Shown here one piece after another: positions 1 through 64,000 of a stretch of 64,000 nucleotides of DNA. How positions within the stretch are numbered: position 1 is the first letter of the stretch; each line of letters opens with the position of its first letter. Made by a program: the position numbers and the translations under genes. The stretch is from NCBI GenBank assembly GCA_902632605.1, contig CACPDB010000004.1, positions 96,511 to 160,510 of the forward strand. Direction: 5' to 3'. The stretch is from an uncultured SAR86 cluster bacterium (GTDB lineage: Bacteria; Pseudomonadota; Gammaproteobacteria; Magnimaribacterales; AG-339-G14). A model generated the notes under the pieces. It was not told the DNA's origin and made no database searches. It was given only the letters and a program-made list of their open reading frames with translations.

Positions 1-858
1 CGCAGCATGAATTGCTATTCGATGAGATGACAAATCATATTTATTTAAAATCTCCGGATCACTTTTTAAAAATCTGATGAACATTGTTGGAACCCACTGA
101 CTATGAGTGATCTTATACTTTTCTATAGCAGCTAATGCAGCTTCAGGATCAAATTTTTCTAATATAATACTGGTTGCTCCCAAGGCAAGAAATCCCGTAT
201 TAAACCCCATTGGTGCTGAGTGGTAGAGAGGAGCTGGAGATAGGTAAACAGAATCTTCATCAGCAGAATATAATCCTTGAACAACGCGAGTCAGGCCTAA
301 GTCATCTTCATCTGCTTTATAAGGTAAAGGACTTAAACTTATTTCTCGACTAACGCCTTTTGGCTTTCCAGTTGTTCCTGAAGAATACAACATTGCGGCT
401 CCTTGACACTCATCCTCTATGGGTGTGTCTGGCATGTTTTTTATTTCTTCCTCATAAGACTTAAAGTCATCTGTTGTGCCATCAAGCATGAATTTATGAA
501 CTCCCTCTAAAGAATTCGCTAAAGACTTTGCAGATTCTTCAAGGAATTTGCTAGTTATAAAAACTTTTGCGCCACAATCTTTAACAATATATTCAACTTC
601 ACTTGCCTGGAGTCTCCAGCTTATAGCTGTATATTTCAATCCACTTCGATATGCAGCAAAGGCGATAGGAAAAAATAACTTATGGTTTTCCATCATAAAA
701 GCCATACTATCTCCAGGTTTAAGACCTAAAGATCTAAATAATTGAGCCCCTTGATTTGATAATTCGTTTAATTCTTGGTGAGTGATTACGTCACCACTTC
801 CTGCCATGATAATGGCCGGCTTATCTTTTAATTTAGGTCCGTTTATTCCTGGATGCAT
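1..858 (-). CDS. AMP-forming acyl-CoA synthetase, N-terminal part (cut by window edge)
   Basis: The frame is open for 286 codons from an ATG at 858 to the window edge, so only the N-terminal half is present. The ANL-superfamily phosphate-binding motif SSGTTGKPKG lies at residues 159-168, followed by LSPAPLYHSAP, typical of the first core of acyl-CoA synthetases. The family activates a carboxylic acid with ATP and CoA through an acyl-adenylate, in the cytoplasm. A GGAG Shine-Dalgarno sequence precedes the ATG closely. The gene diverges from a ketosynthase 58 bp away, which suggests a shared acyl-processing role. Substrate cannot be told; the C-terminal lid with the catalytic lysine is outside the window. 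The family call is firm, the substrate open. Confidence 0.9.
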   Translation of the reverse strand, partial: MHPGINGPKLKDKPAIIMAGSGDVITHQELNELSNQGAQLFRSLGLKPGDSMAFMMENHKLFFPIAFAAYRSGLKYTAISWRLQASEVEYIVKDCGAKVFITSKFLEESAKSLANSLEGVHKFMLDGTTDDFKSYEEEIKNMPDTPIEDECQGAAMLYSSGTTGKPKGVSREISLSPLPYKADEDDLGLTRVVQGLYSADEDSVYLSPAPLYHSAPMGFNTGFLALGATSIILEKFDPEAALAAIEKYKITHSQWVPTMFIRFLKSDPEILNKYDLSSHRIAIHAA

Positions 859-916
859 GTCCTCTCCTCTAAATAATGTAAAATTAAACTCCTAAGTTAA
901 TTTAAATAAATTTTAC

Positions 917-2569
917 ATGCAAGATTTTAAAAGATTTCCAGTTATTTGCAGTGTTGGAGGCATAAACTCAGCTGGAAGATCTTCTTTTGATTTTTCTTAC
1001 AAACGACTAGTTATAGACAATCTCGATACAAATTCTAAAAAATCGTTGCTGAAAGACTTAAGTTCACTCACGAATTCTGAAATTTCATCGGAAAAAGATA
1101 TTTTTGAAAAAACATTAGTAAGAAAAGTCAATTCAGCTCTTTTTGATCCAGATTTACTCATGAAAGATGTCATGAATGTGAATGCCGCCGGACAACTGCC
1201 TGAAGGAATAAATCTCTCAAAAATGTATAACTCAAGACAACATCCAAAAGGAATTCAAATGACTATTTTTGGTGTTACCGATTGCTTGAGAAATATGGGC
1301 AAGGATTGGGATACTGAAATAAAACCATTATTGGATCCAAAAAAAATAGGTGTTTTTTCTGGTCCTGCAATAGGGCAGTTAGACTACGAAGGGATGGGTG
1401 GCCTTTTACAATCAAGAAAGATTGGTAAAAGAGCTAGTTCCAAACACTTGTCAATGTCCTTGATTGGTATGTCAGCGGATTTCATAAATGCTTATGTACT
1501 AGGATCCTTGGGAAAGACAGGAACTGTAGCCGGTGCTTGTGCAACTTTTCTCTACAACTTAGATTTGGCTTTGAAAGGAATTAAAAATAATGAACTAGAT
1601 TTTTCAATTGTTGGATCTGCAGAAGCGCCTATTAATCCAGAGATAACAGATGGCTTTTTAGCAACTACAGGAATTGCTGATGATAAAAAGATTCTAGAAA
1701 TGCAGATTAGAAATAACGATGAAAACTCTGAAGTTGTAGATCATAAAAATGCCTGTCGGCCTTTTGGAGATAATGCGGGAATGATTTTGGGTGAAGCAGC
1801 TCATTTTGTAGCGGTTACAACTTTGGAATTTGCTATAAAAAACGGCCTAAAAATATTTGGTGGTTTTACAGACGTTGCAATAAATGCGGATGGATTCAAA
1901 AAATCAATTAGTTCTCCTGGAATTGGTAACTACATAACAATGGCTCAATCTCTTTCTAATACGTTGAAAATAGGTTGTTCCATTCAAGAGAGTATTGTTA
2001 TCGCTCATGGTACGGGAACTTTTCAAAATCGAAGTACCGAATCTGACGTACTAAATAGAGTCGCTGAAGGATTTGAACTAAAAAATTGGAAGGTAACTGC
2101 CTTAAAAGGTATGTTGGGTCATACCATGGGTCCTGCTGCTGGGGATGAATTAATAACAGCTTTAGGAATTTGGAATCATGGTTTGATTCCAGGAATAAAT
2201 ACAACTAAAAAATTAGCTAATGATGTGTTATCGGATAACTTAGATTTTTGTCTGAATACTCGAGAAGTAGATAAAGAAAAAGTAGATGCTATCTACCTGA
2301 ATGCTAAAGGTTTTGGGGGCAATAATGGTTCTTGTGGTGTGGTAAGTCCAAGCTTCATCAAATCAAAAATCAATAAAAAAGATTTAAAAAATTATGAGGA
2401 AAAACTTTCTGATACTGAAGCGAAAAGAAAAGTTTATTTAGAAGAAAGTAACAACGGAAATTACAACCTGATTTATCGCTTCAAAGAAGAAGTTCTTGAC
2501 CCTTCGGGAGATATGAAAATAACAAAAGATAAAATATCTATCTCTGATTACAAAGATATAGATTTATAA
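917..2569 (+). CDS. Large beta-ketoacyl synthase (thiolase fold)
   Basis: A 550-residue condensing enzyme. The Cys-His-His triad of ketosynthases is visible: Cys208 in AGACATF, His364 in AHGTGTF and His402 in KGMLGHTMG. This class performs decarboxylative Claisen condensation of malonyl thioester onto an acyl primer. FabB/FabF are near 410 residues, so this one carries about 140 extra, mainly an expanded N-terminal part before the Cys and a charged C-terminal tail after about residue 505. No ACP or FabA/Z/G gene sits beside it; neighbours are a divergent acyl-CoA synthetase and a convergent SDR whose 3' end is 1 bp away. A role in a special acyl chain or secondary lipid, rather than bulk fatty acid synthesis, is inference. 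Confidence 0.85.
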   Translation: MQDFKRFPVICSVGGINSAGRSSFDFSYKRLVIDNLDTNSKKSLLKDLSSLTNSEISSEKDIFEKTLVRKVNSALFDPDLLMKDVMNVNAAGQLPEGINLSKMYNSRQHPKGIQMTIFGVTDCLRNMGKDWDTEIKPLLDPKKIGVFSGPAIGQLDYEGMGGLLQSRKIGKRASSKHLSMSLIGMSADFINAYVLGSLGKTGTVAGACATFLYNLDLALKGIKNNELDFSIVGSAEAPINPEITDGFLATTGIADDKKILEMQIRNNDENSEVVDHKNACRPFGDNAGMILGEAAHFVAVTTLEFAIKNGLKIFGGFTDVAINADGFKKSISSPGIGNYITMAQSLSNTLKIGCSIQESIVIAHGTGTFQNRSTESDVLNRVAEGFELKNWKVTALKGMLGHTMGPAAGDELITALGIWNHGLIPGINTTKKLANDVLSDNLDFCLNTREVDKEKVDAIYLNAKGFGGNNGSCGVVSPSFIKSKINKKDLKNYEEKLSDTEAKRKVYLEESNNGNYNLIYRFKEEVLDPSGDMKITKDKISISDYKDIDL

Positions 2570-2570
2570 A

Positions 2571-3473
2571 CTATCTGTCTAAAAGCTTATCCTTAGGAAA
2601 TAGCCTTCCAATTAGGGGTATGAGTGGTAACAGATAAATATATTTTTTTGGAAAAAATCTCTGAATTCTGTCATACCAGTGAGCATCTCCTCCAACCAAT
2701 ATTCTTTTATTTTTTTTCTTGATGTTTTTTAAAATAATTTTTGCTGCTGTATTGGCATTAATCGGAGCTTGATTTTTAAATATCTCTCCAACCTCTTCTT
2801 TTGTTTTGGCCTTGGGGCCAAACAAATTAGGTCTTTCGTCCTCTCTATCAAGATCTATTTCCAACTTATCGTTTTTAACACCATAGTTTGCAATATTGGT
2901 ACCAATATGACCTGGATGAACTGAATATACTTCAACTGGAGAATCTTCCATTTTCATTTCGAGGGCTAAAGTTTCAGTAAAAGCCCTTACCCCGTATTTA
3001 CCGACATGATATATAGATTGCGTAGGCACTGACAAAAGTCCAAAAATAGATGAAGTATTAATTATGGCTGCTTCAGGTCTTTTTTTTAGATGAGGTAAAA
3101 AAGCTCTAGTTCCATTTATTACTCCATGGAGAAGAATCCCCAAACCCCAGTCCCAATCTTCATCAGTAGAATCCTCAACAGTTTGTGACAAAGCAACTCC
3201 AGCATTATTGAAAACCATATCCACAGCACCATGTTCATCTATCACTTTTTGCGGTAAAGCAAAAACGGCCTCTTTGTCGCTTACGTCTATTACATGTTTA
3301 GAAACACCTACATTATAATTTTTCAAAAGCTCAGCTGTTTCATTAAGAGTATCTTCATTCCACTCCGCTAAAGCTATGTTTGCTCCTGATTTTGCGAGTT
3401 CTATAGCTAACTCTCTACCCATGCCAGAACCTGCTCCGGTTATGACTGCAACTTTGCCATCAAAATTTTTCAT
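2571..3473 (-). CDS. Short-chain dehydrogenase/reductase
   Basis: A classical SDR of 300 residues, cytoplasmic. The nucleotide-binding TGAGSGMG is at residues 12-19, NNAG follows, and the active-site Ser and YHVGK (YxxxK) are present. It should oxidise or reduce an alcohol/ketone with NAD(P). I start at the ATG at 3473 rather than a codon 48 bp upstream because GGCGGAGA precedes it and homologues begin just before the Rossmann motif. The C-terminal 60 residues are longer than in small SDRs and end in a hydrophobic stretch (IYLLPLIPLIGRLF), possibly membrane-associating. It converges with the ketosynthase gene. An inverted repeat lies at 3504-3518 upstream. Substrate unknown. Confidence 0.88.
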   Translation of the reverse strand: MKNFDGKVAVITGAGSGMGRELAIELAKSGANIALAEWNEDTLNETAELLKNYNVGVSKHVIDVSDKEAVFALPQKVIDEHGAVDMVFNNAGVALSQTVEDSTDEDWDWGLGILLHGVINGTRAFLPHLKKRPEAAIINTSSIFGLLSVPTQSIYHVGKYGVRAFTETLALEMKMEDSPVEVYSVHPGHIGTNIANYGVKNDKLEIDLDREDERPNLFGPKAKTKEEVGEIFKNQAPINANTAAKIILKNIKKKNKRILVGGDAHWYDRIQRFFPKKYIYLLPLIPLIGRLFPKDKLLDR

Positions 3474-3503
3474 ATTATTCTCCGCCAGATAAATATAATT
3501 TAT

Positions 3504-3518
3504 GACAGTATGACTGTC
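3504..3518. promoter_or_regulatory. Inverted repeat GACAGT-N3-ACTGTC upstream of SDR gene
   Basis: A perfect 6-3-6 palindrome lies 31 bp upstream of the chosen SDR start codon, where a repressor operator could sit. No regulator gene is adjacent. One such site could arise by chance, so the operator reading is tentative. Confidence 0.3.
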
Positions 3519-3536
3519 CAATTTTTAGTGAAAATT

Positions 3537-4145
3537 TTAAATATCTATAATTTTTTTAGAAGTTAAAAAGTTTAATATGGGATTTAAAGTCAATCCTTGA
3601 ATGGTGGTCTCGTCGCCTTCGGTAGATAAAAATAAATTTTTTCCTAATGATTCAAATCGATAGGCTCCGCAAGCCATGAAAGGCTCATCTTTATCAATAT
3701 AATCTTTAATTTCTGAATCCGATAAAGATTTCATGGTAAGAGCTGCTTGTGCATAATGCGACCAAATTTCCTTCCCATCTTTGCAGATGCTTATACCACA
3801 ATTTTGATAATGGGTATTTCCGGATAGTTTAGATAATGTTTTAAAACAGTTTTCCCTAGTAAGGGGCTTGCTAAAAATTTCGTCTTCATGACAGCATATT
3901 TGATCTGAACCAATTACATAAGCATTTTTATTTTTATTACTTACATCTAAAGCTTTAGCTTTTGCTAAAGTCAGACAATATTTTTTAAAGTTATTTTTAG
4001 GAAGAGTTTTTTTTAATTTTTTTTCATCTATATTCGCAGGGATAATTAGAAATTCTAAACCAGCATCTATTAAAATCTTTTTTCTAATTTCCGAACCGGA
4101 TGCAAGAATAATAGATTTGCTATCTAATAACGAATTTACGCTCAA
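3537..4145 (-). CDS. maf: Maf-family nucleoside triphosphate pyrophosphatase
   Basis: A 202-residue protein with the Maf N-terminal motif [13 protein letters not shown] and the later region [18 protein letters not shown]. Maf proteins hydrolyse non-canonical or excess nucleotides (dTTP/UTP or m7GTP, depending on subfamily) to monophosphate and pyrophosphate. The only start that keeps the conserved motif is a TTG at 4145, which overlaps the TGA of folE by four bases (TTGA), pointing to translational coupling. It closes the folE-maf gene pair. Which substrate subfamily it belongs to cannot be decided by eye. Confidence 0.88.
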
Positions 4146-4750
4146 TCTTTATTCGAATCGATTAAGTTCATGAATTCGGTTCTGGTAGATGCATTTTCTT
4201 TGAATGCTCCTAACATTCTACTTGTGACAGTGCTTGTTTCAGTTTTATGAATCCCTCTTGTAGTCATACATTGATGAGCTGCATCTATTACAACAGCAAC
4301 ACCTTTAGGCTTTAATACGTTATTTATTGTGTCTGCTACTTGTGCCGTCATAGTTTCTTGTGTTTGAAGGCGCTTTCCAAAAATATCGACTATTCTTGCT
4401 AATTTACTTATACCTACGACTCTGTTGTCTGGAATATATCCGACATGGGCAACCCCAATTATCGGAGCCATATGATGTTCACAATGAGATTCAACTCTTA
4501 TGCCTTTGACAATAACCATCTCATCGTAACCCTCGACTTGCTCAAAAGTTTTAGCTAAAACTTCTTCTGGGTCTTCGTGGTAGCCGCCAAAAAATTCATC
4601 ATAAGATTTAATTACTCTTTTAGGGGTTTCCAACAATCCTTCTCTTAATGGGTCATCTCCAGCATATGCAAGCAAAGTTTTTACAGCTTCCATAGCTTCT
4701 TCTGCGGACGGTCTAGAAATTTTTTGCTTAGGTTTATCTTTGTTAGTCAT
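4142..4750 (-). CDS. folE: GTP cyclohydrolase I
   Basis: A 202-residue FolE-type enzyme that converts GTP to 7,8-dihydroneopterin triphosphate, the first step of tetrahydrofolate synthesis. The zinc-site motif [11 protein letters not shown] and the later HQCMTTRG, both conserved in type I enzymes, are present, as is [12 protein letters not shown]. Length matches the family. The gene lies between the DUF4389 gene upstream and maf, whose TTG start overlaps its stop. A short spacer of about 34 bp separates it from the DUF4389 stop, consistent with one operon running from gpsA or the patatin gene. Confidence 0.96.
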
Positions 4751-4784
4751 TTTTTTTATTGTTAGGGTTGTAAATAAAAGATTT

Positions 4785-5129
4785 TTATTCTTTATCTGAA
4801 GGGAAAGGATTAAATGGAAAAGGTCTTTCTTTAGTACTATAAGTTACAAAATCAATAATTTGGATAATATAATTTCGTAACTTTATTGAAAAAACTGATA
4901 AATGTAAATTAGGTTCTTTACTAAAAAGAGTAAATAAAAATTGAACTCCTGCAATAATCCATAAAACAAAATCCAAAAAACCTAATAGAAAAAGATAGAA
5001 AACAACTAATCCAGCTGTAATCCAGGTGGAAGGATGTTTAGCCTTTTCAGGCAATACATCTTTAAAATTTTTTGCTTCTTCTGTTTCAACTTCAGCCATT
5101 ACTGAAGAATCTTCGTTTTTATCAGTCAT
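4785..5129 (-). CDS. DUF4389 membrane protein
   Basis: A 114-residue protein with an acidic, probably cytoplasmic N-terminus, a hydrophobic stretch at about residues 40-75 ([20 protein letters not shown] and following) that forms one or two membrane segments, and a C-terminal [22 protein letters not shown] region characteristic of DUF4389. Function is unknown in the family. I start at the ATG at 5129, which overlaps the gpsA stop by 8 bp, in place of an upstream codon. Close coupling with gpsA suggests an envelope or lipid context, but that is inference. Confidence 0.75.
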
Positions 5130-6126
5130 ATGCGGTGTCAATATTACCACTTTCGTGGATAAACTTTAAAAAACATTTTTTTGGGTCTTTTTTTTGATAC
5201 ACAATCTCATAAAGAGCCTCAATTATAGGCATCTTTAGAGAAAGTTTTTTCTTTTCGAAATATAAGACTTCCAGGGTCCTATACCCTTCAACGGATTGAT
5301 TTATCATTCCCAATGCTTTGCGAGAACTATTTCCTTTTCCTAAGAGTTTTCCAAAAGAATAATTTCTACTTTTTTTGGAACTACTCGTAGCTATAAGATC
5401 ACCGACTCCTGATAAACCTAGAAGCGTTAATGGGTTGGCATTTATCTTTTTAAAGAGTTCTGACATCTCTGAAAGAGACCTTGTGAGTAACATAGCTTTT
5501 GTATTTGATTCAAAACCTAATCCATCAGAAAGACCAGAACATATTGCATACAAATTTTTCAAAGCTCCTGCCATTTCTATTCCTTTTATATCTTTTGAAA
5601 GAAATATTTTAAAAAATTCTGTATTGAATAAATTCGATATATGATTTAAAGATTTTTTATTGCTTCCTGCAATGACTGAAGCCGATATATTTTTTCTCAT
5701 AATTTCATCAGCAATATTTGGGCCAGAAAGAACCATGATATTTTTTTTTGAATGATTTGTTTCATCTATAAATACTTCGCTCATTGTCATAAAAGATTTA
5801 TTTTCAATTCCTTTGGATGCGATCAAAATCTTTTGATTATCTAAGTATTTGGCAATTTTTGCTGAAATTGATCTAAAGCCTTTTGATGGAATTGCAATAA
5901 CAACAAGATCTACATCACTAAAAGCATCCTTTAAATTAGAAATAATTTTTAAATTTTTTGAAAGTTTATATTGAGGAAGATATTTATTATTGATCCAAGT
6001 ATTTTTAACTTTATTGAATATTTTTAAATTTCTAGCCCAAAGAGATACATCATGATCTTTCTCTGCCAATAGATTAGCTAATGTTGTGCCCCAAGAACCT
6101 CCGCCTAAAACTAAAATCTTATTCAT
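5122..6126 (-). CDS. gpsA: Glycerol-3-phosphate dehydrogenase [NAD(P)+]
   Basis: A 334-residue GpsA that reduces dihydroxyacetone phosphate to sn-glycerol 3-phosphate, the backbone for phospholipids. The N-terminal Rossmann motif VLGGGSWGTTLANLLA, the VIAIPSKGFR segment, SGPNIADEI and the active-site region GIEMAGALKNLYAICSG are all present. Length is normal. Its ATG is 8 bp from the patatin stop upstream and its stop overlaps the DUF4389 start, so the genes are probably cotranscribed. Adjacent placement of a patatin lipase makes this a small glycerolipid cluster. Confidence 0.96.
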   Translation of the reverse strand: MNKILVLGGGSWGTTLANLLAEKDHDVSLWARNLKIFNKVKNTWINNKYLPQYKLSKNLKIISNLKDAFSDVDLVVIAIPSKGFRSISAKIAKYLDNQKILIASKGIENKSFMTMSEVFIDETNHSKKNIMVLSGPNIADEIMRKNISASVIAGSNKKSLNHISNLFNTEFFKIFLSKDIKGIEMAGALKNLYAICSGLSDGLGFESNTKAMLLTRSLSEMSELFKKINANPLTLLGLSGVGDLIATSSSKKSRNYSFGKLLGKGNSSRKALGMINQSVEGYRTLEVLYFEKKKLSLKMPIIEALYEIVYQKKDPKKCFLKFIHESGNIDTAYD

Positions 6127-6134
6127 ATGAAATT

Positions 6135-7001
6135 TTAAGAGATAAAATTAAGTGATTTATCTCCAAATTTTTTCCACCAATTTTCTCCCAAAAATTTTAT
6201 GGCCTTTAAGTTTCTCTTTGAAGTGTTATCAAAAGAAGACTTAATACCCGATAAAGACGAATCAACTCTCAAATAATTTTCTTCGAAAAGTGATTGAGCG
6301 ATAACATGCTCAATATTTGATTCCATAAGAATTTGTATAATTCCAGCGTTCAGCCAAGAAATTGAACCCCATTTTCTAGCACGTCTTCCATCTAATCTTT
6401 TAGAGTTGTAACCTGTGCCAACACTTAAGATTTTGATCTCATCGTTGGGCCATAGTTTTTTTGCTTCGGCATATGCAATCAGTACTGGGTTGTTAGTAGA
6501 TACTGCACCATCTATATACCACTGGCCTTCTATTGATTCAGCTGGAAAATATGTTGGTGCCGCAGAAGTAGCTGCTGCGACTCTTCTCGCTGGCAAATAT
6601 CCTTCTGTCCAAGATTTAAACATTTTTACTCTTCTTTTTTCCAAATCAAAAGCTGTGATCATTGTTGGTGTTTTTGCTGCGCTTAGAGTTTCTGCTTTGA
6701 AATAATCTTTAAATACTTTTCTTTTAACTTTTCCCGCGTATTTAGAACCGAGTATTCTATACCTAAAAGGCGAAAAAATTTTTTTTATATTTTCTATAGA
6801 GTAAATCTTTACTAAATCGTCCTTTTGTAAATCGAGAATTGATATAGCCAGGGCAATAATGCCGCCTGTTGAAGTACCTACAATCAAATCAAAACATTCA
6901 GAAAGTTTTTTTGGAGCTACTTTGTCTAATTCGCTTAGGAAAGTTGCGGAAGCTAATCCTCTCACACCGCCTCCATCGATAGACAAAACATATTTAGTCA
7001 T
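6135..7001 (-). CDS. Patatin-like phospholipase
   Basis: A 288-residue patatin-fold hydrolase. The oxyanion-hole motif DGGGVRG is at residues 9-15, the nucleophile Ser44 lies in GTSTG, and the dyad Asp164 lies in DGA. The family cleaves acyl chains from phospholipids or other lipids with a Ser-Asp dyad. No signal peptide is seen, so it is cytoplasmic or membrane-peripheral. It is the first gene of the apparent gpsA-folE-maf run and diverges from the DASS transporter with 56 bp between starts. Confidence 0.92.
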   Translation of the reverse strand: MTKYVLSIDGGGVRGLASATFLSELDKVAPKKLSECFDLIVGTSTGGIIALAISILDLQKDDLVKIYSIENIKKIFSPFRYRILGSKYAGKVKRKVFKDYFKAETLSAAKTPTMITAFDLEKRRVKMFKSWTEGYLPARRVAAATSAAPTYFPAESIEGQWYIDGAVSTNNPVLIAYAEAKKLWPNDEIKILSVGTGYNSKRLDGRRARKWGSISWLNAGIIQILMESNIEHVIAQSLFEENYLRVDSSLSGIKSSFDNTSKRNLKAIKFLGENWWKKFGDKSLNFIS

Positions 7002-7040
7002 TGTTATTTTTAGATAAATTCAGCATATTATGAACGAAAC

Positions 7041-7046
7041 TATACT
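7041..7046 (+). promoter_or_regulatory. -10 element (TATACT) for DASS transporter gene
   Basis: TATACT ends 11 nt before the ATG at 7058. A start about 7 nt downstream would give a leader of only around 5 nt. No convincing -35 was found, so support is modest. Confidence 0.35.
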
Positions 7047-7057
7047 AAGTATTTTAA

Positions 7058-8497
7058 ATGAATTCATTTAATGCCAAAAAAATAGGTTTTTGGACTGGCC
7101 TAACAATTTTTGTTTGTATTTATTTCTTACCTACCCCCGATGGTTTATCAAACGAAGGAAAGCTAACTGCAGCAATTTTTTTATTGATGGGGATTTGGTG
7201 GGCTACCGAAGCAATGCCTCTTTATGCGACTGCCCTCTTACCTTTGATTTTTTTTCCTTTATTGGGAATAGATCCAATTGGAGTAATAAGCAAAGAATAT
7301 ATGAATAAAGTTCAATTCCTTTTTGCTGGAGGATTCATGATCGGGATCGCTATGCAAAAGTGGAATTTGCACAAAAGAATTGCACTCAATATTTTAAAAT
7401 ATAGTGGTTTGCAGGCTAAAAATATTGTGGCTGCTTTCATGCTTACAAGTGCGATTTTAAGTATGTGGGTTATGAATACTTCGACTGCCATAATGCTATT
7501 ACCCATTGGAGTATCAGTCATAGCTGTAATAAATGAGACTGTAAAAGACTTACTTCCAAGTGAAAGTAAAAATTTTCAATTTGCTCTTCTTCTAGGGATT
7601 GCATATTCAGCTTCCCTGGGAGGAATCTCTACTCCAATTGGAACTTCTCCTAATGGTTATCTGATTCAGTATGCAAATGATAATTTTAATCAAGATATAG
7701 GCTTTATAAGCTGGCTAGCTATAGGACTTCCTGTGACTTTAATCATGATACCCCTTGTTTGGTTTATTTTAACCTCTTTAATTTTTCCAATAAATTTTAA
7801 GGCTTCTCCAGAAACAAATTCTAAACTAAGGACAATGCTTGAAGATTTAGGAAAGATCACTTCAGAGCAAAAAATGGTTGCAATTATTTTCTCAATAACT
7901 GCCTTTTGTTGGGTGTTTAGAAAATTATTAGATGATTTACCAGGACTCGGATTTTTAGAAGATGCTGTCATTGCAATGATTGGTGGGATTTCATTATTTT
8001 TTGTGAGTTCTAAAAATAGAGAAGATTATTTGCTTAATTGGGATGATTTGCAGAAAAAATTTCCATGGGGGCTCATCTTTTTATTTGGAGGAGGTATGGC
8101 CTTGGCTTACGAAGTAAATTCTACAGGCCTTGCTTCATGGTTAGCTAATTTGATACCTGCAGACGTCAATCCTATTATAGTTGTTGCTTTGATCATATTA
8201 TTGGTCTTATTCCTTACAGAGTTAACAAGTAATCTCACAACAACAATTACTTTCATGCCTGTAATTGCTAGTGTAGGTTTCAATCTAGATGTAAATCCCT
8301 TATTACTTACTTTACCCCTTACAATCGTTGCTAGTTGTGCTTTCATGTTGCCAGTTGCAACTCCTCCCAACTCTATAGTCTTTGCTTCAAACTTGGTTCC
8401 CATTCAGCAGATGGTGAGAGCAGGAATTTTTATTAATATAATTTCATTTCTATATATCCTTCTTTTATCAGTCTTTTATTACCCTCTCGTCTTGTAG
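7058..8497 (+). CDS. DASS/SLC13-family sodium-dicarboxylate type transporter
   Basis: A 479-residue inner-membrane protein with about eleven hydrophobic segments. The two signature loops of the divalent-anion:Na+ symporter family are seen: NTSTAIMLLPIG around residue 140 and SNLTTTITFMPV around residue 395, followed by LPVATPPNSIVFA. The family imports C4-dicarboxylates, citrate or sulfate with sodium ions. Start ATG at 7058 with no clear ribosome-binding site. A hairpin with a T-run follows the gene at 8516-8562. The substrate cannot be predicted from sequence alone. Confidence 0.9.
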   Translation: MNSFNAKKIGFWTGLTIFVCIYFLPTPDGLSNEGKLTAAIFLLMGIWWATEAMPLYATALLPLIFFPLLGIDPIGVISKEYMNKVQFLFAGGFMIGIAMQKWNLHKRIALNILKYSGLQAKNIVAAFMLTSAILSMWVMNTSTAIMLLPIGVSVIAVINETVKDLLPSESKNFQFALLLGIAYSASLGGISTPIGTSPNGYLIQYANDNFNQDIGFISWLAIGLPVTLIMIPLVWFILTSLIFPINFKASPETNSKLRTMLEDLGKITSEQKMVAIIFSITAFCWVFRKLLDDLPGLGFLEDAVIAMIGGISLFFVSSKNREDYLLNWDDLQKKFPWGLIFLFGGGMALAYEVNSTGLASWLANLIPADVNPIIVVALIILLVLFLTELTSNLTTTITFMPVIASVGFNLDVNPLLLTLPLTIVASCAFMLPVATPPNSIVFASNLVPIQQMVRAGIFINIISFLYILLLSVFYYPLVL

Positions 8498-8515
8498 TAA
8501 AATATTTTGGAGTGT

Positions 8516-8562
8516 TGCACTTAGGTTCAATATCAGGGGTTCCTAGTAAAGTGCGTTTTTTT
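8516..8562 (+). terminator. Hairpin plus T7, probable terminator of the DASS gene
   Basis: GCACT (8517-8521) and TAGG (8522-8525) pair with CCTA (8542-8545) and AGTGC (8550-8554), with a four-base bulge, and a run of seven T follows. It lies just after the transporter stop codon. It could instead be the 5' domain of the RNA that follows. Confidence 0.55.
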
Positions 8563-8739
8563 CTTACCCTGTGAAGGAGGTGGTCCAAATTAGTATTAAC
8601 GAATTAGCAGGAATTTCAGGGGGTGCCTCTTGACAACGGGTTAACCCGATTCCGACCTTTTGCCGGTTCGCCCGCTTAAGGTAAGAATTAAGTTGGAATA
8701 CTTATTCTTAAGCCCCGTCAGAAATGGCGGGGTTTTTTT
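8561..8739 (+). ncRNA. Candidate structured non-coding RNA, family not recognised
   Basis: Between the DASS gene and a convergent SDR lies a GC-rich islet (60 of 122 bases at 8564-8685, 49 %, counted by hand) in a clearly AT-rich genome. TTCTTACC (8561-8568) can pair with GGTAAGAA (8680-8687) to close the structure. Inside, GAGG (8577-8580) can pair with CCTC (8626-8629) and AAATT (8587-8591) with AATTT (8612-8616); a CGGG-TTAA-CCCG hairpin sits at 8637-8648. An alternative hairpin 8682-8693/8700-8710 would break the closing stem. A strong intrinsic terminator ends the unit. No open frame explains it and no same-strand gene lies downstream, so it looks like a free-standing RNA. It does not match my recall of 6S, SRP, tmRNA or RNase P cores. 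Confidence 0.55.
8713..8739 (+). terminator. Intrinsic terminator of the RNA candidate
   Basis: CCCCGTC (8713-8719), loop AGAAAT, GGCGGGG (8726-8732) and seven T (8733-8739) form a textbook Rho-independent terminator on the plus strand. The T-run overlaps the stop codon of the convergent SDR gene. On the minus strand no T-run follows, so it should act in one direction only. Confidence 0.88.
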
Positions 8740-9538
8740 ATTCACTCAAATCGTGACCAGTTGCTGAGATGGTTCCACCATCGCAGGTAATAGTTTCTCC
8801 AACAGTATAAGAACCTGCTTTTGATGATAAATATAAAGCTAAACCGCCGACATCCTCAGCTCTCCCCATTCTATGGACCGGATTTCTAGAAATAATACCT
8901 TCATAGTTATGGGCTACTGCTGAACCCAACATATCACTAGGAAAAGGTCCTGGAGCAATTGCATTTACTAAAATATTTTCTTTGACAAGTCTTGCTGCAA
9001 GAACTCTTGTCATGTGATGAACTGAAGCTTTTGAAGCACTGTAAGGATATGTTTCAAAAATAGGTGTTCCGATGCCATCAATTGAACCTATGTTGATTAT
9101 TCTTGAAGGATCTTCTCTTGTAGCATTCTTCTTAAGCAAAGGAAGAAATTTTTGTGTAGAGAAAAATACACTTTTTACATTCAAATCCATAACTTTATCC
9201 CAGCCTTTTTCAGAAAAGATGTCGATAGGTTCTGCCCATGCAGCTCCAGCATTGTTTACTAATATATCAATTCCTGATTCTAAGGCCTCTACTTCTTTTA
9301 CAAAATTCTCTATGCCTTCCAAAGAAGATAAGTCAGATGGGAGAGATATACAATGAGCATTATATCTTTCCGAAAGTTCTATAGCCTTCGCATCACAAAC
9401 ATCAGCCTTTCTCGAAGTAATATAAACAGTTGCTCCATTTGCTAAATATGCCGATGCAATCATTTCTCCGATTCCTCTAGAGCCGCCAGTGACAACAGCA
9501 ATTTTCTTGTTCACTGAAAAAAGTTCTTCAATTTTCAT
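8738..9538 (-). CDS. Short-chain dehydrogenase/reductase (RhlG/FabG-like)
   Basis: A 266-residue SDR with TGGSRGIG for NADP binding, VNNAGAAW, an active-site Ser in IGSIDGIG and YSASK (YxxxK). C-terminal GETITCDGG is typical of SDRs close to FabG and RhlG. It should be a cytoplasmic NAD(P)-dependent oxidoreductase acting on a beta-keto or related substrate. The ATG at 9538 has TTTGGAG eight bases upstream; a TTG 12 bp further upstream would include the Shine-Dalgarno in the coding region and was not used. The gene stands alone between the RNA candidate and tRNA-Asp. Confidence 0.9.
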   Translation of the reverse strand: MKIEELFSVNKKIAVVTGGSRGIGEMIASAYLANGATVYITSRKADVCDAKAIELSERYNAHCISLPSDLSSLEGIENFVKEVEALESGIDILVNNAGAAWAEPIDIFSEKGWDKVMDLNVKSVFFSTQKFLPLLKKNATREDPSRIINIGSIDGIGTPIFETYPYSASKASVHHMTRVLAARLVKENILVNAIAPGPFPSDMLGSAVAHNYEGIISRNPVHRMGRAEDVGGLALYLSSKAGSYTVGETITCDGGTISATGHDLSE

Positions 9539-9576
9539 TTTTTTCTCCAAATATAAATATCTCTATTTATCAGAAA

Positions 9577-9655
9577 TGGCGGACCGGACGGGGCTCGAAC
9601 CCGCGACCTCCGCCGTGACAGGGCGGCGTTCTAACCAGAACTGAACTACCGGTCC
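9577..9655 (-). tRNA. tRNA-Asp (GTC)
   Basis: Acceptor arms GGACCGG/CCGGTCC, anticodon loop with GTC, T-arm GGTTCGAGCC and an encoded CCA (plus-strand TGG at 9577-9579) are all present. It has a slightly long D-loop and reads aspartate codons. Confidence 0.96.
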
Positions 9656-9669
9656 AATTTAGGTGAACA

Positions 9670-9675
9670 ATTATA
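9670..9675 (-). promoter_or_regulatory. -10 element (TATAAT) for tRNA-Asp
   Basis: A perfect TATAAT on the minus strand lies 14 bases upstream of the tRNA 5' end. The -35 region is weak. Confidence 0.4.
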
Positions 9676-9736
9676 CATATCTTGCAGAAAAAAAATCACT
9701 TAAACTTGGGGGAATAAGATCAAGAGAGTTTTAAAA

Positions 9737-10987
9737 ATGAAAAAATTTCTAATATTTATCTTCTTTTTGCCTTTTTGTAATTTTGTTTTTACAGATGCTA
9801 AGGCTGGAACACTTTCATTAGATAGGGAAATTATAGAAGACAGAAAAATATCCTTTCCGGATACAAATGAATTCAAAGTTATTGTGTCAGATTTACATAC
9901 ACATTCTATATTTTCAGATGGGCATGTGTGGCCAAATATCAGGGTAGAAGAAGCACAAAGAGATGGTCTTGATCTTCTTGCAATTACTGAACACCTTGAG
10001 TACCAACCTCATATGAAATTCGTTCCGAACACCGACAGAAACGATGCCTTTAAAGAAGCTTTGGTGGCAAACGATGATAAAGACTTACTCATAGTTAATG
10101 GAGCAGAGATAACAAGAATTCCACCAGTAGGACATATGAATGCTATTTTTATAAGGGATGCTAATTCTTTATTCAATGATGATGAGTCGAACATTCCTAT
10201 TGCTAGAGAACTTTTAAAACAATATCCAGAAGCAGGCTCATGGGAAGAAAATGATGAAGTGAGCAATTATTATGCCCTAACATCAGTCTGGCCAGCCGAA
10301 CAGGCTATTGATGAAGCACATTCTCAAGGAGCATTTATTTTTTGGAATCACTCTTGGTGGACACCTCAATCTCCACAAGGAATTTCTATTTTAACCGATT
10401 TTCATAAAAAGCTTATTTCAGAAAATAAACTACATGGAATAGAAATAGTAAATGGTGTTAATTATTCAGACGAAGCATTTCAGATTGCAATTGATAATAA
10501 TTTAACAATTATCGGTACTTCTGATGTTCATAATCTTATTGATTGGGATTATTCCTTTTATAAGGGAAAACATAGGCCTGTGACCTTAGTTTTATCTAAA
10601 GATAAAACTGAAAAATCTATTAAAGATGCTTTGTTCAAAGGAAGAACAGTTGTTTGGTTTAAAAATAAATTAATTGGATTAAAGGATAATTTAGTTCCAC
10701 TTTTAAAAAGTAGTCTATCTTTTAAAAGTTTAGGTTATGAGACTGGAACATTTATTCTTAAAGTGGAAATAGAAAATAAATCTGATTCTAAAATGATGTT
10801 AAAAAATATTTCAAAATATACCTTTTCTCAAAATACTGATTCATTTCATGTTGATGCTCATAGTAAGAAAATTATTGAAATAAAAACTATAGTAAAGCTC
10901 AAAGAAATGAATTTAACTTTTAAAATACAAAATGCTTATATTGAACCTTCAAAAAATCCTAAAGTGAGTTTTTTTGTAAAAATTTAA
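9737..10987 (+). CDS. Exported PHP-domain metal-dependent phosphoesterase
   Basis: A 416-residue protein. Residues 1-23 form a signal peptide (MKKFLIFIFFLPFCNFVF, ending near DAKAG), so it is periplasmic or secreted. The PHP domain carries the metal-binding motifs DLHTHSIFSDG, ITEHLE, NGAEI, FWNHSW and GTSDVHN. PHP enzymes are metal-dependent phosphodiesterases or phosphatases. A C-terminal domain of about 100 residues after the PHP fold looks like a beta-rich accessory domain. The gene lies between two oppositely oriented tRNA genes and ends one base before the 3' end of tRNA-Val. The substrate is unknown; scavenging of phosphodiesters is inference. Confidence 0.82.
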   Translation: MKKFLIFIFFLPFCNFVFTDAKAGTLSLDREIIEDRKISFPDTNEFKVIVSDLHTHSIFSDGHVWPNIRVEEAQRDGLDLLAITEHLEYQPHMKFVPNTDRNDAFKEALVANDDKDLLIVNGAEITRIPPVGHMNAIFIRDANSLFNDDESNIPIARELLKQYPEAGSWEENDEVSNYYALTSVWPAEQAIDEAHSQGAFIFWNHSWWTPQSPQGISILTDFHKKLISENKLHGIEIVNGVNYSDEAFQIAIDNNLTIIGTSDVHNLIDWDYSFYKGKHRPVTLVLSKDKTEKSIKDALFKGRTVVWFKNKLIGLKDNLVPLLKSSLSFKSLGYETGTFILKVEIENKSDSKMMLKNISKYTFSQNTDSFHVDAHSKKIIEIKTIVKLKEMNLTFKIQNAYIEPSKNPKVSFFVKI

Positions 10988-10988
10988 G

Positions 10989-11064
10989 TGGTGGGCGACA
11001 CAGGACTTGAACCTGTAACTTCCACCTTGTAAGGGTGGCACTCTACCAATTGAGTTAGTCGCCC
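10989..11064 (-). tRNA. tRNA-Val (TAC)
   Basis: Acceptor arms GGGCGAC/GTCGCCC, anticodon loop CTTACAA with TAC, T-arm GGTTCAAGTCC and encoded CCA are present. 76 bases. Confidence 0.96.
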
Positions 11065-11076
11065 AAAAGAGACAGC

Positions 11077-11082
11077 ATTATA
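11077..11082 (-). promoter_or_regulatory. -10 element (TATAAT) for tRNA-Val (TAC)
   Basis: A perfect TATAAT on the minus strand lies 12 bases upstream of the tRNA 5' end. A TTGTCC further upstream is too far away to be a good -35. Confidence 0.4.
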
Positions 11083-11152
11083 CCCAAATTAAATATAATC
11101 AAATGGACAATATGAAAAAATTAGTGCATATTTTTTTCTTTATAAAGAAGTA

Positions 11153-12784
11153 ATGAAACAACTAGAATCTCAACCCTTTCAATCAAAACTAAATTTAAAT
11201 TCTGAAGAATTCGAGAACAATAAGTCATCCATGCTGGAGATGATTTCTGAGTTAAATGAATTATTAGATGAAGCTGAAGCAGGTGGTGGTCCAGATCATC
11301 ATAAAAGATTAGCAGCAAGGGGAAAACTTCCAGTTCGAGAAAGAGTTTTCCACTTCTTGGACCCAGATAGTCCTTTTTTAGAAATTAGCGGTTTAGCGGC
11401 CTATAAATCTGAATACCCCATCGGTGGAGGTGCTTTTGCTGGTATTGGAGTATCTTCAGGAATCGAGTGTGTAATTTTTGCAAATGATCCTACTGTTCTT
11501 GCAGGAGCAATGCATTTTTACTCTGTAAAAAAATGGATGAGATGCATGCAAATTGCACGAGATTGTCGAATTCCTTTCATTCAATTTGTTGAATCTGCTG
11601 GAGGTGATTTACGTCCAAGAGCTGGAGCTGCTGTTGGTGGAATGGGTCATTTTGCTGAATCAGGTAGACAATTTTATGAAATCACGGAGCTTTCAAAACT
11701 TAATATTCCAACTGTAACTGTTGCTTTCGGAACTGCTACCGCCGGTGGAGCTTATCAACCTGGAATGTCGGACTATAATATTTTTGTTAAAAACCAGGCA
11801 GATGTTGCCCTTGCTGGTCCGCCTTTGGTTCAAATGGCAACTGGTGAAATTTCTTCCAGAGAAGACATTGGAGGAGCAAAAATGCATGCTGAGAAATCTG
11901 GTTTAGCTGAATATTTAGCTGAGGATGATTTAGATGGAATAAGAATTGCTCGAGAAGTAATGTCCCATTTAAATTGGGATAAAGAAGGAAATAATCCTCG
12001 ATTTGAAATAGCTCCTCCAAAATACAGTCAAGAAGACCTATTAGGAATTATTGAGCCAAGTTTAAAGACTCCTTTTGATATCAGAGAAATAATCGGTCGT
12101 ATCTCTGACGGATCAAAGTTCGAAGAATTCAAACCGCTTTTTGGGCCGACAATAATTTGTGGTTTTATTTCCATTCATGGATACCCAGTTGGCGTGCTTG
12201 GAAATAACGGTATGCTTTTTCCTGATGCTTCTCAAAAAGCAGCTCACTTCATTCAACTATGTAACAAAAGAAATTTACCTTTAGTTTTTCTTCAAAATAT
12301 CACTGGATTTATGGTCGGAAAAGATTACGAGCAAGATGGTTCCATCAAAAAAGGAGCTCAAATGTTAAATGCTGTTTCAAACTCAAATGTTCCTCATCTT
12401 ACTGTCATAGTAGGAAATTCATATGGAGCTGGAACTTACGCAATGTCTGGAAGAGAATTTGGAAATTCTTTTACTTTTCTATGGCCAACAGCAAAAATTG
12501 CAGTCATGGGTGGAGAAGTTATAGCTGGAGTTATGTCTATCGTAAGAAGAGGTCAAGCTGCAAGAAAAGGTCTTAAATTTGATGAAAAAGCTGACGCAGA
12601 AATTGTGAAAAATCAGCAAATCTCTCATGATAAGGGTTCCAAAGCTTTGAGAGCTACAAGCGTTATTAGTGATGACGGAATTATAGATCCCAGAGATACC
12701 AGAAATGTATTGGGAATGTGTTTATCGATTGTTAATAATAAAGAAGTTAAAGGATCAGAAGGATTTGGAGTATTTAGGTTATGA
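11153..12784 (+). CDS. Acyl-CoA carboxylase beta subunit (carboxyltransferase; MCC/geranyl-CoA carboxylase type)
   Basis: A 543-residue carboxyltransferase with both crotonase-like halves. GGGPDHHKRLAARGKLPVRER at its N-terminus, FVESAGGDLRPRAG, GTATAGGAYQPGMSDY, GNNGMLFPDASQKAAHFIQ and YGAGTYAMSGREF match the methylcrotonyl-/geranyl-CoA carboxylase branch more than acetyl- or propionyl-CoA carboxylase. It transfers CO2 from carboxybiotin to the gamma carbon of a branched enoyl-CoA. It overlaps the alpha-subunit start by four bases (ATGA). The nearby AtuA-type gene argues for the geranyl/citronellyl (Atu) branch, but a leucine (Liu) role is equally possible by sequence alone. Confidence 0.88.
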   Translation: MKQLESQPFQSKLNLNSEEFENNKSSMLEMISELNELLDEAEAGGGPDHHKRLAARGKLPVRERVFHFLDPDSPFLEISGLAAYKSEYPIGGGAFAGIGVSSGIECVIFANDPTVLAGAMHFYSVKKWMRCMQIARDCRIPFIQFVESAGGDLRPRAGAAVGGMGHFAESGRQFYEITELSKLNIPTVTVAFGTATAGGAYQPGMSDYNIFVKNQADVALAGPPLVQMATGEISSREDIGGAKMHAEKSGLAEYLAEDDLDGIRIAREVMSHLNWDKEGNNPRFEIAPPKYSQEDLLGIIEPSLKTPFDIREIIGRISDGSKFEEFKPLFGPTIICGFISIHGYPVGVLGNNGMLFPDASQKAAHFIQLCNKRNLPLVFLQNITGFMVGKDYEQDGSIKKGAQMLNAVSNSNVPHLTVIVGNSYGAGTYAMSGREFGNSFTFLWPTAKIAVMGGEVIAGVMSIVRRGQAARKGLKFDEKADAEIVKNQQISHDKGSKALRATSVISDDGIIDPRDTRNVLGMCLSIVNNKEVKGSEGFGVFRL

Positions 12785-14700
12785 CAATTAAAAAATTGTT
12801 GATTTCAAACAGAGGAGAAATCGCCAGTAGAATCATAAAAAGTGCTCACGAAATGGGAATAACCTGTGTAGCCATTTATACAGAAGCTGATAAAAATACC
12901 CCTTATGTTAGAGAGGCAGATCAATCCTTTAAACTTTCAGATTCATATCTAAATGCTAAAGAAATTTTAGAAATAGCTAAAAAAAATAATGTAGATGCAA
13001 TTCATCCTGGATATGGATTTTTATCTGAAAATGCTAATTTTGCAAATAATGTAAAAAAGGCAGGAATGAAGTGGGTAGGACCTTCTGCAAATGCCATAAA
13101 AAAAATGGGAGATAAAATTACTGCAAAAACTTTAGCAGAAAAAGCTGGTGTCCCTACTCTACCTTCGGGTTCTTCAGCTAAAGATGCAAATAAAATTGGT
13201 TATCCTATCCTTGTAAAAGCTGCCGCAGGAGGTGGTGGTAAAGGTATGCGTATTGTCAAAAGTCCAAAGGATTTAAAAGAATCTATTGCTTCTGCAGAGA
13301 GAGAAGCTGAGGGTGGTTTTGGCGATAAGAGAGTTTTCTTAGAAAGATACATTGAAAAGTCTAGACACATCGAAGTACAAATCCTTGGCGATTCCTTTGG
13401 TAATTTAGTTCATTTAGGAGAAAGAGAGTGTTCAATTCAAAGACGACATCAAAAAGTGGTTGAAGAATCGCCCTCACCCATGGTTGATGATTCCATGAGA
13501 GAAAAAATGGGAGACGCCGCCATAAAGTTAGCTTCCAAATTAAAGTATGAATCAGCTGGGACTGTTGAATTTCTCGTTGATGAAAAGACGAAAGAATTTT
13601 GGTTTCTTGAGGTCAATACTAGGCTTCAAGTTGAACATCCTGTTACCGAAGAAGTTACAGGAATTGATCTTGTTAAAGAGCAGCTCAGAATAGCCGAAGG
13701 TGAGTCTCTGGGTTATGACCAATCCGATATTGATTGGTTTGGAAGTTCTATAGAAGTGAGACTGTATGCTGAAGATCCAAATAATGATTTTTTACCGGTG
13801 ACTGGAAAGATGATTTCTTTTTTACCGGCTGATGATCCTCATGTTAGATGGGATGTAGGAATTGAATCGGGGTCAATCATTACTCCTGATTTTGATCCAA
13901 TGTTAGCTAAAGTTATTTCTTATGGAGAAACCAGAACAGAAGCAGCAAAAAAATTAGCTCTTGCATTAGAAAATAGTCACTTTGGGGGAATGCAAACAAA
14001 CCGAGAATTCTTAATTGCTATTTTAAGATCTGAGAAATTTTTAAAAGGTGCCACCACTACTGATTTCATCGAGAAGGAAAAACTAAGTGGAGAAATACAC
14101 CTTTCCGAAGAAGAAATAAAAAATTATGCAAAAGCAGCAAGTTTATGGATTCAAGGACTGAATAGGAAAAATGCCGCTGTTTTAACCAATATGGATTCAG
14201 GATGGAACAATGCAAGGTTACCTTTTCAGGAGGTAAAACTTTCTTTGAAGGATACAAATTTTGTTATTAATTATAAAAAATCAAGAGATGGTAAGTTTAA
14301 ATTTTCTGATTCAGTATTGGCTATTGTCCATGATTGGCAAGAAAATTTCATAGATGTTGAAATATCAGGAACCAGGCTCAGATCAAAAATATCTTTTGAA
14401 GATAATCTTTTATTAATTCATACCTACAAGGGTGATTTACTTTTTAATGTTTTACCTAAATTTGAAGTTAAAGTTTCAGGAATGATTGAAGGCGGTCTAA
14501 ATGCCCCAATGCCCGGAAAGGTAGTAGAAGTCCAAATCAAAAAAGGTTCTTCCGTTAAAAAAGGAGATACTTTGATTATCTTAGAGGCAATGAAAATGGA
14601 ACATAAAGTGAGTGCTCCGTCTTCTGGTAAAATTAAAAATATTTTAGTTTCTAAAGGTGAACAAGTAGAAAATGGTCAAACCTTAGTTGTTTTGGATTAG
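12781..14700 (+). CDS. Acyl-CoA carboxylase alpha subunit (biotin carboxylase plus biotin carrier)
   Basis: A 639-residue alpha subunit. The N-terminal biotin carboxylase (ISNRGEIASRIIKSAHEMG, ATP-grasp loop AAAGGGGKGMRIV, EVNTRLQVEHPVTEE) is followed by a linker domain and a C-terminal biotin carrier whose biotinylated Lys605 lies in EAMKMEH. It carboxylates its own biotin with ATP and bicarbonate and presents it to the beta subunit. Size and domain order fit MccA/AtuF/LiuD. The stop codon overlaps the stop of the convergent enoyl-CoA hydratase gene, leaving no terminator. Confidence 0.94.
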   Translation: MTIKKLLISNRGEIASRIIKSAHEMGITCVAIYTEADKNTPYVREADQSFKLSDSYLNAKEILEIAKKNNVDAIHPGYGFLSENANFANNVKKAGMKWVGPSANAIKKMGDKITAKTLAEKAGVPTLPSGSSAKDANKIGYPILVKAAAGGGGKGMRIVKSPKDLKESIASAEREAEGGFGDKRVFLERYIEKSRHIEVQILGDSFGNLVHLGERECSIQRRHQKVVEESPSPMVDDSMREKMGDAAIKLASKLKYESAGTVEFLVDEKTKEFWFLEVNTRLQVEHPVTEEVTGIDLVKEQLRIAEGESLGYDQSDIDWFGSSIEVRLYAEDPNNDFLPVTGKMISFLPADDPHVRWDVGIESGSIITPDFDPMLAKVISYGETRTEAAKKLALALENSHFGGMQTNREFLIAILRSEKFLKGATTTDFIEKEKLSGEIHLSEEEIKNYAKAASLWIQGLNRKNAAVLTNMDSGWNNARLPFQEVKLSLKDTNFVINYKKSRDGKFKFSDSVLAIVHDWQENFIDVEISGTRLRSKISFEDNLLLIHTYKGDLLFNVLPKFEVKVSGMIEGGLNAPMPGKVVEVQIKKGSSVKKGDTLIILEAMKMEHKVSAPSSGKIKNILVSKGEQVENGQTLVVLD

Positions 14701-15488
14701 TCCCATTTGGGTTCTCTTTTCTCTAAGAAAGCAGCAATTCCCTCTTTTGCGTCAGGACCAGCAAAAGTTTCTGCACTTTTCTTTCCTAAATAAGGTAATG
14801 CTTCATCAAAATTCATACTATCCTGATTTACATATGCCTCAAGACCAAATTGCATTGTTCCAGGAGCAAGACTGGCTAAATCCTTTGCTAATTTAGCAAC
14901 AGTTTCGTCTAAAGCATCTGTTACTACAGATTCATTAATCAACCCCCACTCTTGAGCTTTTTTCGCATCTATTGCTTGACCACGCATACAAAAATCTAAT
15001 CCAACTCTCTTAGGCATAACTCTAAATAAACCGGCCATAACCATATGAGGCCAGACCCCGCGAAGAATTTCAGGAGCCGAAAATTTTGCAGATTCAACAG
15101 CAATTGCATGAGTGCAATTTGTAACCATTAAAAGAGCACCTGCGTGAACCGATCCTTGAATTTTACAAATAACTGGCTTGTATAAATGCCTAATTGACAG
15201 ACTTATGTCATCAGAACCTTCCAATCTAGGAACGTTAGATTCCTCCTGTTTTCTATTTAAGTCTGCCCCTGCACAAAAAACATCACCTTCTGCTGCAATA
15301 ATGACTACTCTTACACCCCTTTCCTGCTTAGCATATGCAAGGGCATAATTTATTTCATTCATCATTACGTTGTTAAGAGCATTTTTCTTTTCCGGTCTGT
15401 TCAAAGTAATAGTTAAAATGTGATTAGAAACATCTATTTTTGTTGCTTGAAAGGTTAGATTTTTTATTGAAAGTTTTTTACTTGTCAT
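14697..15488 (-). CDS. Enoyl-CoA hydratase/isomerase (LiuC/AtuE-like)
   Basis: A 263-residue crotonase-fold protein with the oxyanion-hole segments FCAGADLNRK and SVHAGALLMVTN. In Liu and Atu pathways a hydratase acts on the carboxylated product (methylglutaconyl- or isohexenylglutaconyl-CoA) made by the carboxylase encoded just across on the other strand. It ends inside the stop codon of the carboxylase alpha gene and begins 6 bp after the AtuA-type gene, so it belongs with that gene in one transcript. Which of the two hydratases it is cannot be settled by eye. Confidence 0.85.
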   Translation of the reverse strand: MTSKKLSIKNLTFQATKIDVSNHILTITLNRPEKKNALNNVMMNEINYALAYAKQERGVRVVIIAAEGDVFCAGADLNRKQEESNVPRLEGSDDISLSIRHLYKPVICKIQGSVHAGALLMVTNCTHAIAVESAKFSAPEILRGVWPHMVMAGLFRVMPKRVGLDFCMRGQAIDAKKAQEWGLINESVVTDALDETVAKLAKDLASLAPGTMQFGLEAYVNQDSMNFDEALPYLGKKSAETFAGPDAKEGIAAFLEKREPKWD

Positions 15489-15494
15489 TTCGTC

Positions 15495-17258
15495 TTATTT
15501 TAGAATAATTTTTGGTACGTTTATTTTTTTTGCTCTTAAATACTCGCCTAACGACTTTGCCTGTCCATCCATCCTCGTTGATGAAGAAACCCCATCTTGC
15601 AAAATTCCATGAATATAAAAATTTAAAGATAAAATATTAGGCAATTCAAATCTATCAATTTCAAAAGATTTTAAATCTGGTAGCAATTCTTTTAAATTTT
15701 CAACAGTTAAAAATTCATATAAAAATCCGTAAGCGTCTGGATTTTTGCTCCAAACACCTAAATTTGCACAACCTCCTTTATCTCCAGATCTGGTGCCAAA
15801 GATATCTCCAAAAAATATTTCCGTATCAGGATTTTCAGTTATTTTTTTTACTTCAGTAGGTTCCTTTTGGTAATAAACTTCTTCAAAGTCCAATTGGCTG
15901 GTTGGAATTACTTCCATGGTCTTACCATCAAAATGTACCTTTTCTTTTATAAATTTACTATCAACCAAAGCTGGCCAATACTCAATATAAGGACCGTTAG
16001 GAACAACTCCACTTCTTCCTGTCCAGCCAGGAAAGTTTGCTAGAGCTAATTCAATTATTTTAGCGCTAAATAATCGCCCAACTAAATCAGAGTTTTGAGA
16101 CATCACATCAATTCGAAGAAAAGCTTGCGCTTGTTCATTGCTTTCTGGATTTTCTTTATCAGTTCTGTGTAACTGTATATCAACCTTATCAAACTGCTCT
16201 TTACCCCCAACCGAATCAAAAATAGTTTCAGTAATTAATTTAGCTTTTTCTTCAATATCTAAACCTGTTAGAAGTAACTCAGTACCATTTCTAAAACCGC
16301 CCGCAAGATTGATACAAACTTTATGATCTTTAGGCGGACTACTGCCTCTACAGCCAGAAACAAAAACTCTATCTTCAGCCTCTTGTTCAATTTTTAGAGT
16401 GTCAAAATGGGAAATAACATCTGGATTTACATAAGCTGGCGAACTTATTTCATAGAGAAGCTGCGCTGTAACAGTGCCAACCGAAACTAATCCTCCAGTA
16501 TTTGGATGTTTGGTAATTATAAAGCTACCGTCTTGGTTTATTTCGGCTATTGGATAACCAATATCTTTGAAAGAAGGAACTTCTTTAAAAAAAGAATAAT
16601 TACCGCCGGTGGCTTGGGCACCGCATTCGATTATATGACCAGCTGCAAGTGCTCCAGCAAGCTGATCATAATCATTTCTTGACCAATTGAATTTCCATGC
16701 TGCAGGACCTATAACTACAGCGGCATCTGTAACTCTCGGACATATGACCACATCAGCGCCATTATCTAAAGCTTCTTTAATGCCCCAAGCTCCTAAATAA
16801 GCATTTGCAGTAAGTGGTTTTTTCTCGTAAGTAAAAAGATCGTTATTCTTATCAATATTTTTTAGCTTTTCTCCAGAGGAAGATAATTCATCTAACCTAG
16901 GCATCAAATCATCACCGTCAATGTAAGCTACCTTTAAATCAAGATTCAATTCATTAATTATATTTTCAACTTCAGCTGCCATTGAAGCAGGATTCAAACC
17001 TCCAGCGTTGGATACAATCTTAATTTTTTGGTCATCGCAGAGTTTTGCTACATCTTTAAATTGTTTTAGAAAAGTTCCTACGTATCCCAGATTTTCTCCC
17101 CTTTTCATTTTTTGGTTATACAGAATAGTCATCGTCAATTCAGCAAGATAATCTCCCGTTAAAACATCGATTGGTCCGCCTTGAACCATTTTTTTTGCTA
17201 TGGATAGATTATCTCCATAAAACCCACTGCAATTTGCTATCTTTATTACTTCTGACAT
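15495..17258 (-). CDS. atuA: AtuA-type (DUF1446) acyclic terpene utilisation protein
   Basis: A 587-residue protein. The N-terminal region (IANCSGFYGDNLSIAKKMVQ, then DVLTGDYLAELTM and VICPRVTDAAVVIGPAAW) marks the DUF1446/AtuA family. The C-terminal 100 residues (IFFGDIFGTRSGDKGGCANLG onward) form the AtuA-like ferredoxin-fold domain that is often encoded as a separate protein but is fused here. AtuA is needed for citronellol/geraniol catabolism in Pseudomonas, though its biochemical step is not established. It abuts the EamA transporter upstream (stop at 17259, start at 17258) and the hydratase downstream, and faces the carboxylase pair. Confidence 0.85.
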   Translation of the reverse strand: MSEVIKIANCSGFYGDNLSIAKKMVQGGPIDVLTGDYLAELTMTILYNQKMKRGENLGYVGTFLKQFKDVAKLCDDQKIKIVSNAGGLNPASMAAEVENIINELNLDLKVAYIDGDDLMPRLDELSSSGEKLKNIDKNNDLFTYEKKPLTANAYLGAWGIKEALDNGADVVICPRVTDAAVVIGPAAWKFNWSRNDYDQLAGALAAGHIIECGAQATGGNYSFFKEVPSFKDIGYPIAEINQDGSFIITKHPNTGGLVSVGTVTAQLLYEISSPAYVNPDVISHFDTLKIEQEAEDRVFVSGCRGSSPPKDHKVCINLAGGFRNGTELLLTGLDIEEKAKLITETIFDSVGGKEQFDKVDIQLHRTDKENPESNEQAQAFLRIDVMSQNSDLVGRLFSAKIIELALANFPGWTGRSGVVPNGPYIEYWPALVDSKFIKEKVHFDGKTMEVIPTSQLDFEEVYYQKEPTEVKKITENPDTEIFFGDIFGTRSGDKGGCANLGVWSKNPDAYGFLYEFLTVENLKELLPDLKSFEIDRFELPNILSLNFYIHGILQDGVSSSTRMDGQAKSLGEYLRAKKINVPKIILK

Positions 17259-18137
17259 TTAATCTTTTATAGTTTTTTGATCGGAAATTCCTGCTAAGTA
17301 AATCCCAATTAAAAGAATAATAGCACCGAAAATCTGCTGTATTAAGAACATTTCTTGAAATAGTAAAAAAGCTAGAAAAGCTGCTGTAAGCGGCTGAATT
17401 AAAAGTATTAGAGAAGAAAATTGTACTCTTATTAGTGAAAGTCCATAAATGATTAAGCCTTGGCCTGCAATTTGAATGAATAAACCTTGAAATAAAATAT
17501 TTGACCAGCCTAGAACTGTTTCAGGAAAAGATTGACCGATCTCTAAAAGACTTCCCAAATAAAGAGGAATGCATCCAAATAATGCAGAAAAGAACATTAA
17601 ATGAAAAGTCTCATAAGTTTCTGAAAACTTTTTAACTGAAATTAAATAACCTGAATAAAAAACTGCAGCTAATAAAGAAAGTAAATCTCCTTTAAAAGAT
17701 TGGTATTCATTTTGTTCAAATAAAATTAAAAAAACCCCTCCAAGACAACAAAAACCAGCAAAATAAAAAAACATATCTAATTTATCTTTAAATAAAAAAT
17801 AAGAAATTATGGCTACATAAATGGGAGCTGTATTAACAAAAAGAGCAGCATTAGCTACTGATGTTTGATTTATTGACCAATGCCATAAGGTTATGTCACT
17901 TCCAAAAAATAATCCTGGTACTGCAAGAATGAGAATATCTTTGTAATTGAGATTGATAAATTTATCTTTTGCAATCCCGTAAAGAAACAAAATGAATGTT
18001 GCAACGAGAAATCTATAAAATCCTGTTAAAGAAGGAGTAATTTCACTGGTTCTTACTAAAATTGGGGCTATGCCAATTAGCATAGCTCCCAGAGATGTAG
18101 AAAGTATTCCGATTGTTCTTGAATTTAGATTTATCAT
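17259..18137 (-). CDS. EamA/DMT-family transporter
   Basis: A 292-residue inner-membrane protein with ten hydrophobic segments in two EamA halves; each half has the family pattern (TGFYRFLVATFILFLYG in the first, SLILLIQPLTAAFLAFLLF in the second). The superfamily exports or imports small metabolites; substrate is unknown. Its stop codon directly abuts the AtuA start, so it probably heads the transporter-atuA-hydratase transcript. Only 30 bp separate its ATG from the divergent xseA start, and those 30 bp hold two back-to-back -10 elements. Confidence 0.88.
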   Translation of the reverse strand: MINLNSRTIGILSTSLGAMLIGIAPILVRTSEITPSLTGFYRFLVATFILFLYGIAKDKFINLNYKDILILAVPGLFFGSDITLWHWSINQTSVANAALFVNTAPIYVAIISYFLFKDKLDMFFYFAGFCCLGGVFLILFEQNEYQSFKGDLLSLLAAVFYSGYLISVKKFSETYETFHLMFFSALFGCIPLYLGSLLEIGQSFPETVLGWSNILFQGLFIQIAGQGLIIYGLSLIRVQFSSLILLIQPLTAAFLAFLLFQEMFLIQQIFGAIILLIGIYLAGISDQKTIKD

Positions 18138-18147
18138 TTTTATGGGA

Positions 18148-18161
18148 AGTATAGATATACT
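18148..18161. promoter_or_regulatory. Symmetric divergent -10 pair (AGTATA-GA-TATACT)
   Basis: TATACT at 18156-18161 points to xseA and ends 6 nt before its ATG. The mirror TATACT on the minus strand (18153-18148) ends 10 nt before the EamA start. Predicted leaders are about 0 and 4 nt. -35 elements would fall at the edge of or within the opposite gene. Confidence 0.45.
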
Positions 18162-18167
18162 GTAACA

Positions 18168-19526
18168 ATGTTAAGTAAAGAACAAAAAAATTCACCAGAG
18201 ATTTTTTCTGTCTCTCAACTCAATAGAAGCGCTAAGTTTTCTCTAGAAAAAAAATTCAATGATGTTTGGGTGAAAGGAGAAATTTCTGAATTTACTAATT
18301 ATCGTCAATCTGGACATTGGTACTTTACATTGAAGGATGAGAATTCATCCATTAGTTGTGTTATGTTTAAATTCAAAAATTCATATCTTAAAAATATTCC
18401 CGAAATTGGTGATGAGATTGTTCTCAAAGGAAAGTTATCCTTATTTGAGGCTCAGGGAAAATATCAATTTATTGCAGAAAGTTTGGATTATGCTGGTGAA
18501 GGTGACCTGTTAAAAGCATTTGAAAATTTAAAAAATAAACTTTTAAAAGAAGGCCTCTTCGACAAATCTTTTAAAAAAGAAATTCCTGAATTGCCGATGC
18601 ATATCGGAGTAGTAACTTCACCATCAGGCGCTGTAATTCAAGATATTAAAAACGTATTAGAAAGAAGAGCGCCGTTGACAAGAATTATTTTATCTCCTTC
18701 GCTGGTACAGGGTGATAAAGCAGAGAACGAAATAATAAATGCTTTAACCATTCTTCAAGAATTCAATAAAAAAGAAAATTTGGACCTAATAATAATTGCG
18801 AGAGGCGGCGGCTCCCTAGAAGACCTTTGGTGCTTCAATAGCGAAAAAATTGCAAGAAAGATTTATGCTCTTGAAATTCCTGTCATAAGTGCGATTGGTC
18901 ACGAAACAGACTTTACAATCTGCGACTTAGTTTCTGACTTAAGAGCCCCAACCCCCTCTGCAGCAGCTGAAATAGCGAGCCAAACTCACTCACAAATCGT
19001 TGATAATATTGAGAACCTAGAAAAAGTAATTTCAATATCGATTAAAAACTATCTTGAAGCCAAAAATGAAAGTTTTAGGGATACATTCAATGTATTAAAA
19101 AAAATTAATTTTAATTTAGATCAAAAGATTTTTAAAATTGATGAAAGCTTCAATAAAGTTGTCTTTTTACAAAGGGAAAGGTTTTCATCTAAAAGATTAA
19201 AACTGATAAAAAAAAGGACCTCTTTAAGAGATAAAAATCCGCTCATCAAGCTCTCAAATCAAAAAGCGAATTTAAAAAGTAAAAAATTAATTTTTAAAAA
19301 TGTATTTAATAATGTTCTTTCTAACAAAAAAACGTCTTTTGATACTCTTTCATCAAAATTACTAGCTTTTAGCCCTCTATCAGTTTTATCTAGAGGATAT
19401 ACTATCTCCACCAAAAATGACGAACTCTTAGATAAAACAGAATTATCTAAGGGAGATGAAATTCTTACTAGAACTCAAAGAAGTCACATTTACTCAAAAA
19501 TAACTAAAATAGATGAAATTAAATAA
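18168..19526 (+). CDS. xseA: Exodeoxyribonuclease VII large subunit
   Basis: A 452-residue XseA. The N-terminal OB-fold (VWVKGEISEFTNYRQSGHWY, ISCVMFKFKN) is followed by the nuclease core with GVVTSPSGAVIQDI, IARGGGSLEDLWCFNSE and ISAIGHETDFTI, and then a long coiled-coil region. With XseB it degrades single-stranded DNA to oligonucleotides in mismatch repair and recombination. xseB is not in the window. A very close upstream -10 suggests a leaderless message. The 3' end overlaps the M23 lipoprotein gene by 14 bp. Confidence 0.97.
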   Translation: MLSKEQKNSPEIFSVSQLNRSAKFSLEKKFNDVWVKGEISEFTNYRQSGHWYFTLKDENSSISCVMFKFKNSYLKNIPEIGDEIVLKGKLSLFEAQGKYQFIAESLDYAGEGDLLKAFENLKNKLLKEGLFDKSFKKEIPELPMHIGVVTSPSGAVIQDIKNVLERRAPLTRIILSPSLVQGDKAENEIINALTILQEFNKKENLDLIIIARGGGSLEDLWCFNSEKIARKIYALEIPVISAIGHETDFTICDLVSDLRAPTPSAAAEIASQTHSQIVDNIENLEKVISISIKNYLEAKNESFRDTFNVLKKINFNLDQKIFKIDESFNKVVFLQRERFSSKRLKLIKKRTSLRDKNPLIKLSNQKANLKSKKLIFKNVFNNVLSNKKTSFDTLSSKLLAFSPLSVLSRGYTISTKNDELLDKTELSKGDEILTRTQRSHIYSKITKIDEIK

Positions 19527-20307
19527 TTTTTTAATATTTTTTTGTCTGATATTTTTAATTAGTTGTGCAAACTTTAAAGTTGCAGAGGATAAACTTTGTT
19601 CATTTCCAAAGGAAAAACTCGAAAAAGGAGGACTTGTAAACCGATTAATTAATCAAGAAAAATTAGACGATTCTTATAAAAAATATATTTGTAAAGACTT
19701 TCTTGGTCATCGACTTATATACCCTATTTCTTATTCTTCAAAAATGAAATTTACTATTATGGGAGAGACTATAATTCTTTCTGAAAAAGAATTCAGAGTG
19801 TCTAGAATTACAATTAAAGATAATAAGTTCAACCAAATTTCTGAAGAAAATCTCACAAGAATCAAGACCGAAAGAGAAATTTACAGAAGAAAAATTACTT
19901 CAGTATCATTAAAAAAACATCAGGATATTAAGTTCAATTTACCTACTAAAGGGATAATTTCTAGTGAGTATGGAGTAAAGCGTTATATAAATGGCTCTCC
20001 TAGAAATCCTCACTTGGGACTTGATATAGCAGCAGAAACAGGAACAACAGTAGTTGCTCCAGAAAATGGTGAGGTAATTTTTGTAGGAGAATTTTTTTAT
20101 AGAGGTAACTTAATAATCATTGATCATGGTAACGGCATTATCTCGACTTACTCTCATTTAGAAAAAACTTTTGTTTCTGTAGGAGATAAAGTTCTTAAAG
20201 ATTCTAAAATTGCTTCAGTTGGTTCTTCTGGAAGAGTTACAGGACCTCATCTTCACTTTGAAATTATTTTATTAGGAACAAAAGTAAATCCAATGCTGTT
20301 TCTTTAA
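19513..20307 (+). CDS. M23-family peptidase lipoprotein
   Basis: A 264-residue protein with a lipoprotein signal (FLIFFCLIFLISC, lipobox LISC with Cys18). The C-terminal LytM domain carries the zinc ligands in HLGLDIAAETGT and GPHLHFEI and the loop YSHLEKTFVSVGDKV. M23 enzymes cut peptidoglycan cross-links or, when degenerate, activate amidases; the ligands seen here look intact. A basic middle region precedes the domain. It overlaps xseA by 14 bp and converges with the TlpA-like gene, overlapping it by 4 bp. Confidence 0.9.
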   Translation: MKLNNFLIFFCLIFLISCANFKVAEDKLCSFPKEKLEKGGLVNRLINQEKLDDSYKKYICKDFLGHRLIYPISYSSKMKFTIMGETIILSEKEFRVSRITIKDNKFNQISEENLTRIKTEREIYRRKITSVSLKKHQDIKFNLPTKGIISSEYGVKRYINGSPRNPHLGLDIAAETGTTVVAPENGEVIFVGEFFYRGNLIIIDHGNGIISTYSHLEKTFVSVGDKVLKDSKIASVGSSGRVTGPHLHFEIILLGTKVNPMLFL

Positions 20308-20744
20308 AGAGATAACAGTTTAATAATTTCTTCTTCTGTTTGTGGTCCAACCAATGTGTGTTCTAATTCTCCTTTTCTGTTTACTATAAATGTTACAGGA
20401 AGATTTTCTGGAATAATCCAATCGTAGATAATAGAGGGATCCGTTAATAGTGAGTCTACTTGTACATTGAATTTATCTAACTGTTGTTTTAATTCCTCTC
20501 CTTCCAACATATCGAAGTTTATTAAAAAAACTTTTAAATCTTGAGAGAAATTAGACTGGAGCTTATTCAATTCAGGAATTTCTTTTATACAAGGTGGACA
20601 CCAATCTGCCCAATAATTAAAAACTATCCACTTACCTTTTAAATCATCAAGAAAAACCCCTCTTCCCTCAAAAACATTGAGGTCTGCTTTTGAGCACGAA
20701 AGTAGAAAAAAAATAATAAGAAAATTATTAAAAATGGACTTCAT
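20304..20744 (-). CDS. TlpA-like thioredoxin-fold lipoprotein
   Basis: A 146-residue thiol-disulfide oxidoreductase. The lipobox LLSC near residue 17 suggests membrane anchoring facing the periplasm. The redox motif WADWCPPCIKEIPEL is typical of TlpA/ResA proteins, and the cis-proline region is LPVTFIVN. Such proteins reduce periplasmic disulfides, often for cytochrome c maturation or under DsbD, and a dsbD gene is present at 34657. The gene diverges from sppA with only 23 bp between starts. Confidence 0.88.
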   Translation of the reverse strand: MKSIFNNFLIIFFLLSCSKADLNVFEGRGVFLDDLKGKWIVFNYWADWCPPCIKEIPELNKLQSNFSQDLKVFLINFDMLEGEELKQQLDKFNVQVDSLLTDPSIIYDWIIPENLPVTFIVNRKGELEHTLVGPQTEEEIIKLLSL

Positions 20745-20752
20745 AATCTTTA

Positions 20753-20759
20753 TATAATA
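20753..20759. promoter_or_regulatory. Overlapping divergent -10 elements between tlpA-like gene and sppA
   Basis: TATAAT (20753-20758) points to sppA and ends 9 nt before its ATG. The overlapping minus-strand TATTAT (20759-20754) ends 9 nt before the tlpA-like ATG. With a 23-bp intergenic region both transcripts would have leaders of about 3 nt. Confidence 0.45.
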
Positions 20760-20767
20760 CTTTTTAA

Positions 20768-22495
20768 ATGAGCTTCTTTAAAAATTTTTTTAACATCATT
20801 GACACAACGAGAAAAGTAATTTTGAATTTATTTTTTATTTTGGCTTTGTTGTTTATTGCAGTTACTTTTTTAATTAGTGATGCAAAAGAAGATCTTGGTC
20901 CAGTAATTACCTTTGCTCCAAAAAAAATAAATGAAACAACAAATTTAAATTTTTCTTTTTTTGAACGGGAAACTTATGATCTAAATTTATTCGAAATAAT
21001 ATCATCTATTGAAATAGCTGGTTTAGAAAAAGAAGTAGAAATTCTTTTTATGGACTTAACCTATTTAGATATTTCTTTCACTGGTATTTTAGAGATTGGA
21101 AACGCCCTAGAAAAGTTTAAAAACAATGGCAAAAAAGTAATCGCCTATTCTGATTTTTATGATAAGAAGAACTATTTACTGGCATCTTATGCTGATTCTA
21201 TTTTATTGAATCAAAATGGTCTTGTTCTTTTAGACGGATTTTCTTCGCAAAAGCCTTTTATTAAACAGTTATTAGGAAAACTAGATATTGGCGTATCAAC
21301 TTTTGTTTCAGGAAAATATAAATCAGCATTAGATACTTTTACCCGAGATGATTTATCCGAAGAAGATAAACTCCAAACTTTTTCATATGTTTCTGAAGTA
21401 TGGAATTCTTGGAAAGAAATAATAATAAAAAATAGAAATAAAATTTCAGATTCAAAAATAGATAATTACATAAATAATCTTGGTAAATTAACCGGAGAAT
21501 TTGATGGTGATACTGCAAAGTTAGCAGAAAGTGAAGGTCTGATTGATATTTTAATTGCGAGAACGAATTTAAATGACTATCTTTCGTCCTTCGTTGAAGA
21601 AAAAAAAATATTTCTCAAAGATAACTTAGCGCTCTTGAAAAAAGAAAATTCATCAGAAAATGGATTAGCTGTTTTAGTAGCCTCTGGAGAAATTATCGAT
21701 GGCGAATATGCTGAAGGAGCTATCTCCAGTGAAAACTTTTTAAAAACTCTAAATAAAATCGATAACGATAAATCCATTAAAGGTTTATTTCTTAGAGTAA
21801 ATTCACCAGGAGGAAGTGGGTTTGCATCAGAAATAATCAGACAAAGATTAGAGCTTCTGAATAAAAATATTCCGATAGTAATTTCAATGGGAGACATTGC
21901 TGCATCGGGGGGTTATTGGATTTCTATGAATCAAAATACAATAATTGCAAATCCTTTTACTCTTACCGGATCGATTGGCGTTTGGGCAGTATTACCTAAT
22001 TTTAAAAATTCTTTTGAAAAGATTGGAATACTTTTTGATCAGGTTTCTACCAATGAATTAAATTTTTCGCTGTTTGAACCTCCAAATGAAAACTTATCCT
22101 CATTTATGCAAAATTATGTTGATGGTTCTTATAATAAATTTATCAAGCTTGTGTCAAAGAACCGACAGTTAACTATTGATAATACCGAAAAAATTGCTCA
22201 AGGAAGGATTTGGTCTGGTAAATCAGCTCTTCAAAACAATCTTGTTGACTCTCTTGGGGTATTTCAAGACGGCATTAAAATTCTTCAAGAGGAGGCAAGA
22301 ATTTCGGATTACAAAATAAAATATATATCTACCTCTCCAGGAATTATTGAAGACTTATTTGCATCTTTAAATTCCTTTTTGAATTCTACTTATAGTTTTT
22401 TTGGTCTTTTAGGGTCAATAGATGTTCAAAGGATTGTTAGTAAGAAAAAAATTGAAACAAACTTAATTTGTTTAGTTTGTCCTGAACTAAGATAG
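20768..22495 (+). CDS. sppA: Signal peptide peptidase A (S49)
   Basis: A 575-residue long-form SppA. One N-terminal transmembrane segment (LFFILALLFIAVTFLI) is followed by tandem S49 domains. The Ser/Lys catalytic dyad is visible: Lys185 in SGKYKSALDTF in the first half and Ser380 in DIAASGGYW in the second half, matching the split dyad of E. coli SppA. It digests cleaved signal peptides in the inner membrane with its active site outward. It converges with hda, leaving 3 bp between stops. Confidence 0.94.
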   Translation: MSFFKNFFNIIDTTRKVILNLFFILALLFIAVTFLISDAKEDLGPVITFAPKKINETTNLNFSFFERETYDLNLFEIISSIEIAGLEKEVEILFMDLTYLDISFTGILEIGNALEKFKNNGKKVIAYSDFYDKKNYLLASYADSILLNQNGLVLLDGFSSQKPFIKQLLGKLDIGVSTFVSGKYKSALDTFTRDDLSEEDKLQTFSYVSEVWNSWKEIIIKNRNKISDSKIDNYINNLGKLTGEFDGDTAKLAESEGLIDILIARTNLNDYLSSFVEEKKIFLKDNLALLKKENSSENGLAVLVASGEIIDGEYAEGAISSENFLKTLNKIDNDKSIKGLFLRVNSPGGSGFASEIIRQRLELLNKNIPIVISMGDIAASGGYWISMNQNTIIANPFTLTGSIGVWAVLPNFKNSFEKIGILFDQVSTNELNFSLFEPPNENLSSFMQNYVDGSYNKFIKLVSKNRQLTIDNTEKIAQGRIWSGKSALQNNLVDSLGVFQDGIKILQEEARISDYKIKYISTSPGIIEDLFASLNSFLNSTYSFFGLLGSIDVQRIVSKKKIETNLICLVCPELR

Positions 22496-22498
22496 CTT

Positions 22499-23158
22499 TT
22501 AAATAATTTTCTTTATTAAATTTATTGAAATAGATTTTTTTTCCTGATGGGAAATTACATCAAGCTTTTCTGCCAAATTTAAGAGACTATTTAAATCTCG
22601 AGAATGATGCGTAAATATATATTTCATTTCTTTGTCGTTGATTACTAGCCCTCTTTGCTGAAGTTCAAAGTCAATTAAGTTCATTTTTTCTTCATCAGAA
22701 GGATTTAAAATCTCTACAGGTAAAACGGTATTTAGTCTTGACTCAAGATCTGCCAATTTAATATCTAAATTTTTAACGAAATCGTTACTTGAAAATAGGA
22801 TTTTAGTATTTTGATTTAAGCAATAATTAAAACCATTAAATAGAAAAATCTCTGATTCTTGATTTAAAGTATCGCTTGATAAGTTTTTTATAAACACTAA
22901 TGGATTTTTAAAATCTTCTGAATTGAAAATCTTTTCTTCAAGATCGATTATTTTGGGATGTGTTGCATAAGAATTTAGAGAAGCATGAAATAAATAATTT
23001 CGAATTAAATCTTCTTCAATATTTATTAATAAAAAATTTTCATCATTATCAAAAAATAATTCAATTTCAGAGATCATTTTTTTTAAGAATGAGAAGCTTT
23101 TTAATTGGTCTAATGACCTTTCCTTGGGCAAGTAAATATCTAAAACTTTTTGATTCAT
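22499..23158 (-). CDS. hda: Hda-like DnaA-related protein with degenerate P-loop
   Basis: A 219-residue DnaA/Hda-family protein, near the usual Hda length. The C-terminal half (LADLESRLNTVLPVEILNPS, then LQQRGLVIND and a lid-like helical end) aligns with E. coli Hda, and the operon order pgsA-like-hda is the usual gammaproteobacterial one. Hda stimulates DnaA-ATP hydrolysis with the sliding clamp after replication starts. The Walker A region reads NIEEDLIRNYLFHA where E. coli Hda has REGAGRSHLLHA, so the glycines and the Lys/Arg-Ser are missing. The start MNQKVLDIYLP keeps a clamp-binding-like hydrophobic N-terminus. It overlaps the upstream gene by one base (TAATG). Confidence 0.8.
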   Translation of the reverse strand: MNQKVLDIYLPKERSLDQLKSFSFLKKMISEIELFFDNDENFLLINIEEDLIRNYLFHASLNSYATHPKIIDLEEKIFNSEDFKNPLVFIKNLSSDTLNQESEIFLFNGFNYCLNQNTKILFSSNDFVKNLDIKLADLESRLNTVLPVEILNPSDEEKMNLIDFELQQRGLVINDKEMKYIFTHHSRDLNSLLNLAEKLDVISHQEKKSISINLIKKII

Positions 23159-23709
23159 TAAAAGAATATTTGAGAAATAACTTTTCTTCCTGGATAGTTT
23201 AAGTATTCAATCACACTATAAAGAGAAGTTACTAAAAGCGCTGCCATCAAAAAGTTTAAGAACACTAAAGGAACAAGACCAAATGAAACTTCAATAATTT
23301 CAAACCCAAGGTAAGTCATCAGAACAAAACTATTAAATTTTCCTGAGAAATATGGCTTTATTTCATAATTATCTAGCAGAAGAGATGACAAAATAACTCC
23401 AACAATAATAAATAGATCTCTGCTCAATAGAAACATAGTTAAATAAATATTTATTTCTCCAACTAAAGAAAGAGATATAAGTGTAGCAATGACAAGAACT
23501 TTATCTGAAATAGGGTCAAATATTTTGCCAAATCGGCTTTCCCAAGAGAACTTTCTTGCAAGATATCCATCTAAAAAATCTGATATTCCTGCCAAAAAAA
23601 AGAAAAAAAGGGTAAGTTGATAATTTTCTTCTAAAATACTTATTACAATTGGGTAAACCAAAAAAAAACGAAAAACGGTTAGGAAATTTGGTATTGAGGA
23701 CACAATCAT
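23158..23709 (-). CDS. CDP-alcohol phosphatidyltransferase family protein
   Basis: A 183-residue membrane protein with about five hydrophobic segments. The family motif DG-x2-AR-x8-G-x3-D-x3-D is complete, from DGYLARKFSW to FDPISDK, so it should be active. Members include PgsA (phosphatidylglycerol phosphate synthase) and cardiolipin synthases; the IPNFLTVFRFFLVYP start is PgsA-like. In many gammaproteobacteria a paralogue lies in this spot beside hda. The start and stop both form one-base TAATG overlaps with the DUF2066 gene and hda, implying coupled translation. Confidence 0.88.
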   Translation of the reverse strand: MIVSSIPNFLTVFRFFLVYPIVISILEENYQLTLFFFFLAGISDFLDGYLARKFSWESRFGKIFDPISDKVLVIATLISLSLVGEINIYLTMFLLSRDLFIIVGVILSSLLLDNYEIKPYFSGKFNSFVLMTYLGFEIIEVSFGLVPLVFLNFLMAALLVTSLYSVIEYLNYPGRKVISQIFF

Positions 23710-24704
23710 TATTCGCCTAAAGCTAAGAAAACTTTATCTTTTTCTTTATTTATAAAAATTAAATTTTCAATTTCACCAAAGTAATTCAATAGGTTTTTTT
23801 CCTCTGACAAAAGATTAAAACTATAAGTAGCTGAATTATTTCTAAATGACAATAAACTCAAATTATTTATGAATAGAATATTTTGCAATAAATTTTCAAA
23901 TGATTTGTAATCTGAAAACTTTTTCAATCCTTTTATTTCTAAATAGTAAGGAAGATTAGATTGCGAGACTGCTCTAAGTCTCTGGTTGCTGAATAAGTTA
24001 TCGATTAAAATATTTATTCCAACCGTTGGCTTATACTTAGATTCTAGATCTAATTTAGAAAGTTTCTTTTCAATCTCTTCCGGAAGAAAACACCATTCAC
24101 TAGAATTCGAAATTTCACAGAAAAACCATCCATCGGAAGGATAACGATCGTTAAAAATAGTTGAATTCTCCAAACTAGAATCATTTTCGAAACTAAACAA
24201 ACTAATGTCTCGGGAGTCTAAAATCGGATAAATAATTGTTACACCTCTTTCATTAGCAACCTTATCAAATTCTTTTTTCACGAACTTGCATTTCTGCTCT
24301 AAAGATTTAGCTGCTTGAAGAGATGAGAAATCTGGTTTACACAAAACCCAAGCTGCAACTTTAGGATTTTTTAAGAAAGAAATTCCAAGATTTAGTTCTA
24401 GAAGCTTTTCTTGCAGCGCTTTTAAATCAATCTTAACCTCCAGCGCTTCTTCATCATTAAATTCAATAAATTTATACTCTCTTACAAAATTGTTAGGATT
24501 TAATTTTTTGAAATTTTGTTGATTAAGATTGAAGTCTCTTTGACTGCCCAAAACTTTTAATATTGATTGGTTTAAAGCTTTCTGGAGTAATTCAGAAACA
24601 TCCTCATCATCACCTTGAACAATAGTGGAATAATCCTCGCTGAATAAGTTTAAAGCAGAGTAAATAAGAGAGATAAAAAAAATAACTTTAATAATCTTTA
24701 GCAT
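23709..24704 (-). CDS. DUF2066 exported protein
   Basis: A 331-residue protein with an N-terminal signal segment (IIKVIFFISLIYSALNLF), so it is probably periplasmic. The region ALNQSILKVLGSQRDFNLNQ and the later spaced beta-rich segments match the DUF2066 family, which is found in gammaproteobacteria divergent from purM and upstream of hda. Its function is not known. It heads the DUF2066-pgsA-like-hda operon. The promoter region is shared with purM; its -10 lies 8 nt from the ATG. Confidence 0.75.
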   Translation of the reverse strand: MLKIIKVIFFISLIYSALNLFSEDYSTIVQGDDEDVSELLQKALNQSILKVLGSQRDFNLNQQNFKKLNPNNFVREYKFIEFNDEEALEVKIDLKALQEKLLELNLGISFLKNPKVAAWVLCKPDFSSLQAAKSLEQKCKFVKKEFDKVANERGVTIIYPILDSRDISLFSFENDSSLENSTIFNDRYPSDGWFFCEISNSSEWCFLPEEIEKKLSKLDLESKYKPTVGINILIDNLFSNQRLRAVSQSNLPYYLEIKGLKKFSDYKSFENLLQNILFINNLSLLSFRNNSATYSFNLLSEEKNLLNYFGEIENLIFINKEKDKVFLALGE

Positions 24705-24712
24705 TAAAAATG

Positions 24713-24720
24713 ATTATAAT
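24713..24720. promoter_or_regulatory. Palindromic divergent -10 (ATTATAAT) between DUF2066 gene and purM
   Basis: ATTATAAT gives a TATAAT on each strand. The minus-strand hexamer (24718-24713) ends 8 nt before the DUF2066 start, predicting a leader of about 2 nt. The plus-strand hexamer (24715-24720) serves purM with a leader near 28 nt. Confidence 0.45.
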
Positions 24721-24754
24721 ATGTTTTTTTAATAGAACTTAAATTCAAAGTCCT

Positions 24755-25792
24755 TTGTCTAGATCAAACAAAACCTCCTATGCTTCATCTGGAGTAAGCA
24801 TAAAAAGAGGAGATCAACTTGTAGATATCATCAAACCTTTGGCTAAGACGACCTTCAGAAAAGAAATTATTGGTTCGATAGGAGGATTTGCCGCTGCCTC
24901 TGTTCTTCCGAAAAAATACGAAAATCCTGTTTTGATAAGTTGTACTGATGGAGTGGGTACAAAAATTGAAATTGCCGACTCGTTAAAAATTTATAATTCC
25001 ATTGGAATAGATTTAGTTGCAATGTGTGTTAACGATTTAATTACTTTGCAAGCTGAGCCACTTTTTTTTCTGGACTATCTAGTTACAGATAAAATAAATC
25101 TTAAAGTTTCAAAAGAAATAGTTAAAGGAATAGCTAAAGGCTGTAGAGATTCTAATTGTTCTTTAATTGGTGGAGAGACAGCAGAGCATCCTAATGCCTT
25201 TCCCAAAGGCAAGTTTGACTTAGCAGGCTTTTGCGTTGGAGTTTTAGAAAAAGACTCCAAGAAACTTAGCAATCAAGTAAAAAAAGATGATGTTTTGATA
25301 GGTTTAAAATCTAATGGATTACATTCAAATGGTTTTTCTTTAATTAGAAAACTTATTGAAAAAAAGAAGATTAAATTAAATCAAAAGTTCAAAGGCTCAA
25401 CTCTAGGAAAAGCTCTACTAAAACCCACAAAAATATATGTAAAAGAAATTTTATCTCTAAAGAATAAAATTGAATTAAACGCCCTGAGTCATATTACTGG
25501 AGGTGGGTTTACAGGAAATTTAGAAAGAATAATTCCTAAAAATCTTTCAGCGTATATTTCTTTTGGATCAAAATATCCATTTAATGATGAGCTTTTTAGT
25601 TTTATTGAGTCAAAATCAAGTCTATCTAAAATGGAGATGCTATCTACCTTTAACTGTGGCATTGGTATGATTCTTTCGATTAGCAAAAGTGACATAACAC
25701 GATGTAAGAGTCATTTAAAAAAATTAAAAATCCCTTATTATGAATTAGGTTTTATAGGTACACGAAAATCCAATAAAAAAATCGTTTTTTAA
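24755..25792 (+). CDS. purM: Phosphoribosylformylglycinamidine cyclo-ligase (AIR synthetase)
   Basis: A 345-residue PurM catalysing ATP-dependent closure of FGAM to AIR in purine synthesis. The core motifs IGGFAA, SCTDGVGTK, IGIDLVAMCVNDL, LIGGETAEHP and HITGGGF are all present. The start is a TTG at 24755: alignment to E. coli PurM needs SNKTSYASSGV at the N-terminus, and a stop codon precedes it in frame 15 bp upstream with no ATG between. It abuts purN directly (stop 25790-25792, ATG 25793). Confidence 0.96.
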   Translation: MSRSNKTSYASSGVSIKRGDQLVDIIKPLAKTTFRKEIIGSIGGFAAASVLPKKYENPVLISCTDGVGTKIEIADSLKIYNSIGIDLVAMCVNDLITLQAEPLFFLDYLVTDKINLKVSKEIVKGIAKGCRDSNCSLIGGETAEHPNAFPKGKFDLAGFCVGVLEKDSKKLSNQVKKDDVLIGLKSNGLHSNGFSLIRKLIEKKKIKLNQKFKGSTLGKALLKPTKIYVKEILSLKNKIELNALSHITGGGFTGNLERIIPKNLSAYISFGSKYPFNDELFSFIESKSSLSKMEMLSTFNCGIGMILSISKSDITRCKSHLKKLKIPYYELGFIGTRKSNKKIVF

Positions 25793-26440
25793 ATGAACAA
25801 AAATTTATCTTTAGCAATTCTTTTATCGGGGAATGGTTCAAATTTTCAAGCAATAGTTGATAGTATTGATAAAGGACAATTGAAAGCTGCAATAAAAATT
25901 GTAATTTCTAATAATAAAAATGCTTTTGGTTTAAAACGAGCAAAAAAACACAACATAAAAAATTTGTGTATCGATCATAAAAATTTTGCAGATAGGGAAT
26001 CCTACGATCAAAGACTAATAGAAATAATAGAACAAGAGAAAGTTGATTTTATTGTCCTTGCGGGTTTTATGAGAATTTTAGGTTCAAATTTTGTAAGACA
26101 TTTCCCAAATAAAATAATTAATATTCACCCTTCTCTTTTACCAAAATATCCGGGTCTAAATACTCATAAAAAAGTTCTTGAAAACAAAGATAAAGAGCAT
26201 GGAGTTACGGTTCACCTTGTAGATGAGGGGTTAGATAGTGGACCGATTATAGGCTTCATGAAAATAAATGTGGAAGATGAAGAAAAAGAAAACGATCTTG
26301 AAAATAAAATTCATAAAATAGAACATTATATTTATCCAAAAATATTATCTGAATTTCAGGAAGGTAAAATAACTACTGCTGGCAATAAAATAAGAATAGA
26401 TGATGTCTTTTATAAAGATGGCAAAGAATATTTTATTTAA
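25793..26440 (+). CDS. purN: Phosphoribosylglycinamide formyltransferase
   Basis: A 215-residue folate-dependent GAR transformylase (GAR to FGAR with 10-formyl-THF). LLSGNGSNFQAI, LAGFMRIL, NIHPSLLPKYPG with the catalytic Asn-His and HLVDEGLDSGPII are the family hallmarks. Start codon directly follows the purM stop, so the two are cotranscribed and coupled. Its 3' end overlaps the DUF3108 gene by about 23 bp. Confidence 0.96.
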   Translation: MNKNLSLAILLSGNGSNFQAIVDSIDKGQLKAAIKIVISNNKNAFGLKRAKKHNIKNLCIDHKNFADRESYDQRLIEIIEQEKVDFIVLAGFMRILGSNFVRHFPNKIINIHPSLLPKYPGLNTHKKVLENKDKEHGVTVHLVDEGLDSGPIIGFMKINVEDEEKENDLENKIHKIEHYIYPKILSEFQEGKITTAGNKIRIDDVFYKDGKEYFI

Positions 26441-27077
26441 AATATTGTTTTGTTTGTTTTGCAATCAAATATTCTTATTTGATCTAGAGTCTTATGAAAA
26501 TTATTATTCTTCAAAACCAACTGGATCGGTAAAGGAAACTTTAGAGAAAATATCTGAAAATAGTTGGAAGATTTCATCCTTTGGCAAACACCCTCTTTTC
26601 ACAATTAAACAAGAATCTATTTTTAGTATAAATAATGGAAATGTTATTTTGGAATCTGGTTTTAGAAAACTAGATATCTTAGGAGGTTTAAGAAAGGATC
26701 ACCAAACTTATAAAATTGAGAAAAAGGGAGATAAAAAAATTGTAATTTATTCTTATGGAAAAAATAAAGGTTCAATTGAAATTAAAGAAAGCTTGTACGA
26801 TAACCTAACTCTTCAGATTCAAGTTAAGATGAATTATCTTGAAAAAGACCGATTTGTAATAAATTATTTTGATAAAGGTAAAATAAAAATAAAATCTTTT
26901 TTGAATAATAAAAATGAAATCATTTATAAATCTAAATCTGTTGAAGTATTTGAATTTACAGAGGAGAGAGAAGATAAAAGATTCTTTAAATTTTTAATCA
27001 AAAACGATTCTGATAAAGAAACAATAAAAGTTTTCCAAGGCGGAAGAGGATTTAACGTTGAATGGGAATTGGATTAG
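26418..27077 (+). CDS. DUF3108-like exported protein
   Basis: A 219-residue protein with a signal peptide (NILFKILFCLFCNQIFLF). The rest is rich in short beta segments and lysine (YENYYSSKPTGSVKETLEK, then repeated strand-turn patterns), as in DUF3108 proteins that follow purMN in many gammaproteobacteria. Function is unknown; a periplasmic location is inferred. I choose the ATG at 26418 since an earlier one at 26400 adds residues ahead of the signal peptide and lengthens the overlap with purN. It ends directly against the convergent dcd stop. Confidence 0.7.
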   Translation: MAKNILFKILFCLFCNQIFLFDLESYENYYSSKPTGSVKETLEKISENSWKISSFGKHPLFTIKQESIFSINNGNVILESGFRKLDILGGLRKDHQTYKIEKKGDKKIVIYSYGKNKGSIEIKESLYDNLTLQIQVKMNYLEKDRFVINYFDKGKIKIKSFLNNKNEIIYKSKSVEVFEFTEEREDKRFFKFLIKNDSDKETIKVFQGGRGFNVEWELD

Positions 27078-27650
27078 TTAAGCTTTAGGAAGCGTTACTC
27101 CTTTTTGACCTTGGTACTTTCCATCCCTGTCTTTATAACTAGTCTCGCAAACTTCATCTGATTGAAAAAATAACATTTGAGCTACCCCCTCATTTGCGTA
27201 AATTTTCGCCGGTAGACTAGTAGTATTTGAAAATTCTAAAGTTACGTGCCCTTCCCATTCTGGCTCAAGAGGAGTTACATTTACTATAATTCCACATCTT
27301 GCATAAGTTGATTTTCCAAGACAAATCGTAAGAACATCTCTTGGAATTTTAAAGTACTCAATTGTTCTTGCTAAAGCAAACGAATTAGGTGGAATTACGC
27401 ACTCATCTTGAACAACGTCGATAAAACTAGAACTATCAAATTTTTTTGGATCAACTGTTGCTGAATGGATATTTGTAAAAACTTTAAATTCATTTGCACA
27501 TCTAACGTCATAACCATAACTGGAAAGACCATAGGAAATTAATTTTTCATTATTTTCTTCATTAACTTTTATTTGATTGGGCTGAAAAGGAGAAATCATG
27601 TCATTTTCAAGAGACATTTTTTTTATCCAATTATCTGATTTGATAGACAT
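27078..27650 (-). CDS. dcd: dCTP deaminase
   Basis: A 190-residue trimeric-dUTPase-fold enzyme deaminating dCTP to dUTP for thymidylate supply. [30 protein letters not shown] with the catalytic Glu, and the C-terminal [12 protein letters not shown] that closes over the nucleotide are present. Length matches the mono-functional gammaproteobacterial enzyme. It follows recR by 5 bp and is likely in the recX-dnaX-recR-dcd transcript. Confidence 0.96.
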
Positions 27651-27655
27651 AGTTT

Positions 27656-28255
27656 TTATTTTAATTCAGTTCTAAAGGAAATTGCTCTTCTGAGAGTATT
27701 ATTATCAACATAATTTAAGTCTCCTCCTGCCGGAACACCTTGTGCAATTCTTGTAACGGTTACATCTTTCTTTTTTAATTTTTCCAATAAAAAATAAGCA
27801 GTAGCCTCACCTTCTAATGTTGAATTCAATGCAAGAATAACTTCCTTTGAGTCATATTCATCAATGATCTCTAATAATTTTTCTATTCTAAGTTCTTCGG
27901 AGCCGATATTATCTATTGGTGAGAGAAGACCGTTAAGAACAAAATACCTACCGTCAAATTCAGATGTTTCTTCAATTGAATAAAGATCGGAAGTTGACTC
28001 TACAACGCATATTAAATTCTTGTTCCTATTTGTTGAGTTACAAATTTCACAAAGCTCTTGATCATTTAAAACATTACATTTTTGACACAATTGGATATTT
28101 AAAATTGCATCTTCAATAGATTTGGAGAGTGTTAAGCCAATTTCTTTATTTGAACTTAGCAATGAAAGAGCCATTCTTTTGGCTGATTTTGGACCAATGC
28201 CAGGAAGAGTCTTTAACGAATCAATTAATTCAGAAATTTTAGGACTCAGTTTCAT
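27656..28255 (-). CDS. recR: Recombination protein RecR
   Basis: A 199-residue RecR. The helix-hairpin-helix [16 protein letters not shown], the C4 zinc finger ([16 protein letters not shown]), the Toprim domain starting [14 protein letters not shown] and the C-terminal Walker-B-like [11 protein letters not shown] region are visible. It acts with RecF/RecO to load RecA at gaps. It overlaps dnaX by 17 bp. The ybaB/ebfC gene that usually lies between dnaX and recR is absent. Confidence 0.96.
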
Positions 28256-29726
28256 TTTTTCTATTAAATTTTACAGACTCGATTTTTAGCCCGCCCACAA
28301 TTTCATTGAAGTTTTTATCTTTTTCCATGGTTTTTTTTATATTTCTTCTAATTCCTTTATCTTTGTTTTTTTTCTTATATTCTGGAGTAAGTTTTAAATC
28401 AACATCATCATCGTAAATAAATATCAATTTCATTTTTAGGTAATCTTCAAAACTTTTTTCAATATCGGATTTCTGATCATTATTAAGTATAGATAGAACA
28501 TTTTTTGGAAAAGATAGCTTTAGCTTATCTTCTTGCAGAGTAACACTTGCTTGCTTGAGAAGATTTTTTGATATGCCGTTGAGATTTAATTCAGTGAATA
28601 TACCTGGCCACTGAAGTTGAATGTCGTCCTGATTTTTAATTGCTAAAGAATTTTTTTTTTGACTTTCAGGAGAAAAAGCAACCATTTTTAATAGGGTCAT
28701 TTTGAGGATTGAAAGAGAATCATAGCCCAAACTAAAATGCTTTAAATTGGAAAGTCCTAACTGGTAAAGAAACTGGAGTTTGGCAGGATCGGTTTTTAGA
28801 AAATCAGTTTCATTATCTTTAACTGCTTTTTTTTCAAACTGACTAATTGCAATTTCTTGAATTAGATTCATTAAAGACTTTAATAAAAATTCGTGATCTT
28901 CGTATTCTCCATAATTTTCAAGAATTGATAGAACCTCTGTTATGTCTTCATCTAAAATTGACTTTAATAGATTCGCAATAATTTCAGGTTCTGGTATTCC
29001 TAAAACCTCCCGCACTTCTTTCTCTTCAAGATTTCTATTGCAAAAGGAAATTACTTTTTCAGAAATAGATAGAGCATCTCTAATACTTCCTTGAGCAGCT
29101 TCGGCGATAAGCTTTAAGGAGTTTTCATCTGATTTTATTTTTTCTTTTGAAAAAATTTCTCCTAATTGTTCCGAAATGACTTTTACAGAAACAGAACTTA
29201 AGTTTATTTGTAGGCATCTAGAGATTATTGTCGGCAAAATCTTCTTATATTCTGTTGTTGCAAACATAAATATTACATGAGGAGGTGGTTCTTCTAAGTT
29301 TTTTAGTAGAGCATTAAAACTTTCAGGAGTCAGCATATGAACTTCATCAATCAAATAAACTTTATATTTTGACGAAGAAGGCAAATAAGAAATAGTTTCT
29401 AAAAGATTTTTAGTATCCTCAATACCTCTTCTTGATGCCGCATCAATCTCAATAAAGTCAATTGCCGCTCCTTCATTTATTGATGTACATGATTCACAGG
29501 CGTTGCAAGGTTCCGAGTTATCGATTAAGTCAGAACAATTAAGAGCTTTTGCTAAGATTCTGGCAATAGATGTTTTACCGATACCTCTAGTTCCTGTAAA
29601 TAAATACGCATGGTGAATATTTTTCGAGGAAATTGAATTTTTTAAAGCTGCTATGGCATGATCTTGACCAACAACTTCTGAAAATTTAGATGGTCTCCAC
29701 TTTCTTGCTAAAACTAAATAACTCAT
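28239..29726 (-). CDS. dnaX: DNA polymerase III tau (and possibly gamma) subunit
   Basis: A 495-residue DnaX, the clamp-loader ATPase. The AAA+ module shows Walker A FTGTRGIGKTS, a zinc site (C65-region: CSDLIDNSEPCNACESC), Walker B VYLIDEVHML and sensor 1 ATTEYKKILPTIISRC. Domain III ends near residue 350; after it comes a short tau-specific tail, so this tau is shorter than the 643 residues of E. coli. Codons 356-359 hold a run of ten A on the coding strand (28660-28651); one added or lost A brings a stop within 8 codons, giving 363- or 360-residue gamma-like forms. It shares one base with the recX stop (TAATG). Confidence 0.95.
   Translation of the reverse strand: MSYLVLARKWRPSKFSEVVGQDHAIAALKNSISSKNIHHAYLFTGTRGIGKTSIARILAKALNCSDLIDNSEPCNACESCTSINEGAAIDFIEIDAASRRGIEDTKNLLETISYLPSSSKYKVYLIDEVHMLTPESFNALLKNLEEPPPHVIFMFATTEYKKILPTIISRCLQINLSSVSVKVISEQLGEIFSKEKIKSDENSLKLIAEAAQGSIRDALSISEKVISFCNRNLEEKEVREVLGIPEPEIIANLLKSILDEDITEVLSILENYGEYEDHEFLLKSLMNLIQEIAISQFEKKAVKDNETDFLKTDPAKLQFLYQLGLSNLKHFSLGYDSLSILKMTLLKMVAFSPESQKKNSLAIKNQDDIQLQWPGIFTELNLNGISKNLLKQASVTLQEDKLKLSFPKNVLSILNNDQKSDIEKSFEDYLKMKLIFIYDDDVDLKLTPEYKKKNKDKGIRRNIKKTMEKDKNFNEIVGGLKIESVKFNRKNETES
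28651..28660 (-). other. A10 slippage site within dnaX
   Basis: Ten consecutive A on the coding strand follow the C of the CAA codon for Gln356. Reading in the -1 frame (or after one extra A) ends QKKKFFSN-stop; after loss of one A it ends QKKIL-stop. This mirrors programmed or transcriptional slippage that makes gamma in E. coli and Thermus dnaX. Function here is inferred. Confidence 0.6.
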
Positions 29727-30181
29727 TATTTAAATAATTGGTTTATTTGATCAAATTCGAAACCTCTCTGTAAAAGAAATTTTTTTGCTCGAGGAATATC
29801 TTCTTCTACAAAATCGTTATCAACAATAAATTTTTTATTAAACTCTTTTTTTATAATTTCCATCCAATTTATTTCATCAGAATACACTATCTTACTTATG
29901 AGGTTTTCACTTATTCCTCTGGATTTGAGCTCAAAAGAAATTTTTTCAGGACCAAATCCTTTTACACTTCTCGATCGAGTATAGGATTCAGCAAATCTCG
30001 CATCAGACTGCAAATTTTCTTCTTTTAACTTTGTTAACTCTTCAAAAAGCTTTTCTTCTGAATCCACTCTATCCTTCAACTTATTGATTAATTCTTTAAA
30101 GGAATGTTCTCTCCTGGATAAAAGATCTAAAATTTTGATTCTTATTTTATCTTCTTTGATAAATGTTTTTTTAAATCCCAA
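29726..30181 (-). CDS. recX: Regulatory protein RecX
   Basis: A 151-residue RecX-family protein built from three-helix repeats: ILDLLSRREHSFKELINKLK, then DARFAESYTRSRSVKGFGPEKI, typical of RecX helices, and a C-terminal RAKKFLLQRGFEFDQI repeat. RecX modulates RecA filaments. recA is not next to it, which is unusual since recX often follows recA. The start is a TTG at 30181, overlapping the end of the serine hydrolase gene by 11 bp; no ATG lies before the conserved region. Its stop and the dnaX ATG form TAATG. Confidence 0.85.
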   Translation of the reverse strand: MGFKKTFIKEDKIRIKILDLLSRREHSFKELINKLKDRVDSEEKLFEELTKLKEENLQSDARFAESYTRSRSVKGFGPEKISFELKSRGISENLISKIVYSDEINWMEIIKKEFNKKFIVDNDFVEEDIPRAKKFLLQRGFEFDQINQLFK

Positions 30182-31454
30182 GGGCCTTATAAACTAATTT
30201 TTCTACCTTATTGTTTATTCTTGGACTTCCTAAAACTTGTGACATGTTCACAAAAACTAAATCATTTTTAGGATCCACCCAAAATAAAGTTCTTGCAGCG
30301 CCTCCCCAAAAGTATGAATTATCTCCTCTTTTCATTCTCATTTTTTTTGAATTTAAAGCAACTCCAACAGTAACTCCAAAACCAAAAGCATCAAACTTGT
30401 AAGGCTTAGCTTTTTTTGCAACTTGATTAGAAGTCATTATTTCCACAGTCTCTGAATTTAAAATCCTTTTGCCATTGAGAGAACCTTTGTTTAAGAGCAT
30501 TGTTGCAAATTTAAGATAATCTTTAGCAGTAGACACCAATCCTGACCCGCCATCTTCTATAGATGCTACCTGAAAGAAGAAACTATCTTCTTTAGGATCA
30601 AGTAGTATTAATTTATTTTTTTGAGATGCTATGGAATCTGGAACATCCACGCCATACTCCTTAAAACCTTTTTTATGAGCATATAAATCAATCATCCTAT
30701 TTTGCTTTGAGTTAGGAACCTCAAAAAATGTATCCTTCATTTCCAAAGGATCAAAAATATTTTTCTTAAGAAATTCTCCAAAAGATTGATTGGATGCTCT
30801 TTCGATTACGCACCCAAGAATGTCCATGCCTATTGAATAAGTCCATTTTTCTCCAGGTTGATGCACTAGAGGTAATGTGGCTACTTTCTCAGAAAAAGTA
30901 CAAATATCTGGATAATTTTTTTTGGCAGGTCTTGCTAAGGAAACGTTATCTAAGAAATAATATGGATAAATACTTTCTTGTTCATAAATTTCTTTTATCT
31001 TTCCCTTATCAATGAATGAGTATGTTAAACCAGAAGAATGAGTTGCTAAATCTAACAAAGTTATAGATCTATCAAGTATTTCTAGTTGTTTAGTTTTTCT
31101 ATTAAAAACTTTTGTATTTTTAAATTCAGGAATATATTTCTCTACAGGATCTGAAAGAGATACCTTTCCTTGTTCAACTAGAATCATCAACGCAGCTCCG
31201 GTAATGGGCTTTGTCATAGAGTAAATTCTAAAAAGAGAATCTAAGTTCAAAGGAATTTGTTCTTCAATATCAGAAAAACCTCTAGTATCAGAAAAAATTA
31301 TTTCTCCATTTTGATAAATTAAAGTAACAAATCCAGGATAGTTACCTTTATTTATTTCTTTATTTAAATATTTGGTATATTCAGAGAAGTCGTAATCTGC
31401 AGAAAAACTAAAAATTGAGAAAGCTAAAAGACTTAAGTAAAAATATTTTTTCAA
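30171..31454 (-). CDS. Serine hydrolase, class C beta-lactamase/esterase fold
   Basis: A 427-residue exported protein with an N-terminal signal peptide ending near SFSA. The catalytic SxxK is SMTK (in RIYSMTKPITGAALM), the second motif YSI (WTYSIGMDILG) fits YxN/S, and the C-terminal GFGFGV-like and FWGGAARTLFWVDP segments are typical of the family PF00144. Members are esterases, DD-peptidases or beta-lactamases. The extended substrate pocket cannot be read by eye, so resistance should not be assumed. It is followed closely by recX. Confidence 0.88.
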   Translation of the reverse strand: MKKYFYLSLLAFSIFSFSADYDFSEYTKYLNKEINKGNYPGFVTLIYQNGEIIFSDTRGFSDIEEQIPLNLDSLFRIYSMTKPITGAALMILVEQGKVSLSDPVEKYIPEFKNTKVFNRKTKQLEILDRSITLLDLATHSSGLTYSFIDKGKIKEIYEQESIYPYYFLDNVSLARPAKKNYPDICTFSEKVATLPLVHQPGEKWTYSIGMDILGCVIERASNQSFGEFLKKNIFDPLEMKDTFFEVPNSKQNRMIDLYAHKKGFKEYGVDVPDSIASQKNKLILLDPKEDSFFFQVASIEDGGSGLVSTAKDYLKFATMLLNKGSLNGKRILNSETVEIMTSNQVAKKAKPYKFDAFGFGVTVGVALNSKKMRMKRGDNSYFWGGAARTLFWVDPKNDLVFVNMSQVLGSPRINNKVEKLVYKALGI

Positions 31455-31467
31455 AATTGAACCTCAG

Positions 31468-32187
31468 TTAATCGATGATGTAAGTATTAAATAATAAACT
31501 ATTTGTAGAGTAATTTTCATACTCTTCACAAGCATTTTCAATTCCATTTATTTTTATAAGATCAAGATCGTTTACAACAAAATTTGTTTCCAAATAAAAC
31601 AAAAAATTAAAATCTATCATACTAAAATCTGGAGTAAGGACTGCTTGATTATATGGCTTATCAACAAAAATAGAATTGCTTCTTATTTGAGATATTAAAT
31701 AATTCAAATCAAATCCATCTTTTAGTTTACAAAAGCCTATATAAGTCTGATCGCCATCTAAGAAATCATAACCATTTACAATTTTAGTTTCATAAAATGT
31801 CTGTTTTTGAGTGTCACAGGCAATTATTTCATCTTTACTACTCAACCAATTTTTATAAATTTCGGAGTTTTCAGCAAATTCATAAAATGCTTTTTTTTCC
31901 AAATCATTTTCGAAAATATCAAGCCAAGAAAAATCATATTTTTTTTGCTTGAAAGATGGATCCATGTACTTAGTTTCTTTATGCAATCCATGTTGATCCT
32001 TGAGATTTTTTAAGAATCCTAAATAAGATATTAATTCATTATTCAAATCTTGAGCTTTAAAGCCATCATTATATGTACACCATGAAAATTCATAAATTTT
32101 TTTACCTTGCATTGATATGTTTTCATTGTTTTGGGAACAACCAAAAAGAATAAATAAAACTAAACAAAAAAATGTAATTGGCTTCAT
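31468..32187 (-). CDS. Lipoprotein of unknown function
   Basis: A 239-residue protein not recognised. It has a lipoprotein signal (FCLVLFILFGC, Cys17). The mature part is acidic and aromatic-rich, with several cysteines (about residues 37, 124, 151, 223) that could form disulfides in the periplasm, and the segment DFSWLDIFENDLEKKAF. Its ATG overlaps the nadC stop by 4 bp (ATGA), so it is translated with nadC and nadA, yet nothing ties it to NAD synthesis. The serine hydrolase gene follows 13 bp later. Conserved only in close relatives, I would guess. Confidence 0.6.
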   Translation of the reverse strand: MKPITFFCLVLFILFGCSQNNENISMQGKKIYEFSWCTYNDGFKAQDLNNELISYLGFLKNLKDQHGLHKETKYMDPSFKQKKYDFSWLDIFENDLEKKAFYEFAENSEIYKNWLSSKDEIIACDTQKQTFYETKIVNGYDFLDGDQTYIGFCKLKDGFDLNYLISQIRSNSIFVDKPYNQAVLTPDFSMIDFNFLFYLETNFVVNDLDLIKINGIENACEEYENYSTNSLLFNTYIID

Positions 32188-33017
32188 AAAATATTTAAAG
32201 AAAAATCTATGGACTTAATATTTTTTGTAAGATCTCCTAAAGAAATAAAATGTATAGCAAGTTCTTTATATTTTTTAATATCTTCAGGCTTCTTTATTCC
32301 AGAAACTTCAATCAAACATTTGTCTTCAATCAGAGAAATTGCCTTTTTTATTTCGCTAAGATTTAAGTTATCCAATAATAAAATATCTGGTTTGCTTTTC
32401 AATGCTAGTTTTATTTGAGACAGCTTTTCAATCTCAATCTCTAAAAAATCTCCCCTTTTTAAAAATTTAATATCTTTTATTTTTTTTATACCGCCAAAAG
32501 CTTTTAAATGATTATCTTTAAGCATAATTGCATCAAAAAGCCCGAACCTATGATTTTTGGCTCCTCCAATAAAAGTTGAATACTTTTGTTCGTATCTAAG
32601 TCCGGGAAGAGTTTTTCTGGTATCTAATAATTCGATGTTGCTGTTTTTGAGAAGTTTTGAATATTTATTAGTTTTAGTGGAGATTCCAGACATCATTTGT
32701 AAAAAATTTAAAGCTGTCCTTTCCCCTGAGAGAATTGATTTCGAGCTTGCGTTTATTTCAGCAATCACATTATCTTTTTTAAAGGTCTCTCCTTCAATTA
32801 CGTTCCATTTAATTTCTGCTTTCTTATCAATTTGCTTAAAAGATTCCTCAAACCATAAGCTGCCACTTAAAATTCCTTTTTCCCGAGATATAAGGGACGC
32901 TCTTAAAACATTCTTGGGATTAATATTTTTTGCCTTTAAAGAAAGATCACTCTCATATCCATCTTCAAGTAAAGCTCTCTTTACACTATCACTGACTATA
33001 CTTTTTTTTAATTTCAA
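32184..33017 (-). CDS. nadC: Quinolinate phosphoribosyltransferase (decarboxylating)
   Basis: A 277-residue NadC converting quinolinate and PRPP to nicotinate mononucleotide, CO2 and PPi in de novo NAD synthesis. ERTALNFLQMMSGIST, DTRKTLPGLR, GGAKNHRFGLFDAIMLKDNH and LIEVSGIKKPEDI are diagnostic. It starts 1 bp after the nadA stop, so nadA-nadC form an operon; nadB is not in the window. Confidence 0.96.
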   Translation of the reverse strand: MKLKKSIVSDSVKRALLEDGYESDLSLKAKNINPKNVLRASLISREKGILSGSLWFEESFKQIDKKAEIKWNVIEGETFKKDNVIAEINASSKSILSGERTALNFLQMMSGISTKTNKYSKLLKNSNIELLDTRKTLPGLRYEQKYSTFIGGAKNHRFGLFDAIMLKDNHLKAFGGIKKIKDIKFLKRGDFLEIEIEKLSQIKLALKSKPDILLLDNLNLSEIKKAISLIEDKCLIEVSGIKKPEDIKKYKELAIHFISLGDLTKNIKSIDFSLNIL

Positions 33018-33018
33018 T

Positions 33019-34056
33019 TTATTTGAAGTTGACCATTCTGTCTAAAGAAATCCTTGCTTCTGCCATTATTTTTTCGTCCAAGGAAATTTCGTTTGTTTTA
33101 TTTTTAACAGCGTCGTATAAATTCATAAGCGAATTCATGCCCATCCAAGGACACATGGAACAACTATTACAAGTTGCGCCATTTCCAGCAGTTGGAGCTT
33201 CGTAAAATTCTTTCTCTGGATTATTTTTTAGAAGCTGGTAAAAGATACCTTTATCTGTTGCAACAATAAATTTTTTTGCTTTGGATAAATTTGCATAATT
33301 TATTAGTTGAGATGTAGAGCCAACACTATCTGCCAGATCAACTACGGATGATGGTGATTCAGGATGAACTAGGATTTCTGCATCAGGATGAAGTTTTATT
33401 AGTTTCTTTAATCCCTCGTGCTTAAACTCTTCATGAACAACACATGCTCCGTCCCACATGATCATATCTGCTTTTGTTTGATTTCTTATATAACTACCCA
33501 GGTGCTTATCAGGAGCCCATAAAATCTTTTTACCTTCTGAATCTAAGTAATCTACGACTTCAAGAGCAATACTCGAGGTAACTACCCAATCAGCTAGAGC
33601 TTTTACTTCAGCTGAAGTATTAGCATAAACAACTATTTCTCTATCGGAGTAAGATTCACAGAATTTTTTAAAATCATCAGCTGGACAGCCTAAATCAAGG
33701 GAGCATGTTGCTTCCAGTGTCGGCATTATTATTTTTTTTTCTGGACTCAAGATTTTAGCTGTTTCACCCATGAACTTTACTCCAGACACAATAATTGTTT
33801 CCGAGTCAGATATTGACCCTGCTTTTGCCATTTGTAATGAATCGGAAACACAGCCGTTTAATTCTTCTGTAATTTTTTGTATTTTTGGATCAGTATAATA
33901 ATGAGAAATAAGATAAATATTTTCTTCTAAAACTATTTTCTTTATTTTTTTAATAAGACTTTCTTCAGAAAGAGGTTTTTCTGAATTGCTAAATATTTTC
34001 TGCTTGTGTTTCTTAAGCAGACTTTTAGGAACTAAGTTAATATTTGAAGATTCCAT
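33019..34056 (-). CDS. nadA: Quinolinate synthase
   Basis: A 345-residue [4Fe-4S] enzyme that condenses iminoaspartate with dihydroxyacetone phosphate to quinolinate. [52 protein letters not shown] and [18 protein letters not shown] (cluster cysteines) are present. Start ATG at 34056. nadC follows after 1 bp. Its promoter lies in the 56-bp gap to the divergent yqgE start. Confidence 0.97.
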
Positions 34057-34112
34057 ATATTCTTAAATGTAGAGGTGATTTTAATGAATATAATCAATTT
34101 ATTGAAATAAAA

Positions 34113-34670
34113 ATGATTACAAAACTAGAAAATAGTTTCTTATATTTTTGTGAGACTGATGAAGAAGAAAGCTACTTTAAAAATGCTTTAATTTACTTAT
34201 GCAAAAATGATAAAGACGGTTCGTTTGGGATTATTATAAATAAAAAAATAAAAATAAATTTAAAAGACTTTGCCTTACAGTCCGACAAAGAGCTAGAAGA
34301 AATTCTCAATGATGACAAGGTATTTCTAGGAGGTCCAGTTACGCCTTTTTCACCATTTGTGCTTCACAGTTTAGAAAAAAAATATGATGAAACTCATACG
34401 ATTACCTCTGATATTGGAGTTTCATCAAAGCAAGATATAATTCAGTCAATTCTGAATAAAAATTTTCCTGAAAAATTTATAGTCTCATTTGGTTATACCG
34501 GATGGGGTTCTGGCCAACTTGAAAAAGAGATACAGCGAGGTTCTTGGATAATAATTCCTGCTAATGAGCAAATAATCTTTTCAACTAAGAGTGATAAAAA
34601 GATAGAAGAGGCGAGTAAACTTGCAGGCTTTAATCTAAATTTGGTGAGTAGTAATCATGGTAAGGCTTAG
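34113..34670 (+). CDS. yqgE: YqgE/AlgH family (UPF0301) protein
   Basis: A 185-residue cytoplasmic protein. Family landmarks are SFLYFCETDEEES (usually 'LIAMP..F..SV' area), GSFGIIINKK, FLGGPV, and FGYTGWGSGQLEKEIQRGSW. YqgE/AlgH has been linked to alginate and other regulation, but no biochemical activity is settled. I start at the ATG at 34113, with TATAAT at 34089-34094 upstream, and not at a TTG inside the nadA coding region. It overlaps the dsbD start by 14 bp, so the two are cotranscribed. Confidence 0.88.
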   Translation: MITKLENSFLYFCETDEEESYFKNALIYLCKNDKDGSFGIIINKKIKINLKDFALQSDKELEEILNDDKVFLGGPVTPFSPFVLHSLEKKYDETHTITSDIGVSSKQDIIQSILNKNFPEKFIVSFGYTGWGSGQLEKEIQRGSWIIIPANEQIIFSTKSDKKIEEASKLAGFNLNLVSSNHGKA

Positions 34671-36669
34671 ATATTATCCAATCCTACTGTTTTTGTTGTT
34701 AGTTTTTTCGAGCTCTAACGCTTTCTTGGAAAACAAATATTTTGCTTCGAACTCTTCTTTTGAAGTCATTCCTGAAAAAAATGTAATTGATGCTGAGAAA
34801 CATATCTTCTTAATAGTACGATTCAATTTAGATAAGGATTGGCATACTTATTGGATCAATCCTGGAGATTCAGGAGAACCTGCATCTTTCAATTGGGAGC
34901 TGCCTGATGGATTTAATATTTCTGAACCAATTTGGCCAACTCCTGAGCTAATACCTTATCCCCCACTTACAACCTTTGGCTATACAGATGAACTCAAGCT
35001 TCTTTTTAAACTATCTATTCCCAAACAACTTGATTCAATCAATAAGTTTTCTGTGATATCGAAATGGCTAGTTTGTGCGGATGTTTGTATACCCCAAGAA
35101 GGCAAAGTTAGCTTTGTCCTTTCTAAAGGAAGTAGTAATGATTTTTCAATTCAAAATTTATTAATTAATGACGTAAAGTCATCTATTCCGAAAACGATAA
35201 AGCAAAAGGTAAACTCTAAGATTGACGGTGGAATACTTACCTTAAATTTAAGTAATTTTGATTCTGAGATAAAAGATGCTTATTTTTTTCCTTATCAAGA
35301 AAATGTTATTGATTATTCAATTAATCAAAAATTAGATAAAAATCCTGATGGAACAAATCTTTATATAAATCTTCTTAATAAAAATAAATCCATAGGTTTA
35401 TCAGGCGGTGTTTTGAAGACGAATGTAGACGATTATGAAATTGAATTAGATTCTAATCTTTTCAATACTCAATCAACATTGAATCCTGAATTCATCTCTC
35501 TTTCTGCTGCAATTTTATTTTCTTTAATTGGCGGTCTTTTATTAAATTTAATGCCCTGTGTTTTTCCTGTGATTTCCTTGAAAATTTTAAATTTCGTTAA
35601 TCACGCTGAAAATAAAACACAAACCTCATTGCACGGTTTTGCTTTTTCATCTGGATCAATCTTAATGTTTGTTTTAATAGGTCTTTCCGTCCTTCTCCTT
35701 AAAGGAATAGGTATGGATATTGGATGGGGATATCAACTCCAATCGCCTTTAGTTGTTAGTTTGTTAATTTTTCTTTTTATTTTCTTGGCTGGGTTCTTTT
35801 TACTGAATGTTAATTTTTTAAATTCTTTACTTAACATAGGTTCTGCTGGAGTTAGCGCCCCAAGCTATATGAATTCTTTTGGAACTGGCTTTTTAGCTGT
35901 TATTGTTGCTACTCCTTGTACTGCTCCGTTTATGGGCTCTGCATTGGGGTTTGCTATCCTTCAGCCAGGCTTTTCATCATTTTTAATCTTTCTTTTTTTG
36001 GGAATTGGATTTGCTTTCCCTTATATTCTTTTATCAGTTTTTCCAAATATGCTGTCCTTACTTCCAAAACCTGGTGCTTGGATGGAAACTTTTAAGCAGT
36101 TTATGGCTTTTCCAATGATTCTGACTGCACTGTGGTTGGTGTGGGTCTTAAGTAGCCAAATTAATTCATTTCAGCTTGTTTTGGTTCTCTTTGGTATTAC
36201 TTTAATTGTATTTTTTTATTGGTTAAATCAACTCAAAATATTTTCTAAGGTAGGATTGCAAATTAGAAATTTTATTTATTTAGCTATCTTAGTCTCCTTA
36301 TTTTTTACTTTGCCGATTGAAAGATCTCCTTTTGAGAGCGAAAGAAATGCTTTTAGTGATGAAGAACTAAGCAGGAGATTAGCCGAAGGTCCAGTTTTTT
36401 TAAACTTCACAGCTGATTGGTGTATTACTTGCAAAGTGAATGAAAGAGTTGCTTTAAAAACCAATGAAACTCTTAAATTTTTTGATGAGAAAAATATTTT
36501 TTACCTTGAGGCTGATTGGACAAATAAAAATAAATTGATAGCAAAAAAACTTGCTAGTTTTGGAAGATCAAGCATTCCTCTTTATGTCTTCTTTCCGGGT
36601 GAAAAAAAAGATCCAATTATCCTGCCAGAGATCTTAACCGAATCATTAATAAAAGATTATTTAAACTAA
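34657..36669 (+). CDS. dsbD: Thiol:disulfide interchange protein, DsbD/ScsB family
   Basis: A 670-residue inner-membrane electron conduit from cytoplasmic thioredoxin to periplasmic thiol proteins. A signal peptide precedes a periplasmic domain of the ScsB type with WLVCADVC (Cys140, Cys144). The eight-helix core follows with Cys301 in LMPCVFP and Cys421 in TPCTAP, the transmembrane redox pair. The C-terminal periplasmic thioredoxin domain has DWCITCK (Cys589, Cys592). All three redox pairs are intact. Likely clients in the window are the TlpA-like lipoprotein and the Msr fusion. It ends 1 bp before the convergent HNH gene. Confidence 0.93.
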   Translation: MVRLRYYPILLFLLLVFSSSNAFLENKYFASNSSFEVIPEKNVIDAEKHIFLIVRFNLDKDWHTYWINPGDSGEPASFNWELPDGFNISEPIWPTPELIPYPPLTTFGYTDELKLLFKLSIPKQLDSINKFSVISKWLVCADVCIPQEGKVSFVLSKGSSNDFSIQNLLINDVKSSIPKTIKQKVNSKIDGGILTLNLSNFDSEIKDAYFFPYQENVIDYSINQKLDKNPDGTNLYINLLNKNKSIGLSGGVLKTNVDDYEIELDSNLFNTQSTLNPEFISLSAAILFSLIGGLLLNLMPCVFPVISLKILNFVNHAENKTQTSLHGFAFSSGSILMFVLIGLSVLLLKGIGMDIGWGYQLQSPLVVSLLIFLFIFLAGFFLLNVNFLNSLLNIGSAGVSAPSYMNSFGTGFLAVIVATPCTAPFMGSALGFAILQPGFSSFLIFLFLGIGFAFPYILLSVFPNMLSLLPKPGAWMETFKQFMAFPMILTALWLVWVLSSQINSFQLVLVLFGITLIVFFYWLNQLKIFSKVGLQIRNFIYLAILVSLFFTLPIERSPFESERNAFSDEELSRRLAEGPVFLNFTADWCITCKVNERVALKTNETLKFFDEKNIFYLEADWTNKNKLIAKKLASFGRSSIPLYVFFPGEKKDPIILPEILTESLIKDYLN

Positions 36670-36670
36670 T

Positions 36671-37186
36671 TTAGGCAACTATATATTCCTGCCAATCCGT
36701 TTCTATTTTTTTTGTTCCCAAAGATTCTTGACCTTTTATAAGGTCTCTTAGAGAAGGAGTTTTTACTTCTGGGGAAGGATCAATTATTTTGTCTGCTTTT
36801 GATAAATTACAAGATTTACAGCTAGTAGTTACGTTTAGCCAATTAGTCTCTCCACCCTTACTTTTAGGAATTATGTGATCGATAGTAAGGTCTTTCTTCT
36901 CAAAAACATTTTTACAATATTGACAAGTAAACATGTCTCTCAAAAATACATTAGATCTCGAAAACTTAACTTTTTTTGAAAATTTGTAATACTTTCGAAG
37001 CATGACAATACTAGGAACTTTGAAAGATTGTGATGGAGATCTTACCTCCCAATTATCATGTTCTTTAATAACAATTACGTTTCTCGTAAATACTAATTTA
37101 ACAGCGGTTTTCCAATCTACTGCTGATAAAGGAAAATAACTTAAAGGTTTTCCATTTCCATTGAGTATTAAACAATCGTTAGACAT
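36671..37186 (-). CDS. HNH endonuclease family protein
   Basis: A 171-residue protein with an N-terminal domain of unknown role (ILNGNGKPLSYFPLSAVDWK) and a C-terminal HNH module: CQYCKNVF, DLTIDHIIPKSKGG, NWLNVTTSC and CKSCNLSKADK. The two CxxC pairs bind structural zinc and DH gives the catalytic His. This architecture is widespread in bacterial chromosomes and is not a sign of an intron or phage. A TATGAT sits 6 nt before its start, so the mRNA may be leaderless. Function in the cell is unknown. Confidence 0.88.
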   Translation of the reverse strand: MSNDCLILNGNGKPLSYFPLSAVDWKTAVKLVFTRNVIVIKEHDNWEVRSPSQSFKVPSIVMLRKYYKFSKKVKFSRSNVFLRDMFTCQYCKNVFEKKDLTIDHIIPKSKGGETNWLNVTTSCKSCNLSKADKIIDPSPEVKTPSLRDLIKGQESLGTKKIETDWQEYIVA

Positions 37187-37260
37187 TCATTTATCATACA
37201 AGAATTCATAAAAATTTTTAATTCCATAAAGTAAATAATTTAATGCTAGAATGGCTCGCC

Positions 37261-38268
37261 ATGGAGTTCTTAGGAAGCCACATTCTCTCCATAGATCAGT
37301 TCGAAAGAACTGATATAGAAAAAATATTTACTACGTCTGACTCTCTAGTTCCTTATGCTAAAAGAGAGAGAATTACTCGCGTACTTCAAGGCGCAATACT
37401 TTCTAATATGTTTTTTGAACCAAGCACTAGAACAAGAATAAGTTTTGGAAGTGCATTTAATATTCTAGGTGGAGAAGTAAGAGAAACAACTGGAATAGAA
37501 GCAACTTCTTTGGCTAAGGGTGAATCCCTTTATGATACCTCGAGAGTTTTAAGTGGCTATAGTGACATAATTGTCATGCGGCACCATGAAGCTGGGTCAG
37601 TAAATGAGTTTGCAGAAGCATCTAGAGTTCCCGTGATAAATGGAGGTGATGGTGACAATGAACATCCTAGCCAGGCTCTGTTGGACCTTTACACAATTAA
37701 AAAAGAGCTTGAATCAAAAAATAAATCAATTGATGGCCTAAGAATTGCTCTGATAGGCGATCTTAAATATGGAAGAGCTGTACATTCTTTATGCAAGGTT
37801 CTTTGCCTATATAAAAATGTAACTATCAATCTAATTTCTCCTAAAAAGTTAAAACTTCCGTCCTCAATTAAAGAAACTTTTAAAGAATCGTCTATAAGTT
37901 TTTATGAAACAGATGACATCACAAAAGGAATTTCTGAAGTAGATATTATCTACATGACGCGTATTCAAGAGGAGAGGTTTTCCAATAAATCTGAATCTGG
38001 AAAATACAAAGGACTCATGTCTTTAAACCAAGAAATTTATACAAAAAACTGTGAGCCCAATACCATAATTATGCATCCTCTTCCTCGTGATTCTCGTCCA
38101 GATGCAAATGAATTAGATCCTGATCTCAATCAGAATCCTAATTTGGCTATTTACAGACAAACAGATAATGGACTTTTAATTCGAATGGCACTCTTTTCTT
38201 TAGTCTTAGGAGTTCAAAATAAAATAGAAGAGTCTACTTCCAATGTAGCTTGGTTCTCTAATAAATAG
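37261..38268 (+). CDS. pyrB: Aspartate carbamoyltransferase catalytic subunit
   Basis: A 335-residue PyrB joining carbamoyl phosphate to aspartate in pyrimidine synthesis. The carbamoyl-phosphate motif FEPSTRTRISFGSAF, the EHPSQALLDLYTI segment and HPLPRDSRPDANELD are diagnostic. An ATG at 37243 lies 18 bp upstream in frame; the ATG at 37261 matches homologues better (short lead before HILSIDQF), though neither has a clear ribosome-binding site. No pyrI follows, and the convergent umuC stop is 3 bp away. Confidence 0.93.
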   Translation: MEFLGSHILSIDQFERTDIEKIFTTSDSLVPYAKRERITRVLQGAILSNMFFEPSTRTRISFGSAFNILGGEVRETTGIEATSLAKGESLYDTSRVLSGYSDIIVMRHHEAGSVNEFAEASRVPVINGGDGDNEHPSQALLDLYTIKKELESKNKSIDGLRIALIGDLKYGRAVHSLCKVLCLYKNVTINLISPKKLKLPSSIKETFKESSISFYETDDITKGISEVDIIYMTRIQEERFSNKSESGKYKGLMSLNQEIYTKNCEPNTIIMHPLPRDSRPDANELDPDLNQNPNLAIYRQTDNGLLIRMALFSLVLGVQNKIEESTSNVAWFSNK

Positions 38269-38271
38269 GTT

Positions 38272-39534
38272 TTAATCAACTGCTAAAATATCTTGTAAGT
38301 TGGTAGTGTATCGAGGAGATTGCAATTCTCTTTTCATTGACCATTCTTTTTTAATTCCTTGTGCAAGAAAACTTACAGGGCCTAGGTTACTTTGGTTAAT
38401 TTGATCGACTAAGCTCATCATCTTAAAGTCTCGAGTATTTCTGTCTTTTTGTTCGAATAAGTCTAGTTGATATACAGTTTCATCAAAAAAATCACTCAGC
38501 ATAATGCCAGCTTTGTTGTAGTTAAAATCTTTTCGGTATAAATCCCTCAATAAGAGCTTTGCAGATTTAATCAGATCTCTTGTGTCATTAGTTGGGTATA
38601 AAAGAGAGGTTGATCTAATTTCTCTATGCTGAATATCTTGTTTTCTAAAAGGATTGGTTCTAATAAAGACAGAAATGATTTTACAAGCCTTCCCTTCTTT
38701 TCTTAATTTTTCAGCTGCTCTAGCCGCGTAATCGCTAACTGCTTCCTCTAAAAAATCTAGTTCTGTGACGCGTTTGCCAAACGTCCGACTGACTACTATT
38801 TGTTTTTTTGGTGCAGGTGCATTATCCAAGGGAATACAAGTCTCTCCTCTTAGCTCTCTAATGGTATTAACCAACATAATACTGAATTGTTTTCGTACCT
38901 GTCCTATATCCATCTGACTTAGGTTAAATGCGGTTGAAACTCTTTGAGAAAGAAGGCGCTTATTTAATCTCCGCCCTACTCCCCATATTTCATTTACCGG
39001 CATTAGCTTCATGAGTTTTGTTCTTTTATGCAATGCGGTAATGTCTAGTACTCCTTGAGTAGTTGGATAACGCTTAGCACCATAACTTGCAACCTTAGCC
39101 AAGGTCTTGGTAGGACCTATACCGACGCGAACTGGCATCCCGGTATACTGCATGATTTGTTTTTGACAGGCTCTACCGAACTCTTCTAAGTCCATGCAAT
39201 TAGCTATACCGGTTAAATCAAGAAATGCTTCATCAATACTATAAATTTCTACTCTAGGAGCAAGCTCTTCTAAAATATTCATGATTCGAGATGAAATATC
39301 GCCATACAGCTCATAATTGGATGAGAATGCAATTCCACCTTTTTGCTTGAATGTCTTTTCGATTTTGAACCAAGGATCGCACATCTTGATACCAAGATTT
39401 TTTGCTTCCTTAGTTAAAGCAACGACGCAGCCATCATTATTTGATAAAACAACTACCGGTTTTGTTCTAAGATCTGGTCTAAAAACTCTTTCGCATGAAG
39501 CATAAAAGCTATTACAGTCTACTAAAGCAAACAT
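38272..39534 (-). CDS. umuC: DNA polymerase V catalytic subunit UmuC
   Basis: A 420-residue Y-family polymerase. The palm motifs LVDCNSFYASCERVF and YSIDEAFLDLTG hold the catalytic acidic residues; the helix-hairpin-helix thumb (NEIWGVGRRLNKRLLSQ) and little-finger domain follow. With two UmuD' it performs translesion synthesis in the SOS response. It begins 1 bp after umuD and shares the LexA-controlled transcript. Full length compared with E. coli (422). Confidence 0.97.
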   Translation of the reverse strand: MFALVDCNSFYASCERVFRPDLRTKPVVVLSNNDGCVVALTKEAKNLGIKMCDPWFKIEKTFKQKGGIAFSSNYELYGDISSRIMNILEELAPRVEIYSIDEAFLDLTGIANCMDLEEFGRACQKQIMQYTGMPVRVGIGPTKTLAKVASYGAKRYPTTQGVLDITALHKRTKLMKLMPVNEIWGVGRRLNKRLLSQRVSTAFNLSQMDIGQVRKQFSIMLVNTIRELRGETCIPLDNAPAPKKQIVVSRTFGKRVTELDFLEEAVSDYAARAAEKLRKEGKACKIISVFIRTNPFRKQDIQHREIRSTSLLYPTNDTRDLIKSAKLLLRDLYRKDFNYNKAGIMLSDFFDETVYQLDLFEQKDRNTRDFKMMSLVDQINQSNLGPVSFLAQGIKKEWSMKRELQSPRYTTNLQDILAVD

Positions 39535-39535
39535 C

Positions 39536-39961
39536 TCAAAATTGATTTATTGCCGCAGTAACAACTCCCATTATGTCTAGTTCTTCTCCGTTCTTTAAAA
39601 AAATCGGTGGATATTTAATATTCTCCGATAATAAACTCACCTTAGGTGTTAACTGGAGACGCTTACAAGCATAAGCACCATCGATAGAAGCAATAACGAT
39701 GTTACCGTGTTTGGGTTCCAGACTTCTATCGACTACAAGTATTGCGCCGTTGTTTATTCCTGCATTTAACATGGAATCTCCATTTGCCCTCACAAGATAA
39801 GTAGCAGCTGGGGCTTTTATTAAGAGTTGATGTAAATCAATTGATTTTTCTATGTAGTCATCTGCAGGGCTTGGCCAACCTACTTGAACATATTCAGAAA
39901 ACAAAGGTGTTTCTAAGCTTTCGTCAGAGTCTGCAATCTGCCCTAAATGTTTTAGATTCAT
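39536..39961 (-). CDS. umuD: UmuD, LexA-like self-cleaving subunit of DNA polymerase V
   Basis: A 141-residue UmuD. The Ser-Lys dyad is intact: Ser63 in NGDSML and Lys100 in ACKRLQL (E. coli Ser60/Lys97). The segment PLFSEYVQVGWPSPADDY aligns with E. coli around the Cys24-Gly25 bond, but P1 is Val27 here, so the cleaved bond would be Val-Gly. After RecA-stimulated cleavage UmuD' joins UmuC. The ATG at 39961 lies 23 bp from a perfect LexA box. Confidence 0.95.
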   Translation of the reverse strand: MNLKHLGQIADSDESLETPLFSEYVQVGWPSPADDYIEKSIDLHQLLIKAPAATYLVRANGDSMLNAGINNGAILVVDRSLEPKHGNIVIASIDGAYACKRLQLTPKVSLLSENIKYPPIFLKNGEELDIMGVVTAAINQF

Positions 39962-39984
39962 AAATATTAAGGTTAAATGATTAA

Positions 39985-40004
39985 TACTGTATATATATAC
40001 AGTA
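39985..40004. promoter_or_regulatory. LexA (SOS) box of umuDC
   Basis: The site TACTGT-ATATATAT-ACAGTA is a perfect match to the gammaproteobacterial LexA consensus and fully palindromic over 20 bp. It lies 23 bp upstream of the umuD start, between the coq7 3' end and umuD, and should repress umuDC until DNA damage. Confidence 0.95.
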
Positions 40005-40039
40005 TATTTGCATTCGAAGAAAATGCAACTGGAATTTTA

Positions 40040-40555
40040 TTAGATAATTTTAGCTACTTTGACTGCGAAAGCTGAGCCACCGCCTACTATTTTAGTCCAG
40101 AGATTAATGAAAATACCTGGGGTTAAATTCTTCTTTTCAGCTGATTCAAGCTTATGATCAATCTCATCATCCTGACATGACTGAAGAAGATCTATGAGCT
40201 CTTGGTTAGGATTAGGCTGAGCTCGAAGATATTTGAGTTGTTCTTCGTAGTGCTCTTCTACGAAAGCTTCGACAGCTTCGATAGTAGCAAAGACAATTTT
40301 GGGGCTAAATAGTGCAGGAAGGAAACCAAGTAAAAAGCCTGCAACCTTCCATAACCATACTAGCTTACTCCTGTCTTTTTTTGGAAGCACTGCTTCAATC
40401 TTTTGAAGGTGAGATTCTTCAGTTGCTAAATGTCTTTTAGAAAAACTTACTAATTCTGGATCCTTAGCAATTTTAAGAATTCCTTTATATATATAAACAG
40501 CGCCTACCTCACCGGCATGATCTGATCTTAAAAAAGCTTTTAGAAAATTATCCAT
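40040..40555 (-). CDS. coq7: Demethoxyubiquinone hydroxylase (Coq7-type)
   Basis: A 171-residue di-iron hydroxylase for the penultimate hydroxylation of ubiquinone synthesis. LRSDHAGEVGAVYIYKG, the ExxH ligands in ATEESHLQKIE, EHYEEQL and DDEIDHKL are the carboxylate-bridged iron ligands. A central hydrophobic segment (FLLGFLPALFS) supports membrane association. It ends 36 bp before the LexA box of umuDC. A 42-bp gap separates it from the small membrane protein gene upstream. Confidence 0.94.
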   Translation of the reverse strand: MDNFLKAFLRSDHAGEVGAVYIYKGILKIAKDPELVSFSKRHLATEESHLQKIEAVLPKKDRSKLVWLWKVAGFLLGFLPALFSPKIVFATIEAVEAFVEEHYEEQLKYLRAQPNPNQELIDLLQSCQDDEIDHKLESAEKKNLTPGIFINLWTKIVGGGSAFAVKVAKII

Positions 40556-40597
40556 ACAAGAAAGTTACCTACAAAATTAGTTATAAAAAAATATCTT

Positions 40598-40861
40598 TTA
40601 AGCAGTTTTAGCTTTTTTGTACTCTCTGTAATTGTTAACTATTCCAATATAGTTAATGTAGGCCCAAACTGGCATAAAAGCTAATAACCACCAAAGTTGA
40701 GTAGCGATTAGTAAGTAAACTCCTGGAATAAAACCAACGGTGCCAATAATAAAACCATAAAAACGAGTTTTTGCATTGATACTGGTTAGTAAAAAAACAC
40801 AAACGAAAGCGAAAATTTGATCAAAAATTTGTGCAGAATTAAAAATATTAATTTCGAACAT
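40598..40861 (-). CDS. Small multi-pass membrane protein, unknown
   Basis: An 87-residue hydrophobic protein with about three membrane segments (IFDQIFAFVCVFLLTSI, FYGFIIGTVGFIPGVYLLI, WWLLAFMPVWAYINYIGIV) and a basic tail NYREYKKAKTA. It is not recognised; the layout resembles small transporter halves but no motif proves this. It lies between tRNA-Val and coq7 on the same strand, so it may be read from the tRNA transcript. Confidence 0.6.
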   Translation of the reverse strand: MFEINIFNSAQIFDQIFAFVCVFLLTSINAKTRFYGFIIGTVGFIPGVYLLIATQLWWLLAFMPVWAYINYIGIVNNYREYKKAKTA

Positions 40862-40877
40862 AATAACCTCAAAAATT

Positions 40878-40954
40878 TGGTAGACACGCCCGGATTCGAA
40901 CCGGGGACCCCTACCATGTCAAGGTAGTACTCTAACCAACTGAGCTACGTGTCT
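40878..40954 (-). tRNA. tRNA-Val (GAC)
   Basis: Acceptor arms AGACACG/CGTGTCT, anticodon loop CTTGACA with GAC, T-arm GGTTCGAATCC and encoded CCA are present. Its first ten bases are also the last ten coding bases (with stop codon) of the upstream Msr fusion gene. Confidence 0.96.
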
Positions 40955-42213
40955 AAATTCGGAACGAATTCTAACACAGTCGCATTGATACAATACCTTG
41001 GTTTTCCATTTGGACCGTCATTAAATACATGCCCTAAATGAATGCCCGATGATTTAGACCTTATCTCTACTCTAACCATGCCATAACTGTAATCCATATG
41101 TTCGGTTACAGAATCTTCTATGGCTTCAGTAAAAGATAGCCATCCTGTTTTAGAATTAAATCTGTACTTAGTACTAAAGAGTGGAGCTCCGCTCAATTTA
41201 TCTATAAAAACTCCATCTGGTGTATTTTTAAATAATTCATACTCTTTACAATATGTAGGATCTGTACCTTGATTAAAGGCAACATCATAAGCTTCTGTTT
41301 TACCTAACTTAAAATTTCCCAGAGATTTATAAAATTTTTCTTTCGATAAATAGCCTTGATGCGACCAAACTTCTTTACCATTCTCTAAAAAATAAATAGT
41401 TGGAGTTGCCCAAGTGGGTGTGTTTAGGTCTAGCTCATCAAGTTCATCTGATTTTCTATAAGATATTTCTAAGGATCCTCGATAATCATTTAAAACATCT
41501 TGCCTTAATTTATAACAATAGGGACAGCCTTCTGCCTCAAGAATAAGTATTTTTTTCCCAATTACCAAATTCTTATTGTCTGTAAATTTTTCTGGTTTTT
41601 TTGAGAAAACAACTCCAGTTGAATAATCTGGACAATATCCATTTGGATTCTTTTTTAGATAATCTTGATGATAATTTTCAGCCAAATAGAAATTCGTGAA
41701 ATTTTTTATGTCAGTTTTGATTGATCCAAATCCTGCCTTAGTTAAAAGATTTTGATATTCATTTTTTATCTTATTAGAAAGATAAAATTCCTCTTCTGTA
41801 GAAGTCAAGATTAAGGAACGATACTGAACACCAATATCGTTTCCTTGACGATTTTCTTGAGTGGGATCATGTAATTCAAAAAAAGTCTTTAAAAGATTCT
41901 CTAAACTGGTTTTATTGCCGTTGTAAGTGACTTTTACAACTTCAGCATAATTATTTGGATTAAATCTATTTTCTCTTTTAATGATTTCTTTATAACTAGG
42001 TTTTATATTTTTACCATCTGCATATCCAGATTTAACATCTTCAACTCCATAAGTTTCTTGAAATTTCTTTTCAACACTCCAAAAACAACCAGCGCCGAAA
42101 ATAATCGTTTTTAAATGACTAGTGGAATTATCTAAATCTACTGAAGAACTCCATGCACAGTGGCAAAAGAGAATGAAAATTACAAATTTTAAGTTTTTAT
42201 ATATTTTGTACAT
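40945..42213 (-). CDS. msrAB: MsrA-thioredoxin-MsrB fusion, exported methionine sulfoxide reductase
   Basis: A 422-residue three-domain protein. A signal peptide (FVIFILFCHCAWSSS) is followed by MsrA (FGAGCFWSVE with catalytic Cys43, ending YHQDYLKKNPNGYC), a thioredoxin-like domain with CPYC (Cys230/Cys233), then MsrB (LSGAPLFSTKYRF, GIHLGHVFNDGP, catalytic Cys408 in RYCINAT). It should repair both S- and R-methionine sulfoxide in the periplasm, with the middle domain as built-in reductant recharged by DsbD (inference). The ATG at 42213 overlaps the glycosyltransferase stop by 17 bp; an earlier codon at 42252 would add a tail before the signal. The stop codon is inside tRNA-Val. Confidence 0.9.
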   Translation of the reverse strand: MYKIYKNLKFVIFILFCHCAWSSSVDLDNSTSHLKTIIFGAGCFWSVEKKFQETYGVEDVKSGYADGKNIKPSYKEIIKRENRFNPNNYAEVVKVTYNGNKTSLENLLKTFFELHDPTQENRQGNDIGVQYRSLILTSTEEEFYLSNKIKNEYQNLLTKAGFGSIKTDIKNFTNFYLAENYHQDYLKKNPNGYCPDYSTGVVFSKKPEKFTDNKNLVIGKKILILEAEGCPYCYKLRQDVLNDYRGSLEISYRKSDELDELDLNTPTWATPTIYFLENGKEVWSHQGYLSKEKFYKSLGNFKLGKTEAYDVAFNQGTDPTYCKEYELFKNTPDGVFIDKLSGAPLFSTKYRFNSKTGWLSFTEAIEDSVTEHMDYSYGMVRVEIRSKSSGIHLGHVFNDGPNGKPRYCINATVLEFVPNLDT

Positions 42214-43258
42214 CTCTAATATGTTGAATAATCTGTGCTGCCTCTTTTTCAACTGAAAAGTTTTCTAAAATATATTTTGCAGCATTTTTACCCATGATTT
42301 TTGTTTTAGAACTATTTTTTATTAATGTATTTAATCTTTCCGTCGTTTGATAGACATCATTTGTTTTTACTACATATCCATCAATGCCATCTCTAACCAA
42401 CTCGTCCCAAACTCCTTCTGAACTGGTAAGAACAGCTGCGCCAGATGCCATGCCTTCTAATGGAGTAAGACCATATCCCTCATTTCTACTCAATGCTGCA
42501 ACAACTGTCATGCCTTGAAATAATTTAGGCAAATCTTCAAAAGGTTTTTTACCGATAAATAGTATTCTTTCTTTTAAGTTTGCGTCAGTTATTTTTCTTA
42601 ACATATTGTTTTTATATGTTTGATCCTCTAACTGGATTTCTCCACAAATTATTACAGTAGCTAGGGGATGTTTAGGCAAAACTTCTAAAGCTGCGTCAAC
42701 TAAAATATCTATACCTTTTGAATATCTTACTCTTCCAAAAATTCCAATTCCTATAGAACCAGGAAAACCCAAAGCTTGCCAAGCTTTATCTTTATCTTCT
42801 GGTACAGTGAATCTATTGAGATCTATACCATGAGAAATAATTTTATCGGGTTCCTTGATTAGATAGCTTCCTGCCTTTTTAGATGTTGATACGATGCTAT
42901 CCATTTTAGACATGAGCCATTTAGTAAATTTGGTATGACTTCTTTGAGCAGATGAAGAAAAAATAATTTTAATTTTTGAACGGAATATATACTTCGCAAT
43001 CAGACCTTGAATCATTTCATTGTTTTTTCTAGTGTAGAAAACTCTTAACTTTCCATTAGGCAATTTTGTTCTAGTGAGCAAAAGAAATTGAAAATAATTT
43101 AAGGTCTTAATGTGGTTAGGAATAAATCTTGACCCTAAAACAGCCAAATTCATTTCTTTTTCTTGATAATCCAATAATTGGATTGTAATGGAAGTTCCTC
43201 CGGAAAAATTCCTTCCAGAATTCCCGATTATTAGCTCTATGTTCTTGAAATTAAACAC
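42197..43258 (-). CDS. Family 4 glycosyltransferase
   Basis: A 353-residue GT-B glycosyltransferase. The C-terminal nucleotide-sugar region shows GIGIFGRVRYSKGIDILVDA, the FIGKK-F-DLPKLFQG step and SRNEGYGLTPLEGMASGAAVL with the ExxxxxxxE pattern of GT4. It transfers a sugar from an activated donor, probably to lipopolysaccharide core or another envelope glycan; the acceptor is unknown. The start at 43258 is a GTG. It overlaps the Msr fusion gene. Confidence 0.88.
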   Translation of the reverse strand: MFNFKNIELIIGNSGRNFSGGTSITIQLLDYQEKEMNLAVLGSRFIPNHIKTLNYFQFLLLTRTKLPNGKLRVFYTRKNNEMIQGLIAKYIFRSKIKIIFSSSAQRSHTKFTKWLMSKMDSIVSTSKKAGSYLIKEPDKIISHGIDLNRFTVPEDKDKAWQALGFPGSIGIGIFGRVRYSKGIDILVDAALEVLPKHPLATVIICGEIQLEDQTYKNNMLRKITDANLKERILFIGKKPFEDLPKLFQGMTVVAALSRNEGYGLTPLEGMASGAAVLTSSEGVWDELVRDGIDGYVVKTNDVYQTTERLNTLIKNSSKTKIMGKNAAKYILENFSVEKEAAQIIQHIRDVQNI

Positions 43259-43327
43259 CTGAAAATACTAATAATAAATTTATCTAATTTTATCTTACAA
43301 TTTGTTTTTTAAGATACTTTATAGGAT

Positions 43328-43909
43328 ATGAGATTAATAATTAGCCTGCTTACATCGCTAATAATTTTTATTTCATTTTTTTTTGTATACGAAAAAAGTT
43401 CTAATAAACATAATAATGTAGAAGCTGTAGAAGACAAGCAAGCCAAAATAGAATTGCAAAATAAATTAAACGATTTAACTTCTTTAAGTAATAGAGTATC
43501 AAAAAAAAATATTTATCTTGATTTGGAACAACTAAACATAAGTGAAGTTGAACTTTCTGGAATAAATGGTACTGCTTTTCAAAAAGTAAATAACTTTGAA
43601 GAATCATTTGTGGATATCATTCCTGGTGATATTTTGAATGTGAATCTTTTTGGAAATTTTTTCCAAGAAGAAATTAAATCTATAGAAAAATCATTTGGTA
43701 ATAAAATTATTACAACTTACTCAAAGACCAATGAAAATGAATCTTTTATCGTAATTGGAAAGGAAGTCGCTTTTGGAAAGTTTCATATTAACGAAAAGGT
43801 ATTCCTGTTGAAAAAAGATTCAAAACTGACTTATGTTGTTAATACTGCTGAAGCAAATCTTGAAATACCGCAATTTAGCGAAGAAGATTATTCAACAAGG
43901 CAAAAATAA
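43328..43909 (+). CDS. Membrane-anchored exported protein of unknown function
   Basis: A 193-residue protein not recognised. Residues 1-20 form one hydrophobic N-terminal anchor or signal (IISLLTSLIIFISFFFVYE). The rest is hydrophilic and beta-rich, with a segment (DIIPGDILNVNLFGNFFQEEI) and charged low-complexity ends. It converges with the large metalloprotease gene, their stops 4 bp apart, and diverges from the glycosyltransferase. A link with the protease, for example as an inhibitor or chaperone, is only a guess from position. Confidence 0.6.
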   Translation: MRLIISLLTSLIIFISFFFVYEKSSNKHNNVEAVEDKQAKIELQNKLNDLTSLSNRVSKKNIYLDLEQLNISEVELSGINGTAFQKVNNFEESFVDIIPGDILNVNLFGNFFQEEIKSIEKSFGNKIITTYSKTNENESFIVIGKEVAFGKFHINEKVFLLKKDSKLTYVVNTAEANLEIPQFSEEDYSTRQK

Positions 43910-43913
43910 TTCT

Positions 43914-46900
43914 CTAATCTGGAACACCATCCGAATTAGCATCAACTGAAGTGGTAGGGTCAAGTTTAAAAGCATCAGAAATATCCAAAACTCCATCATT
44001 ATCATCATCATTATCCAATTTATTTTCAATACCATCTCCATCTGAGTCAGCAGTTTCCAGTTTCCATATTCTTCCTAAGTGATCGCGATACTGAATGATA
44101 CCCATTTCTGGACTCATCCAAAAAATTGTATGCATCAAATAAGGCGTATCGCTATAAGGACTATTGTTGTTGTCCCAAATTGTAAAAACATATTTTACAG
44201 TTTCAAAATTTCCATAGGGAACGCTAATGGTTTCATTTTTAATAAAGTGATTAAAGTGATAAACATTGTTATAAGTTGGTGGATCTCCATAATGTGCATT
44301 ACTGCAATCTCTTGCTAGAAAATTACCTACGCTTTGGAATGAATCAAAGAAAACACATAAATTGTTATTATTGTAGAGAGTGTATTCATCTTGATTTGAA
44401 AATTTGTAACCCGCTTCATAATCAGTTCGATTTATATAATATTTGTTATCCTTTTCATAAAAATGAAAAGCCATTTTAGGATTTCCGTTAAATGAATTTT
44501 CCCACTTAAAACTTTTATATATCTGCCCATTTATATCAACATCGGAAAACTCAGTAACTTGAAAAACTCTTGTAGAGCCAGCATTTGAAAAAGTAGAAAT
44601 ACCGCCTGATATTTTTGGAAAATAGTTCTTAATATTTATTTTATTTGAAATATTAGAGTTATCTAAAGAACTAGCCGGCAAAATGCTAGAAAATCTTGTT
44701 CCTAAATTGTTGTACCATTTAGTATTATCGCTAACATTCAGAACACCGCATGCTGAACCATTTTTACATGTCACATTAGGATTTGAAAAAAAATCAGGCG
44801 AGATATTGTTGTAACTCATGACAGTTCCCCAATCTAAACTATCTGTAAAATCTCCGTCGGTATTTCCATCGACACGATGACCGTAAGCGTAAGACTGTCC
44901 AGTTTCTCCTGGCCAATGTCCTGAGCCTAAATTGTGTCCTAACTCATGAGCGAACACTTTATCAGGAAAACAAGGATTACATCCTGGTTCTGACCAATTA
45001 GGATCAACTGACCAAGCAGACAAATACCCATGAGCAATATCCCAATCAATTAAATTATCAATAGATAAATCAATTGAGGCTGTTCCTCCTGTTTGACCCT
45101 TTGCTGCGTCCCATCTAGAGAGAAGAATAAAATAATCAGCACCATACATGACTTGGTCTTTTTTTATTTTTTCCCTTCCAAGTAGTGAAGAAAAAATTGT
45201 ATCTCCAGACTGATTGCTAACGTCAACATCATATGGCAAGAGCTTAAGCAAATTGAACTGAATTTCAGATTTACTTCTTGTTAGGGCATTGTTTGTAGAT
45301 GTAATAAGATATAAAACTCTGGTACGAATAGCATTTTCTGTAGTGTATTTAGCTAACATATCTGGCGCATAATAAACCAAGAGATCTACTTCATAGGCAA
45401 CATTAGTAACATTGATTATTAAATCTCTGCTATCAGATAAAGAACCATCAGATACTGAAACTGTCACACGAAAAGAAGACTTAGTTTCGTAATCTGGAGG
45501 GTTTATAAAAGACAATTCTCCAAGATTAGAAATATTAAAATATGCTGAATCAATTCCTGATAAAGCGAAACTTAAGGTATCACCATCAACATCGCTAGCA
45601 GCTATGTTTAAAACATTTAGTTGATTTTCTGGAATTGTTACTTCATTTGACGAGATTGAAATGATCGGAGCATCATTCAGAGGTTGAACAGATATATTTA
45701 CTGATGCGGAAGTGCTTAATGAGCCTTGCTCAAGCGTGTATGAAAAAGAGTCGTTGCCATTAAAATTTATATTTGGTTGATATACCAAAATGTTTGAATT
45801 ATTTTTATTTATCGTTCCATTGACTGGTTGTGTGAATGAGACATTAAAAGACGATTGACTATCAAAATCATCGTTTTCTAGAACGTCTATATTGAATGAC
45901 TGATCTTCAAAAGAGGAGACAGCATCAGGATTTGCTTTGATAGAAAATGCTAAGGCGGATTCTGATTGGCCAGATATTTCAGAAATGTAAGAAATTAGAT
46001 CGAGACTGTATCTTGAATAAATATTTTCTCGATCATTGTTTGATGCAACTAAAACAAGGTCATTAAAAAAAGTATTAGATGCAAAATAAAATAATCCATG
46101 AGTTGCAGCTAAATTGGGTTTAACTTGTATCAAGGGTATGAAAGCCTTATACATATTTTTTACTTTCGTCTTAATTTCATTTTCTATGGAAAGCGAAAAT
46201 TTAAGAACCACATCGTCTACTAAAGAATCTAAAAAAACTGTAGATTCCAAGTTAATTTCATTTTGAGAAATCTGATAAATTGCTACCACTCGATCTAAGA
46301 CTAATTGAAAGATTTCGCTGCTATTGATGTTTGAAGCGCTTAAATTATTCACTAGTCTTGTCAGTGATAAAGTTATAGAGGTCAATTGATTTGCTCTTTC
46401 ATAGGCCTCAGCAAACACGAATCCATTATTTAAATTAGCTACATGGTCAGTAGTATTTACATCTAAATTTTGATCTAAACCCAGAATATTATTTATGGTT
46501 GTTGAAAATGGGTTAGTTAATTTTTTTAGAGATTCTGAAAGAAAAAAATCTGCTGTTGTTAATGGTGAAATAATAAAATTTTGCGAAGTATTAGAAGTTA
46601 TTAGTTCATCTATTTTATGATTGATTAAAATCAAACCTTGTAAGCTATTATTTGTATCTAAATCTATACCGCCAGAAGTTTGAACCCTAAAGTCAGCTTG
46701 ATTTGTTGTTAGATTAAATCTTCCTTGACTATTTGAAGTTGTCTTTGATTCTCCAATATTTGAAAAATCATTTGTAGTTTCAATCCAAACATCGGCGTTT
46801 CTAATATAACCATCTACTACCAGTCCATTAATTGATTTAGGTTGAGTTACAAAAGAAACATCCCTTGAAAGTTCTGAAGAACTATTACCTCCTCCGCAAG

Positions 46901-46952
46901 AACAAAGAACAAAAGTAAAAAGAAAAATTTTAAAAAAAATTGAATCTAGCAT
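43914..46952 (-). CDS. Reprolysin-like metzincin metalloprotease lipoprotein with cadherin-like and calcium-binding repeats
   Basis: A 1012-residue surface protein. A lipoprotein signal ends LCSCGGG. After a helical N-terminal region come Ig/cadherin-like repeats around residues 330-520 (NDAPIISISSNEVTIPE, AASDVDGDTLSFALSGID). The protease domain has the metzincin zinc motif HELGHNLGSGH (His669, Glu670, His673, His679) and a Met-turn GTVMSY. The C-terminus carries thrombospondin type 3-like calcium motifs (DSDGDGIENKLDNDDDNDG). It probably degrades protein at the cell surface. The M12B-like call is by motif; the substrate is unknown. Confidence 0.9.
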   Translation of the reverse strand: MLDSIFFKIFLFTFVLCSCGGGNSSSELSRDVSFVTQPKSINGLVVDGYIRNADVWIETTNDFSNIGESKTTSNSQGRFNLTTNQADFRVQTSGGIDLDTNNSLQGLILINHKIDELITSNTSQNFIISPLTTADFFLSESLKKLTNPFSTTINNILGLDQNLDVNTTDHVANLNNGFVFAEAYERANQLTSITLSLTRLVNNLSASNINSSEIFQLVLDRVVAIYQISQNEINLESTVFLDSLVDDVVLKFSLSIENEIKTKVKNMYKAFIPLIQVKPNLAATHGLFYFASNTFFNDLVLVASNNDRENIYSRYSLDLISYISEISGQSESALAFSIKANPDAVSSFEDQSFNIDVLENDDFDSQSSFNVSFTQPVNGTINKNNSNILVYQPNINFNGNDSFSYTLEQGSLSTSASVNISVQPLNDAPIISISSNEVTIPENQLNVLNIAASDVDGDTLSFALSGIDSAYFNISNLGELSFINPPDYETKSSFRVTVSVSDGSLSDSRDLIINVTNVAYEVDLLVYYAPDMLAKYTTENAIRTRVLYLITSTNNALTRSKSEIQFNLLKLLPYDVDVSNQSGDTIFSSLLGREKIKKDQVMYGADYFILLSRWDAAKGQTGGTASIDLSIDNLIDWDIAHGYLSAWSVDPNWSEPGCNPCFPDKVFAHELGHNLGSGHWPGETGQSYAYGHRVDGNTDGDFTDSLDWGTVMSYNNISPDFFSNPNVTCKNGSACGVLNVSDNTKWYNNLGTRFSSILPASSLDNSNISNKINIKNYFPKISGGISTFSNAGSTRVFQVTEFSDVDINGQIYKSFKWENSFNGNPKMAFHFYEKDNKYYINRTDYEAGYKFSNQDEYTLYNNNNLCVFFDSFQSVGNFLARDCSNAHYGDPPTYNNVYHFNHFIKNETISVPYGNFETVKYVFTIWDNNNSPYSDTPYLMHTIFWMSPEMGIIQYRDHLGRIWKLETADSDGDGIENKLDNDDDNDGVLDISDAFKLDPTTSVDANSDGVPD

Positions 46953-46966
46953 GGTGCTAGTTTTTA

Positions 46967-48430
46967 TTAAGATTTCTTATTTGAAAACTGTAGGTTGCCG
47001 TCTTCCATTTTTCCAAATTTAACGTCAAACCAATCTTTTAAATAATCTTGATAATTAACCCAAGGTTTTTTATTACCTTGCTTAGCAAACTTATGGATGG
47101 ACCTTTGAATATATCCGGAAGACCAGTCTTCAAGCCAATCTTTAGATTCTTCGACATCGGAAGGAATTTCAGGACAACATTTTTTGAAATTGTTTTTATC
47201 CATGTGTTTGATTAGACGGCAGACATATTCACTTGTGATATCTGCCTTCAAGGTCCAAGAAGCATTAATGTAGCCAAAAGAATTTACAAAATTAGGTATC
47301 CCGCTATACATCATGCTTTTGTAAGTCATAGTATCTGAGACCTTAACCATTGAATCATCAACTTTAACTTCTATTCCGCCGAAGTTTTCAAGAACAATTC
47401 CAGTTGCAGTAATAATTACGTCAGTTTTTAAAACCTCGCCAGACTTAAGCTCAATACCTTCCTTAGTAAACTTTTCAATATGATCGGTAACAATGGATAC
47501 ATCATTTTGTCTGATTGCCTCAAATAAATCGCTATTTGGAACTAAACACATACGTTGTTCCCAAGGATTATAGGATGGGGTGAAGTGCTTTTGTATATTG
47601 TAATTTGGAAGTTCTTCTTTAACTCTATCAAGCAAAAATTCCTTAACTTTTTCAGGGCGATTTCTTGCTCTTTTGTAAAGCCACTGTTGAAAAAGGACAT
47701 TCCTGAGTCTTATGATGCTATAAACAAAACGCCTTGGAAGAAACTTATTCAGAAAAAGAGCTATCGCGTCCTCATCTGGGGCGGAGGCGTAATATGTAGG
47801 TGACCTTTGGAGCATTGTCACATGCTTTGCTTTTTTTGACATCGCAGGAACAATTGTCGCTGCGGTAGCACCACTTCCAATCACAACAATATTTTTTCCC
47901 TCGTAATCAAAATCTTCTGGCCACTCCTGAGGATGAATGATTTCGCCTTGAAATTCTTCTCTTCCTTTAAATTCTGGTAAGTGCCCACCTTTGTAACTGT
48001 AATAACCTGCACACATATACAGAAAAGAAGATTTAAAGAGTTTAGTCTCACCAGAATTTTTATCTTCAACCTTTAAAGTCCAAAGATTTTCAGAGGAAGA
48101 CCATTCGGCTTGATGCACGTGGTGTCTGTATCTTATTTTATCTGTTAGTTCGTACTCCTTAATAGTTTCTTCTAAATATTCCATTATGGAAGAGCCATCT
48201 GCTATTGATTTTCGGTGAAGCCAAGGTTTAAAACTAAAACCAAGAGTATGCATGTCTGAATCTGATCTTATACCTGGATATTTGAATAAATCCCAAGTGC
48301 CGCCAAAATTATCTCTGCCCTCTAAAATCAGGTACTTTTTATTGGGACACTTCATACTGAGATGTGCGCCAGCACCAATGCCAGAAATACCTGAACCAAC
48401 AATCAGTACATCTAAGATTTCTTCATTCAT
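46967..48430 (-). CDS. FAD-dependent monooxygenase, Baeyer-Villiger/EthA-like
   Basis: A 487-residue flavoprotein with two Rossmann folds: FAD GSGISG at residues 12-17 and NADPH GSGATA at 185-190. The fingerprint F-x-G-x3-H-x3-W between them is seen as FQGEIIHPQEW (160-170), marking Baeyer-Villiger or related class B monooxygenases. They insert oxygen next to a carbonyl or oxidise heteroatoms. NFGGTWDLFKYPGIRSD is typical of the EthA group. A substrate such as a ketone from terpenoid or steroid breakdown would suit the nearby genes but is inference. It precedes the metalloprotease by 14 bp. Confidence 0.9.
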   Translation of the reverse strand: MNEEILDVLIVGSGISGIGAGAHLSMKCPNKKYLILEGRDNFGGTWDLFKYPGIRSDSDMHTLGFSFKPWLHRKSIADGSSIMEYLEETIKEYELTDKIRYRHHVHQAEWSSSENLWTLKVEDKNSGETKLFKSSFLYMCAGYYSYKGGHLPEFKGREEFQGEIIHPQEWPEDFDYEGKNIVVIGSGATAATIVPAMSKKAKHVTMLQRSPTYYASAPDEDAIALFLNKFLPRRFVYSIIRLRNVLFQQWLYKRARNRPEKVKEFLLDRVKEELPNYNIQKHFTPSYNPWEQRMCLVPNSDLFEAIRQNDVSIVTDHIEKFTKEGIELKSGEVLKTDVIITATGIVLENFGGIEVKVDDSMVKVSDTMTYKSMMYSGIPNFVNSFGYINASWTLKADITSEYVCRLIKHMDKNNFKKCCPEIPSDVEESKDWLEDWSSGYIQRSIHKFAKQGNKKPWVNYQDYLKDWFDVKFGKMEDGNLQFSNKKS

Positions 48431-48465
48431 AGTTTTATTATAAATACTTAATATTTCTTTTGAAA

Positions 48466-48822
48466 TTATTCTTCAATTTCAAATCCAGCAGTAATCCAGT
48501 CAGTTATACCCCCTTTTAAAGAGAAAACATTATTAAATCCCATTTCATTGAGAGATTTAGAACCCAACACCGACCTAAAACCACTCGCACAATACAAAAT
48601 AATTTCATCATCACTATTGGCAACTTCTAAAATGCCTTTTTCAAGAACGCCTCTGCCAATATGAAATGCTGAAGGAATTCTACCAGAAACCCACTCTCGG
48701 TCTTCCCTGATATCAATTAGTTTTATTTGTTTATTACTTTCAATTTTTTCCTTGAGTTGGTAAATATCAACTTCCGGAACGTTTTTTAAAGCTTCTTGAA
48801 CTAAATCTTGAAAATTTTTCAT
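48466..48822 (-). CDS. Rhodanese-like sulfurtransferase
   Basis: A 118-residue single-domain rhodanese. LIDIREDREWVSGRIPSAFHIG is the family N-terminal motif and the catalytic Cys78 lies in the active loop YCASGFRS. It likely carries persulfide sulfur in the cytoplasm or acts in stress; no partner is evident. Its ATG overlaps the upstream small membrane protein gene by 4 bp (ATGA), so it belongs to the same transcript as the cytochrome and beta-helix genes. Confidence 0.92.
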   Translation of the reverse strand: MKNFQDLVQEALKNVPEVDIYQLKEKIESNKQIKLIDIREDREWVSGRIPSAFHIGRGVLEKGILEVANSDDEIILYCASGFRSVLGSKSLNEMGFNNVFSLKGGITDWITAGFEIEE

Positions 48823-49037
48823 TTAAACCAACAAACCTTTACAACCTCTATTCCTTCAACCTCAGTAACACAACCATCTTCATGAGCGATAATAATTGCG
48901 CTTAAAATAATACCAACAGAAATGATAGAAGAAATTGCAATCAATTTTCCAAATTTTTTCACTAAGTAAGTAGTTAAGTAAGAAAAGATTAAAATAATTC
49001 CTATCAAAAAAAGTGAAATTATTAAAATTCTTAACAT
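48819..49037 (-). CDS. Small membrane protein, unknown
   Basis: A 72-residue protein with two hydrophobic segments (ILIISLFLIGIILIFSYLT and LIAISSIISVGIILSAIII) and a short C-terminal tail DGCVTEVEGIEVVKVCWFK with two cysteines, which could form a disulfide or bind metal. It overlaps the next small gene by one base and rhodanese by four. Not recognised; coding status is supported by tight overlaps within the operon. Confidence 0.55.
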   Translation of the reverse strand: MLRILIISLFLIGIILIFSYLTTYLVKKFGKLIAISSIISVGIILSAIIIAHEDGCVTEVEGIEVVKVCWFK

Positions 49038-49243
49038 CAGTTAATATATTTTTTCTTAAGAATTCTCACCAGAAAATAAATTGGGGAAATTATTAAGAAA
49101 CAAATCAATAATTCTGCCCAAAAATTTAACTTGGTGACACTTCGAATGAAGCTTGCTAAGTACATACTACCAAATCCTAGGAAACCATAAATCACAAATA
49201 AAGAAACATCTATTTTAGAGATTATGCTTTTGATAAGTTTCAT
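49037..49243 (-). CDS. Small membrane protein, unknown
   Basis: A 68-residue protein with two hydrophobic segments (VSLFVIYGFLGFGSMYLASF and FWAELLICFLIISPIYFLV) and a basic end RILKKKYIN, suggesting a hairpin with cytoplasmic tail. It starts with ATG overlapping the cytochrome gene stop by four bases. Not recognised. It and the following 72-residue protein may be a pair. Confidence 0.55.
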   Translation of the reverse strand: MKLIKSIISKIDVSLFVIYGFLGFGSMYLASFIRSVTKLNFWAELLICFLIISPIYFLVRILKKKYIN

Positions 49244-50262
49244 TTATCGTAGTTTTTTATCCAGCTTTCAATTAGTCTAATGCCTTCAGAATGGGCTAAA
49301 GCCCTTCCAGACTCTGGCATCATAATACCCGGATCTTCAGATTTCATTCGATATAACAATATAGATTTTTCTGGTTTACCCGGAACAATTGAATACAAAA
49401 GATTACCACTCGCTCGACCTGCGGCTACTGGCGGTTTATTTACTCCAAGTTTTCTAACATCTTTCACATTTACTGAGAGATACAGTCCAGTTGTGTCTGC
49501 TGAGCCGCCTGGCATATGGCAATGGCCACAATTCACATCCAGATAAGCTCTTGCTCTGTCATCTAAAGCTTCTTCGGTATTTTTCCAGTCAGCAACTACT
49601 TTTTGCGGATCGTGATTTTCAACAAGACCATTTTCTATCCAATAGTCAATTTGATTTATGCTTTTATTATGCTGAGTTATCTCAAAATTGAGATTTCTGG
49701 ATTTTGGTCCTATTGGCATAATTTTGTTATCAGATAAATGACATTCCTTACATTGGTTCTGATTAGGAACTCGATAATCTACTTTTTTTAATTTCCCGTC
49801 GTGAAGAAATTCAATTCCTTCAATAGTTTTTCCGGAAACCTTAAGGAATGCATCCTCCTGATTTTCATCCCAAATATAAGTGTGAGCAGACCAACCTGAT
49901 TCTTGTAAAAGAAGCAATCGGGTTTCCAATAAAACTTTGTTATTGTTCGATGCCATCTCATAGGAGAATGTTTTAACTAATGCAGATCCAATTGGAAATT
50001 CGTAAACCTTATCAAAAGAATGAATAGCTTTTTTTTCTTGAGGAATATAAACAAATCTGTCCTTCAAAGAGTAGTCGGAAAACAAAGGAGTTTGAAGAAA
50101 GTATTTGTGAACATTATCGTTAGGAATTTGTTCTTTAGGTGATTTAAAAAAGTCATAGTCTGATAGCTTAGCTTCAGGTCTTTTTGAGAGAATAGCTTCA
50201 TCGTTTACTGCAAAAATTAATTGCGAAAAGATTGCAACTATTAAAAGAAGTTTTTTTACCAT
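49240..50262 (-). CDS. Exported diheme c-type cytochrome (SO2930-like)
   Basis: A 340-residue periplasmic protein. A signal peptide (KKLLLIVAIFSQLIFAV) is followed by two haem c sites: CKECH at residues 171-175 and CGHCH at 245-249. The first half has no haem site and is beta-rich. A protein of this kind occurs next to a parallel beta-helix protein in Shewanella (SO2930 group), as here, where the two genes overlap by 7 bp. Electron-transfer role is inferred from haem sites; partner and substrate are unknown. Confidence 0.82.
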   Translation of the reverse strand: MVKKLLLIVAIFSQLIFAVNDEAILSKRPEAKLSDYDFFKSPKEQIPNDNVHKYFLQTPLFSDYSLKDRFVYIPQEKKAIHSFDKVYEFPIGSALVKTFSYEMASNNNKVLLETRLLLLQESGWSAHTYIWDENQEDAFLKVSGKTIEGIEFLHDGKLKKVDYRVPNQNQCKECHLSDNKIMPIGPKSRNLNFEITQHNKSINQIDYWIENGLVENHDPQKVVADWKNTEEALDDRARAYLDVNCGHCHMPGGSADTTGLYLSVNVKDVRKLGVNKPPVAAGRASGNLLYSIVPGKPEKSILLYRMKSEDPGIMMPESGRALAHSEGIRLIESWIKNYDK

Positions 50263-51482
50263 TCGGCAATTGGATCAAGATTTTTTACATCTGAGAAATA
50301 TTCCTTCCCATTGAATTCTGGACTATGAAAAAAAGACATCACAAAGTACCAAAATAGATCAAGATTTAAAAACTTAGCATCGTTATTTGAATCAAGAATA
50401 AGTCTTTCTTCTTTTTTTTGACCAAAAACGTTTTGCCAAAAAGGTAAAATACCGTCCCACATAATATCTGGTTGAAAACCATTGGAGATTTCTACTAACA
50501 AAGGAGAAAGCTCTCCTCGATTGAAGTCTGGATCATAACCAGAATTTTTAAAATAATTATCATAAATTTGAATATTTCTTGGATAAGGATCATATGAATC
50601 GTCTCCAGACTCAAGATCACCAGCCACTAAGGCGACACCTATTGTTGAATTGTTTTCAAAAGTATTCTTAAAAACTTCTACATGACGATTAGCTCTTATG
50701 ACCAATCCAGTTCCTTTTGGTACTTGTCCGACAATATTTCCTTCTGGGGCAAAATTTTCTGTATTGTTATTTGATGAAATATTATTAAAAACTCTGACAA
50801 ATTTTCCACCTTGTTTGGGTAAATCTGGTAAATCAAAAACTAAAATTCCCGCGGTATTATTCTCAGCAACATTGTCATAAACATCGGCATAGTAAGAATT
50901 TTCAATTTCAATTCCAGCAACATTGAAATAAACTTCAGTATTCCTCACTATAATGTTTTCAGATTGTCCAACATATACTCCAGCATCAGATGCTCCAATA
51001 GCAATGCAACCGTCAATTAGCACCTCCTCAGATTCGACGGGATAGAGACCGTAAGCTCCGTTTTTGGTATCTGGTCCATTTGTCCATTCAGTTCTTAAGT
51101 TTAAAAATTTGATATTTTTAGAACCTTTAGATTTGATAGCATCACCTTTAGCATTTTCGACGGCAAAATCTTCTAAAGTTATATTGTTGGAAGTTATAAG
51201 AAGACCTTGTGCTCCTGTCTTTTGCTCTGAAAAGTTTAAAATAGTTTTTTTGTGACCTTCTCCTTTAAGAGTAATATTATCGATATCGAGAGATAAACCG
51301 TGATTCAAATTATAAATTCCTGCGGCTAAAGAAATGGTATCTCCTTCTTGAGCTAAAATCATCGCGGACTGAATATCATCTTGTGCTGAATCGCTGGGAG
51401 ATATTTTCCATTCCTCTGAAAAAATGAATGTGGAGATAAATAAACAACAAAGAATTGAAAACTTTTTAATTAATAAATCCAT
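50256..51482 (-). CDS. Exported right-handed parallel beta-helix protein
   Basis: A 408-residue protein with a signal peptide (FSILCCLFISTFIFSEEW). From about residue 60 to 310 it shows spaced repeats such as NNITLEDFAVENAKGDAIKS, NIIVRNTEVYFNVAGIEIEN and VEVFKNTFENNSTIGVALV, the pectate-lyase-like beta-helix pattern with IE/NN ladders. Similar folds are in NosD and polysaccharide lyases; no catalytic set is recognisable. It is upstream of and overlaps the diheme cytochrome gene, and probably works with it in the periplasm. Confidence 0.82.
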   Translation of the reverse strand: MDLLIKKFSILCCLFISTFIFSEEWKISPSDSAQDDIQSAMILAQEGDTISLAAGIYNLNHGLSLDIDNITLKGEGHKKTILNFSEQKTGAQGLLITSNNITLEDFAVENAKGDAIKSKGSKNIKFLNLRTEWTNGPDTKNGAYGLYPVESEEVLIDGCIAIGASDAGVYVGQSENIIVRNTEVYFNVAGIEIENSYYADVYDNVAENNTAGILVFDLPDLPKQGGKFVRVFNNISSNNNTENFAPEGNIVGQVPKGTGLVIRANRHVEVFKNTFENNSTIGVALVAGDLESGDDSYDPYPRNIQIYDNYFKNSGYDPDFNRGELSPLLVEISNGFQPDIMWDGILPFWQNVFGQKKEERLILDSNNDAKFLNLDLFWYFVMSFFHSPEFNGKEYFSDVKNLDPIAEW

Positions 51483-51527
51483 CGGCTTATTTTACTTTAA
51501 ATTCTTCGTGATAGACTTATTTTCACT

Positions 51528-52295
51528 ATGAGTAATAAAGACTTAAAAACCAAAATAGAAAACCATATTGGTTACGTTTCAATCAATAGACCGCCCAACA
51601 ACCATTTCGATGCCGAACTTATTGGTCAAATTGCAGATTTCTTAGAGGAAATGGATAACGAAAGTGAATGCAGAAGTATTATTTTATCTTCAGAAGGAAA
51701 ACATTTTTGTGCTGGAGCTGACTTTACTAGATCCTCCTATAAGGAAGAATCAGATCCTTATGAAAGGTTGTATCAAGAGGCAGTAAGACTTTTTAAAACT
51801 AAAAAACCGGTCATAGCAACCATTCAGGGAGCAGCTGTAGGAGGTGGATTGGGAGTAGCCCTTTCTGCTGACTTTAGAATCGCTTGTGAAGAATCTAGAT
51901 TCAGTGCAAATTTTTCTAAATTAGCTTTTCATCAAGGATTTGGCACCACGGTAACTCTTCCGCGAGTCGTTGGAAATCAGAAAGCAAAATGGATGTTACT
52001 TACCAGCGCTAGAGTAAAAGGTAAGGAAGCTTTTGAAATAGGTCTTGCTGATTTTCTTGTTCCTCAAAATGAATTAATGTCCAAAGCAGAAGAACTAGCA
52101 AAAGAAATTAATGCTGCAGGTCCTTTGGGAGTGCAAGCTATAAGAGAGACAATCAAAGGTGACTCCGTTAAAAAAATTGAAGAGATAGTCAAATGGGAAC
52201 TTTCTGAACAAAATAGACTTAGAGAGACGGCTGATTTTCAAGAGGGAATCAAAGCATCTCTAGAAAGAAGAGATCCAGAATTTACTGGTAATTAA
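51528..52295 (+). CDS. Enoyl-CoA hydratase/isomerase
   Basis: A 255-residue crotonase-fold enzyme. FCAGADFTRSSY and GAAVGGGLGVALSADFRIA form the oxyanion hole, and FSKLAFHQGFGTTVTLPRVVG is typical. It hydrates or isomerises enoyl-CoA esters in the cytoplasm. It converges with the thioesterase gene, overlapping by 4 bp at the stops. Its substrate cannot be told; it is a different subgroup from the hydratase at 14697. Confidence 0.88.
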   Translation: MSNKDLKTKIENHIGYVSINRPPNNHFDAELIGQIADFLEEMDNESECRSIILSSEGKHFCAGADFTRSSYKEESDPYERLYQEAVRLFKTKKPVIATIQGAAVGGGLGVALSADFRIACEESRFSANFSKLAFHQGFGTTVTLPRVVGNQKAKWMLLTSARVKGKEAFEIGLADFLVPQNELMSKAEELAKEINAAGPLGVQAIRETIKGDSVKKIEEIVKWELSEQNRLRETADFQEGIKASLERRDPEFTGN

Positions 52296-52762
52296 GTTTT
52301 AATCTTAAACCTTAAGTCAAAATCTAATTCACCGAGAGCATCGTTTTCTTCTTTCATCTGAAGTACTTTATTAAAGGAATCATCTGGCATAGGGCACGAC
52401 TTTCTTTTTTTCATGTCGATGTGAATAAGAAGAATTTCTTCTATTGCGCTAAGTTCTTTATCGTTATTTAAAAGAATCCCAACATGATGGATTAATTTTC
52501 TATTCACGTTGACAATTCTGTAATGAGTGGAAATCTTATCTCCTAATAGGTTTTCTTTTACGTATCTGAGATTTTGTTCAAGAGTGAAAGTGCTAAAACC
52601 GGAGTTAATATAATCGAATCCCATTCCGAGTTGGTTGAACATTTCATAGGATCCTTCTTCAAAGATTTTTGTATAAAAAGTCACATTCATATGACCGTTC
52701 AGGTCACACATTTCTTCAGTAACCTTTTTTGCAATGCCTGGATATGGAAATTTATTTTTCAT
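52292..52762 (-). CDS. Hotdog-fold acyl-CoA thioesterase
   Basis: A 156-residue hotdog protein. DLNGHMNVTFYTKIFEEGSYEM is the family active-site helix region (DxNGHMN); the strand HYRIVNVNRKLIHHVGIL follows. It resembles the 4-hydroxybenzoyl-CoA/FadM thioesterase group, hydrolysing acyl-CoA to free acid and CoA. It lies opposite the enoyl-CoA hydratase. Confidence 0.82.
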   Translation of the reverse strand: MKNKFPYPGIAKKVTEEMCDLNGHMNVTFYTKIFEEGSYEMFNQLGMGFDYINSGFSTFTLEQNLRYVKENLLGDKISTHYRIVNVNRKLIHHVGILLNNDKELSAIEEILLIHIDMKKRKSCPMPDDSFNKVLQMKEENDALGELDFDLRFKIKT

Positions 52763-52827
52763 AGCTATTTAAATAATGAATAGTTATTAACTGAATAAAA
52801 AAGTTTCAAATAAAGTAAATTAAAAGA

Positions 52828-54318
52828 ATGAGTGATGATACTTTATTAATAATTCTTGGCAATCAACTTTTTGATAAAAAATATCTTTCTAAAGCAAAAA
52901 CAAAGAATATTTTCATGGCGGAAGACTTTGGACTTTGCACAGAAGAGCAATTTCATAAACAAAAAATATTCTTCTTTTTAAGTTCCATGCGAACCTTCAA
53001 GGATGAAATATCTGATCTTGGTTATAAAGTTTTTTACAACAAACTAAGTGATAAAAACAAAAATAAAGATTTCATTGCCCTTCTTGAAGAATTTTTAGAT
53101 AAAAATAAATTTAAGACTCTAAAATTTTTTGAAATAGAAGATAAATTCTTTGAAAGAAAAATATTTGATTTTTTAACACAAAAAGAAATTGATTTTGAAA
53201 TTATCCAGTCTCCAATGTTTCTTTGTTCAAGAGATAAATTTAGTAAGTTTGCCTATAACAAAAAAAATCTCAGAATGGTAAGTTTTTATCAGATGATGCG
53301 AAAACATCTAGATATCTTAGTTTCAGATGGTAAGCCAATAGGAGGAAAATGGTCTTACGACGAAGAAAACAGAAAAAAAATCCCTAAGGGCTTAGAGCTT
53401 CCAAAAGTGAAAATTTTTTCAAAAAATACTCATGGAGATGATGTAGGCAAAGATGTTCAAAAATATTTTAGTAATCATCCTGGAGAGTTAAATTCTTGGC
53501 TACCGGATAACAGAAAAGATGCAAAACAAAATTTAAAAAAATTTTTAGAACAAAGGTTTAAATTTTTTGGAACTTATGAAGATGCTATGTTGGAACAACA
53601 AAATTTTTTATTTCACAGCATGTTATCGCCTCTTTTGAACATTGGTCTTTTAACGCCTAAAGAAGTTATTGACTCAGCCCTAAGCTATGCAAAATCAAAT
53701 GATATCCCTTTGAATTCTCTAGAGGGTTTTATAAGACAAATTATAGGTTGGCGAGAGTTTATCAGAGGTGTCTATCAAGAAAAAAGTGAGCTTCAATTTA
53801 AAAATAACTATTGGAATCATAAGAATAAAATTAATTCAAATTGGTACGATGGAACTACAGGTCTGGAGCCTTTGGATGATGTAATAAAAATGGTTAATAA
53901 GTATGGCTATACGCATCATATTCCCAGATTAATGATTCTTTCTAATATCTTTACTCTCTCTGAGATTGATCCCAGAGAAATCTATAGATGGTTCATGGAA
54001 ATGTTTGTCGACTCTTCTGAGTGGGTAATGGTACCAAATGTTTTCGGTATGGGAACTTTTGCTGATGGAGGGATAATGTCTACTAAGCCCTATACATGCG
54101 GTTCAAACTACGTCTTAAAAATGAGTAATTATAAAAAAGGACCTTGGTGTGAAGTTTTAGACGGTCTTTATTGGAGGTTTACAGAAAAGCATCGTGATTT
54201 CTATGAATCAAATCCAAGATTATCAATTTTAACTCGTTCTCTCGATAAGATGGATCCAGAACGAAAGGAAAGAATTTTTACTCTTGCGGATGATTTTATT
54301 AAGAAAAATTCTCTATGA
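52828..54318 (+). CDS. Cryptochrome/photolyase-related protein (FeS-BCP clade)
   Basis: A 496-residue flavoprotein with an N-terminal alpha/beta domain ([15 protein letters not shown]) and C-terminal FAD-binding helices ([45 protein letters not shown]). This matches the bacterial photolyase-related branch containing (6-4) photolyase PhrB. Canonical cluster cysteines (a YCxxC after MSNY) are not seen; here [12 protein letters not shown] has one Cys. It probably repairs UV lesions, possibly without a [4Fe-4S] cluster. A DUF2256 gene follows with a 4-bp ATGA overlap, a known pairing for this clade. Confidence 0.88.
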
Positions 54319-54449
54319 AACATAAAGACGAAAAAATTTGCAGGGTATGTGAAAAACCGTTTACATGGCGAAAAAAATGGGAAAGAGATTGGGAAAATGT
54401 TTTGTACTGCAGTGAACGTTGCAAAAGAAACAAACCTAAGACATTGTAA
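54315..54449 (+). CDS. DUF2256 zinc-ribbon-like small protein
   Basis: A 44-residue protein easily missed by length filters. It starts at an ATG overlapping the photolyase stop (ATGA) and reads [20 protein letters not shown], then [19 protein letters not shown]. Two CxxC-like pairs (CRVC, and CSERC) form a probable zinc ribbon; this is the DUF2256 pattern. The family is regularly found beside photolyase-related genes, so it may help that protein, but its role is unknown. Its 3' end overlaps the convergent oxidoreductase by 14 bp. Confidence 0.85.
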
Positions 54450-55443
54450 CTGTAACTTTTCCTACTAATTTTCGATCTCTTAAATACTCCAGACCTTCTT
54501 TAGAATTGTCTAGGGAAAATTCCTTACAAATATGTGGCTTTAGTTTTCCTGACTCAGCTAACTCCATAATAATTTCATTGTTTTCTCTACCTTTTTCAGG
54601 ATCTCTTCTACCAAATTCACCTGCTCTTACGCCGATAACTGAAAATCCTTTAATGAGAGGATAGTTAACTGGGACTGTTGGAATCCTCCCACTAGTAAAA
54701 CCAATTATTAATAACCTACCTCCCCAATTTATGCATCGAATGGATTCATCAAAGACATCTCCTCCAACTGGATCGTAAATTACATCAGCCCCTTTTCCAT
54801 TCGTCAGATGTTTTATCTCTTCACGAAAAGAAACGGAACCTTCATATCCGGTATTGATTATTTCATCTGCGCCCCAAGTCTTAACAATTTTTAATTTTTC
54901 GTCGGAGGTACCGCTTGCAATCACCCTTGCACCATAAAGTTTACCCATTTGCACTGCTGCCATACCCACACCACCTGAGGCACCATGGACAAGCAAAGTC
55001 TCATCTTGTTTTAATTCTCCTCTTCGAATTAACCCAACATAAGCTGTCAAATAAGCTGTTTTAAAGGAAGCTGCTTCAGAAAAATTCAATGATTTAGGTT
55101 TTAATGAGACTAAACTTTCCGGAAGAATGATTGATTCGGCAATTGCGCCATGACCCCAACCACCAAACATAACTTCATCACCTTCTTTCAATGAAGAAAC
55201 TCCAGATCCAATCTTTTCAACTATTCCAGCTCCTTCCATGCCAAGAGCAAAAGGAAGGTTAGGTTTGTTTTGATATTTACCCTGAGTCATTAATAAATCA
55301 GGGAAGTTGAGAGAAGCAGCTTTAATTTTAATTTTGACTGAATTATCTTGAAAAGAATCTAATTCGAGTTCTCCTAAATTTGTCTTTGACAAATCTTCGG
55401 AGAGCTCAGAGCAGACTAATCCATACGTGGTATGATCAGCCAT
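54436..55443 (-). CDS. NADPH:quinone oxidoreductase, MDR family
   Basis: A 335-residue medium-chain reductase without structural zinc. [20 protein letters not shown] and [14 protein letters not shown] are in the N-terminal domain, and [16 protein letters not shown] binds the nucleotide. Length fits quinone oxidoreductase or enoyl-CoA/crotonyl reductase relatives. It follows the acyl-CoA dehydrogenase gene by 6 bp on the same strand, so a role in acyl-CoA metabolism is possible. It converges with the DUF2256 gene. Confidence 0.88.
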
Positions 55444-55449
55444 TAAAAA

Positions 55450-56706
55450 TTAACTTGGTCTGCCGATATATTCTTCTGCTTTTGCCTCTTCAGCTTGATG
55501 CTTACCAAGTTCTAATCTTGCAACAGTTCTTCTGTGAACTTCATCAGGTCCATCAGCTAAACGAAGAGTTCGCATTCCAGCATAAAGTCTTGCCAGAGGA
55601 GTATCTTGAGAAACTCCAGCTCCACCATGCATTTGAATTGCTTTATCAATAACACGGAGAGCCATATTAGGTACAGCTACTTTGATTTGCGCAATTTCAC
55701 TTTTGGCAATTTTGTTTCCAACTGTATCCATCATGTAGGCAGCTTTTAAGGTAAGAAGCCTACACATATCAATTTCTATTCTGCAATCGGCAATGACATC
55801 GTAATTTCCACCCAATTCGGAAAGTGTTTTTCCAAATGCCTTTCTATTAAGAGATCTTTTGCATAATAAGTCTAAAGCTCTCTCAGCAGCTCCAATTGTT
55901 CTCATACAATGATGGATTCTCCCCGGGCCTAAACGACCTTGGGCAATTTCAAAACCCCTGCCTTCACCTAAAAGAAGATTCTCTTTAGGTACTTCAACAT
56001 CTGTAAATTTCATATGTGCATGACCATGAGGAGCATCATCGTTTCCGAAAACGGTCATCATTCTTAAAACTTCTACTCCAGGGGTATCCATTGGGACAAG
56101 AATCTGAGATTGTCTTTGATGTTTAGGGTTATCAGGATTTGTAACTCCCATGAATATAATGATTTTGCAACGAGGATCACCAGCGCCAGAAGTCCACCAT
56201 TTTTCGCCATTGATGACATACCTATCTCCTTTATCCTCAATTCTACTACCGATGTTTGTTGCATCCGATGAAGCAACATTTGGCTCAGTCATTCCAAATG
56301 CTGATCTTATTTCTCCATCAAGCAAAGGTTTTAACCATTGTTCTTGTTGCTCAGGGTTACCATACTTATCAATAACTTCCATGTTTCCGGTATCTGGAGC
56401 GGAACAATTGAATACTTCTGATGCGATTCCACATCTTCCCATTTGCTCTGACAAAGGAGCGTATTCTAAATTAGTTAATCCCGGTCCCCATTGAGAATCA
56501 GGTAAAAACAAGTTCCAAAGACCTTCGGCTTTTGCTTTTGCTTTAAGTTCATCTAAGACTGGAGGAACTTGCCAAGGGTTTCCTTGATTTCTAAATTCTG
56601 TCATTTGATCTGCATACACTTTTTCGCCTTCATAAACATGATCGTCCATGAATTTTGTGACGCGTTCCAATAAGTCTTTAACTTTATCCGTATGTTGAAA
56701 TTCCAT
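55450..56706 (-). CDS. Acyl-CoA dehydrogenase (ACAD10/11-like)
   Basis: A 418-residue flavoprotein that oxidises acyl-CoA to enoyl-Co[16 protein letters not shown] and [13 protein letters not shown] are the FAD-binding loops; [19 protein letters not shown] and [29 protein letters not shown] close the fold. The sequence resembles ACAD10/11 more than short-chain enzymes. It starts the dehydrogenase-quinone oxidoreductase pair and diverges from the VOC gene across an 84-bp gap holding a palindrome. Confidence 0.92.
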
Positions 56707-56756
56707 ATATATCCTCTTGATTTAAGAAAAAAAATATTAACAAGTTTTTAAAAAAT

Positions 56757-56775
56757 TTGACACCCTATATGTCAA
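56757..56775. promoter_or_regulatory. Palindrome TTGACA-N7-TGTCAA between divergent acyl-CoA dehydrogenase and VOC genes
   Basis: A perfect 6-7-6 inverted repeat sits in the 84-bp gap. Each half is also a consensus -35 on its strand: TTTAAA lies 17 bp downstream on the minus strand and a weak ATACAT on the plus. It may be a repressor operator, a pair of overlapping -35 elements, or both. Confidence 0.45.
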
Positions 56776-56790
56776 AATAATACATCTCAT

Positions 56791-57630
56791 ATGATTAAAT
56801 CTATCGATCACATATTAGTTGCTGTAGAGGATTTGGATAAAGCAGTTAAAGACTATACTCTGGTCTTAGGCTTTGGTCCTACTTGGCAAGGAAGCCATCC
56901 TTCTCTAGGAACAAAAAACGCTCTATTTCCCCTAGATAACCTATATTTTGAATTGATTGCTGTAAATGACGATGGGCCCCTTGCAGAAACTGTTAAAGAA
57001 CATTTAGAAAAAAATGGAGAGAGTATTTTTGGCTTAGCATTGGAGACAGATGATATTGAAATGGCAAAAAAAGAACTTTCGGCAAACTTGGATACAAATT
57101 TAGAAATATCAAATGGAAAGGGTGTAAACAATATTTCGAAAGATGAAAGATACTGGAGAAACATTTCCATTCCTAAAAAGTTTACGAGAGGAATATTTAC
57201 TTTTTTGATAGAACACACAAAAGGTAATCTGCCAAAAAATGAAAATTCTGACGAAGCATGTATTTCAAGAATGGATCATGTAGTTATTAATTCAAACGAT
57301 CCTGATGGCTTGGTTGACCTTTATAGAGATAAATACGGAATCAGACTGGCTTTAGATCAATTCGTAGAACAATGGGGAGGTCGAATGCTTTTTTTTAGAA
57401 CCAATCATACTACTATTGAAGCAATTGGAATTAAAAAAGATGGGTCTCCAGAAGATTCTTTGTGGGGCTTAGCTTGGACAACAAAAGATATTAAAAAAGC
57501 CCACAAAAGATTGCTTGATGCAGGTGTGAATATTACGGATGTCAAAGATGGTAGAAAACCAAATACTCTTGTTGCAACGATTAAATCTCACTGTTCAAAT
57601 ATCCCTACTTTACTAATTGAGCATCTGTAG
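56791..57630 (+). CDS. VOC/glyoxalase-like protein, two modules
   Basis: A 279-residue protein with two vicinal-oxygen-chelate modules: DHILVAVEDLDKAVKDY near the start and DHVVINSNDPDGLVDLY near residue 160. The fold carries a metal in lyases, isomerases and dioxygenases; it fits the glyoxalase-like domain group. The reaction is unknown. It lies opposite the acyl-CoA dehydrogenase and shares its control region. The tRNA-Leu 3' end lies 10 bp after its stop. Confidence 0.8.
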   Translation: MIKSIDHILVAVEDLDKAVKDYTLVLGFGPTWQGSHPSLGTKNALFPLDNLYFELIAVNDDGPLAETVKEHLEKNGESIFGLALETDDIEMAKKELSANLDTNLEISNGKGVNNISKDERYWRNISIPKKFTRGIFTFLIEHTKGNLPKNENSDEACISRMDHVVINSNDPDGLVDLYRDKYGIRLALDQFVEQWGGRMLFFRTNHTTIEAIGIKKDGSPEDSLWGLAWTTKDIKKAHKRLLDAGVNITDVKDGRKPNTLVATIKSHCSNIPTLLIEHL

Positions 57631-57640
57631 AGTTACTTTT

Positions 57641-57725
57641 TGGTGCGGATAGAGGGAGTCGAACCCCCACACCTTACGGCACTAGAACCTAAATCTAGCG
57701 TGTCTACCAGTTCCACCATATCCGC
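57641..57725 (-). tRNA. tRNA-Leu (TAG)
   Basis: Acceptor arms GCGGATA/TATCCGC, anticodon loop TTTAGGT with TAG, a long variable arm (TGCCGTAAGGTGT) typical of tRNA-Leu and encoded CCA are present. 85 bases. Confidence 0.96.
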
Positions 57726-57746
57726 GTAAAAAAATAAGTATATTGA

Positions 57747-58379
57747 TTAGTTCTCTATTGGCAAGGAATTACTTTCTGAGTTCTCTTGATTGGAAATAGA
57801 TTTTGAAAGCTCATCTTTTAATTTAAGAATAGATTGGTTGGTTTGCCTTCTAAAAGAATCCATAGAGTTCACCGCCTCCTCTAAATCTTTCATACGCAGC
57901 TCGAAATCAGGAGAGCTTAAGGAGGATGTATCTATTTTAGCGACTCTGGTTTTTATATCGGAAATAGATTTTGAAAATTCTTTTGAAATCAATCTGATTT
58001 CTTGAGATTGAGTGAAAATTTCTTTAATCGAACTATCAATTGAATTGAGCTGATCTTCAAGAGCAGCAATTCTTTGTTTATTTCTTTTATTACTTAGGTC
58101 CCATAACTTTCTTATCTCCCTATTAACTTCCTTAAGATCATCTGAAAGGGTTTCAACAGTAACTTCCGATGACTGAACGGATTGTTGAACTTGTTGTTCC
58201 AAATCAATCAACCTGGAATTCATGTTTATGAGATTTTCTTGTTGAGAAGAAGTTCTAAATAACATGAAGGAAATCAATAAAATAAAAACCAAAAGAAAGA
58301 CTCCATAAGATATTACTGAACTTGGCGGTACCTGACTGGAAGGAAATATTCTTCTAGTTGAGATTGGATTTTTTTTCAT
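57747..58379 (-). CDS. Single-pass membrane protein with coiled coil, unknown
   Basis: A 210-residue protein not recognised. A basic N-terminus (MKKNPISTRRIFPSS) precedes one membrane segment (VISYGVFLLVFILLISFMLF). Residues 50-200 are a long coiled coil rich in Leu, Gln and Ser (NLINMNSRLIDLEQQVQQSV; RKLWDLSNKRNKQRIAALE; LKDELSKS). It would project into the periplasm and might organise envelope complexes, but no domain proves a role. tRNA-Leu follows 21 bp later on the same strand. Confidence 0.65.
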   Translation of the reverse strand: MKKNPISTRRIFPSSQVPPSSVISYGVFLLVFILLISFMLFRTSSQQENLINMNSRLIDLEQQVQQSVQSSEVTVETLSDDLKEVNREIRKLWDLSNKRNKQRIAALEDQLNSIDSSIKEIFTQSQEIRLISKEFSKSISDIKTRVAKIDTSSLSSPDFELRMKDLEEAVNSMDSFRRQTNQSILKLKDELSKSISNQENSESNSLPIEN

Positions 58380-58453
58380 TTAGTTGAGATTGGTTATTTT
58401 GTTTATTTTAATTCATGGTTAGAATAGAAAGCTATTATAAATAAGGAGAAGAA

Positions 58454-59566
58454 ATGAATTTTAATTTTTCTGAAGATCAATTGTTGATGAAAGAAGAGGT
58501 GAAAAAGCTTCTTGATAAAGAGAATTCTGTAAAAAGAAATAGAAATATTTTAGAGGGAGAAGAAAAGTTTGATAAAGAACTTTGGGACCAGCTGGTTCAA
58601 ATGGGCTTAACGGCTACTACCATTCCTGAAGAGTACGGTGGAATCGGTATGGGTTTTTTAGAATTGTGTGTCATTGCTGAAGAACTTGGAAGAGGAATAG
58701 CTCCAGTTCCCTTCTCTTCGAGTGTATATCTTGCTACTACAGCAATTTTAAATTCCTCAAATGAAGATATTAAAAAGGAATTTCTGCCAAAATTAGCTAG
58801 TGGCGAAATCATCGGTACTTTTGCGCATTCAGAAAAAACAACATTTCCAAGCGAGTCTGGAATAAGTGTTGCTGCTAAATCTGGAAAAATAACTGGAAAA
58901 AAAGTTGCTGTGCCTGATGGAGATATAGCAAATTTTGCTCTGGTATCTGCAACTTCAGGTAAAAATAAAGTTGGTCTTTATTTGGTTGATTTATCTGCTG
59001 ATGGTGTGAAAGTTGATTCTTTAGAGACTTTTGATCCTTCAAGATCTCATGCTGATATATCTTTTAAAAATACACCTGCTAAAGAACTAAGTCCAAATGC
59101 TTGGGAAGACATAGAAAAACTCCTAGATCAATCTGCGGTTTTATTTGCTTTTGAACAAGTAGGTGGAGCTGAAGCTGCAATGAATCAAGCTAAAGACTAT
59201 GCTATGGGCAGATATGCTTTCGGAAGAGCTATTGCTTCTTTTCAAGCTATCAAACACAAAGTAGCTGACATGTATATTTCACTTCAATTGGCCCGTTCCA
59301 ACTGCTATTACGGTGCCTGGGCTTTGAGTAATGATGCGCCTGAGCTTCCAACAGCCGCAGCTACTGCTCGAGTAAGTGCTACAAAGGCATTTTATGAATG
59401 TTCAAAAGAAAATATCCAAACTCATGGAGGAATGGGTGCTACTTGGGAGTTTGATTGTCATCTTTTCTACAGGAGAGCAAGATTACTTTCCAGTAACATA
59501 GGCAGTCAAGGAATATGGAAAGATAAATTAATTACATCACTAGAAAAAAGTAATTCACCATCATAA
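58454..59566 (+). CDS. Acyl-CoA dehydrogenase (first of adjacent pair)
   Basis: A 370-residue acyl-CoA dehydrogenase-fold protein with a strong AAGGAG ribosome-binding site. The middle loop GTFAHSEKTTFPSES replaces the usual FAD-contact motif, while GAEAAMNQAKDYAMGRYAFG and IQTHGGMGATWEFDCHLFYRR are typical. A 26-bp gap separates it from another dehydrogenase gene, and such pairs can encode one alpha2beta2 enzyme for bulky side chains (mycobacterial sterol enzymes). Degeneration of one FAD site in this chain would suit that model. Confidence 0.88.
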   Translation: MNFNFSEDQLLMKEEVKKLLDKENSVKRNRNILEGEEKFDKELWDQLVQMGLTATTIPEEYGGIGMGFLELCVIAEELGRGIAPVPFSSSVYLATTAILNSSNEDIKKEFLPKLASGEIIGTFAHSEKTTFPSESGISVAAKSGKITGKKVAVPDGDIANFALVSATSGKNKVGLYLVDLSADGVKVDSLETFDPSRSHADISFKNTPAKELSPNAWEDIEKLLDQSAVLFAFEQVGGAEAAMNQAKDYAMGRYAFGRAIASFQAIKHKVADMYISLQLARSNCYYGAWALSNDAPELPTAAATARVSATKAFYECSKENIQTHGGMGATWEFDCHLFYRRARLLSSNIGSQGIWKDKLITSLEKSNSPS

Positions 59567-59592
59567 AATTATAATCTATTCGGAGGAAAAAC

Positions 59593-60833
59593 ATGGATTT
59601 TAACGATACTAAAGATGAAGCAAAGTTTAGAGATGAGGTAAATTCTTGGTTATCTGCTAACGCAGACAAAAAAGAGCATGCTAAAGACATATACCGCCCT
59701 GCTGAAATGAGTGGTGAAAGTGAGTCTGGAGAATCAAGTGCTCTTAAAGATGCAAAAGCTTGGCAAGCAAAGAAATATGATGCTGGCTGGGCATGTCTTC
59801 ACTGGCCCAAGGATTATGGTGGACGTGATGCGACTCCAATGGAAAGAGTGATTTGGGGACAAGAAGAATCAAAATTTAAGGTGCCAGGTGGTTTTTTTGA
59901 GATCGGACAAGGTATGGCCGGCCCCGTACTAATGCTATATGCAACAGAAGAGCAGAAAAAAAGATACCTTCCTCCAATGGCGAAGGGTGAAGAAATTTGG
60001 TGTCAATTGTTTAGTGAACCTGGAGCTGGTTCCGACTTAGCGGGTATTAAAACCAAGGCTGAACTAGATGGCGATACATGGACTATTAATGGTCAAAAAG
60101 TATGGACGTCTGGAGCCCACTACAGTGATTATGGAATCATTGTCACTAGAAGTGATTTCTCAGCACCTAAACATAAAGGCCTTACCTACTTCTTCTTGGA
60201 TATGAAGTCTCCAGGAGTTGAAGTCAGACCAATCAAACAAATCACAGGTGGAGCCAACTTTAATGAAGTTTACTTTACCGATGTAAAAATTCCTGATTCG
60301 CAACGTCTTGGTGAAATTGGTGATGGTTGGAAGGTTTCGTTAACAACCCTAATGAATGAGAGACTTGCTGTGGGTGATGCATCCGGAGTAGATTTTCAAG
60401 AAATCTTTGAGCTTGCTAAAGACCAAGATTTCAATGGCGACGCTGCGATTTCAAATGGTGCTGTCAGAGAAAAACTTGCTGATTGGTATTGTGAGCAATC
60501 TGGTTTGAAGTACACTAAAATGAGAAACATCTCAGCCTTATCGCAAGGAAGTACTCCTGGCCCTGAAGCTTCTATAACTAAAATAGTTAGTGCAAATAAA
60601 CTTCAAGATATTGCAAACTATGGCATGGATCTAATGGATAATGCTTCCATTGCAAGAGATGAAGAAACTGCTATTTTCCAAGGAAGCTTACTTGGAGCAC
60701 CTCTCATAAGAATTGCAGGTGGAACTGATGAAGTTCTAAAGAATATTATTGCTGAGCAAGTTCTTGGAATGCCACAAGACATAAGAGTTGATAAAAACGT
60801 TCCATTTAATGAAATACCAACTGGTTCAAAGAA

Positions 60834-60837
<4 letters not shown>
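59593..60837 (+). CDS. Acyl-CoA dehydrogenase (second of adjacent pair)
   Basis: A 414-residue acyl-CoA dehydrogenase with a strong GGAGG site. LFSEPGAGSDLAGIKTKAE and VWTSGAHYSDYGI bind FAD, and IAGGTDEVLKNIIAEQVLG closes the C-terminus. It oxidises an acyl-CoA in beta-oxidation or branched-chain catabolism, probably with its neighbour. It converges with the lytic transglycosylase gene and overlaps it by 4 bp at the stops. Confidence 0.92.

Positions 60838-64000
<3,163 letters not shown>

Follow-up and report, generated by a model that had tools for sequence, protein, structure and literature searches.

A conserved A-run in dnaX of the SAR86 order as a predicted slippage site for a gamma-like clamp-loader subunit

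Does the dnaX gene of an uncultured SAR86 bacterium encode, beside the tau subunit of DNA polymerase III, a shorter gamma-like subunit made by slippage on a run of ten A's? The routes to gamma described so far are diverse. Gamma of E. coli is produced by a -1 programmed ribosomal frameshift in dnaX (PMC5009743), that of Thermus thermophilus by transcriptional slippage on an A9 run within a single tau ORF whose other two frames are closed by nearby stops (PMC1088944, PMC5009743), and that of Caulobacter crescentus by proteolysis of tau (PMC5009743, PMC4456610). In other species, GeneTack has identified dnaX genes that carry A10 and are split into two ORFs (PMC3711429). According to reviews, frameshift-made gamma seems restricted to enterobacteria (PMC4456610) and most bacteria carry no frameshift signature in dnaX (PMC3290774). 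Among the papers searched, none mentions SAR86 together with dnaX.

The run, its shifted frames and the predicted short product

The window analysed here is a stretch of 64,000 nucleotides of a SAR86 contig, in which dnaX lies on the minus strand with the following features:

28239..29726, minus strand: dnaX, DNA polymerase III tau, 495 aa, one open frame (TIGR02397 and Pfam; best matches in sequence and fold to E. coli clamp loader chains)
28668..29027, minus strand: domain III (collar), residues 234-353, the last complete domain of the predicted short product (Pfam PF12169; residue 353 aligns with E. coli residue 361)
28651..28660, minus strand: A10 run, codons 356-359, proposed slippage site (sequence and order-wide comparison)
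28643..28645, minus strand: TAG stop of the minus-one-A frame (...QKKIL, 360 aa; sequence)
28636..28638, minus strand: TAA stop of the plus-one-A frame (...QKKKFFSN, 363 aa; sequence)
28623..28661, minus strand: disordered interdomain linker, residues 356-368, pLDDT below 50 (AlphaFold2 model)
28242..28622, minus strand: C-terminal part confined to tau, residues 369-495, corresponding to E. coli domain V (from alignment to E. coli tau)

Read along the sense strand of dnaX, the T10 on the plus strand of the window is an A10, which covers the codons CAA AAA AAA AAT (Q356 K357 K358 N359). Tau is encoded in the zero frame, and both non-zero frames meet a stop nearby: an extra A, or a -1 shift, leads to the 363-residue product, and one A fewer, or a +1 shift, to the 360-residue product. 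The initial annotation had described the run at these codons, the two shifted ends and a location at the end of the AAA+/domain III part; the sequence agrees on the run, both ends were reproduced, and the run begins 3 residues past the end of domain III as delimited by Pfam.

The encoded protein is DnaX (gamma/tau), with the N-terminal ATPase and domain III both present; the TIGR02397 model of the gamma/tau N-terminus matches residues 3-348 with 403.6 bits against a cut-off of 250. Residues 1-353 match the E. coli gamma/tau chains and the crystallised gamma core. Since residue 353 corresponds to E. coli residue 361, the short product would be similar to the 373-residue gamma construct of E. 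coli that was crystallised (1jr3). In the AlphaFold2 model (39 sequences, mean pLDDT 82.2) the only internal stretch with pLDDT below 50 consists of the run and the residues that follow it. In the C-terminus, Pfam recognised neither domain IV nor domain V of tau, an unrelated hit staying below threshold. Its assignment to domain V relies on alignment to E. coli tau, in which W373 of the window protein pairs with W523 of E. coli and the greater part of the domain IV region is lacking in this family. The run thus cuts between the clamp-loader part and the counterpart of the polymerase-binding part of E. coli tau.

A RecX-like gene precedes dnaX with a 1-base overlap (29726), and the last 17 bases of dnaX are shared with the start of recR (window 28239-28255). 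Translation of slipped transcripts would end about 380-400 bases early, and because of the dnaX/recR overlap the translation of recR may drop as well.

Conservation of the run and of the nearby stops

The comparison across the order covered 93 dnaX genes from sampled SAR86 genomes of 4 families and 21 genera, whose proteins range from 92% down to about 33% identity to the window DnaX. An A9-A11 run occupies the dnaX site in 91 of the 93, whereas runs of at least nine A's occur elsewhere in the same genes only 7 times (48,070 codons in all), so that the run is far from chance. Breakage of the run by synonymous changes in relatives, which the initial annotation had named as evidence against its proposal, is therefore not what these genes display.

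The codon usage within the run is equally distinctive. K357 and K358 are invariant in an order-wide alignment of 39 proteins, in which the rest of the linker is unconserved, and 220 of the 224 Lys codons inside the run are AAA, compared with 71-85% AAA in the rest of the genes. In the three families with good sampling, almost all columns of conserved Lys outside the run contain both AAA and AAG, exclusive use of AAA being seen at 1 of 8 (f1), 1 of 13 (f2) and 0 of 9 (f3) such columns.

Long A-runs as such are not rare in the genome of the window (G000). It contains 136 A9 matches and, within its 1.22 Mb, six A10 runs including the one in dnaX, all of which were covered by a genome-wide look at A-runs in coding and non-coding context. 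Two of these served as controls. The A10 in a gene for a 481-aa protein (G000:C11:5204-5213), which lies over an invariant RKKKYIYP, is interrupted by AAG in 11 of the 12 relatives whose site was read, and the twelfth carries A9. The A10 in an IspF-like gene (L196, G000:C1:66783-66792) is common to 9 of 13 genomes of the genus, G000 included, is reduced to A8 in two and is absent from the two most distant. Because this second run is also widely shared there, conservation within a genus is weak evidence; it is the order-wide pattern that counts.

These data bear on the view that the run is functionless, its A's having accumulated by chance in an AT-rich, Lys-rich linker where out-of-frame stops come cheaply. 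The AT-richness of the genomes, the 136 A9 matches and the frequency of Lys in linkers speak for such an origin. It is nevertheless very improbable in light of the concentration of runs at a single site in 91 of 93 genes, the avoidance of AAG limited to the run, the breakage of other A10 runs in relatives and the presence of A9 at the same place in a dnaX gene of 68% GC outside SAR86.

The distance from the run to the first out-of-frame stop was compared, in the 89 intact genes, with that from all remaining codons of the gene concerned. Medians at the run were 2 codons in the +A frame and 1 codon in the -A frame; over whole genes they were about 4.6 and 7.0 codons, respectively. At the level of genus means (20 genera, Wilcoxon) the stops are nearer than this null in both frames (+A p = 1.3e-4; -A p = 4e-5), as is the longer of the two distances (p = 2e-6), although the +A-frame stop taken alone is only mildly closer (mean percentile 0.36, genus level) and near stops are cheap in AT-rich genomes, which is a caveat on this part of the evidence.

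Two of the 93 genes depart from the pattern. In G040 (L073/L200), the sole sampled in-frame dnaX of the order without the run, the full tau is kept. In G175 (L111/L202) the run is reduced to A8 and dnaX is out of frame exactly at the run, as it also is in G154 (L086/L201), which carries A11; in both, the remainder of tau is open in another frame. G110 (L114/L203) has an in-place A10 followed by a frame break about ten codons downstream, with the remaining tau likewise open in another frame. These three interruptions may be assembly errors; alternatively, G154 and G175 may be genomes with gamma in the zero frame and tau produced by slippage. The open but displaced tau remainders of G154 and G175 could also be taken as a sign of phase variation at the DNA level, with replication slippage at the run toggling tau in subpopulations. 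We regard this as extremely improbable: only three of the 93 genes are out of frame, replication should depend on tau, which would make its loss lethal, and the two genes in question may be accounted for in either of the ways just given.

Polymerase or ribosome as the candidate slipping machine

The A10 run is probably a selected, programmed slippage site at which slippage by RNA polymerase yields both tau and a gamma-like subunit. RNA polymerase would gain or drop A's while copying the run, giving rise to a mixed population of dnaX mRNAs. Full tau would come from transcripts whose A count is as templated or differs from it by 3; on every other transcript, ribosomes would meet a stop after a few codons, and the product would be a gamma-like subunit of about 360-363 aa. 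This short subunit would comprise the complete ATPase and collar domains (I-III) and be devoid of the C-terminal polymerase-binding domain. From the genes we infer that slippage occurs and gamma is produced, that RNA polymerase and not the ribosome is the slipping machine, and that gamma stands in some ratio to tau and is used in clamp loading.

The length of the run is the first point that separates the two candidate machines. The minimum for an in-phase A_AAA_AAR heptamer is 9 A's in runs that begin at codon position 1, 8 in those beginning at position 2, and 7 or A6G in those beginning at position 3, and the lengths observed for the three start phases were A9-A10, A9-A11 and A9-A10, respectively. 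In the two phases in which 7 or 8 A's would do, the runs exceed what the heptamer needs. All intact genes that carry the run have at least nine A's whatever the phase, the sole shorter run being that of the out-of-frame G175, and a length that is always nine or more irrespective of phase is what slippage by RNA polymerase needs.

The second point is the stimulators of the E. coli-type frameshift. Upstream Shine-Dalgarno (SD)-like motifs were found in 10 of the 89 genes against 12.1 expected, which is no excess. No stable downstream hairpin was detected, the mean folding energy being -3.8 to -5.5 kcal/mol compared with -19.4 for E. coli dnaX under the same handling, a comparison that rests on absolute stability only. 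A folding z-score was dropped as a discriminator, as it did not flag the E. coli hairpin, the positive control, either. An in-phase A_AAA_AAG of the E. coli type is likewise absent from the window gene, where A_AAA_AAA is present and the run goes on into AAT. Because of the length of at least nine in any phase and the lack of SD-like or stable hairpin stimulators, slippage of the Thermus type appears to fit better than ribosomal frameshifting of the E. coli type. The proposal of the initial annotation that gamma arises by slippage as in Thermus thus gains support from the position of the run, the closeness of both stops and the missing E. coli-type stimulators, as far as can be read from the genes.

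The tRNA complement, used as an argument in Thermus, is undecisive here, since one tRNA-Lys (UUU, as in E. coli) was found in G000 and two (UUU and CUU) in G043 of another family (f2).

Against this background, it is unlikely that gamma is produced solely by ribosomes, be it through -1 frameshifting on the in-phase A_AAA_AAA as in E. coli or through sliding on poly(A). An in-phase heptamer, A_AAA_AAA or A_AAA_AAG, is present in each run seen, a -1 stop lies close by in all intact run-bearing genes, and the single tRNA-Lys(UUU) of G000 would suit such a mechanism. On the other hand, the runs remain at nine or more A's where 7 or 8 would suffice, A_AAA_AAG, which is more shift-prone in E. coli (PMC5009743), is hardly used, SD-like and stable hairpin elements are lacking, near stops also occur in the frame not entered by a -1 shift of the ribosome, and the f2 genome has the second tRNA-Lys(CUU) in a Thermus-like manner.

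Set beside the known systems, the SAR86 site with its predicted polymerase slippage shares with Thermus the single-ORF tau, a sense-strand run of at least nine A's, near stops in both frames and a short product with the clamp-loader domains. It differs in position, at 72% of the gene and right after domain III compared with seven-eighths along in Thermus, and in the fixation of A9-A11 across a gammaproteobacterial order, with slippage predicted from the genes. E. coli dnaX is the same gene in the same class with the same type of product, and an in-phase slippery A-heptamer lies inside the SAR86 run; the window gene, however, is without A_AAA_AAG, an upstream SD-like motif and a stable hairpin, has stops in both frames, and has its site at the end of domain III rather than at codon 428. 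The GeneTack two-ORF genes resemble it in having a dnaX poly-A at which slippage connects the gamma and tau frames or separates them, but there tau requires the slip, whereas SAR86 tau lies in the zero frame, G154 and G175 being reversed. Caulobacter reaches the same end product by processing at the protein level, with no slippery run.

Comparable sites outside SAR86 and their meaning

Among other gammaproteobacterial families, runs of at least nine A's were found at codons 359-423, a range chosen after SAR86 was seen, in 12 of 99 dnaX genes, and elsewhere in one. The dnaX gene L193 (G294), mentioned above for its GC content, has its A9 at codon 377 with stops in both frames. Another, L154 (G241), is a two-ORF dnaX in which the zero-frame stop directly follows an A11 at codon 393, and the -1 frame is open for 208 codons. 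A phylum sample of 27 genes contained two more sites of nine or more A's and several A_AAA_AAG sites.

In a quick DnaX tree SAR86 formed one clade, and the other cases of nine or more A's needed about 11 changes, so that they look independent in origin, as far as a tree with many weakly supported branches allows. Convergence, as put forward in the initial annotation, is plausible in view of this scatter over the class, while the poor support of many branches weakens it.

The SAR86 site is a new clade-wide case of an already known type of dnaX slippage. On balance we lean towards the view that such slippage is no oddity of Thermus: in SAR86 it would be a fixed, ancestral route to gamma, and it would have arisen repeatedly at the same domain boundary in Gammaproteobacteria, with a gamma-containing clamp loader under selection in free-living, streamlined ocean bacteria. 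SAR86 and the scattered dnaX sites of nine or more A's provide a comparative test set. The role of gamma is disputed, and a site selected across an order with streamlined genomes, together with those in 12 of 99 other families of the class, would indicate that gamma matters outside E. coli. For SAR86, an abundant and mostly uncultured marine order, the pattern suggests that two replication proteins may be made from one gene by "stuttering".
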